Below, one piece after another: positions 1 to 32,440 of a DNA stretch of 32,440 bases. This DNA is from Candidatus Methylomirabilota bacterium (lineage in GTDB: Bacteria > Methylomirabilota > Methylomirabilia > Rokubacteriales > CSP1-6): contig DASYVT010000212.1 in NCBI GenBank assembly GCA_035936835.1, forward strand, positions 1-32,440, in the 5' to 3' direction. The translations under genes were made by a program, and so were the position numbers. Below the pieces are notes generated by a model. That model was not told where the DNA came from. It searched no databases and saw nothing but the letters and a program-made list of their open reading frames with translations. Positions within the stretch are counted from its first letter, which is position 1. Each line of letters starts with the position of its first letter.

Positions 1-8
1 TAGCTCAC

Positions 9-1292
9 TCACCCCTTTATTTCCTTGAGGATCTCTCGGGCGATCAGGAACTTCATGATCTCGTCCGATCCCGCGCCGATCCTCAGCAGCCGCGCGTTGC
101 GGAAGATGGCCTGGATGGGGAAGTCGGAGGTGTAGCCGATCCCGCCCAGGACCTGCATCGCGTGGTCCACGATCTTCCAGACGGACTCGGCCACGAAGAG
201 CTTGGTCACCGCCGATTCTCGCTGCGCCGGCACTCCCGCTTCCACCATCTTGGCAGTGCGGTAGACGAGCTGGCGGGCGGCGTCCAGCGCCGTGTACATC
301 TCGGCGAGCTTGAAGGACACGCCCTCGAACATGGCGATGGGCTGCTTGAACTGGATCCGTTTGGTGGAATACTCCGCTGCGATCTCTAATGCCCGCCGAG
401 CTGAGCCCAGAGCCGCCATGCAGTAGGTCACGCGCTCGGTGTCGAGCTCGTCCATGAGCACCTGGTAGCCGCCGTTGAGCGGTCCCAGCAGGCTCTCCTT
501 CGGGATGTCCACGTCTTTGAAATCGATCCAGACGTTGTCCATCATGTCGCCCATGACGACTTCGTCGAGCTGGCGCTGGATGGTCACGCCGGGGTGGTCC
601 ATGGGCACGATGAAGGTGGACATGCCCTTGTGCGGATGCGCGCCCTCCTCGGTGATGGCGAACAGCGTCAGGTAGTCCGCGAGCCCGCCGCCTGTGATGA
701 AGCGCTTCTGGCCGTTGATGACCCAGCGGTCGCCCTGGAGAACTGCCTTGGTCTGCATTCGGGAGGTATCGGAGCCGATCTGGGGCTCGGTGATGGCGAG
801 CGCGGCCAGCTCGTCCCCCCGGAGGCGCGCGGGGATGTGGCGCTTCTTCTGCTCCGGTGTCCCGTAGCGGAGGATGGAGATGGTCCCGAGCGTGAGCGAC
901 ACCGAGCGGATGCTGTCGCCGGGGTGCCCGGCGGCCGCCAGCTCCTCGTCGATGATGCACTCGGCGACGACGCCGCGCCCGTTGCCCCCGTACTCCTCGG
1001 GGAAGAGCGCTCCGGTGATGCCGGCCTCGCCGAGCTGCCGGAGGTAGGCCTTGGCCAGGGCGCGGAGCTTCTCACGGCGCTCCTTGCCTTCGTGGCGCGC
1101 CTTGATCTGCTTGACTTGGAGGTGCGCGCCCGCTGCAAGCGGGAGGATCTCACGCTGGACGAAGGCGCGGCTCTGGTGCATGATCTCGCGCTCGGCGGGC
1201 GTGTACAGGAAGGTCTGGCCGTCGCTGACCGACCAGCCGCCGGGCATGCTGATGTCGTCCATGCCGATTGCCTTGAAGCGGTCGTCGCTCAT
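9..1292 (-). CDS. acyl-CoA dehydrogenase (isovaleryl-CoA dehydrogenase-like active site)
   Basis: A 427-residue flavoprotein that should oxidise an acyl-CoA to the 2-enoyl-CoA and pass electrons to ETF. Visible are the family signature ITEPQIGSD in the middle domain, the RIQFKQPI and MQVLGGIGYTSDFP motifs of the C-terminal helical domain, and the end motif IGAGSDEI. Medium-chain enzymes carry the catalytic Glu in that last motif; here the position is Ala, as in isovaleryl-CoA dehydrogenase, where the base sits in the earlier LDLER helix. The matching LDTER segment (Glu286) is present, so the enzyme is probably active on branched or unusual acyl-CoAs. This is inferred from remembered family motifs. 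The ATG overlaps the CoA-transferase stop by 4 nt (ATGA), so the start is well supported and translation is probably coupled. It is the last gene of the five-gene minus-strand operon. The substrate cannot be named. Confidence 0.93.
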   Translation of the reverse strand: MSDDRFKAIGMDDISMPGGWSVSDGQTFLYTPAEREIMHQSRAFVQREILPLAAGAHLQVKQIKARHEGKERREKLRALAKAYLRQLGEAGITGALFPEEYGGNGRGVVAECIIDEELAAAGHPGDSIRSVSLTLGTISILRYGTPEQKKRHIPARLRGDELAALAITEPQIGSDTSRMQTKAVLQGDRWVINGQKRFITGGGLADYLTLFAITEEGAHPHKGMSTFIVPMDHPGVTIQRQLDEVVMGDMMDNVWIDFKDVDIPKESLLGPLNGGYQVLMDELDTERVTYCMAALGSARRALEIAAEYSTKRIQFKQPIAMFEGVSFKLAEMYTALDAARQLVYRTAKMVEAGVPAQRESAVTKLFVAESVWKIVDHAMQVLGGIGYTSDFPIQAIFRNARLLRIGAGSDEIMKFLIAREILKEIKG

Positions 1293-2488
1293 TTGCCGAT
1301 GACTCCTTCCGCCCGGAGCCGGGCGATGGTCTGGCTTCCGTAGCCGAGGATCTCGGTCAGGATGGCTTCGGTGTGCTGGCCGAGGGCAGGGGCGGGCGCC
1401 GGATGCCGGATCTCGCCCTCGGTCCTGATGGGGCTCGCCACCTCGCGGATGCGGCCGAACTGCGGGTGGTCCACCTCGACGATCATCTCGCGCGCGCGCA
1501 CCTGCTCGTCTTCGAGCGCCTGCGCCACGGTGTTCACGGGCGCGCACGGCACATGCCCGCGCAGGAGGGCCAGCCACTCGGCCGTGGTCTTCTCCACGAA
1601 GCGCGCCTCCAGGATGGCGACCAGCTCCGCCTTGTGGGCGAAGCGGTCCGGGAAGCCGGTGAAGCGCGGGTCCTGTCCGAGCTCGGGCAGCCCCATCCGC
1701 TCGATCAGCGCCTGCCAGAACTTGTCCTTGTTGCAGAAGACGACGATCCAGCCGTCCCTGGTCGGGAAGTTCTGCGCCGGCACGAGGGTCTGGTGGCCGG
1801 AATGCGCCACGCGCTGAGGCTCCCACTCGCGGTTGAGCGCCCAGATCGCGAAGTACGAGAGCATGCTCACCGCCGTGTCCAGGAGCGAGATGTCCACGTT
1901 GCGGCCGATCCCCGTGCGCTGGGCGTCGTAGAGGCCGACCATGAGGCCGACCATGCCGGCGTAGCCTCCCGCGAAGTCGATGACAGACACGCCGCATTTT
2001 CCCGGCGGGCCGTCGGGCTCGCCGGTGACGGTCATGTAGCCCGCGTAGCCCTGGATGAGGTAGTCGAAGGCCGGCTCGGCGGCGCGCGGCCCCGTCGTCC
2101 CGAAACCGGTGAGCGAGCAGCAGACGATCCTGGGATTGTCGGCCTTGAGCGCGTCGTAGGTCAGCCCGAGCTTGGCGGGAAGGTCGCCGCGGAGGTTGTT
2201 GAAGACCGCGTCGGAGACCTTGACGAGGTCGTGGAGCACGGCCTGGCCCGCCGGACGCTGAAGGTTGAGCGTCAGCGACTTCTTGCCGCGGTTGAACGAC
2301 TGGAAAAAGAGCGAGTCCTGCTCGTGCTGGTACGGCGGCACGTACCGCGAGCTGTCGCCGCCCACGCCCGGGTCCTCGATCTTGATGATCTCGGCGCCGA
2401 GGTCCGCCAGCACCTGCGTGCCGAACGGGCCGGCCCCGAACTGCGAGACGGAGAGGATGCGCGTGCCTTCGAGGGGAGGTCTCGCCAT
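1289..2488 (-). CDS. CaiB/BaiF family (class III) CoA transferase
   Basis: A 399-residue protein of typical family length that moves CoA between carboxylic acids through an aspartyl-CoA anhydride. The N-terminus PLEGTRILSVSQFGAGPF, then LADLGAEIIKIEDP and the FFQSFNRGKKSL segment are classic for this interlocked-dimer fold. Asp171 in the VIDFAGGYAG motif aligns with the catalytic aspartate of formyl-CoA transferase. The C-terminal part has the usual PCAPVNTVAQALED stretch. It starts 2 nt before the stop of the MaoC gene upstream and ends inside the start of the acyl-CoA dehydrogenase, so all three are one transcript. The likely role is activation of an acid for the dehydrogenases of this operon. 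Family members act on oxalate, carnitine, succinate or aromatic acids, and the substrate cannot be read from sequence. Confidence 0.95.
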   Translation of the reverse strand: MARPPLEGTRILSVSQFGAGPFGTQVLADLGAEIIKIEDPGVGGDSSRYVPPYQHEQDSLFFQSFNRGKKSLTLNLQRPAGQAVLHDLVKVSDAVFNNLRGDLPAKLGLTYDALKADNPRIVCCSLTGFGTTGPRAAEPAFDYLIQGYAGYMTVTGEPDGPPGKCGVSVIDFAGGYAGMVGLMVGLYDAQRTGIGRNVDISLLDTAVSMLSYFAIWALNREWEPQRVAHSGHQTLVPAQNFPTRDGWIVVFCNKDKFWQALIERMGLPELGQDPRFTGFPDRFAHKAELVAILEARFVEKTTAEWLALLRGHVPCAPVNTVAQALEDEQVRAREMIVEVDHPQFGRIREVASPIRTEGEIRHPAPAPALGQHTEAILTEILGYGSQTIARLRAEGVIGK

Positions 2489-2489
2489 C

Positions 2490-2972
2490 TCAGTAGGGCA
2501 GCCGGCCTTCGCCGAGGGTCGGGTGGTTCTTCTTGGGCACGAGGACCTTTCTGGTGTACGAGCAGACCTGGTCTCCCCGCTGGTTGGTCGCGATGGTCTC
2601 GACGGTGACGATGCCGCGGTCGCCCTGGCTGGACTCGCGAAGCTCGAGCACGCGGCTCTGCGCGTAGAGGGTGTCGCCGATGAACGTAGGCTTCTCGTGC
2701 TTGAGAGTGTCCACCTCGAGGTTGGCGATGGCGCGCCCCGAGATGTCGGCGACGCTCATGCCGATGACGACGCTGTAGACGAGCGGTCCCAGCACCACGC
2801 GCTGTTTGTGCTGGGTATAGGTTTCCGCGTAGTGCGCATCCGAGTGGAGCGGGTGCTGGTTCATCGTCAGGAGCGCGAACCAGGTGCAGTCCGCCTCGGT
2901 GATCGTACGCCCCGGCCAGTGCCTGAAGGCCTGCCCGACGGCGAACTCCTCGAAGTAGCGCCCGTAGCTCAT
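2490..2972 (-). CDS. MaoC-like hot-dog enoyl-CoA hydratase/dehydratase
   Basis: A 160-residue single hot-dog domain. MaoC-type enzymes hydrate 2-enoyl-CoAs (R-specific) or dehydrate 3-hydroxyacyl-CoAs. The hydratase helix is recognisable near residues 25-47: TITEADCTWFALLTMNQHPLH gives the conserved His and a following SDAHYAE segment, and the GPLVYSVVIGMSV stretch is typical of long-form MaoC dehydratases such as those next to CaiB genes (mesaconyl-CoA hydratase group). It overlaps the fused dehydrogenase upstream by 4 nt and lies 1 nt from the CoA transferase downstream, placing it between the oxidation and CoA-transfer steps. Function as a hydratase in the same pathway is likely; the exact substrate is unknown. 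Confidence 0.9.
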   Translation of the reverse strand: MSYGRYFEEFAVGQAFRHWPGRTITEADCTWFALLTMNQHPLHSDAHYAETYTQHKQRVVLGPLVYSVVIGMSVADISGRAIANLEVDTLKHEKPTFIGDTLYAQSRVLELRESSQGDRGIVTVETIATNQRGDQVCSYTRKVLVPKKNHPTLGEGRLPY

Positions 2973-5248
2973 GCCGATCCGCCGCTCAGGTAGTTGTTGG
3001 CGACGGCGTGGCGTGCGATGGCGCGGCGCAGGGTCTCGTCGCCGGCCTCGCCCGCCAGGAGCGCTGCGGCGTCACGATAGTAGCGCTCCACGGGGAACTC
3101 GGCGCTGTAGCCGTAGCCGCCATGGATGCGCATGGCCTCGAGCGTCACCATGTAGGCCGTCTCGGCGGCGTGGAGGTGGGCCATCGCCGCGTGCGCCGGC
3201 GCCGCTTCGCCCGCGCCGTCTTCGGCGGCGGCCCGGTGGGTGAGGAGACGGGCGACCGCGATGGCCGTCGCCATGTCGGCCAGCTTGAGCTGGATCGCTT
3301 GGTGCTGGCAGATGGGCACGCCGAACGCGCTGCGCTGCTGGGAGTAGCGGAGCGCCGTCTCGAAGGCGGCCTGCGCCAGGCCCACGGCGGCGGCGGCCTC
3401 GCGCACCCGCGCCGCCGCCTGGGCCGCCGCGATGGCCGCGGCGCCGGGAGCGGCCGTGCCGCCGAGCGTCTGGCGCGCTGGCACGACGCAGCCCTTGAGC
3501 TGGGTGTGCCAGAGATCGGCGCCGCGGCGCCCGGGCGTCTCGAAGGGCTCGGTCAGGACGAGGCCCGGCTGCCCCGCCTCGAGGACGAAGGCGAGCATCT
3601 GCTCGTCGACGGACTCCAGAAGAACGAACAGGTCCGCGTGTCGGCCGGGGCCGGCGACCAGCCCGTCGCCGCTCAAGATGAAGCCGTCGGCATGCCTGAG
3701 CGCGTTCAGCTCGCGTACCGCCGGCTCGCGCAGGCGCCTCAGCATCCCCCCGCGGGGCTTGCCCGAGGCCAATCCGGGCAGGAGCCGCAGGCGCTGCTCG
3801 ACCGAGCCCAGGCGCAGGATGAGATCGGCCGCGTCGAGGTGGTCCCGGAGCACGGATGCGACCGACGCCGAGCCGCGCCCGATCTCCTCGGCGATGAGGG
3901 CGTAGGCGAGGCCGTCGAGGTTGAGGCCTCCAGCATCCACCGGGATGACGGCGCCGAAGAGCCCGAGGTCCGCGAGCTTGTCCAGCGATGCCGAAGGGAA
4001 GCGCCCGGCGCGGTCGTCCTCTACGGCGGCCGGGGCGATCTCGCGCTCGACCAGTTGACGCACGGCGAGGGTCATCTGCCGGCGCTCCATGGGCTCGGCC
4101 TCGAGCGACGTGAGGGCGCCCAGCCGCTCGCCGTGGCGCTGGAGCAGGTTCTTCGCGATGATCGTCCGCTGGATCTCGTTGGTGCCTTCGCCGATCATCA
4201 TGAGGGGCGTGTCGCGGAAGAGGCGCTCGACCACGCCCGCGGTCGCCTGGCCGGGGCCACCGAGGATGCGGATGGCGTCGGCCGCGGCCTCCTGGGCGCT
4301 TTCCGAGGCGTAGAGCTTGGCCATGCCGGCCTCGAGATCGCAGCGCTCACCGCGATCCTTCATCCCCGCCGCCCAGTAGGTCAGGAGCCTCGCTCCGTCC
4401 ACTCGGATGGCGATCGAGGCCAGCGCGGTGGGCGGTTCGGCCACGCCGAGGGCGCCGCGCGCGGCTTCCTCCAGCGCCGCCTGCGCGACGCCGACGGCGC
4501 GCGCGGCGATGTTGATGCGTCCCGTTTCGAGCCCCGACATGACGTGCTTGAAGCCTCGCCCCTCGACGCCTCCGACCAGATTGACGGCGGGGCAGGGGAA
4601 ATTTTCGAAGAGGAGCTCGGCGGTGTCCACGCCCTTGTAGCCGAGCTTGGCGATGGACTTGACCACCTGAAGACCGGCGTCCCCCTTCTCGACGATGAAG
4701 CACGACATGCCGCGGTAGCGCGGCCGCGCCGAGGCGTCGGTCAGGGCGAGGAGCGCGAAGGTCGTGCCTTCGCGGCCGTTGGTGACGAACATCTTGGAGC
4801 CGGAGATGCGATAGCCGTCGCCGTGCCGCGTGGCCACGGTCCGGATGGCCTGGACGTCAGAGCCCGCGTGCGGTTCCGTCAGACAGAGGCCGCCACGCGC
4901 GAGCCCGCTGGCAAAGCGCGGCAGCAGGCGGCGCTTCTGTTCGTCCGTGCCATGCTGGAGCACGATCAGGGCCGCCATCGTGTGGCTGTTGATCACGCCC
5001 GCGAGCGACATGAAGCCGCGGCAGATCTCCTCGATGACGCGCGCGTAGGTCAGGACGTCGAGGCCGAGCCCGCCGTATTCGCCGGGCACGAGCGCGCCGA
5101 AGAGGCCCATCTCCCGCATGCGCGCGACCAGGTCGTGGGGATAGGCGTCGGCGTGCTCGAGGGCGGAGGCCGCGGGGACGACCTCCTTGTCCACGAACTG
5201 GCGCACCGCCGCGACGATCGGGTGCGCGACGTGGAGCGGAGTCGGCAT
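2969..5248 (-). CDS. tandem-fused double acyl-CoA dehydrogenase, second half degenerate
   Basis: A 759-residue protein, about twice the normal family length, made of two acyl-CoA dehydrogenase units in tandem. Unit 1 (about 1-380) is complete: LCLTEPHAGSD at 121-131, and MIGEGTNEIQR with the canonical catalytic Glu at 354. Unit 2 (about 390-755) repeats the fold: it begins with a homologous helix (AVRQLVEREIAPAA), has the FAD-contact segment YSQQRSAFG and the AMRIHGGYGYSAEF motif. However, the TEPxxGSD motif is replaced by LRREP-like sequence, and the final motif reads LAGEAGDETLRR rather than a GTxEI pattern. The second unit therefore may bind FAD or only shape the oligomer. No stop or frame change separates the units. 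It lies 15 nt downstream of the amidohydrolase and overlaps the MaoC gene by 4 nt. Annotation as an ordinary acyl-CoA dehydrogenase would miss the duplication. Confidence 0.93.
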   Translation of the reverse strand: MPTPLHVAHPIVAAVRQFVDKEVVPAASALEHADAYPHDLVARMREMGLFGALVPGEYGGLGLDVLTYARVIEEICRGFMSLAGVINSHTMAALIVLQHGTDEQKRRLLPRFASGLARGGLCLTEPHAGSDVQAIRTVATRHGDGYRISGSKMFVTNGREGTTFALLALTDASARPRYRGMSCFIVEKGDAGLQVVKSIAKLGYKGVDTAELLFENFPCPAVNLVGGVEGRGFKHVMSGLETGRINIAARAVGVAQAALEEAARGALGVAEPPTALASIAIRVDGARLLTYWAAGMKDRGERCDLEAGMAKLYASESAQEAAADAIRILGGPGQATAGVVERLFRDTPLMMIGEGTNEIQRTIIAKNLLQRHGERLGALTSLEAEPMERRQMTLAVRQLVEREIAPAAVEDDRAGRFPSASLDKLADLGLFGAVIPVDAGGLNLDGLAYALIAEEIGRGSASVASVLRDHLDAADLILRLGSVEQRLRLLPGLASGKPRGGMLRRLREPAVRELNALRHADGFILSGDGLVAGPGRHADLFVLLESVDEQMLAFVLEAGQPGLVLTEPFETPGRRGADLWHTQLKGCVVPARQTLGGTAAPGAAAIAAAQAAARVREAAAAVGLAQAAFETALRYSQQRSAFGVPICQHQAIQLKLADMATAIAVARLLTHRAAAEDGAGEAAPAHAAMAHLHAAETAYMVTLEAMRIHGGYGYSAEFPVERYYRDAAALLAGEAGDETLRRAIARHAVANNYLSGGSA

Positions 5249-5263
5249 GACCGCTCTCAGGCG

Positions 5264-6487
5264 CTAGGCCGTGCCGGCGAGCTTGGAGGCCGCCAGCAGG
5301 AGGGTGTTGGCGCCCTTCTCGATGTCATCCATGGGCGTGAACTCCTCCTCGCAGTGGCTGCGCCCGCCGCGGGATGGGACGAAGATCATCCCCGTGGGGC
5401 AGATGGTCGCCATGTACTGGGCGTCGTGTCCGGCCCCGGAGAGGATGCGCCGGTAGCCGTACCCGAGGCCCTTGGCCGCTTCCTCGATCGTGTCCACGAC
5501 CTCGATGTCGAAGTGGGTCCGCGGCACGCGCCAGTAGTGATCGAGCTCGTACGTGACCCCTTCGACGCGGGCGGCGTCCTTGACCAGGCGGTCGAGAAAG
5601 CCCAGGGCGCGGGTGACGTGATGCTCCTCGGGCGCGCGCAGGTCGACGGACAGGCTCACGCGCCCCGGGATTGCGTTGGGGATATTGGGCGTCACGTCGA
5701 GGCGGCCGACGGTCGAGACCATGTCGCCGCCGATCTTGCGCGGGATCTCGCGCACGCCGCGGATGATCTCGGCGGCCGCGACGAGCGCGTCGTGGCGGAT
5801 GCGCATGGGCGTCGGGCCCGCGTGATTCTGGACGCCCGTGAGCGTGAGCCGCGACCAGGAGATCGCGACGATGCCCTCGACCACGCCCACCGAGAGGTGC
5901 TGTTCCTCGAGGATGGGGCCCTGCTCGATGTGGAGCTCGAGGTAGGCGCGAAGCGGGCGGGGGACGCAGGGCTCCGAGCCGAGATAGCCGATCCGCTCGA
6001 GCTCGTCGCCCAGCCGGAGGCCGTCCCTGTCGCGCGCGTTGTAGGCGTCTTCGAGTGGGATTTTCCCTGCCATGACCCCCGAGCCGATCATGGCGGGCTG
6101 GAAGCGCGCCCCCTCCTCGTTGGTGAAGATGGCCATCGCGACGGGGTGGCGCGTCGCGGCCTTGCGGTCGTTGAGGATCCGGATGGTCTCGAGCGCGCAG
6201 AGGACGCCCAGCTGGCCGTCGTACTTCCCGCCCGTCGGCACCGAGTCGGCGTGCGAGCCCATCATGACGGGCGCCACGCCGTCCGAGCCGGCGCGCTGGC
6301 CGAAGATGTTGCCCATCTGGTCTACCGTGACGCTGAGACCAGCCTCGCGCATCCATTCCACGAGGAGATCCCGGCCGCGGCGATCGTCGTCGGTGAGCGC
6401 CACGCGGTTGAGCCCGCCCTTGGCGGTCGCGCCGACTCGCCCGAGCGCCTCCATGCTCTCCTCGAGCCGCTTGCGGTTGATGCGCAT
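5264..6487 (-). CDS. M20 family Zn-dependent amidohydrolase (allantoate / N-carbamoyl-L-amino acid hydrolase type)
   Basis: A 407-residue metal-dependent hydrolase of the hydantoinase/carbamoylase group, which cleaves N-carbamoyl or related amide bonds. Metal-binding motifs appear in order: MMGSHADSVPTGGKYDG (His and Asp), FTNEEGARF (Glu pair), YLELHIEQGP (His) and GAGHDAQYMA (His near the C-terminus). The family-typical QNHAGPTPM substrate loop is also present. The ATG at 6487 is preceded on the minus strand by a GGAGGGG Shine-Dalgarno sequence, which decides the start over longer open frame upstream. It is the first gene of the minus-strand operon, 15 nt ahead of the double acyl-CoA dehydrogenase. 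Whether the substrate is allantoate, a carbamoyl amino acid or another amide cannot be decided here. Confidence 0.92.
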   Translation of the reverse strand: MRINRKRLEESMEALGRVGATAKGGLNRVALTDDDRRGRDLLVEWMREAGLSVTVDQMGNIFGQRAGSDGVAPVMMGSHADSVPTGGKYDGQLGVLCALETIRILNDRKAATRHPVAMAIFTNEEGARFQPAMIGSGVMAGKIPLEDAYNARDRDGLRLGDELERIGYLGSEPCVPRPLRAYLELHIEQGPILEEQHLSVGVVEGIVAISWSRLTLTGVQNHAGPTPMRIRHDALVAAAEIIRGVREIPRKIGGDMVSTVGRLDVTPNIPNAIPGRVSLSVDLRAPEEHHVTRALGFLDRLVKDAARVEGVTYELDHYWRVPRTHFDIEVVDTIEEAAKGLGYGYRRILSGAGHDAQYMATICPTGMIFVPSRGGRSHCEEEFTPMDDIEKGANTLLLAASKLAGTA

Positions 6488-6652
6488 GGCCCCTCCGGGG
6501 TCAGAATCCGAGGCACACCTTCTCGAGTTGCGCGCCGGCCGGGACTCCCTGGCGGGTCCCGCCGGCGCGAGACGGCTATTGTCCAGCACGCGGGCCCGAT
6601 CGGCAAGGCCCTGCACCCGGGTATCAACGCCCGGTGGTAAACTGACAACATC
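6488..6652. promoter_or_regulatory. divergent intergenic region, candidate promoters
   Basis: This 165-bp gap separates the minus-strand operon from the plus-strand Nudix gene and must hold both promoters. On the plus strand TAAACT at 6638-6643 lies 9 nt before the GTG start, a weak -10 candidate. No clear -35 was seen. The minus-strand Shine-Dalgarno for the amidohydrolase lies at the left edge. Confidence 0.35.
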
Positions 6653-7189
6653 GTGAGCGATTCGCACCTGCACCACCACCTGTCGCCTCAGAGCATTCGC
6701 TTCTGCCCGCTCTGCGGCGGCGCGCTCGAGCGCCGCGCCGTGCCGCCGGAAGGCAAGCGCGAGATGGTCTGCGCCGGCTGTTCCTTTGTCTTCTACCTGA
6801 ACCACAAGGTGGTGGCCGCGACCATCCCCGAGGACGAGGGGCGCGTCCTGCTCACGCGCCGGACGATTCAGCCGGCGCGTGGCAAGTGGACCTTCCCCGG
6901 CGGCTTCGTGGATTGGGGCGAGCCCGTCGAGGACGCGGCAGTGCGGGAGACCTGGGAGGAGACCGGACTGAAGGTGGATCTCTCGGGCCTCCTGGGCGTC
7001 TATTCCTACCCGGGCACGCCGATGGTGATCGTCGTCTACCGGGCACGCGTGATCGAAGGCGAGGTCAGGACGTGCAGCGAGAACGACCGCGTCGAGTGGG
7101 TGGTGCCGGCCGAGATCCCGTGGGAGGAGCTGGCCTTCCCGTCCACCGAAGCCGCGCTGCGCGACTTCCTGTCCGGCCGGGTCCTCTAG
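6653..7189 (+). CDS. Nudix hydrolase with N-terminal zinc ribbon
   Basis: A 178-residue protein. A zinc ribbon is formed by Cys18/Cys21 (CPLC) and Cys40/Cys43 (CAGC). It is followed by a complete Nudix box from Gly84 to Leu106: G-x5-E (Glu90), then REtwEEtGL (98-106), which holds the metal for pyrophosphate hydrolysis. The zinc-ribbon plus Nudix order resembles NADH pyrophosphatase NudC and ADP-ribose pyrophosphatases, but the NudC signature after the box is not visible, so the substrate is open (a nucleotide-sugar or dinucleotide diphosphate). The start is GTG, chosen because it precedes a natural N-terminus and no Shine-Dalgarno sequence is seen; the message may be leaderless. It is divergent from the operon to its left and followed by the cassette region. 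Confidence 0.93.
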   Translation: MSDSHLHHHLSPQSIRFCPLCGGALERRAVPPEGKREMVCAGCSFVFYLNHKVVAATIPEDEGRVLLTRRTIQPARGKWTFPGGFVDWGEPVEDAAVRETWEETGLKVDLSGLLGVYSYPGTPMVIVVYRARVIEGEVRTCSENDRVEWVVPAEIPWEELAFPSTEAALRDFLSGRVL

Positions 7190-7283
7190 TCAGCGTCAGC
7201 TCCGCGAGTGCGCGCGGCGGTTGCCTTGCCCGCTGCGACCCTGCCACGCTATAGTCGGGCGCTGTACGGAAGGAGGCACCGAC

Positions 7284-7350
7284 ATGGTCACCCGCACCAT
7301 TCGCGGCCGGAGAAGGTCATGGACCGGCCGGACTGGACGGTTCCGTAGAG
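7284..7350 (+). pseudogene. possible 5' stub of a gene cut by the cassette region
   Basis: A strong Shine-Dalgarno sequence (GGAAGGAGG at 7267-7275) sits 8 nt before ATG 7284, but the frame that follows soon becomes low-complexity Arg-rich sequence and matches nothing recognised. The simplest reading is that a native gene began here and was interrupted by the foreign segment to the right. The position of the break is a guess. The rest of 7190-7515 holds no other convincing gene. Confidence 0.3.
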
Positions 7351-7515
7351 AACAGACGGAGTTGACGCTGCCGTGGCACGTAATGTGTCGAAGTTCCACC
7401 CTGATTGTTCCCATAGCAGTGGAGTCTCGTGGCCCTGCTATGCAGCAGCGCGCGCCGCGTCACCGTTTCTGGATGGTTCCGTCCAATTTGCGTTCGACTG
7501 ACCGAGGGAGAATCA

Positions 7516-7878
7516 TTGGCTAACCGGCGACTAACCGAGACAGAGCTCGCGGACGTATTCCGCCGGATTCTGCAGGAGGGTCGCACACGGCTTCGTAACT
7601 CTAGTCGAGATGACGAGTCCCTGCACTGGGCCCTCCGGCGGAAGCTCACGAAGGAGCTGATGTACGACGAGCGCGGCAGACCGATGCACCGCGTGAAGCT
7701 CAAGTCCCTCAAGCGAGGGGAGCAGGGTGGAAAGTGCGCGTTGTGCCCACGCGAGCTTCCGGCGAGAAACTCCGTCCTCGATCGGTTCGAGGCCATGAAG
7801 GGACACACCGCCGAGAATACGCGCCTTCTTTGCCCAGAATGCGACCACAGAGTTCAGGTCGAGCGGGGTTTTGCGTGA
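7516..7878 (+). CDS. cassette-encoded HNH-like zinc-binding protein, unknown function
   Basis: About 120 residues from a TTG start at 7516, preceded by GAGGGAG with 5-nt spacing; a longer frame reaches ATG 7429 but its extra N-terminus has no coding look. The C-terminal half has two cysteine pairs, Cys74/Cys77 (CALC) and Cys106/Cys109 (CPEC), around NSVLDRFEAMKGHTAENTRL, the layout of a small HNH or zinc-knuckle domain. The first His of a true HNH motif is replaced (LDRFEAM), so nuclease activity is doubtful. The N-terminal half is basic and helical (RRKLTKELMYDERGRPMHR). The stop lies 17 nt before attC1, as expected for the gene of a cassette. I recall similar short proteins in soil Proteobacteria without known function. 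Confidence 0.7.
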   Translation: MANRRLTETELADVFRRILQEGRTRLRNSSRDDESLHWALRRKLTKELMYDERGRPMHRVKLKSLKRGEQGGKCALCPRELPARNSVLDRFEAMKGHTAENTRLLCPECDHRVQVERGFA

Positions 7879-7895
7879 AGTCTTACTGAAAGCGG

Positions 7896-7968
7896 GCCCA
7901 ACAACCCGCTGCAGCGGACTGCCGGCTCGCGTTGCTCGCTTCCCCGCCGCTGAGCGCAAACGTTGGGC
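7896..7968 (+). mobile_element. integron attC recombination site 1
   Basis: 73 bp bounded by GCCCAAC (R'', 7896-7902) and GTTGGGC (R', 7962-7968), exact complements and matching the RYYYAAC and GTTRRRY consensus. Inside, CGCT-g-CAGCGG (7907-7917) pairs with CCGCTGAGCG (7947-7956), leaving one unpaired G, the extrahelical base that gives attC sites their strand polarity. The centre is variable. Orientation matches the plus-strand gene before it. Confidence 0.75.
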
Positions 7969-8035
7969 GCGAAGGACAGGCCATGGCGTGCACTCTCAAA
8001 GCATCCGCTACGCGGGATAGGTCCGGCGTAGCCAA

Positions 8036-9103
8036 GTGAAGCGGCTCTCCGGGATCTTGTTCCAGATCGACGAGGCGGCACGCCTCGTCGGCGACGGCCG
8101 ACAAGAACCTCTTCGTGTTGCGCTGCTCCTTTTCGATAACGCTACGGAGCGTCAGATGGACTGGGCAATCAGGGCTGAGCTCGCCGACGCCGAGTTCCGA
8201 GAGAAGATTCGCGCCGCCACACTTGACATCCCTGCGGCGCAGCGACCTGCGGATCTCCAATGGCTAGTCGACTGGCAACCGCTGATCCGCAGGCAAATGT
8301 CCCTCATCGACCGTAGCTTCAACGAGAAAGTGGACTTTCTTGCGAGTCTTCCGGGCAAGCTGAACCCGGCACTCCAAGCTCCGCTGAAACATCTTCACCA
8401 ATACCGCAACCAGGCATACCATCGCGGCGAGGTCCGGCCGGCGACCTTGACGATTGCTTGCCGTCTCCTGGTCGAGATCAACTGCGAACTGCTGCTATCT
8501 CAAGGCTGGGGCGGTAGTAGTTATGGTTCTGCTGAGGACTATTCTTGGCTCGAGAAACGGTTCGAGGTTCGCGCGAGTCAGACGCTCGGTGACTCCGACT
8601 TCATTCAGCGGGTGGCCGAGGAGACGCGTAGGCGAGTATTCATCGATGCCTCCGCGCTAGGCGCTGCGCTCGCCGATCACCTTGTGGCGAGGATCGCTGA
8701 TCTCCGAAGTGCCATTGACTTCGTCTTGGAAGGCACGAGACTCTTCCGTTCTCCCGCCGAGGTATTTCGCGCCAGCCAGTACCGCGGAGCGGCGCTCCGA
8801 AGCGGGGAGCCAGCGGCCCCGCTGCCTCCGGGTGGCTATACACCTCGGTTGGGGCTAGAAGTCCTCGACGATCCCCTTGCGCGCCGGGCTGAGATCTCAC
8901 AAGGCACGACGCGGATCGAGGCGTTCCGTTCTATTCTGTCCTCGAGGCGACTCTCGAACTGTTCGAAGGCGACGTTCATGCGATGGCTGCAGAAGTGGAT
9001 CACGCCATTCAGTGGGCGGTCGACATGGCCCGTGGCAGATGAAGCAGCGCCCAACTGTGCGCTACAGCGGCTCGGGGCTCGCGTTGCACGCCCCGCCCGC
9101 TGA
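8036..9103 (+). CDS. cassette-encoded HEPN-motif protein, probably frameshifted near the 3' end
   Basis: The open frame from GTG 8036 gives 355 residues of unrecognised family. Residues 124-129 (RNQAYH) form the R-x4-H motif with Asn after Arg that marks HEPN ribonuclease domains, inside a helical context (LKHLHQYRNQAYHRGEV). The annotated frame loses protein character after about residue 300. Shifting frame near 8925-8940 gives SVLEATLELFEGD and later VDHAIQWAVDMARGR, ending at a TGA at 9040-9042, just before attC2, exactly where a cassette gene should end. So a one-base indel (real or from assembly) probably exists, and the original protein was about 335 residues. The drawn stop at 9103 lies inside attC2 and is likely accidental. 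A toxin or defence role is a guess from the HEPN motif and context. Confidence 0.6.
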   Translation: MKRLSGILFQIDEAARLVGDGRQEPLRVALLLFDNATERQMDWAIRAELADAEFREKIRAATLDIPAAQRPADLQWLVDWQPLIRRQMSLIDRSFNEKVDFLASLPGKLNPALQAPLKHLHQYRNQAYHRGEVRPATLTIACRLLVEINCELLLSQGWGGSSYGSAEDYSWLEKRFEVRASQTLGDSDFIQRVAEETRRRVFIDASALGAALADHLVARIADLRSAIDFVLEGTRLFRSPAEVFRASQYRGAALRSGEPAAPLPPGGYTPRLGLEVLDDPLARRAEISQGTTRIEAFRSILSSRRLSNCSKATFMRWLQKWITPFSGRSTWPVADEAAPNCALQRLGARVARPAR

Positions 9104-9118
9104 GCGCTGGCGTCGGAC
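9049..9118 (+). mobile_element. integron attC recombination site 2
   Basis: 70 bp from GCCCAAC (R'', 9049-9055) to GTCGGAC (R', 9112-9118; third base C departs from GTT). CGCT-a-CAGCGG (9060-9070) pairs with CCGCTGAGCG (9097-9106) leaving one extrahelical A, the same architecture as attC1 with a different central part and a different unpaired base. Confidence 0.68.
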
Positions 9119-9148
9119 GTCACACCAGTGCCGACGCGCTCTTAGGTG

Positions 9149-9166
9149 GCCATACAAACGTATGGC
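9149..9166. promoter_or_regulatory. perfect inverted repeat, candidate BrnA operator
   Basis: GCCATAC-AAAC-GTATGGC is a perfect 7-4-7 palindrome 33 nt before the brnT start. BrnA antitoxins are ribbon-helix-helix repressors of their own promoter, so this is a natural operator. It overlaps the expected -35 area of the -10 hexamer at 9186. Confidence 0.5.
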
Positions 9167-9185
9167 TTCCATGACGGTGCCGTGC

Positions 9186-9191
9186 TAGCAT
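9186..9191 (+). promoter_or_regulatory. candidate -10 element for brnTA, leaderless spacing
   Basis: TAGCAT ends 7 nt before GTG 9199, so transcription would begin at or next to the start codon. No Shine-Dalgarno sequence precedes brnT, consistent with a leaderless message. Confidence 0.4.
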
Positions 9192-9198
9192 CTCGTAA

Positions 9199-9489
9199 GT
9201 GGCGACCGCCCGTTTCGAGTGGGGCTCGGACAAGGATAGGGAGAACCAGCGGAAGCATGGCGTCGCCTTCGCGAGCGCGCAGTTTGCGTTCGCGGATCCA
9301 ATCCGCGTGATCGCGGAAGATCTCTCTCATGGCTCCGGGGAGAAGCGGTACTACTGCTTCGGCCGAGTTGCTGGCGGAGTACTGACGGTCCGATTCACGT
9401 ATCGAGAGGATGCCGTTCGAATCTTTGGCGCGGGCTACTGGCGAAGGGGTAAGACAATCTATGAGCGCGAAAATCAGATACACAGATGA
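9199..9489 (+). CDS. brnT: BrnT family toxin (RNase)
   Basis: A 96-residue protein with the BrnT/DUF497 pattern: FEWGSDKDRENQRKHGVAF at the N-terminus, FADPIRVIAEDLSHGSGEKRYYCFG in the middle, and the C-terminal RIFGAGYWRRGKTIYE corresponding to the usual RxISARxAxxxERxxYE segment. BrnT is a RelE-fold ribonuclease that stops translation until bound by BrnA. In the family the last motif usually begins RIISARRA; here GAGYW replaces it, so the active-site region is diverged. It overlaps the antitoxin gene by 29 nt, the usual order for this module (toxin first). GTG start, probably leaderless. It is the third cassette of the integron-like patch; toxin-antitoxin pairs commonly stabilise such arrays. 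Confidence 0.88.
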   Translation: MATARFEWGSDKDRENQRKHGVAFASAQFAFADPIRVIAEDLSHGSGEKRYYCFGRVAGGVLTVRFTYREDAVRIFGAGYWRRGKTIYERENQIHR

Positions 9490-9745
9490 GCCGCTAGGGA
9501 GACTGAAGGTCGTTGGTGACTTCCTTCCTCGACCGGAGGAGCTTGTCTTCCGGGATGAGGGCGTCAAGGTTACGATCGCGTTGAGCAAGCGCAGCGTTGA
9601 ATTCTTCAAAGGGGAGGCGCGGAAGCACAACACGCAGTATCAGCGAATGATTCGTCGGCTTCTTGACGCCTATGCGGAACATCACTCGAGACGTCTAACC
9701 ACGCGCGCAACACGGACGCGCGCCAGAACGGCACGCGCCGGTTAG
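9461..9745 (+). CDS. brnA: BrnA family antitoxin
   Basis: 94 residues from ATG 9461 inside the end of brnT. The sequence IRYTDEPLGRLKVVGDFLP, then PEELVFRDEGVKVTIALSK, and FFKGEARKHNTQYQRMIRR is a textbook BrnA: an N-terminal toxin-binding strand and a C-terminal ribbon-helix-helix DNA-binding domain (KVTIALSKRSVEFF). It neutralises BrnT and represses the operon. Normal BrnA proteins end shortly after LLDAYAEHH; the extra Arg/Thr-rich tail of about 17 residues (LTTRATRTRARTARAG) is read through the attC-like hairpin at 9693-9747 and is probably a by-product of cassette joining. Confidence 0.9.
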   Translation: MSAKIRYTDEPLGRLKVVGDFLPRPEELVFRDEGVKVTIALSKRSVEFFKGEARKHNTQYQRMIRRLLDAYAEHHSRRLTTRATRTRARTARAG

Positions 9746-9747
9746 CG
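9693..9747 (+). mobile_element. weak attC-like hairpin after brnA
   Basis: GTCTAAC (9693-9699, fits RYYYAAC) and GTTAGCG (9741-9747, only partly fits GTTRRRY) bracket 41 bp that folds imperfectly: CTAACC pairs with GGTTAG and GCGCG with CGCGC across a bulge. It is short for attC and could instead be a terminator, but its position at the end of the third module fits a degenerate site. Confidence 0.35.
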
Positions 9748-9762
9748 CGGGCGTTCGGGCGG

Positions 9763-10206
9763 CTAGGCGCGCGAGGGAAGGACGGCGGTCGCCTTGCCGG
9801 TGATGACCTTCTCGCCCTTCTGGTTCTCGGCCCAGAGCTCGAGGTCGACCAGATAGGGGCCGTCGCCGTCCTTGGGCGGACGCTTCGCGACGACCTTGCC
9901 GCGGCAGGTGACGACGTCACCCAGGCGCACCAGCGCGGCGAAGCGAACGCCGACCTTCCTCACGCTGCCGACGCCGAGCCAGTCGGTCACCGACTGCGCG
10001 ACGAAGCCCATGGACAGCATGCCGTGGGCGAAGACGTCGCCCATGCCGGCCGCCTTCGCGAACGCGGCGTCCTGGTGGATGGGGTTGAAGTCGCCCGAGG
10101 CGCCGGCGTAGCGCGTCAGCTGGATCTGCTGGATGGGCGGCTTCACCAGCGGGGGCATCTCGCTCCCGACCTGGACTTCGTCCGCGTAGACCTTGGCGTA
10201 TTTCAC
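9763..10206 (-). CDS. MaoC-like dehydratase, C-terminal-type subunit
   Basis: 147 residues from GTG 10206, 2 nt after the stop of the preceding gene. The hydratase motif YAGASGDFNPIHQD (Asp and His of the catalytic pair) is intact, followed by FAHGMLSMGFVAQ, typical of R-specific enoyl-CoA hydratases. Together with the gene before it (MaoC N-terminal type) it probably forms a heteromeric hydratase, as in the mycobacterial HadAB or ChsH1-ChsH2 pairs; the catalytic residues sit in this subunit. Last gene of a three-gene hot-dog operon, ending 16 nt from the end of the cassette patch. Confidence 0.9.
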   Translation of the reverse strand: MKYAKVYADEVQVGSEMPPLVKPPIQQIQLTRYAGASGDFNPIHQDAAFAKAAGMGDVFAHGMLSMGFVAQSVTDWLGVGSVRKVGVRFAALVRLGDVVTCRGKVVAKRPPKDGDGPYLVDLELWAENQKGEKVITGKATAVLPSRA

Positions 10207-10208
10207 GA

Positions 10209-10664
10209 TTAAAGCCTGACCACGGTGATCTGGCGCATGACGGTGACGATGTCGTTGTCGGAGTCCGTCACCGTGATCTCGCGGACGACGAAGGCCATGG
10301 GGCCGGACTTGCCCGCCTTCTCGTAGATGTCCGTTATGCGCCCGCGGCATAGATACGTCCGGCCGGGCCGGATGGGCTGGAAGTGCTCGAACTCCTGCTC
10401 GCCGTGGAGGATCCGTCCAATGTCCACGCCGAGATCGCGCAGGAGAACGCCCGTGTCTGACCGCTCGTCGCGGAAGGTGATGGGGAAGGTGGGCGGCGCG
10501 ATGATGTCGCCCCACGGCCCCGCCTTGGCGACCTCGTCGTCAAGATAGAAGGGCGAGAGGTCGCCGATCGCGCGGGCGAATTCCTTGATCTTGCCGCGCT
10601 CCACCGTGACGGGATAGGGCGGGTACTCCTTGCCCTTGACGGCCGTGTTGATCTGGATCGCCAT
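10209..10664 (-). CDS. MaoC N-terminal-type (FAS1-like) dehydratase subunit
   Basis: 151 residues starting at ATG 10664, which overlaps the thioesterase stop by 1 nt (TGATG). The sequence EFARAIGDLSPFYLDDEVAK followed by IIAPPTFPITFR is the MaoC_dehydrat_N pattern; the hydratase Asp-His dyad of the motif GDxNPIHxD is replaced by GDLSPFYLD, so this subunit probably lacks catalysis and completes the substrate pocket of the partner encoded next. HGEQEFEHFQPIRPG is the usual central strand. Function follows from the pair, not from this chain alone. Confidence 0.9.
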   Translation of the reverse strand: MAIQINTAVKGKEYPPYPVTVERGKIKEFARAIGDLSPFYLDDEVAKAGPWGDIIAPPTFPITFRDERSDTGVLLRDLGVDIGRILHGEQEFEHFQPIRPGRTYLCRGRITDIYEKAGKSGPMAFVVREITVTDSDNDIVTVMRQITVVRL

Positions 10665-11059
10665 CAGGCCTTGCCTTTGCTCATGGCGCGGGCGAGGAAT
10701 TTCTCGAGGTTGGGCACGATGAAGCGCTCGTGACGGCCCTCGGCGATCTTCTCCACCTCGTCGAAGACGTCCACCTGGAAGAGGCACCGCTTGCCGTCGG
10801 TCTCGACGAGCGTAGCCGTGGCCCGTACCTTCATGCCGAGCGGTGTCGCCGCCAGGTGCTTCATCTCCACCGTGGTGCCGACGGTGCCGGCGCCCGGGGG
10901 CAGGTGGGAGACGATGGCCGCCTGGGCGGCGGTCTCCATGAGGCAGATGACGAAGGGCGTGGCGTAGACGTGAACGCCCTTGTTGCCGAGGGCGTCGGCG
11001 GTCAGATCCTGCGTGACGACCTGCTCCACTTCCGCGGTCAGCCCGACCTGGATGGCCAT
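10664..11059 (-). CDS. FlK-like hot-dog thioesterase
   Basis: A 131-residue thioesterase of the fluoroacetyl-CoA thioesterase (FlK) group. The catalytic triad known from FlK (Thr42, Glu50, His76) matches here with a constant offset of 8: Thr34 in VYATP, Glu42 in LMETAA and His68 in VEMKHLA. The family hydrolyses small acyl-CoAs; the specific fluoroacetate lid cannot be judged and most homologs have no tie to fluoroacetate. Short upstream AGAGGG on the minus strand supports ATG 11059. It leads the three-gene hot-dog operon, so the set may remove or reshape an acyl-CoA made by the neighbouring catabolic genes. Confidence 0.88.
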   Translation of the reverse strand: MAIQVGLTAEVEQVVTQDLTADALGNKGVHVYATPFVICLMETAAQAAIVSHLPPGAGTVGTTVEMKHLAATPLGMKVRATATLVETDGKRCLFQVDVFDEVEKIAEGRHERFIVPNLEKFLARAMSKGKA

Positions 11060-11110
11060 AGTGGCCCTCTTCTACCCGATTGACGGCGCGCGGTCAACCC
11101 ACTCCCGGAC

Positions 11111-11845
11111 TCAGCGCGAGGGCCAGAGGACGAACTGGAGGCCGAAGACGACGAGCAGGACCTCGAGGATGCGGAGGAAGGTCTTCTCGCTCATGCGGTC
11201 GAGGAGCCGGCGGCCTATCCACGCGCCGCCGATCATCACCACGCCGATGTAGAGGCCGGTCAGGATGAGCGGGCCGGTCAGGAGGTCGGCGCGGCGGAAC
11301 ATGATCCCGCGGGTGATGTAGGCGCCGACCGTGCAGAGGGCGTCGGTGGCCAGGTAGCGCCCCTTGCGGAGACCGTGGCTCAGGAAGAACGGCGTCATGA
11401 TCGGGCCCACGGCACCGACGATGGCCGAGAGGAAGCCGAAGCCCGCCCCGACCAGCGGGAAGTGGCGGAGCCGCACGTTGACGCCGCTCTGGGCGAGCCA
11501 GCGCCGGAGCGGCACGGCGAGGATCATGAACGCGCCCAGGATGCGGGAGAGCCACTCGCTGTCGATGCGCGTGTAGAGCGTTGCGCCGACGATGGTCATG
11601 GGCACGGCGCCCACGAGGAAGGCGCCGACCACACGCCACTCGATCTCGCGGCGGCTGAACCAGACGCGCGCGCTGTTGCCGACCAGCATGCAGACGGTCA
11701 GCACGGGGACCGTCGCCTTGACACCCACGCTCCAGGCGATGGCCGGGATCATGATGACGCCGGTGCCGAAGCCCGCGACGCCGCCGATCGTGGAGCCGAC
11801 GATGGCTGCCGCGCCGAGGATCAGCCAGGCGGCCGTGTCGTGCAT
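11111..11845 (-). CDS. TauE/SafE (TSUP) family membrane permease
   Basis: A 244-residue membrane protein with seven or eight hydrophobic segments. The N-terminal GSTIGGVAGFGTGVIMIPA is the signature glycine-rich first repeat, mirrored after the middle by GAGFGFLSAIVGAVGPIMTPF, the two pseudo-symmetric halves typical of this family. Members move sulfite, sulfoacetate, organosulfonates or similar anions, usually outward. The ligand cannot be told. It starts 23 nt from the divergent MFS gene and shares a symmetric -10 element with it, so the two transporters are probably co-expressed. Confidence 0.92.
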   Translation of the reverse strand: MHDTAAWLILGAAAIVGSTIGGVAGFGTGVIMIPAIAWSVGVKATVPVLTVCMLVGNSARVWFSRREIEWRVVGAFLVGAVPMTIVGATLYTRIDSEWLSRILGAFMILAVPLRRWLAQSGVNVRLRHFPLVGAGFGFLSAIVGAVGPIMTPFFLSHGLRKGRYLATDALCTVGAYITRGIMFRRADLLTGPLILTGLYIGVVMIGGAWIGRRLLDRMSEKTFLRILEVLLVVFGLQFVLWPSR

Positions 11846-11853
11846 GACGCGCT

Positions 11854-11861
11854 AGTATACT
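11854..11861. promoter_or_regulatory. symmetric bidirectional -10 element (AGTATACT)
   Basis: The palindrome AGTATACT gives TATACT on both strands within a 23-bp gap. On the plus strand 7 nt separate it from ATG 11869, on the minus strand 8 nt separate it from ATG 11845. Both messages would therefore start at or near their start codon. Neither gene has a Shine-Dalgarno sequence. Confidence 0.55.
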
Positions 11862-11868
11862 CGACGCC

Positions 11869-13056
11869 ATGCCCGTCCTCCTGGCGGCAGCGGGTTTCCT
11901 GCTCGTCGGGCTCGACGGCTCAGTCAACATCGCGTTCCCCGCCATGTCGGCGGCCTTCCGGGTTGGTCCCGCGACCATCCGCTGGGTCATCATCTGCTAC
12001 GTCGGGACGTACGCGCTGACCGCCTTCGCCGCCGGCGTGCTCGCGGACAGGCTCGGCCCGGGCCGCGTCGTGCGCGCGGGGCTCGCCCTCTCGCTCTTCT
12101 GCTTCGGGGCCTACGCGCTGGGATCCTCCTTCGAGATCTTCCTTCTCCTCCGCGTGCTGCAGGGCGTGAGCGGCGGGCTGATCTACGGCGCGGCGCCCGC
12201 GCTCGTGACGCTCTCGCTGCCGTCCTCTCGCCACGCCTGGGGGCTCGGCTGGGCGAGCCTCGGCCTCGGGCTGGGCTTGAGCGTGAGTCCGCTGATCGGC
12301 GGCGCGCTCGTGGGCGCCTTCGGCTGGCAGGCCGTGTTCCTCTACCGCGTGCCGGTCACCGCCGCGATCATCGTCCTGGCAGCCTGGACGCGCGAGGCGC
12401 GTCGCGATGGCCGCGGCGCGTGGCGGATGGTTGCTCCCGCCGACATCTTCCGCTGGCCGGTCCTCCAGGCCGGGCTCCTCGCCTTCCTCGCCAATTACGC
12501 CCAGTTCGCGGTCTGGCTCTTGGCACCCTACTATCTCGTCAGCGAGCGTGGCCTCTCCGCCGCCGCGGGCGGGCTCCTCTTCATGCTGACCCCGCTGGCG
12601 ATGGCCATCGCGGCGCCCGTGGCGGGCCGGGCGGCCGACCGCTGGGGGGCGCGCGGGCCCATGGCCGCCGGGCTCGCGGCCGAAGCCGCGGGGCTTCTCT
12701 TCGTCGCCCGCTGCGGCGGCTCGACGCCGATAGCGCTCGTCGGCGCCGCCCTCGCCCTCGTCGGGCTGGGCCTCGGCGTCTTCCAGGTGCCGAACCTCGC
12801 CCAGGTCATGGCCGCCTTTCCGCCGCGACAGCAGGGCGCGGCCGGCGGCTTCGCCTTCCTCTCCCGCACGACGGGCATCGTTGTCGGCGTCCAGACCGCG
12901 GCCTGGCTCTTCCACGACCGCGCGCAGATCCTGGGCTTCCTGCCGGCGTTCCGTTTCACCTTCGCCGCGGCGGCCGCCGTCTGCGCTCTCGCCGCAGTCA
13001 TTTCGCTCGTGCGTGGACGGGAGCGGGCGCCGCGTGCTACAAGGCACGAGAGGTGA
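11869..13056 (+). CDS. MFS transporter (DHA2-like)
   Basis: A 395-residue major facilitator with about twelve hydrophobic segments. It begins with FLLVGLDGSVNIAFPAM, the drug-antiporter family motif around the first helix, then WVIICYVGTYALTAFAAGVLADRLG with the loop 2-3 motif, and RVLQGVSGGLIYGAAPALV. Members export drugs or small organic acids with proton coupling; the substrate is unknown. Leaderless start from the symmetric promoter. The stop lies 7 nt before the selenoprotein gene, whose Shine-Dalgarno sequence (GAGAGGTGA) overlaps the end of this gene, so the two are one operon and may be functionally linked. Confidence 0.93.
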   Translation: MPVLLAAAGFLLVGLDGSVNIAFPAMSAAFRVGPATIRWVIICYVGTYALTAFAAGVLADRLGPGRVVRAGLALSLFCFGAYALGSSFEIFLLLRVLQGVSGGLIYGAAPALVTLSLPSSRHAWGLGWASLGLGLGLSVSPLIGGALVGAFGWQAVFLYRVPVTAAIIVLAAWTREARRDGRGAWRMVAPADIFRWPVLQAGLLAFLANYAQFAVWLLAPYYLVSERGLSAAAGGLLFMLTPLAMAIAAPVAGRAADRWGARGPMAAGLAAEAAGLLFVARCGGSTPIALVGAALALVGLGLGVFQVPNLAQVMAAFPPRQQGAAGGFAFLSRTTGIVVGVQTAAWLFHDRAQILGFLPAFRFTFAAAAAVCALAAVISLVRGRERAPRATRHER

Positions 13057-13063
13057 CCTGACC

Positions 13064-14650
13064 ATGCGCATCGTGGACCCGATCGGCACCAGCGCCGCCG
13101 CCGCCAAGGCCTTGGCGCCCCGGCCGCGCTCGCTCGAGGGCGTGACCATCGCGCTGCTCGACAATTCCAAGCCGAATGCCGGCGTCCTGCTCGAGCGCGT
13201 GGGCGCGCTTCTGGCGGCCCGCGTCGGCGCCCGCGCGGTGCGGGCATGGAGCAAGCCCGGCGCCTCGACGGGCGCCGCGCCGGCCGTCATCGAGGAGATC
13301 GCCGCCGTCGCGCGCGTCGCGCTGACCGCCTCGGCCGACTGAGGCTCCTGTACGTCGTGGAGTGTCCACGACGCCGCGGAGCTGGAGGCGAGGGGAGTCG
13401 CCTGCGTGGTACTGGGAACCGACGAGTTCATTCCGCTGGCGCGTGCCCAGGTCGCCGCCCAGGGCCTGCCCGGGCTTCCCATCGTCACCGTGCCTCATCC
13501 GATCGGTGGCATCCCGGCGGCGAGCGCGGCCGCGAAGGCTGGGCCGATCGTCGATAGCGTGCTGCGCGCGCTCACATCCGACCCTGCCGCGGCTGTACAC
13601 GCGGCGAGCGCGGCTGTGGGCGACCTCGAGGCGCCCGACGATCTCGACCGCTTCCAGGCATGGCTGATGGAGCGGGGCTGGGGCGACGGCCTGCCCGCCA
13701 TCCCGCCCACGCGCGAGCGCGTCGCGGCGATGCTCGCGGGCACTCGCAGGAGGCCCGACGAGGTGGTGGCCCTGCTCGTGCCGAGGCTTGGCAGGGCGAC
13801 AGTCAAGGCCATAGCCGCCAACGCGGTGATGGCGGGGGCCCTTCCCGAGCACCTGCCCGTGGTGCTGGCAGCCGTCGAGGCCGTGGCGGACCCATCCTTT
13901 AACCTCCAGGCCGTGCAGACGACGACCCACCCCTGCTCGCCGCTCTGCATCGTCAACGGGCCGATCGCGGGGCGTCTCGGCATGAACGCCGGGGGCAATG
14001 TCTTCGGGCAGGGGACGCGCGCCAACGCCGCCATCGGACGGGCGCTGAGGCTGACGCTCCAGAACGTGGGCGGGGCGCGACCCGGCAAGGAGGACCGCGC
14101 CACCCACGGCCAGCCCGGCAAGTACGCCTACTGCATTGCCGAGAACGAGGCCGCGTCGCCCTGGGAACCGCTCTCCGTCGAGCGGGGTTTCTCCTCCGGG
14201 GAGAGCACGGTGACCGTCTGCGGGTCGGAGGGCCCGCACAATATCAACGACCACGGCTCGACCACGCCCGAGGGTATCGTGACGACCGTCGCTGGGACGG
14301 CGGCGATCGCCGGCTCCAACAACATCTACCTGGGCGGCGAGCCGCTGATCGTCCTCGGGCCCGAGCACGCTGCGACCGTCGCGTCCTCGGGCTGGAGCAA
14401 GGAGGACTTCAAGCGCGCGGTGTGGGACAGGGCCCGCGTGCCGCTCGCGCGCTTGTCGCCCGAGAACATCGAGCGCTTCGCGACGATCGACCCGGAGGGC
14501 TTCAAGGACAGGCCGCCCGAGACGCATGTGCCCATCGCGCGTGACTGGCGGGATATCATGGTCATCGTGGCGGGCGGCGCGGGCAAGCACTCGTTGTTCA
14601 TCCCGACCTTCGGCAGCACGCGGTCGGTCACCCGACGCATCGCAGACTGA
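13064..14650 (+). CDS. UGSC family selenoprotein fused to its partner domain (in-frame TGA = Sec)
   Basis: 528 residues if TGA 13340-13342 is read as selenocysteine (Sec93); ordinary annotation would split it into a 92-residue stub and a 414-residue protein. The frame is unbroken across the TGA and both sides match the separate pair at 17676-19261. Residues 1-190 are the UGSC domain: LEGVTIALLDNSKPN, then ASAD-Sec-GSC (Sec93/Cys96, a UxxC redox pair), then VSVxHPIG-like PHPIGG. Residues about 197-528 are the partner domain: ERGWGDGLPAIPPT, IAANAVMAGALPEH, IVNGPIAGRLGMNAG, HGQPGKYAYCIAENEA. Shine-Dalgarno GAGAGGTGA supports ATG 13064. Directly after the TGA is a SECIS-type hairpin. I recall a family named for the UGSC motif; biochemical role is not known to me. 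A redox or reductase role is inferred from UxxC. Confidence 0.9.
13353..13373 (+). promoter_or_regulatory. bacterial SECIS hairpin of selenoprotein 1
   Basis: CGTCGTGGA and TCCACGACG form a perfect 9-bp stem around a GTG loop, 10 nt after the TGA. The loop starts 19 nt after the TGA and begins with G, within the known bacterial range for SelB binding. It is coding at the same time. Confidence 0.8.
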
Positions 14651-14667
14651 ACAGGGAGGCTCGTCCC

Positions 14668-15135
14668 ATGGAGACAGCGATCCACCGCGCGATATTGGTA
14701 CTCACAGCCTGCGCCCTGGCAGCGGGCCCGGCCGGGGCGGACATGACGGACCGCAACCCACCGCCGGCCCGCCCCGCGGCCACACCCTCTGCCGAGCAGG
14801 AGTACGGCCGCGGCATCGCCGCGCGCAACACCAAGGACTGGCCGGCGGCCGCCGGAGCATTTCGCAAGGCGGTGGATCTCCGCCCCGCGTATCCGGAAGC
14901 CTGGAACGAGCTGGGCTACGCGCTCCGTAACCAGGGCAAGTACCCCGATTCGCTCAAGGCATACGACGAGGCGCTGCGTCTCCGGCCCAACTTCCCCGAG
15001 GCGCTCGAGTACCTCGGCGAAGCCTACGTCAAGCTGGGCCGCGTGGATGACGCCCGCAAGATCCTGGAGCGCCTCAAGCCGCTCGACGCGGCCCGGGCCG
15101 CCGAGCTGGCGGAGGCCATCGCGAAGGGCAAGTAG
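14668..15135 (+). CDS. exported TPR protein
   Basis: A 155-residue protein with an N-terminal signal peptide (ILVLTACALAAGPAGA, cleavage near residue 24) and then a Pro/Ala-rich linker. Two to three tetratricopeptide repeats follow, best seen in AFRKAVDLRPAYPEAWNELG and AYDEALRLRPNFPEALEYLG. TPRs bind other proteins; no enzyme domain is present. Shine-Dalgarno GGGAGG lies before ATG 14668, 17 nt after the selenoprotein stop, so it is probably cotranscribed. It faces the MscS gene convergently with only 7 nt between the stops. Placement in the periplasm or on the outer face of the membrane is inferred from the signal peptide. Confidence 0.88.
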   Translation: METAIHRAILVLTACALAAGPAGADMTDRNPPPARPAATPSAEQEYGRGIAARNTKDWPAAAGAFRKAVDLRPAYPEAWNELGYALRNQGKYPDSLKAYDEALRLRPNFPEALEYLGEAYVKLGRVDDARKILERLKPLDAARAAELAEAIAKGK

Positions 15136-15142
15136 GTCCGCC

Positions 15143-15958
15143 TCAGCGCGAGCCGGCCCCCTCGAGCAGACGCACGTCGTGCGCGCCGGCCGGGGCGCCG
15201 ATACCGGCGGCGCGAAAGGCCTCGACGAGAGACTGGTAGAGCTCGGGCTCGGCCGGGACCACGTCCACCACGCGGACCCACGCCCAGGCCGCGATCTTGA
15301 TGCCGGTGTCCTCCACGGACGCGATGCCCACGCTCGGCGCCGGGTCCTTGAGCACGCGCGCGCTCCGCGTCACCACCTGGCTCGCCGCGCGGAGCGCCGC
15401 GTTCAGATCGGTCGCGTGCGGCACGCGCACCGTCAGCGTCAGCTGGCGGATCGTGCCGAAGTTGTGCAGGATCTCGCCGACGATCTTCCTGTTCGGCACG
15501 ATGACGCGCGAGAAGTCCGCCTGGATCAACGTCGTGGTGGACAGCTCGACCGCGGCGACGTCGCCGCGCACGTTGTTGATCTCGATGTACTCGCCGACTC
15601 GGAAGGGCTTGGTGAAGATGATGGTCAGGCCCGCCATGAGGTTGCCCAGCACGCCCTGCAGCGCGAAGCCCACGCCGATGCCCGCCACGCCGATGCCGGC
15701 CACCAGCGGCGCGATGGAGAAGCCGAACTTGTCGAGCGCCACCACGAAGGCCATGACCAGGACGAGGATCTTGATCACGCGCACCAGGAGGATCCGCATG
15801 GGCGGCTCCATCTCCTGCTTCTGGAAGCGCTGGTCCGCCATGCCGCCCAGCCACCGCGCGACCAGGAAACCGACCGCCAGGATCGCAATTGCGCCCAACA
15901 CCTGGAAGCCGTAGCGGAGCAGGAGCTCCATCGTCATCTCTTTCATGCTCATATTCAT
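15143..15958 (-). CDS. MscS family small-conductance mechanosensitive channel
   Basis: 271 residues, close to E. coli MscS (286). Three N-terminal transmembrane helices: YGFQVLGAIAILAVGFLVA, VIKILVLVMAFVVAL, and the pore helix with the Gly/Ala packing pattern IGVAGIGVGFALQG followed by VLGNLMAGL. The beta domain motif FKPFRVGEYIEI appears as TKPFRVGEYIEI, and VPNRKIVGEILHNF ends that domain. It opens under membrane tension to release solutes during osmotic downshock. AAAGGAGG 5 nt before ATG 15958 decides the start. It is transcribed toward the TPR gene and sits 53 nt downstream of the glucan phosphorylase, so the two may share a transcript. Confidence 0.95.
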   Translation of the reverse strand: MNMSMKEMTMELLLRYGFQVLGAIAILAVGFLVARWLGGMADQRFQKQEMEPPMRILLVRVIKILVLVMAFVVALDKFGFSIAPLVAGIGVAGIGVGFALQGVLGNLMAGLTIIFTKPFRVGEYIEINNVRGDVAAVELSTTTLIQADFSRVIVPNRKIVGEILHNFGTIRQLTLTVRVPHATDLNAALRAASQVVTRSARVLKDPAPSVGIASVEDTGIKIAAWAWVRVVDVVPAEPELYQSLVEAFRAAGIGAPAGAHDVRLLEGAGSR

Positions 15959-16011
15959 GCGAGCCTCCTTTGGCGATGTCGCCACGACGGGGGGGATGGC
16001 GCCGCAGCAGG

Positions 16012-17613
16012 CTACGGCGCGGTGTAGAGACGGGTGAAATATTCGGTGACCATGCGGTCCGAGGAGAAGCGCTCGACGGCCATCGCGATCGAGGCGCGCA
16101 TCATGCGCGCCCAGCGCCCGGAGTCGGCCCACGCGGGGAGCACGTCCCGCTCGAGGGTCGCGTAGAGGGCCTCGAGGTCGCGCGCGTCCTGGTCGCCCTC
16201 GACGCGCTCGTCGCCGATCGCCCAGCCGGTGACGCCGTGCTCGCACCCCTCCGGCCACCAGCCGTCGAGGATAGAAAAGTTGAGCGTGCCATTCATGGCG
16301 GCTTTCATTCCCGAGGTACCTGAGGCCTCCAGTGGGCGGCGGGGCGTATTCAGCCACACGTCGCAGCCGCGGGTCATGAGCCTGCCCAGCGCCATGTCGT
16401 AGTCCTCGAGGAAGACGATGGACTCGGGCCACTGCCGGATCGTCTCGACGAGGAGGGCGATGACGGCCTTGCCGGCCTGGTCGGCCGGGTGCGCCTTGCC
16501 CGAGAAGACGAACTGGACGCGCCGGTCCTTGAGGAGCGGCGCCAGCCTGTCGGGGTCGCGCAGGAGGAGATCGGGGCGCTTGTAGGTTGCCGCGCGGCGC
16601 GCAAAACCGATGGTGAGCGCGTCGCTGTCGAGCCTGACTCGGGTGCGGGCTTCGACCTCGGCGAGCAGCTCGTCCTTCATCTGCCGCCGCACGGCGCGGA
16701 GCGCGTCATCGTGAGCCGAAGCAGCCGCGGCGATCCGCGGGTCCTGCCAGGTGCCGCGGTGCACGCCGTTGGTGACGGCGATGATGGGCGCGCCGCCGTC
16801 CACGTGCGCCCACATGGCGCGCGCCGTTTCGCCGTGGAGCTGCGCGACGGCGTTTGCGCGGCGGGCGAGTCTCAACCCGGCCACGGTCATGTTGAACGGA
16901 TCGCCGCCGATCTCGCGCAGCTCGGCGGCCACGAGCTCGCAGCCCGCGCCGAGCCGCCGCAGGTCCGGGACGGCGTGGACCTCGTTGCCGGCGGGCACCG
17001 GCGTGTGGGTGGTGAAGACGATCTTCTCGCGCACCTCCCGCCACGCCGAGTGGAAGTCCGCCCCCGCCTCCATCCGGTCGGTGATCAGCTCGATCCCGGC
17101 GAAGACCGCGTGCCCCTCGTTGAAGTGGTAGAGATCGACGGGAAGATGGAGGGCGCGGAGCGCCCGCACGCCGCCGATGCCGAGCAGCATTTCCTGTGCG
17201 ATGCGGCAGTCGGGCGCGGGGTCGTAGAGGCGGCGGGTGATCCAGCGGTCGCGCTTGTCCACCGGCTCGAGCAGGAAGAGCGGCGCGATGGCGTAGCGGC
17301 CGACGCCCCAGACGCAGCACTCGACCTCGCGCGCGGCCACGCGCACCCGGACGCGGACGCCCGTGTCCGTGAGCGCGTCTGGGGGGTAGTCGCGCCACTC
17401 GTCGTATGGATACCCGTCGGGCCCGATCCGCTGGACGGTGTAGCCCTGCGCCCAGCGGAGGCCGATTCCCACGACGGGCTGGCCGAGGTCGCCGGCGGAC
17501 TTCATGAAGTCGCCGGCGAGGATGCCGAGCCCGCCGGCGTAGGAGTGGAACTCCTCGTGGAGCCCGTACTCCATCGAGAAGTAGGCGACGAGCGGCGTCA
17601 CAGGCGAAAGCAT
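16012..17613 (-). CDS. glgP: alpha-glucan phosphorylase (GT35), short form
   Basis: 533 residues; cleaves glycogen or maltodextrin ends with phosphate to give glucose 1-phosphate. Motifs of the archaeal/bacterial phosphorylase subfamily run in order: VAYFSMEYGLHEEFHSYAGG, HFNEGHAVFAG, TTHTPVPAGNEVH, TYKRPDLLLRDPDRL, FSGKAHPADQAGK and EASGTSGMKAAMNG, where Lys437 should carry pyridoxal phosphate. Classical GlgP is over 800 residues, and even the subfamily is usually longer, but start and end motifs are present, so this is a compact rather than truncated enzyme. The ATG at 17613 has no clear Shine-Dalgarno; GTG shortly after could be used. Divergent from the partner-domain gene at 17676 with a 62-bp gap. 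Confidence 0.92.
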   Translation of the reverse strand: MLSPVTPLVAYFSMEYGLHEEFHSYAGGLGILAGDFMKSAGDLGQPVVGIGLRWAQGYTVQRIGPDGYPYDEWRDYPPDALTDTGVRVRVRVAAREVECCVWGVGRYAIAPLFLLEPVDKRDRWITRRLYDPAPDCRIAQEMLLGIGGVRALRALHLPVDLYHFNEGHAVFAGIELITDRMEAGADFHSAWREVREKIVFTTHTPVPAGNEVHAVPDLRRLGAGCELVAAELREIGGDPFNMTVAGLRLARRANAVAQLHGETARAMWAHVDGGAPIIAVTNGVHRGTWQDPRIAAAASAHDDALRAVRRQMKDELLAEVEARTRVRLDSDALTIGFARRAATYKRPDLLLRDPDRLAPLLKDRRVQFVFSGKAHPADQAGKAVIALLVETIRQWPESIVFLEDYDMALGRLMTRGCDVWLNTPRRPLEASGTSGMKAAMNGTLNFSILDGWWPEGCEHGVTGWAIGDERVEGDQDARDLEALYATLERDVLPAWADSGRWARMMRASIAMAVERFSSDRMVTEYFTRLYTAP

Positions 17614-17660
17614 ACGGCAAAGCGCGCGTCGGCGCGAGCTTCGTGAAGCCGCCGGGCTGG

Positions 17661-17668
17661 AGTATAAT
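17661..17668. promoter_or_regulatory. bidirectional -10 element between glgP and the UGSC partner gene
   Basis: AGTATAAT holds a consensus TATAAT on the plus strand (17663-17668), 7 nt before ATG 17676, predicting a leaderless message. On the minus strand the same bases give TATACT about 47 nt before the glgP start. The -35 positions are poor on both sides. Confidence 0.55.
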
Positions 17669-17675
17669 CCCGCCT

Positions 17676-18725
17676 ATGACGACCCAACTCGCCTCCAAGC
17701 GCTATGCCGTCGAGGACCTGAACCACGCCATCGAGTTCTGCTACCAGCAGGGCTGGACCGACGGCCTTCCCGTCGTGCCCCCGACTGAGCGCGCCGTTCG
17801 CGCCATGCTGGACGCGGCCGGCCTCGAGCCCGACAAGCAGGTCGCCTTCATCACCAACCGCCAGGTCGCCGTCACCGCCGAGAAGGTCGCGGTCAACGCC
17901 GTCATGGCAGGATGCCTTTCGGAGTACATGCCCATCGTCGTGGCGGCCGTCGAAGCGCTCGCCGAGCCGAAGTGGGGGTATCACGGCCCCGCCACGTCCA
18001 CGGGCGGCGCCGCCGTCCTCATGATCGTCAACGGGCCCATCGCCGCGCGGCTCAGCTTCAACTCGGGCGACAACCTCTTCGGACCCGGCTGGCGGGCCAA
18101 CGCCACGACGGGCCGCGCGGTCCGCCTGGTGATGCGCAACGTCATCGGTACGCTGCCGGGTGCGCTCGACCGGGGGACGGTGGGGCATCCGGGCAAGTAC
18201 AGCTACGTCATCGCCGAGAACGAGGCCGACAGCCCGTGGACGCCGTTCCACGTCGAGCGCGGCTTCAAGGCGGAGCAGAGCGTGGTGACCGTCATGGCGG
18301 CGGAGGGGCCGCACCAGTTCTACAACCAGCTCTCGAGCACGGCCACGGGCGTGCTGGCCTCGCTCTGCGACGACATGAAGCATCACGCCAGCACCAATGG
18401 CCAGCCGCAGTACGTCGTCGTGCTTGCGGGCGAGCACATGCGCACCATCGCCAGGGACGGCTGGTCGAAGGCCGACATCCAGAAGTTCGTCTTCGAGAAC
18501 ACGCAGAACTCGCTGGCGCACATCAAGCGAGTGGGGCGGCTGGCGGGGGCCGTGACCCCCGAAGACGAGACCACGATGCGGCCGATCGTGCCGAGCCCGG
18601 AGGACGTGCACGTGATCGCGGCGGGCGGCCGGGCGGGGGCGTTCTCCTGCTATATCCCCGCGTGGGCCGGCGGCAAGAAATCGAGCCAGAGCGTCTCGAA
18701 ACTCATCCAGGACAGGAGGGCATGA
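17676..18725 (+). CDS. UGSC partner protein (stand-alone version of the fused domain)
   Basis: 349 residues homologous over its length to residues 197-528 of the fused selenoprotein: QQGWTDGLPVVPPTERAV, VAVNAVMAGCLSEYMPIVV, IVNGPIAARLSFNSG, GHPGKYSYVIAENEADSP, VERGFKAEQSVVTV and a C-terminal VIAAGGRAGAFSCYIP. No transmembrane segments or signal peptide. I do not recognise an enzyme family; the strongly conserved GWxDGLPxxPPT and NGPIA motifs suggest a catalytic or cofactor site. The leaderless ATG 17676 is chosen because the TATAAT lies 7 nt before it. The stop overlaps the start of the second selenoprotein gene by 1 to 4 nt, so the two products are made in step and very probably act together. 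Confidence 0.88.
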   Translation: MTTQLASKRYAVEDLNHAIEFCYQQGWTDGLPVVPPTERAVRAMLDAAGLEPDKQVAFITNRQVAVTAEKVAVNAVMAGCLSEYMPIVVAAVEALAEPKWGYHGPATSTGGAAVLMIVNGPIAARLSFNSGDNLFGPGWRANATTGRAVRLVMRNVIGTLPGALDRGTVGHPGKYSYVIAENEADSPWTPFHVERGFKAEQSVVTVMAAEGPHQFYNQLSSTATGVLASLCDDMKHHASTNGQPQYVVVLAGEHMRTIARDGWSKADIQKFVFENTQNSLAHIKRVGRLAGAVTPEDETTMRPIVPSPEDVHVIAAGGRAGAFSCYIPAWAGGKKSSQSVSKLIQDRRA

Positions 18726-19261
18726 TGGCAGGCTTCGAAATCCTCGACCCGACGGTCGAGCCGCGGAAGCAGGCGATAATGTACGTGCCGAGGCCCGACT
18801 CGCTCAAGGGCAAGCGGATCGGCCTCGTCGAGAACACCAAGTTCAACTCCGACAAGCTGCTGACGAAGGTCGGCGAGATCCTCAAGAAGGAGTACGGCGC
18901 CGCCGAGTACAAGATGTGGCGCAAGCACAACTCGAGCGTCCCGGCGCACGACGAGATCATCGACGAGGCGAAGCGCGGCGTCGACTGCGTCGTCGCCGGC
19001 GTCGGCGACTGAGGGTCCTGCTCGTCGGGCAGTGTGCTCGACGGAATCCTGTTCGAGAAGGCCGGCATCCCCGCCGCGTCCATCGTGACCGACGTCTTCG
19101 AGGGCACGGGCCATGCGATGGCCCAGTCCTGGGGTCTGCCGGACTACAAGTTCCTCTCGCTGCCGCACCCGATCGCCAACCTCAGCGAGGCCCAGTTGGA
19201 CCAGCGGGCGCGCGAGATCGCCCCGGAGATCGTCAAGCTGCTCCTCCAGGGCCAAGAGTAA
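18725..19261 (+). CDS. UGSC family selenoprotein, stand-alone (in-frame TGA = Sec)
   Basis: 178 residues when TGA 19010-19012 is read as selenocysteine (Sec96, with Cys99 making UxxC). Read as a stop it would leave 95 residues and an orphan 75-residue tail. Before Sec: DSLKGKRIGLVENTKFNSDK and CVVAGVGD; after it: SVLDGILFEKAGIPAAS and FLSLPHPIANLSEAQLD, all aligning with the UGSC domain of the fused protein. ATG 18725 is preferred over ATG 18722 because AGGAGG (18714-18719) is then 5 nt away. A SECIS-type hairpin follows the TGA at the same spacing as in the first gene. The short pattern U-G-S-C followed by E-K-x-G-I-P recalls U-G-T-C in glycine/proline reductase subunits (GrdB, PrdB), a possible distant relation only. 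Confidence 0.9.
19023..19043 (+). promoter_or_regulatory. bacterial SECIS hairpin of selenoprotein 2
   Basis: CGTCGGGCA and TGCTCGACG form a 9-bp stem (one G-U pair) around a GTG loop, 10 nt after the TGA, the same geometry as the first hairpin. Stem position 8 is C-G here and G-C there, and position 6 is G-U versus U-A, so pairing is kept while the bases change. Confidence 0.8.
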
Positions 19262-19283
19262 GCGCGACACAGGAGCCTCGAGC

Positions 19284-20261
19284 GTGAGCATCGGCCCCGA
19301 CTACCGCCCGCCCTGGTGGTATCGGGGCCGCCATCTCCAGACGCTCTGGGGCCCGCTCCTCAGGCGCGGCCGGCAGCCCGCGCTCCGCCGCGAGCGGGTG
19401 GAAACGCCCGACGGTGATTTTCTCGACCTCGACTGGCTGGAGGGGCGCGACCGCGGCGTCCCGCTGGTTGTCATCCTCCACGGTCTCGAAGGGTCTTCTC
19501 GCTCGCATTACGCCTCCGGGCTGCTGCGCGAGCTGGAGCAGGTCGGCTGGCGGGGCGTCGTCGTCAACTTCCGCGGGTGCAGCGGCGAGGTCAACCGCTC
19601 CCGTCGCATGTACCACTCGGGGGAGACGGAAGACCTCGACTTCGTGTTCGGCCGCCTGACCGCGCGCGAGCCCAATCTGCGCCTCGGGCTCGTGGGTGTG
19701 TCGCTCGGCGGCAACGTCGCGCTCAAGTGGCTCGCCGAGCGGGGCGACCAGGCCCCGGCGCAGGTGGCGGGGGCCGTGGCCATCTCAACGCCCTTCAACC
19801 TGGCCGCCTGCGCCGCCGCGCTCGACCGCGGGCTCAACAGGGCGCTGTACACGGTGAACTTCCTCTCGACCATGACGATCAAGCTCGACAAGAAGGCGGC
19901 GCTCTACGAGGGCGTGATCAACCTGCCGGCGGCGCGGAAGGCGAAGACCTTCGCCCAGTACGACCGGCTCGTGACGGCGCCGCTCGGCGGTTTCGCCAGC
20001 GAGCGCGACTACTGGGCGCGCTCGAGCAGCGGCCCGCTGCTGCCCCAGATCCGCCGGCCGACCCTCTTGATCAACGCGCTCAACGACCCGTTCATACCGG
20101 CCTCGGCGCTGCCGCGCGCCCTCATCGCCAAGTCGCGCTGGCTCGAGGCCAACTTCGTGCCCGAGGGCGGGCACGCGGGCTTCCTCGAGGGCCGATCGGG
20201 CGCTCGCTCGTGGGCCGAGGCTCGCGCCGTCGGGTTCCTCGAGCGCCACCTGCTAGGATGA
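19284..20261 (+). CDS. YheT-like alpha/beta hydrolase
   Basis: 325 residues from GTG 19284 (AGGAG 8 nt before). N-terminal YRPPWWYRGRHLQTLWGPLL is the YheT/ABHD1-3 signature. The nucleophile elbow GVSLGGNVALKW contains the catalytic Ser, with the oxyanion segment HGLEGSSRSHY before it, Asp in NALNDPFIP and His in EGGHAGF near the end. Members hydrolyse short-chain esters or lipids. No signal peptide. It begins 22 nt after the selenoprotein stop and its own stop overlaps the next gene (ATGA), so it belongs to the selenoprotein operon. A link between ester cleavage and the UGSC proteins is possible but unproven. Confidence 0.92.
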   Translation: MSIGPDYRPPWWYRGRHLQTLWGPLLRRGRQPALRRERVETPDGDFLDLDWLEGRDRGVPLVVILHGLEGSSRSHYASGLLRELEQVGWRGVVVNFRGCSGEVNRSRRMYHSGETEDLDFVFGRLTAREPNLRLGLVGVSLGGNVALKWLAERGDQAPAQVAGAVAISTPFNLAACAAALDRGLNRALYTVNFLSTMTIKLDKKAALYEGVINLPAARKAKTFAQYDRLVTAPLGGFASERDYWARSSSGPLLPQIRRPTLLINALNDPFIPASALPRALIAKSRWLEANFVPEGGHAGFLEGRSGARSWAEARAVGFLERHLLG

Positions 20262-21556
20262 CCGCCGTGGCATTGAAGGACGCCTACGGCAACGCAGTGT
20301 CCTCGTCCTCCAGGACGGCAGTCGACGCGTACGACAACGGCGTGCGCGCCCTCCTCGGTTTCGGCGCCTCCGTCATCGACGACTTCCACGCGGCGGTCGA
20401 GGTCGATCCCGACTTCGTGCTGGCGCGCGCGGCGCTCGGCGTCTCGCTGTACCTCGCCGAGAAGATGCCGGAGGGACGCGCCGAGATGGACCGGGCTGCG
20501 GCGGCCGCGGGCTCGGGCTTCCTGACACCGCGCGAGAAGCGCCACGTCGAGGCGCTCGCGCTCTGGGTCGCAGGCAGGAGCGGCGACGCCATCCCGCTGA
20601 TCAAGGAGGTCCTGGCCGGGCACCCGCGCGACATGCTGCTGATGCAGCGCCTCTACTACATCTACTTCTGGCAAGGGCGTTCGGCGGAGATGCTCGAGCT
20701 GACGTCTTCCGTGCGGCAGGCCTTGGGCGAAGACGGCTACATGCTGGGCTACCACGCCTTCGCGCTGGAGGAGAACTGGCGCCTGGATGAGGCGCTCGCC
20801 CTGGCGGAGCGGGCCATCGCGATCAACGCGCGGGACGCCTGGGCGGTCCATGCGCTGGCGCACGTGCTCTACGAGCGCGGCGAGAATGCCCGCGGCGTCC
20901 TCGCGCTGCCGCAGCGCATCCACCCCTGCGACCACCTGGGCTACTTCAGGCATCACCTCCTCTGGCACCTGGCGCTCATGCACCTGGCCGAGGGGCGCTA
21001 CGATCGCGTGCGCAAGCTGTTCCAGAGCGTCTTCGGTGACGTCGAGATTAACGTCGGGTCCGACCTGCAAGACTCCGTGGCGCTCGCGTGGCGCCTCGAC
21101 CTCTACGGCCAGCCGGATCCGCGACGCTGGCAGCACCTGGGCGCGGCCGCGCGCGGGTGGCTCGAGATGCCGCTCCTGCTCTTCCACGATCTCCACGTCG
21201 GCATGGCGCTCGGCGCCGCCGGAGACTGGGCGAACGCGGAGCTGCAGCTGGAGAGGCTGCGCCAGCGGGCGAAGAAGACCCGCAACGCGACGCTGCCGGA
21301 GGTGGTGGTGCCGCTCATGGAAGGGCTCCACGCGTTCGCGCGCGGGGAGTACGCCCTTAGCGTGGCGCGGATCGAGCCGCTGACGGAGCGCATCGTGGAA
21401 GTCGGCGGCAGCCACGCTCAGCGCGAGGTCTTCCACGATACGCTCCTCGAGGCCGCGCTGAGAGCGGGGGAGCCCGAGCGCGCCGGGGCGCTGCTCGAGC
21501 GGCGCGTCGCCAAGCGGCCCAACCCGGGACGGCACTGGCTGGAGGCGCGCGCCTGA
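20258..21556 (+). CDS. TTC38-like tetratricopeptide repeat protein
   Basis: 432 residues. The opening SSSRTAVDAYDNGVRALLGF then DDFHAAVEVDPDFVLARAALG resembles the tetratricopeptide repeat 38 family, built almost wholly of helical repeats (EALALAERAIAINARDAWAVHA is another clear unit). The HALAHVLYERGE and HLLWHLALMHLAEGRYD segments contain the conserved His-rich part of this family. No enzyme motif, signal peptide or membrane helix. The ATG overlaps the hydrolase stop by 4 nt and the stop overlaps the peptidase start by 1 nt, so translation is coupled on both sides. Role unknown; protein binding is likely. Confidence 0.85.
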   Translation: MTAVALKDAYGNAVSSSSRTAVDAYDNGVRALLGFGASVIDDFHAAVEVDPDFVLARAALGVSLYLAEKMPEGRAEMDRAAAAAGSGFLTPREKRHVEALALWVAGRSGDAIPLIKEVLAGHPRDMLLMQRLYYIYFWQGRSAEMLELTSSVRQALGEDGYMLGYHAFALEENWRLDEALALAERAIAINARDAWAVHALAHVLYERGENARGVLALPQRIHPCDHLGYFRHHLLWHLALMHLAEGRYDRVRKLFQSVFGDVEINVGSDLQDSVALAWRLDLYGQPDPRRWQHLGAAARGWLEMPLLLFHDLHVGMALGAAGDWANAELQLERLRQRAKKTRNATLPEVVVPLMEGLHAFARGEYALSVARIEPLTERIVEVGGSHAQREVFHDTLLEAALRAGEPERAGALLERRVAKRPNPGRHWLEARA

Positions 21557-22884
21557 TGGATTGGACGAAGATCGGCGCCGAGACGGTCGACCTGATGCGC
21601 GCCTACCTCCGGATCAACACGACCAACCCCCCGGGAAACGAGCTGGAGGGCGCGCGCTTCCTGGCCCAGGTGCTCAACGGCGACGGCATCGCGAGCGAGA
21701 CCGCCGAGTCGGCGCCCGGGCGCGCCAATCCCGTGGCGCGGCTCTCGGGCGATCGTTCGCTGGGCGGGATCGTGCTCCACCACCACATCGACGTGGTCTA
21801 CGCGGATGAGCGCTACTGGACCGTGGACCCCTTCGGCGGTCTGCTCCGGGACGGCTACGTCTACGGCCGCGGGGCGCTCGACATGAAGTCCACGGGGATC
21901 CTCCAGCTGGCGGCCGTCCTCGCCATCAAGCGCGCGAAGGTGCCGCTGAAGCGAGACCTCATCGTGCTCGCGACTGCGGACGAAGAAGCGGGGAGCCGCC
22001 TCGGCGCCCAGTGGGTCGCCGATGAGCGCCGAGGTTGGCTCGAAGGTGCCGAGTACGCCCTATCCGAGCTGGGGCTGATCGCGGCCGGCGACGCGACGCG
22101 CCGGACGCCCTTCGGCTCCATCGTCATCTCGGAGAAGACCGGCCTGCCGCTGCGGCTCACGGCGCGGAGCGACCCGGGCCACGGGTCGATGCCATGGCCG
22201 GATACCGCGCCGCACCGGCTCGTCCGCGCTCTGGGTCGGCTGCTCGCCGCCGAGCGGCCGCCGCGCGTTCTGCCGGAGATCCAGGAGTACTTCGCGCGCA
22301 TGGCCTCGGTCCTGCCGGCGGGCGAGGGCGCGGGCTACGAGCGCCTCGAGGCATCTCTTCGCGACCCGGCCTTCCGCGCCCGCTTTTTCGCCGACCGTCA
22401 CCGCGCCGCGCTCGTGAAGACCACGTTCGCCGTCACCGTGCTCAAGGGCAGCGAGAAGCGCAACGTCATTCCGCCCGAGGCGGTCGCCGACCTCGACTGC
22501 CGGATGCTCGCCGGAGAAGACCCCGAGGAGATCGTCGGCTGGGTCAGGCAGGTCGTCGCCGATCCCCACGTCGAGGTCAGCCTGACGTCTACGCCCAAGG
22601 TGCCGAACCTCTCGCCGCCGGACACGGAGCTGTACAAGAGCCTGGCGGATGCGCTGCGCCGTCGCGCGCCCGGCGTCGTGGTGGCGCCCGAGATCATGAC
22701 CGGGTTCACGGACAACTGGGTATTCAGGCGCTGCGGGCTGCACGCCTACGGTTTTGGACCCTTCGTGTTCGACGAGGGCGAGTGGCGGCGGATCCACGGC
22801 AACGACGAGCGCATCTCCGTGGAGAACCTGAGCGCCGGCGCGCGCTGCTACACGGAGATGCTGCTGGACATGGCCGCGGCCTGA
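21556..22884 (+). CDS. M20/M28-type metallopeptidase (ArgE/DapE/CPG2 family)
   Basis: 442 residues with the two-zinc M20 layout: LHHHIDVVYADERYW (His and Asp at the first metal site), YGRGALDMKSTG (the Asp shared by both zincs), ADEEAGSRLGA (catalytic Glu and metal Glu), and a late HGNDERISVENL (His). The dimerisation insert lies between residues about 200 and 330 with GHGSMP giving its conserved His. Family members remove acyl or amino acid groups from small peptides or N-acyl amino acids. Coupled to both neighbours by 1-nt overlaps (TGATG). The substrate is unknown. Confidence 0.93.
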   Translation: MDWTKIGAETVDLMRAYLRINTTNPPGNELEGARFLAQVLNGDGIASETAESAPGRANPVARLSGDRSLGGIVLHHHIDVVYADERYWTVDPFGGLLRDGYVYGRGALDMKSTGILQLAAVLAIKRAKVPLKRDLIVLATADEEAGSRLGAQWVADERRGWLEGAEYALSELGLIAAGDATRRTPFGSIVISEKTGLPLRLTARSDPGHGSMPWPDTAPHRLVRALGRLLAAERPPRVLPEIQEYFARMASVLPAGEGAGYERLEASLRDPAFRARFFADRHRAALVKTTFAVTVLKGSEKRNVIPPEAVADLDCRMLAGEDPEEIVGWVRQVVADPHVEVSLTSTPKVPNLSPPDTELYKSLADALRRRAPGVVVAPEIMTGFTDNWVFRRCGLHAYGFGPFVFDEGEWRRIHGNDERISVENLSAGARCYTEMLLDMAAA

Positions 22885-23375
22885 TGGCCCGCGCGCGGCT
22901 CGCGATCCGCCGCGGGACGGCGCGGGACCTGCCGACCATCCTCGCCCTGATCCGCGGGCTCGCCGAGTACGAGCACTTGGTACACCAGATGGAGGCAACG
23001 CCCGCAAGGCTCCAGCGCCACGGCTTCGGACGGCGGCCATACTTCGAGACGCTCATCTGCCGGCGCGGGCGCACGCCTGTGGGCTTCGCGCTCTACTTCT
23101 ACACGTACTCGACCTTCCTCGGCCGCCCGAGCCTCTATCTCGAAGACCTCTTCGTGCTGCCCGAGGAGCGGGGCCGGGGAGCGGGCAAGGCGCTGCTGAG
23201 GGCGCTGGCGAGGATCGCGGTCGCGCGCGGCTGCGGCAGGATGGAGTGGACGGTGCTCGACTGGAACACGCCGTCCATCCGGTTCTACAAGGGCCTGGGC
23301 GCCCACCTTCACAAGGAGTGGGTGCTGACGCGGCTCACCGGCCCGGCGCTCCGCCGCCTGGCGCGATCCCGCTGA
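22884..23375 (+). CDS. GNAT family N-acetyltransferase (SSAT-like)
   Basis: 163 residues. Acetyl-CoA-binding motif A is LFVLPEERGRGAGKALLRAL with the R/Q-x-x-G-x-G/A loop, preceded by LYLEDL, and motif B is EWTVLDWNTPSIRFYKGLGA. The WNTPSIxFYxxxGA ending and the early RDLPTILALIRGLAEYE helix are typical of the spermidine/thialysine acetyltransferase (SSAT) branch. The ATG overlaps the peptidase stop by 1 nt (TGATG). Last gene of the operon that starts with the UGSC pair; a decayed insertion sequence follows within 20 nt. Confidence 0.93.
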   Translation: MARARLAIRRGTARDLPTILALIRGLAEYEHLVHQMEATPARLQRHGFGRRPYFETLICRRGRTPVGFALYFYTYSTFLGRPSLYLEDLFVLPEERGRGAGKALLRALARIAVARGCGRMEWTVLDWNTPSIRFYKGLGAHLHKEWVLTRLTGPALRRLARSR

Positions 23376-23391
23376 GCCCCGTGGCGGGAGC

Positions 23392-23559
23392 GCACCAACA
23401 CGGCTGCAGCTCATCGCCACAATTGAGGACCCGGCCGTCATTCACGGGATCCTCGCCCATCTCGGGCTTCCAGGTACGTGGGATGGCCCGCCGCCTCCGT
23501 TTTCCATGACTGAGGCAGGAGCCGAGCGGCAGACACTCCCCGGCGTCACCTTGATTTGA
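23392..23559 (+). pseudogene. transposase C-terminal fragment (IS91-like), copy 1
   Basis: About 56 codons in frame 1 ending at TGA 23557: QLIATIEDPAVIHGILAHLG and LPGTWDGPP resemble the conserved tail of IS91-type transposases, as I recall them. No start and no catalytic part are present. The region from 23444 to about 23553 recurs at 30287-30392. The upstream end fades into the GNAT gene boundary. Confidence 0.5.
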
Positions 23560-23567
23560 CCTTGGCC

Positions 23568-23594
23568 AGGCGCTCTGGCAGGATCGGCGCGAGA
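23568..23594 (+). repeat. truncated copy of repeat B (insertion-sequence end)
   Basis: GGCGCTCTGGCAGGATCGGC and the next bases match the first 25 nt or so of repeat B at 25223 and 30502 and then diverge. It follows the transposase-like fragment, in the same order as the better-kept copy at 30287-30616. Confidence 0.5.
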
Positions 23595-23669
23595 TGCCGC
23601 TCTGGGCCGCCTCTGCCGGCGGCTGGGTCTCGGCGATGGCGAGTCCGTCCGATGGAAAGGAGACAGGGT

Positions 23670-24182
23670 ATGAACCAGACCACGCGCTTCGGGTCGCTCC
23701 GGCACTACGAGAAGGGCGGCGTCGAGGTCATCAACGACGACGCGCGCAATTACGTCTTCTCCAACATCTTCGAGGTTGCGTCGAAGTCCAAGCCCTACGA
23801 AAAGGTCGCGGTCGGCAAGAACATCGAATACGTGATCGAGACCATCCGCGTGGAGGGCACCTCGGGCTGGCGCGCGCCCGCTCAGGACGAGTTCGCCCTC
23901 GTCATGGACGGCGAGGTCGAGATCCGACTGCTGAAGCTCGACAATCCGGGGGTCGTGCCCGCCGGCACGCGCGGGTCGATCGCCCTGGCCGGCACGCCGG
24001 CCGGGCGCAAGATGGGCGTCGTCAAAGCCAGGCGCGGTCACATGACGCTTTTGCCGGTCGGCGCCGCCTATCAGTTCCACGGGGCGCAGCTCGGCGTGGT
24101 GCTGCTGCAGACGCTGGCGGGGTCGGACACGATCGAGCGCTGGGCCGAGATCTGCCAGACGGCCCCGCGGCCCAAGGCCTGA
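23670..24182 (+). CDS. hydroquinone 1,2-dioxygenase small subunit (HapC/PnpC type)
   Basis: 170 residues from ATG 23670 with AAAGGAGA 7 nt before. The protein is of cupin type and resembles the small subunit of the Fe(II) hydroquinone dioxygenases HapCD and PnpCD: YEKGGVEVINDDARNYVFSN near the start, then APAQDEFALVMDGEVEIRLL and HMTLLPVGAAYQFHGAQLG. The complex opens the ring of hydroquinone to 4-hydroxymuconic semialdehyde. The small subunit lacks the iron ligands and supports the large one, which is encoded 26 nt downstream. The gene pair is bracketed by insertion-sequence remnants at 23392 and 25223, suggesting acquisition with a mobile element. Nothing else of a hydroquinone pathway is in the window. 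Confidence 0.8.
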   Translation: MNQTTRFGSLRHYEKGGVEVINDDARNYVFSNIFEVASKSKPYEKVAVGKNIEYVIETIRVEGTSGWRAPAQDEFALVMDGEVEIRLLKLDNPGVVPAGTRGSIALAGTPAGRKMGVVKARRGHMTLLPVGAAYQFHGAQLGVVLLQTLAGSDTIERWAEICQTAPRPKA

Positions 24183-24208
24183 GCACGACGGCGAGGAGGA
24201 ACGACGAC

Positions 24209-25201
24209 ATGAGCTCTATCGCGGATACTGTTCCCGAGATCGGATCGATCGAGCCCAACCAGCATGGCTACCGCAGCTTCACCCTCGGCAGCTTCGGCTT
24301 CACCCGTGACGAGTACTTCGCGCACGTCACGTGGCCGAAGGGCCATCACATGCTGCCCGCCGACGCGTTCCTGCGCGCGCTCCAGCGCGACATCGCGTGG
24401 GGCTTCTTCTACGGCACCGTGAACTTCGACGCCGTCGTCGGCACCCTGAACCACTACGGCTCGGTGGATCTCTTCGCGGGCCGCTTCAACGAGCACTACC
24501 GCAAGGCCGGGCTCGATCACAACGAGCGGTTCACGACCGCGATGATCCAGCGTGTCTTCGAGGCCATCCTGGAGGACTGGACGAACGCCGCGTTCGATCC
24601 GTTCGCGAGTCCCGCGGAGACGGGCAGCGCGTTCGGGCCCAAGAACGGCAGCAACAAGGAGGCGATCACGCGGCACCGGGTGACGGCCCGGCGGATGGTG
24701 GCCGCGCCCGGCGACGAGCCGGTGCGGACCGACGAGAACGGCTTCCCGGTGAACCGGCACTTCCGCGACGTGCCCCAAGACAAGCCGCAGGTCCTCGCCG
24801 AGCCCGGCTTCGAGGACGAGGTGGTCTCGTTCAATCTCTTCGCCTATCTCTCCCGCTCCGACGTGACGTGGAACCCCTCGGTCGTGTCCGTCTGCAAGGC
24901 GAGCCTCTACTGCCCGACGACGGAGGAGTACATCCTGCCCGTGATCCACGGCAACGACCGCGTCGAGTGGTTCGTGCAGCTCAGCGACGAGATCCAGTGG
25001 GAGGTCGAGGACCGCGAGACAGGCGCCCTGCGTGCGCGGGTCACGATGAGGGCGGGGGACGTCGCCGCCATGCCCGCCGACATCCGTCATCGCGGCTTCT
25101 CGCCCAAGCGCTCGATGCTCCTCGTGTGGGAGAACGCCTCGCCGGAGTTGCCCGCGCTCTACGCCAGCGGCAAGATGCCCCCCACCCCGGTGCAGTTCTA
25201 G
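24209..25201 (+). CDS. hydroquinone 1,2-dioxygenase large subunit (HapD/PnpD type)
   Basis: 330 residues from ATG 24209, with GAGGAGG before it. The Fe(II) ligands reported for PnpD (His256, Asn258, Glu262) fall in our sequence as His247, Asn249 and Glu253 in HGNDRVE, a constant offset of 9; His294 in IRHRGF likewise matches His303. The N-terminal half contains YRSFTLGSFGFTRDEYFAH and DIAWGFFYGTVNFDAV, which I recall as typical of PnpD/HapD. The match is from memory and should be checked by alignment. It forms the dioxygenase with the small subunit upstream. The stop is only 21 nt before repeat B, so the downstream flank is mobile DNA. Confidence 0.82.
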   Translation: MSSIADTVPEIGSIEPNQHGYRSFTLGSFGFTRDEYFAHVTWPKGHHMLPADAFLRALQRDIAWGFFYGTVNFDAVVGTLNHYGSVDLFAGRFNEHYRKAGLDHNERFTTAMIQRVFEAILEDWTNAAFDPFASPAETGSAFGPKNGSNKEAITRHRVTARRMVAAPGDEPVRTDENGFPVNRHFRDVPQDKPQVLAEPGFEDEVVSFNLFAYLSRSDVTWNPSVVSVCKASLYCPTTEEYILPVIHGNDRVEWFVQLSDEIQWEVEDRETGALRARVTMRAGDVAAMPADIRHRGFSPKRSMLLVWENASPELPALYASGKMPPTPVQF

Positions 25202-25222
25202 GGCTGGGCAGGAGGATTCCGA

Positions 25223-25355
25223 GCCGCGCTCTGGCAGGATCGGCCCGAGATGGGAGAGGCGTTATCCGCGCTGTGACAAGGGGAAGAGCTGTGACAAGGA
25301 GGGAAGAGGCTGGGCCGCGGGGCGCCATGACTGAGAACGGGTGTTATGTTAGCTA
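25223..25355 (+). repeat. repeat B copy with internal duplication (insertion-sequence end)
   Basis: This stretch matches 30502-30616 nearly base for base, from GCCGCG through TATGTTAGCTA, but carries an extra copy of the CTGTGACAAGG..GAAGAG unit, about 20 bp in tandem (25271-25309). Flanking 25202-25458 has no gene. Confidence 0.65.
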
Positions 25356-25458
25356 CGCTCTCGGAAACTAGCTGAATGTTGGAGCCACTTTTCCCCTAGG
25401 TCGTGAATGCGTCAAGCGCCCTGGCCTCGTAGAAACTGACCGGCTGCCTCTGCGTGTC

Positions 25459-25566
25459 ATGTTCGCCATCGTTGGTGACGACACGTTGTTTTTCCGCGTG
25501 GACGACGGCAGCCGGCCGGCGTTCGAGCGCGCCGGCGTGGCCCGGCTGATCTACGAGTCGCGGAGA
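25459..25566 (+). pseudogene. TfoX-N domain fragment
   Basis: The frame from 25459 reads MFAIVGDDTLFFRVDD then SRPAFERAG, which matches the core strand region of TfoX N-terminal domains (family pattern MFaLv-DD-LYlKvDd...FEaAG). The upstream MFGG-GIY motif and the rest of the protein are missing and the frame soon becomes Ala/Arg-rich. It is a remnant, probably left by the rearrangements that produced the surrounding repeats. No other gene was found in 25567-25786. Confidence 0.5.
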
Positions 25567-25786
25567 CCGTCAGCCGCTTCGCCCGCGAGGCTTTCGCCGC
25601 TTCCCACCCCGTGCACGCGCGCACGCGCAAGCCCGCCCACAAGGTGCCGAGATCGGGGTGCACCACGAAGGACGTCGCGGCGCGGTCGAGGCTCGTCCGC
25701 CTTGACGGCGCGTGGCAGATCGGCGACTATGTGTGCTGCCAATCGAACCCGACACCCAGTTCGCGTCATACCGGGAGGGAACAGCA

Positions 25787-26791
25787 ATGAAATTCGCCAT
25801 GAGACAATTTGGACTCGCGGCCCTTGCCGCGGGCGTCCTGACGCTGGGGCTGTGGAGCGATGCCTTGGCGCAACGCAAGCTGAGCTTCGCCTACGATCAG
25901 CCGGTGACGACGGCCTACGGTATTGCCGCGAACATGTTCGACGAAAAGCTGAAGGCCTTGAGCGGCGGCAAGCTCAGCATCAATCAGTTCCCCGGCGCGC
26001 AGTTGGGGACTGAGCCGCAGACGCTGCAGAAGCTGCGCGCGGGTGACATCGATTTCGTCATTACGGCAACCGCGAACGCGGCCAGCGTGGCGCCACAAGC
26101 CGGCGTGTTCTCCCTGCACTTCATCTTCCGCGACGAGGACCATCTGGCCAAGGCGCTGGCCGACAAGGCCGTCTCCGACGCCTTCCGCGCCATGATCAAG
26201 GACTCGACGCAGGGCGCCCAGGTCATCGGCCTGATCACCATGGGCTTCCGCAACATGTACAGCAAGAAAGAGATCAGCAAGGTCGAGGACCTCAAGGGCT
26301 TGAAGGTCCGCGTGCAGGCGACCAAGACCGAGGACACGCACTTCCCGGCCTATGGCGCGCAGACCGTGCACATGCCCTTCGGCGAGGTCTACGTGTCGCT
26401 CCAGACCGGCGTGGTGAACGTGGCCGAGAACGGCGTCAACGTGTACGAGACGAACAAGCACTACGAAGTGGCGCCGATCCTGAACATGACCCAGCACGAA
26501 GCCAACAACAACTGCATCTGGGTCAGCGACAAGGCCTGGAACAGCTTCAGCGCCGAAGAGAAGAAGTGGGTCCAGGAGGCGGCCGACGAGGTGAGCCGGC
26601 GCGAGCCCGCCATGGCCTTCAAGCTCGAAGCGGATTCGGCTGTGAAGCTTCAGAAGATCGGCGTGAAGGTCAACACCAAGGTCGACAAGTCCGGCTTCGT
26701 GAAGGCCGCCGCGCCCATCCAGGACCAGCTGGCCACGGAGCTCGGGCCCCATGCGGTCAAGATCCTGGGTCTCGTCCGCTCGGTGAAGTAG
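25787..26791 (+). CDS. dctP: TRAP transporter substrate-binding protein (DctP)
   Basis: 334 residues with a signal peptide (FGLAALAAGVLTLGL..ALAQ, cleavage near residue 28). Characteristic DctP segments: NQFPGAQLGTEPQTLQKLRAGDIDF, and LKGLKVRVQATKTEDTHFPAYGAQ, where Arg175 is the conserved ligand-carboxylate-binding Arg. Then PFGEVYVSLQTGVVNVAENG and AWNSFSAEEKKWVQEAADE. It captures an organic acid in the periplasm and delivers it to DctQM encoded next. GGGAGGGA 6 nt before ATG supports the start. The family position suggests C4-dicarboxylate or aromatic or keto acids; ligand unknown. Codon use looks slightly different from the core genes, in line with transfer. Confidence 0.93.
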   Translation: MKFAMRQFGLAALAAGVLTLGLWSDALAQRKLSFAYDQPVTTAYGIAANMFDEKLKALSGGKLSINQFPGAQLGTEPQTLQKLRAGDIDFVITATANAASVAPQAGVFSLHFIFRDEDHLAKALADKAVSDAFRAMIKDSTQGAQVIGLITMGFRNMYSKKEISKVEDLKGLKVRVQATKTEDTHFPAYGAQTVHMPFGEVYVSLQTGVVNVAENGVNVYETNKHYEVAPILNMTQHEANNNCIWVSDKAWNSFSAEEKKWVQEAADEVSRREPAMAFKLEADSAVKLQKIGVKVNTKVDKSGFVKAAAPIQDQLATELGPHAVKILGLVRSVK

Positions 26792-26824
26792 TCCCACCGA
26801 GTGTGACGGGGGGCGGCGGCGCAC

Positions 26825-27394
26825 GTGGCAAGCGTTACCGATTTTGTCGCAAATAGAGCGCTGATCCTCCAGCGCCACCGCCACCTGAAATGGAAATGGC
26901 TGGACCCGCTTGAGGCCGCGTTGATGGTGCTGTGCGGTGTGTGCATCGGCACCTTTAGCCTGTGCGTCTTCCTCGACGTGGTGACGCGCACCATCGGCTA
27001 TCCCTGGCTGTGGCTGCAACAGGCGACCACGGCATTCTTCGCCTGGGGCGCGTTCATCGGCATTGCCGCCGCCACGCGGCGCAACGACCATATCTACCTG
27101 TCCGAGATCACCAAGCATATGACCGGCACCAACCGCTGGGCGATCGAGACCTTCAACCGTCTGGTTGTGCTGATCGTGGCCGGATTCATGGTCTGGTTCG
27201 GCTACAAGAACGCGATGCTGGACCTGGGCAGCTTCCGCATGCCCTGGCTCATTCCCCTGACCGTCTATACCGGCGTCGTGCCGATCTCGGGCGCCCTGGT
27301 GATGCTGTTTTGCGTCGAGCAGATGGTCAATGGATGGCACAACGGCTTCGAGGGTCCAGAGGACGACGAATTCCTGCCGGAGCCCGTGGAATGA
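26825..27394 (+). CDS. dctQ: TRAP transporter small permease subunit (DctQ)
   Basis: 189 residues with four hydrophobic helices (LEAALMVLCGVCIGTFSLCVFLD, the AFFAWGAFIGIAAATRR pair, VVLIVAGFMVWFGYKN and PISGALVMLFCVEQM). The segment FLDVVTRTIGYPWLWLQQ followed by RNDHIYLSEI matches the DctQ pattern with the conserved Glu/Thr loop. It stabilises the DctM channel. The GTG start 26825 is 33 nt after dctP and lacks a good Shine-Dalgarno; the start could be a little downstream. Its TGA overlaps the dctM ATG by 4 nt (ATGA). Confidence 0.9.
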   Translation: MASVTDFVANRALILQRHRHLKWKWLDPLEAALMVLCGVCIGTFSLCVFLDVVTRTIGYPWLWLQQATTAFFAWGAFIGIAAATRRNDHIYLSEITKHMTGTNRWAIETFNRLVVLIVAGFMVWFGYKNAMLDLGSFRMPWLIPLTVYTGVVPISGALVMLFCVEQMVNGWHNGFEGPEDDEFLPEPVE

Positions 27395-28731
27395 GCTCCG
27401 GCCTGCTTCTGGTCGTGATGGGAGGCTTGTTCCTGCTGTTGGGCTACATGGGCGTGCCGGTGGCGTTCGCGATCATAGCGGGCGTGCTGGTGGTGACGGC
27501 GTTCACCCCGATCAGCTTCCAGTCGATGATCGGCCAGTTGTTCCACGGCATCGACTCCGAGGCGCTCCTGGCCGTCCCCTTCTTCCTCCTCGTCGGCGAG
27601 CTGATGTCGTCGTCCGACGTGATCCATCGCATGATCCGTCTCGCCCAGGCGCTGGTGGGGCATCTGCGCGGCGGGCTGGCCCAGGTCGTCACGCTGTTCA
27701 GCATGTTCTTCGCGGGCATCTCGGGCTCCTCGGCCGCCGACGTCGCGGTGCTGAGCCGCACCGTGGCGCCCGAGATGGACAAGGAGCACTACGACCGCGC
27801 CTTCACCGCGGCGCTGATCGCCTCAGCCTCGACCATGGCCAACCTGATCCCGCCCTCGATCATGGCGGTGGTCTACGGCGCCACCGGCAACGTGTCGATC
27901 GGCGGATTGTTCCTGGCCGGCGTGGTGCCGGGCGTGATGATCGGCATCGGGCTGATGATCTACAGTTACTTCTTCGGGCCCATCGGCACCATGAAGAAGC
28001 GCGCAGGCCTCGTGGACATCTTCGTGGCGGCGCGCGGCTCGGCCCTGCCGATGGTGATTCCGGTCATCATCATGGGGGGCATCCTGACCGGCTGGTTCAC
28101 GCCGACCGAGGCCGGCATGGTCGCGGCGGCCTACATCTTGCTGGTGCTCATCCCGGTGCTGAATCCGCGCCACATCCGCCGCCTGCCGGGCGACTTCATG
28201 TACACCGGCCTGCTGTACTCGCTGCCGCTGGCGCTGGTGGCCGCCGCCTCGGCCTTCGGCTGGATGCTCGCCTATCTGCGCGGCCCCGACACGGTGGCCG
28301 AGTACATCAGCTACTACGCCGGCACCGACCCGAGGATGATCATGTTGCTCCTGGTCGTGCTGTTCGTGATCCTCGGCGACTTCATCGACGCGATCCCGGC
28401 CATCATCATCTTCATGCCCATCATCAACAAGCTGACGGAGGTGGGCCACATCAACCCCGTGCACATGGGCGTGGTCATCATCACCACGCTGGTGTTCGGA
28501 TTGATCACGCCGCCCTACGGGCTGTGCTTGCTGATCGCGTCGAAATTCATCGGCGTGCCCTTCTACCGCGCGATGGTCCGGTCGCTCCCTCTCTACATCG
28601 TGTTCTTCTTCACCATCGCCTTCGCCGTGCTGTTCCCCGACGTGGTGCTGTGGCTGCCGAAGCAGCTGCTGCCGCAATCGGTCGGCTGTTTCCCCAACCC
28701 CAGCGGAGCCGGCTGGATCTGCCCCAAATAG
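27391..28731 (+). CDS. dctM: TRAP transporter large permease subunit (DctM)
   Basis: 446 residues, about 12 transmembrane helices, the channel subunit that uses a sodium or proton gradient. Recognisable blocks: GYMGVPVAFAIIAGVLVVT, IDSEALLAVPFFLLVGELM, FAGISGSSAADVAVLSR (the SGSSAA glycine/serine turn), IPPSIMAVVYGATGNVSIGGLF, GGILTGWFTPTEAGMVAAAY and the C-terminal DFIDAIPAIIIFMPI. The length is right for the family (about 430). Start ATG 27391 overlaps dctQ. A GC-rich hairpin follows the stop. Confidence 0.95.
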   Translation: MSSGLLLVVMGGLFLLLGYMGVPVAFAIIAGVLVVTAFTPISFQSMIGQLFHGIDSEALLAVPFFLLVGELMSSSDVIHRMIRLAQALVGHLRGGLAQVVTLFSMFFAGISGSSAADVAVLSRTVAPEMDKEHYDRAFTAALIASASTMANLIPPSIMAVVYGATGNVSIGGLFLAGVVPGVMIGIGLMIYSYFFGPIGTMKKRAGLVDIFVAARGSALPMVIPVIIMGGILTGWFTPTEAGMVAAAYILLVLIPVLNPRHIRRLPGDFMYTGLLYSLPLALVAAASAFGWMLAYLRGPDTVAEYISYYAGTDPRMIMLLLVVLFVILGDFIDAIPAIIIFMPIINKLTEVGHINPVHMGVVIITTLVFGLITPPYGLCLLIASKFIGVPFYRAMVRSLPLYIVFFFTIAFAVLFPDVVLWLPKQLLPQSVGCFPNPSGAGWICPK

Positions 28732-28732
28732 C

Positions 28733-28747
28733 GGGCGCTTTGCGCCC
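28733..28747 (+). terminator. candidate hairpin terminator after dctM
   Basis: GGGCGC-TTT-GCGCCC begins 1 nt after the dctM stop, a perfect 6-bp stem. There is no T-tract afterwards (CCC TTCGGCC), so termination may be Rho-dependent or weak. Confidence 0.4.
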
Positions 28748-28792
28748 CCCTTCGGCCCCCTATGATGGCGCGCTGAAACCGGCGCGAAGGAC

Positions 28793-28870
28793 ATGTCCGT
28801 GGCGGGCACGCGCAAAGAAACCGACTCGATGGGCGAGGTCGAGGTCCCGGCCGACCGGCACACAGCGCCC
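28793..28870 (+). pseudogene. 5' fragment of a class II fumarase gene (fumC)
   Basis: ATG 28793 begins MSVAGTRKETDSMGEVEVPADRH, the start of class II fumarases (usual form: RxExDSMGxVxVPADRxWGAQTQR). After the His the frame leaves the family, but a shifted frame reads QRPVLKKL, which could be the continuation QRSLxxF after a small deletion of WGAQT. GAAGGAC provides a Shine-Dalgarno. Only about 25 codons remain, so it is a broken gene. The next 290 nt (28871-29160) contain no gene I recognise; a minus-strand frame there gives odd, unassigned text. Confidence 0.55.
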
Positions 28871-29160
28871 CGTCCTGAAGAAACTCTTTCGTGGGTGATT
28901 GAGTCGTGTCGAAATGTTTTCGAGTCACACGGCGCGAAGAGCTTGGCGAATACGCGACCGTGACTGAACACGGGTCTTAGTCTCGAAGAATTCGTCTTAA
29001 GCCCCGCGTTCAGAATCTCGGTCCGCAGCGCACGCGAGAAGGTCGCAAAACTCAGGCACTCGCGAAGCTGGTTCGCGGCGTTCCGAAACGACTTGATTCC
29101 TGAACCCCTCGCGAAGATCGCCAGGGTCCTCACGATCCGCACCTCAGCGGCCCCCACCCC
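28871..29160. other. 290 nt without recognisable gene
   Basis: Lower in GC than the neighbours, with stop codons in most frames. A minus-strand frame runs through it but joins onto the antisense of dctM and has no usable start signal. It may be decayed mobile or gene debris next to the fumarase fragment. Confidence 0.4.
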
Positions 29161-29340
29161 TCACCGAGGAGCGGCGCGACCAAGCGCCGCATTCTTCTCG
29201 GCTGCATATGCGTCGGCTCGCTCGCGGGCTTCGAAACCGCAGAACAGGATTGACCAAGGGGAGTCGCCGTCAGCGACGTCTACCGCCTCGACAATCCAGG
29301 CGCCTGGGAAGTCCTTGCTCTCCCTGGACTGATATCGCAT
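29161..29340 (-). CDS. small conserved-looking protein, unknown function
   Basis: 59 residues from ATG 29340: MRYQSRESKDFPGAWIVEAVDVADG, then SPWSILFCGFEARERADAYAAEKN. The pattern (aromatic-rich strand, then F-xG-x-EA-x-ERA-x-x-YA helix) reads like a real small domain; I recall similar short hypothetical proteins but no function. A GGGGGG run before ATG could be a poor Shine-Dalgarno. It starts 14 nt after the stop of the Crp/Fnr gene and is on the same strand, so both may be cotranscribed. An in-frame earlier start at 29364 would overlap that gene. Confidence 0.55.
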   Translation of the reverse strand: MRYQSRESKDFPGAWIVEAVDVADGDSPWSILFCGFEARERADAYAAEKNAALGRAAPR

Positions 29341-29353
29341 CCGCCCCCCGGTA

Positions 29354-30058
29354 CTAAGCGCCAAAGAAGCGATCGCACTCGCCTTTCACAATGCGGTAGC
29401 ACTCACAGGCTGCCGCTTCCAAACCCGAGCGATCGAGGATGGTGATCCGGCCGCGCCGGTAGCTGATCAGCCCTGCCCTTTGCAAGGCGCTGGCCGCTTG
29501 ACTGGCGCTCCCGCGATTTACTCCCAGCGTCTGCGACAGGAGTTCTTGAGTGGACTGTATCTCGCTGGATTGCGCGCGATCCTGGGACGTGAGCAGCCAG
29601 CGACAGAGGCGTTGCTTTATGCTGTGAAACCGGTTACAGGCGCCCGACTGAGACAACACCACGACCAAGGTATGCAGGTAGTGCAACACTAGCTTGTGAA
29701 GCGGACCGCATCGATCAAACTCCTTTCGCAGCACATCGGCTTTCATCCTCCAGGCCAGACCGGGCGCCTGGACGATGACTTTGTAAGGGAGCCCGTGACT
29801 CCGCAGGACGATGGGTATCCCGATCAGACCTTCGTCGCCGACCACACTCACCTCGATGGACGTTCCGTCTTCGGCCACAGAAAGGATCGAGGCGATGGCC
29901 GTATCGAGGAAGTATGCCGAGTGCATGACGCCACCGGGCTCATACAGCACCTGGCCGGACGTCAACGTGACGGACGCCAGATCGGGGCGAATCCGCGCAT
30001 ATTCCTTGCGCGGCAGACCGGCCAGAATACGGTTACGGATTGGAACTTGTTTTCTCAC
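29354..30058 (-). CDS. Crp/Fnr family transcription regulator
   Basis: 234 residues: an N-terminal cyclic-nucleotide-binding beta-roll (VTLTSGQVLYEPGGVMHSAYFL, EVSVVGDEGLIGIPIVLRS, VIVQAPGLAWRMKADVLRKEF), a long dimer helix, and a C-terminal winged helix with STQELLSQTLGVNRGSASQA as the helix-turn-helix. The cAMP-binding RxSA-type phosphate cassette is absent and no Fe-S cysteines precede the domain as in Fnr, so the signal is unknown. GTG 30058 is used; GAGGAGG on the minus strand is rather far (17 nt) upstream, so the start could differ. It could regulate the dioxygenase or TRAP genes, but nothing here proves it. Confidence 0.9.
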   Translation of the reverse strand: MRKQVPIRNRILAGLPRKEYARIRPDLASVTLTSGQVLYEPGGVMHSAYFLDTAIASILSVAEDGTSIEVSVVGDEGLIGIPIVLRSHGLPYKVIVQAPGLAWRMKADVLRKEFDRCGPLHKLVLHYLHTLVVVLSQSGACNRFHSIKQRLCRWLLTSQDRAQSSEIQSTQELLSQTLGVNRGSASQAASALQRAGLISYRRGRITILDRSGLEAAACECYRIVKGECDRFFGA

Positions 30059-30274
30059 GTCGTCGGCCAGAGTGTCCTCCTCTTGTCAGATGACGGACCG
30101 TGCCCGCGCCGTGCGGGCGACGCACAGATTGTCGAAACCGTCCGCCATTCTATACGGCCGATCGGGCAATGTCTGTCGTGTCCCCGACATATGAGACCGG
30201 CGGCAGGGGGGCGTGACAAAGGCAGCGGGGCAGGTCCACCCTTTCCTCGGAGAGGGAGAGGGTCTTCAGGGCCG

Positions 30275-30495
30275 ATGCAACTCATCGGATCCTCGCCCAT
30301 CTCGGGCTTCCAGGTACACGGGCCGGCCCGCTGCTTCCGTTGTCCATGACTGAGGCAGGAGCCGAGCCGCAGGCTCTCCCCGGCGTCAACTTCTGGGCGG
30401 TGCCGGTGGGCCCAGGCAGCCGCGGATGTCTGCCCTGCCGCGGCCTGGCGCCCCGCTTGACAGCTCTCACCTCCTGCATCGAGGCGCCGATTTGA
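30275..30495 (+). pseudogene. transposase C-terminal fragment (IS91-like), copy 2
   Basis: ILAHLGLPGTRAGP and the following SMTEAGAEPQALPGV match copy 1 (23444-23553) in the same frame and stay open to TGA 30493. A 31-nt piece (equivalent to 23416-23446, DPAVI region) is missing after CTCATC. This copy has an extra 100 nt or so before its stop that copy 1 lacks. 30059-30274 upstream contains no gene that I can see. Confidence 0.5.
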
Positions 30496-30501
30496 CTGCT
30501 C

Positions 30502-30616
30502 AGCCGCGCGCTGGCAGGATCGGCCCGAGATGGGAGGGCCGTTATCCGCGCTGTGACAAGGAGGGAAGAGCCTGGGCCGCGGGGCGCCCTGACCGAGAAC
30601 GGGCGCTATGTTAGCT
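30502..30616 (+). repeat. repeat B copy (insertion-sequence end)
   Basis: Directly follows the copy 2 fragment. It matches 25223-25355 apart from the extra tandem unit of that copy. It ends at TATGTTAGCTA, the shared right end. Confidence 0.65.
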
Positions 30617-30633
30617 AGGCCCACGCTCCTTGT

Positions 30634-32067
30634 TCAGCCGCCTGTCACGACGGGCGGGATCTTGTCCGCCCAGGGCGCCGCGGCCTCGAAGGCCGCCGCC
30701 GCGCGCAGCACCATGGCCTCCTGCCGTCGCCGTCCCACGATCTGGAGCCCTACCGGCAAGCCACTCCTGGTGAAGCCGCACGGAACGGAGATGACGGGCA
30801 GCGCCGTCACCGTGATGCCGTAGGTCAGGAAGAACCACTGCGTGTAGTTGTCGAGCAGCTTGCCGTTGATGTGCGTCGGGTAGGGCTGCTCGACGGGGAA
30901 CGGCGGCACGGCCACTGTCGGCAGGATCAGCAGCTCGCGCGTCTCCATGAAGGCGCGCACGCGGTGCCAGAGGGTGGTCCGCAGGGCCTCGGCCCGGCCG
31001 ATTTCCTCGGGTGAGAGCTTGAGACCCTGCTCGATGTTCCAGACGAGCCCCTTCTGCATCTGCTCCTTCCACTGTGGCAGCTTGTCGGCGTGGTTGGCGA
31101 CCATGGCGAGCCCGCGCGTGCCGAGCACGATGTCGTTGACCTCGCCGAAGTCGCAGCAGGCCGACTCGACCTTGGCGCCCAGCGATCGGAAGACGCGGGT
31201 CGCCGCCTCGGCCACCTGCGCGACCTCCGCGTCCACGGGGATGAGACCGTTGAGGTCGGGTGTCCACGCGATCCGCCAGCCCTTGATCGAAGGCGATTTG
31301 ACCGCGCGGGGGAAGGCGGCCGTGTCCACGTCGTAGGAGATGGGCGAGCGGTCGTCGGGCCCTGCCACCACGGAGAGCATCAGGGCGGTGTCGGCGACGG
31401 TGCGCGCCATGGGTCCGGTGACGCCGATCGAGTCCCAGCCGAGGAGCTTCGGGTAGTACGGGACGAGCCCGGGGCTTGTCCGGAAGCCGACCACGCCGCA
31501 GAAAGCCGCAGGCGTGCGAAGCGAGCCGCCCGTGTCCGAGCCCTGGGCGATGGGGCCCATGCCGGTGGCCAGCGCCACGCCCGCGCCGCCGCTCGAGCCG
31601 CCGCAGGTCAGCGCAGGGTTCCACGGGTTGCGCGTGGGGCCGAAGACGGCGTTGAAGGTGTTGCCGCCCGCGCCGAACTCGGGGGTGTTGGTCTTGCCGA
31701 GGACGATGGCGCCCGCGGACTTCAGCCGCTCCACGATGAGCGAATCCTCCGTGGGCACGTAGTGCTCGAAGACCTTGGAGCCCCAGGTCGTCCTGATGCC
31801 CTTGGTGTGGGTCAGGTCCTTGATCGTCACCGGCACGCCGTGGAGCGGCCCGAGCTTTCCGCCCTTCCTCTTGAGCGCCGCCGTCGCTGCCTTGGCCTCC
31901 TTGAGCGCCGATTCCCGCACGAGAGTCACGATGGCGTTGAGCCTGGGATTGACGGCGTCCACGCGCGCGAGCACCGCCTGCATCACCTCGAGCGGCGAGG
32001 TCTTGCGGGCGCGATAGAGCTGGTGGAGCTCGGTGGCGGGCGTGAAGCAGAGATCGCGGTCGGGCAC
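30634..32067 (-). CDS. amidase-signature family enzyme (GatA-like)
   Basis: 477 residues, normal for the amidase-signature family, which hydrolyses amides with a Ser-cisSer-Lys triad. Lys83 is in VPVTIKDLTHTKG, the cis-Ser in CGGSSGGAGVALA (159) and the nucleophile Ser182 in QGSDTGGSLRTP. The following FCGVVGFRTSPG and the C-terminal TALPVISVPCGFTRSGLPVGLQ are typical. GTG 32067 follows a minus-strand CAGGAGG at correct spacing. It lies 26 nt downstream of the permease, so it is probably part of a peptide or amide uptake operon that continues outside the window. Aryl-amide, nitrile-derived or peptide amidase; the substrate is not decidable. Confidence 0.93.
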   Translation of the reverse strand: MPDRDLCFTPATELHQLYRARKTSPLEVMQAVLARVDAVNPRLNAIVTLVRESALKEAKAATAALKRKGGKLGPLHGVPVTIKDLTHTKGIRTTWGSKVFEHYVPTEDSLIVERLKSAGAIVLGKTNTPEFGAGGNTFNAVFGPTRNPWNPALTCGGSSGGAGVALATGMGPIAQGSDTGGSLRTPAAFCGVVGFRTSPGLVPYYPKLLGWDSIGVTGPMARTVADTALMLSVVAGPDDRSPISYDVDTAAFPRAVKSPSIKGWRIAWTPDLNGLIPVDAEVAQVAEAATRVFRSLGAKVESACCDFGEVNDIVLGTRGLAMVANHADKLPQWKEQMQKGLVWNIEQGLKLSPEEIGRAEALRTTLWHRVRAFMETRELLILPTVAVPPFPVEQPYPTHINGKLLDNYTQWFFLTYGITVTALPVISVPCGFTRSGLPVGLQIVGRRRQEAMVLRAAAAFEAAAPWADKIPPVVTGG

Positions 32068-32093
32068 GGGGAGCCTCCTGAACGGGACGAGGT

Positions 32094-32440
32094 CTAGAGA
32101 ACCTTCCGGGGATCGAGAGCGTCGCGCAGGCCGTCGCCCAGGTAGTTGATGCTGAGCACGGTGAGGAAGATCGCGGTGCCGGGAAAGATCGCCCAGTGCG
32201 GGGCGAAGTCGAGGTTGTCCTTGGCGTCGAAGAGGATGCGTCCCCAGGTCGGGATGTCGGGCGGGAAGCCCAGGCCAAGGAAGGACAGCGTGGACTCGGC
32301 CAGGATGGCCGCCGCCACGTCGAGCGAGCCGGCGACGATCACGGGGCCGAGCGCGTTGGGCAGGATGTGGCGGACCATCTGGCGGAGCGGCCGGGCGCCC
32401 AGGCTCCGCGCGGCCTCGACGAACTCCTTCTCGCGCAGCG
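32094..32440 (-). CDS. ABC transporter permease, DppC/OppC type (C-terminal part)
   Basis: The frame is open to the right edge, so the N-terminus is outside. It reads EFVEAARSLGARPLRQMVRH (the EAA loop that contacts the ATPase), then ILPNALGPVIVAGSLDVAAAI, ESTLSFLGLGFPPDIPTWG and a last helix with FPGTAIFLTVLSINYLGDGL, ending in the family-typical RDALDPRKVL. It is an inner-membrane subunit of a peptide, nickel or opine importer. The neighbouring amidase could act on the imported compound. Confidence 0.93.
   Translation of the reverse strand, partial: LREKEFVEAARSLGARPLRQMVRHILPNALGPVIVAGSLDVAAAILAESTLSFLGLGFPPDIPTWGRILFDAKDNLDFAPHWAIFPGTAIFLTVLSINYLGDGLRDALDPRKVL

Follow-up and report, generated by a model that had tools for sequence, protein, structure and literature searches.

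A selenocysteine-coding UGSC protein and its partner subunit: a candidate two-subunit enzyme with a domain related to GrdB

The described systems closest to the locus studied here are the UGSC selenoprotein family itself and the selenocysteine (Sec)-dependent reductases of the glycine reductase (Grd) and D-proline reductase (Prd) type. GrdB of C. sticklandii carries Sec at residue 350 of 436 (PMC3091704). The fluoroacetate reductase FarB/FarE is a GrdB-type system for which C-F cleavage has been proposed, and its operon also encodes an MFS transporter (PMC10838667). UGSC proteins are listed in a 2026 review among selenoprotein families with largely uncharacterized functions. A 2008 study reports a domain fusion of UGSC with 'Unknown_1', possibly the partner described below, and suggests a thioredoxin-like fold for UGSC (PMC2398784). 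The phrase 'UGSC family' was not found in the searched literature.

The split pair and the fusion in the window

The window, by which we mean the whole stretch of DNA analyzed (32,440 nucleotides, 68% GC), lies on contig C212 of the 4.12-Mb genome of a soil bacterium whose nearest named matches are Rokubacteria. It encodes UGSC and its partner once as two overlapping genes and once as a single chain, within the following features:

9763..11059, minus strand: MaoC hydratase, FAS1-DH hydratase and FlK-type thioesterase, divergent; also beside the cluster in genome G001 and in some of L026-L029
11869..13056, plus strand: MFS transporter, 7 bp upstream of the fusion; order repeated in G001
13064..14650, plus strand: UGSC-partner fusion gene, single frame; AF2 model pLDDT 93.7, pTM 0.92
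Fusion domains, plus strand: UGSC at aa 1-171 and partner at aa ~190-528, by alignment to the split pair and PF24696
17676..18725, plus strand: partner subunit gene, 349 aa; AF2 model pLDDT 95.1
18722/18725..19261, plus strand: UGSC selenoprotein subunit gene, PF24696 E 1e-59; start overlaps the partner stop
19284..20261, plus strand: alpha/beta hydrolase, immediately 3' of the split pair; adjacent in five loci

A first-pass annotation had claimed that the pair (17676-18725 plus 18725-19261) encodes the same two domains as the single chain at 13064-14650, in the opposite order. Both statements were confirmed by alignment. The split partner shared 43% identity with fusion residues 190-528 (E 1e-77) and the split UGSC 33% with the fusion N terminus (E 7e-25), the partner coming first in the pair and UGSC first in the fusion. 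The overlapping start codon that had been noted was also found: at the junction (AGGAGGGC ATGATG GC), the UGSC ATG at 18722 or 18725 overlaps the TGA stop of the partner gene. The frame of the fusion (13064-14650) closes with a TGA stop.

Phylogenetically, the split pair falls in a partner>UGSC lineage whose orthologues are spread through the family, and the window fusion is a member of a Rokubacterial fused clade. An origin of both from one gene that was recently split or joined was ruled out by the tree, which places them as deep paralogues. Because G001 keeps the cluster order (with insertions: MaoC/FAS1-DH/thioesterase, MFS, fusion, partner, UGSC and alpha/beta hydrolase), and because 16 genomes, among the matches listed in the phylum survey, carry two UGSC genes no more than ~12 kb apart on one contig, we infer that pair and fusion are linked paralogues that probably form one catabolic module.

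Elsewhere in the window, the segment 23670-28731 contains one unassigned gene, a gene for the large subunit of a PnpCD-like hydroquinone dioxygenase and then a full TRAP transporter (DctP, DctQ and DctM). The segment 2969-5248 encodes a 759-aa chain made of two acyl-CoA dehydrogenase units.

Selenocysteine coding and kinship with GrdB

Both UGSC domains match PF24696 well above its cut-off of 25 bits (split UGSC, 201.7 bits; fusion, 165.3 bits, E 2e-48). The NCBIfam model NF041046, with a cut-off of 125, gave 144.2 bits for the split UGSC and 124.6 for the fusion, just below that value. The elements that bear on Sec decoding are as follows:

13340..13342, plus strand: Sec codon TGA of the fusion, residue 93, the only internal TGA
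13356..13370, plus strand: SECIS-like hairpin core of the fusion, z -2.75
19010-19012, plus strand: Sec codon TGA of the split UGSC, codon 96, the sole in-frame TGA
19026..19040, plus strand: SECIS-like hairpin core of the split UGSC, nt 17-31 from the UGA, loop AGUGU

Sec decoding at the UGSC TGA is well supported, since a single in-frame TGA coincides with a conserved hairpin, selB and tRNA-Sec. Exactly one in-frame TGA was present in each Rokubacterial UGSC match among those listed in the phylum survey. In a local trial alignment (row set A5), all 42 UGSC rows line up at Sec93. The genome carries a tRNA-Sec gene and a SelB scoring 373.5 bits against a cut-off of 242. As judged from our own alignment of 109 UGSC sequences, 97-99% preserve the hairpin stem, and compensatory exchanges of the types C-G/G-C and U-A/G-U occur; a hairpin 17-31 nt past the UGA, with the loop AGUnU, is common to about 110 UGSC genes. 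This covariation lies in coding sequence and is therefore supportive of an RNA structure rather than proof of one. An Rfam scan of the window gave no match at E<=1. The UGSC of Natrialba is a Cys form (CGSC), and no SelB above the cut-off was found in that genome.

We compared the Sec region with that of GrdB. UGSC residues 77-176 aligned with GrdB residues 327-423, Sec on Sec (hhalign 95%, E 2e-8, score 61.5); the Sec 350 of C. sticklandii GrdB falls in this region. The best of 45 decoy families scored 25.2 and reversed GrdB 18.7. With the four motif columns masked, the score was 39.3, which still exceeded all decoys. Judged by these alignments, UGSC is remotely homologous to the Sec-bearing C-terminal domain of GrdB, the B subunit of glycine/betaine/sarcosine reductase. 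The motif variants UGTS and UGTG seen in GrdB parallel the Ser-ended motifs of UGSC. Scores against glycine reductase subunit-B models were far under the cut-offs (TIGR01917, 14.9 against 602.2 bits), and no PF07355 match was obtained for the window UGSC at E<=1. For PrdB, the TIGR04483 score was 11.3 against 300 bits, and hhalign gave 13% (E 0.002). Two other sites in the genome (C148:50628-51056 and C129:17802-18224) match PF07355 over its C-terminal part only and are PrdB-like; no PF09338 (GrdE) match was found there.

The AF2 model of the UGSC domain has five strands in the order of five beta-alpha units, and the domain is thus predicted to be Rossmann-like, not thioredoxin-like. None of the 50 Foldseek matches listed for the fusion was a thioredoxin, and none fell below E 0.001. 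The first motif residue was U or C in 129 of 129 typical homologues, and the last Cys was replaced by Ser (UGSS) in 3 of the 129, with Sec retained. An invariant U/C next to a variable last Cys fits a nucleophile better than an obligatory UxxC dithiol pair. These observations bear on the view that UGSC is a general thiol-redox protein, acting through a UxxC center as a peroxidase or disulfide reductase, and that the partner serves as its substrate or scaffold. The motif itself, the trxA/trxB genes in some operons and the thioredoxin-like fold assumed in the 2008 text (PMC2398784) speak for it, but the Rossmann-like model, the thioredoxin-free match list and the three Sec-retaining UGSS members do not, and 5 to 19 paralogues per genome in many genomes, with transporter and catabolic neighbors, suit substrate specificity better than redox defense. 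We consider this view unlikely.

Pairing, partners and operon context

The gene-neighborhood survey proposed in the first-pass annotation found the partner with nearly all UGSC genes, in the phylum as in other groups. The genome itself has 7 UGSC and 10 partner genes. Since all seven UGSC genes adjoin or carry one of the ten partners, the pairing there is far beyond chance. In a UGSC-first sample of the phylum, the partner lay inside the 1.5-kb flank in 27 of 29 loci; in one exception it was 2.3 kb upstream past an intervening gene, and the other locus was at a contig edge. A second phylum set, spread by score and sharing two loci with the first, gave 22 of 22. Sixteen genomes of other groups gave 28 of 30, a figure conditional on these genomes having been picked for holding a partner. 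UGSC is present in haloarchaea and in several proteobacterial and actinobacterial lineages, and the pairing was found in bacteria and haloarchaea.

Three arrangements occur: a partner>UGSC pair, a UGSC>partner pair and a UGSC-partner fusion, all fusions found being UGSC-first. In the partner tree, gene order sits on deep branches, and there were at least two fusion origins. UGSC and partner distances were strongly correlated (Mantel r 0.87 for 136 pairs; none of 999 shuffles exceeded 0.12). The stability of gene order along the tree means that much of the adjacency is inherited rather than independent, as would be expected if two unrelated functions had merely stayed neighbors and the fusion were incidental. 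This explanation is very improbable, as both orders exist, fusion arose at least twice, paired genes occur in haloarchaea as well as bacteria, and the model of the fusion shows a single packed unit. The pTM of 0.92, with domains of ~170 and ~340 residues, would imply defined packing. The earlier proposal that the two domains function together in a complex is supported by the near-constant pairing and by a fusion predicted as a rigid unit; an interface-free model, which had been named as evidence against it, was not what AF2 returned.

The partner had not been recognized at first pass, and this held: it matched no Pfam or NCBIfam family and had no name in the plasmid annotations seen. In PDB sequence searches, UGSC had nothing beyond chance matches and the partner had no match at all, and Foldseek at E<=0.001 found no match to solved structures for the partner or fusion models. 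Cyanuric acid hydrolase, the top Foldseek match of the partner, was rejected (TM 0.17). Against GrdE, hhalign gave 0.1% and a score of 15.5, which is at decoy level, so that a diverged GrdE was rejected, and no pyruvoyl subunit was seen. The score against GrdB (26.5) was also at decoy level. Conserved partner motifs are DGLP, NAVMAGC, NGP, RANxxxGRAxRL and ExE..PW.

For about eight partner genes, no UGSC was found in the vicinity; among them are a Poribacteria clade and three genes in the same genome as the window (L023:9514-10545, L024:9841-10797 and L025:1003-2025, the last adjoining a FAD-dependent DAO-family oxidase gene). The label of orphan was false for Paracoccus versutus, whose UGSC had been dropped as an identical duplicate, and for Sporomusa and Vibrio, whose fusions scored below the threshold. 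The fusions of Sporomusa termitida (L201:6323-8047) and Vibrio europaeus (L204:6401-8086) have MGTS at the motif, making this branch a Sec/Cys-free version at that site, and adjoin aconitase X and DUF126 genes. One could suppose that catalysis rests mainly with the partner, for instance as an organic-acid lyase, hydratase or isomerase, and that UGSC is an accessory or regulatory part in which Sec is dispensable. The partners without nearby UGSC, the Sec/Cys-free fusions beside aconitase X genes and the conservation of partner R147, N155, E181 and W188 in >99% agree with this supposition. It is nonetheless improbable, given that all 129 typical UGSC domains retain U/C and that a Paracoccus plasmid keeps selB and tRNA-Sec by the pair, which would be costly for a dispensable residue.

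On plasmid 2 of Halalkalicoccus jeotgali (L207:5953-8652), two different sister partners flank one UGSC, an arrangement suggesting that a single Sec/Cys subunit may work with both. The UGSC of Arthrobacter ERGS1:01 (L197:8054-8869) has a C-terminal extension with a weak match to a NifU-like domain. Partners from metagenome-assembled genomes titled Bordetella parapertussis (L040, L047 and L079) group with uncultured Betaproteobacteria, and the titles look like misnomers.

Neighbors of UGSC and partner were variable but catabolic. They included SDR and luciferase-like flavin enzymes, TctC/DctP/NMT1 binding proteins, MFS transporters, amidohydrolases, CaiB, acyl-CoA dehydrogenase and MaoC, several of these names being readings of sequence starts rather than database matches; no third gene was constant across the loci. 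The thioredoxin reductase gene trxB, once together with trxA, shares operons with Cys forms in Arthrobacter (trxB-trxA-partner-UGSC), Roseovarius (partner-UGSC-trxB) and Variovorax (trxB-TctC-SDR-partner-UGSC). The transporter next to the pair is of the TRAP type in Roseovarius THAF8 and of the ABC type in Arthrobacter ERGS1:01. Because the other loci scanned had hardly any trxA/trxB relatives, the electron donor outside these operons is unproven. The conjugative plasmid pBEN of Paracoccus versutus (L209, NZ_CP038196.1 1706000-1728500) carries a Sec-form UGSC and its partner, and within about 8 kb also genes for LysR, SDR, DctP, selB, a TrxB-like protein and tRNA-Sec. In pFER4 of P. ferrooxidans (L208), the record splits the UGSC gene at the TGA and an IS5 element abuts a shortened selB.

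A proposed reductase and its relation to known systems

Because the selenium domain is related to glycine reductase, UGSC and partner are probably an overlooked enzyme family that cleaves bonds in organic acids taken up by the cell. We propose, with a probability of about one-half, that they form an obligate two-subunit enzyme: a Sec reductase of GrdB-like type that is linked to thioredoxin and uses a new kind of substrate subunit. The chemistry is drawn by analogy with Grd and Prd (PMC3091704 and PMC10298544), and homology to a domain of GrdB need not mean the same chemistry. UGSC would provide a catalytic selenolate, or Cys in organisms without Sec, on its Rossmann-like domain, and the partner would bind an imported organic acid and activate (polarize) it. 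The selenolate would then attack a substrate carbon and displace the leaving group, giving a Se-C adduct. This selenoether may be resolved by the second Cys of the motif where present, or by another thiol, and the selenol restored by thioredoxin/thioredoxin reductase or an equivalent. Paralogues would differ in substrate, each near its own transporter and catabolic genes, like the grdB/grdE sets.

More tentatively, the family may represent a separate and widespread class of Sec/Cys reductases, in which a new fold replaces the pyruvoyl subunit beside a GrdB-type domain, the 5 to 19 paralogues in many genomes open diverse carboxylic substrates, and plasmids move the set together with Sec-decoding genes. 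The earlier suggestion of an undescribed selenium-dependent enzyme system is supported in substance, although the association was partly known from the 'Unknown_1' fusion of the 2008 study (PMC2398784), possibly with the same domain. The UGSC family and one domain fusion are already known; as far as the searched literature shows, the near-universal partner, GrdB homology and Rossmann-like fold are new, as are the thioredoxin-linked operons and the plasmid Sec module.

With the near-obligate partner, the GrdB kinship and the thioredoxin-linked operons recognized, what was an orphan family can be tested as an enzyme. Roseovarius, Arthrobacter, Variovorax and Natrinema are cultured and have Cys forms, which makes them open to standard genetic work that needs no selenium. 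Should the chemistry prove Grd-like, the Sec-based bond cleavage of anaerobic fermenters would then be shared by many soil and marine lineages.

Protein B of the glycine/betaine/sarcosine reductases (GrdB/GrdH/GrdF with GrdE; FarB/FarE) shares with UGSC a homologous Sec domain and a UG[ST]C-type motif. Both occur as many substrate-specific paralogues next to transporters, and thioredoxin/thioredoxin reductase, the electron route in Grd, is an operon neighbor in some UGSC lineages. UGSC differs in aligning only with the C-terminal ~95 residues of GrdB, in having an unrelated partner in place of a GrdE-like pyruvoyl subunit and in its range, which takes in haloarchaea along with several lineages of proteobacteria and actinobacteria. 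D-Proline reductase (PrdA/PrdB) resembles it in having two subunits, one of them a UxxC Sec subunit, but PrdA is a pyruvoyl protein, and the UGSC partner is unrelated to its homologue GrdE. Finally, the accessible parts of the UGSC family papers of Zhang and Gladyshev give no general partner and no function, whereas the family described here has a near-universal partner, a predicted Rossmann-like fold and kinship with GrdB.
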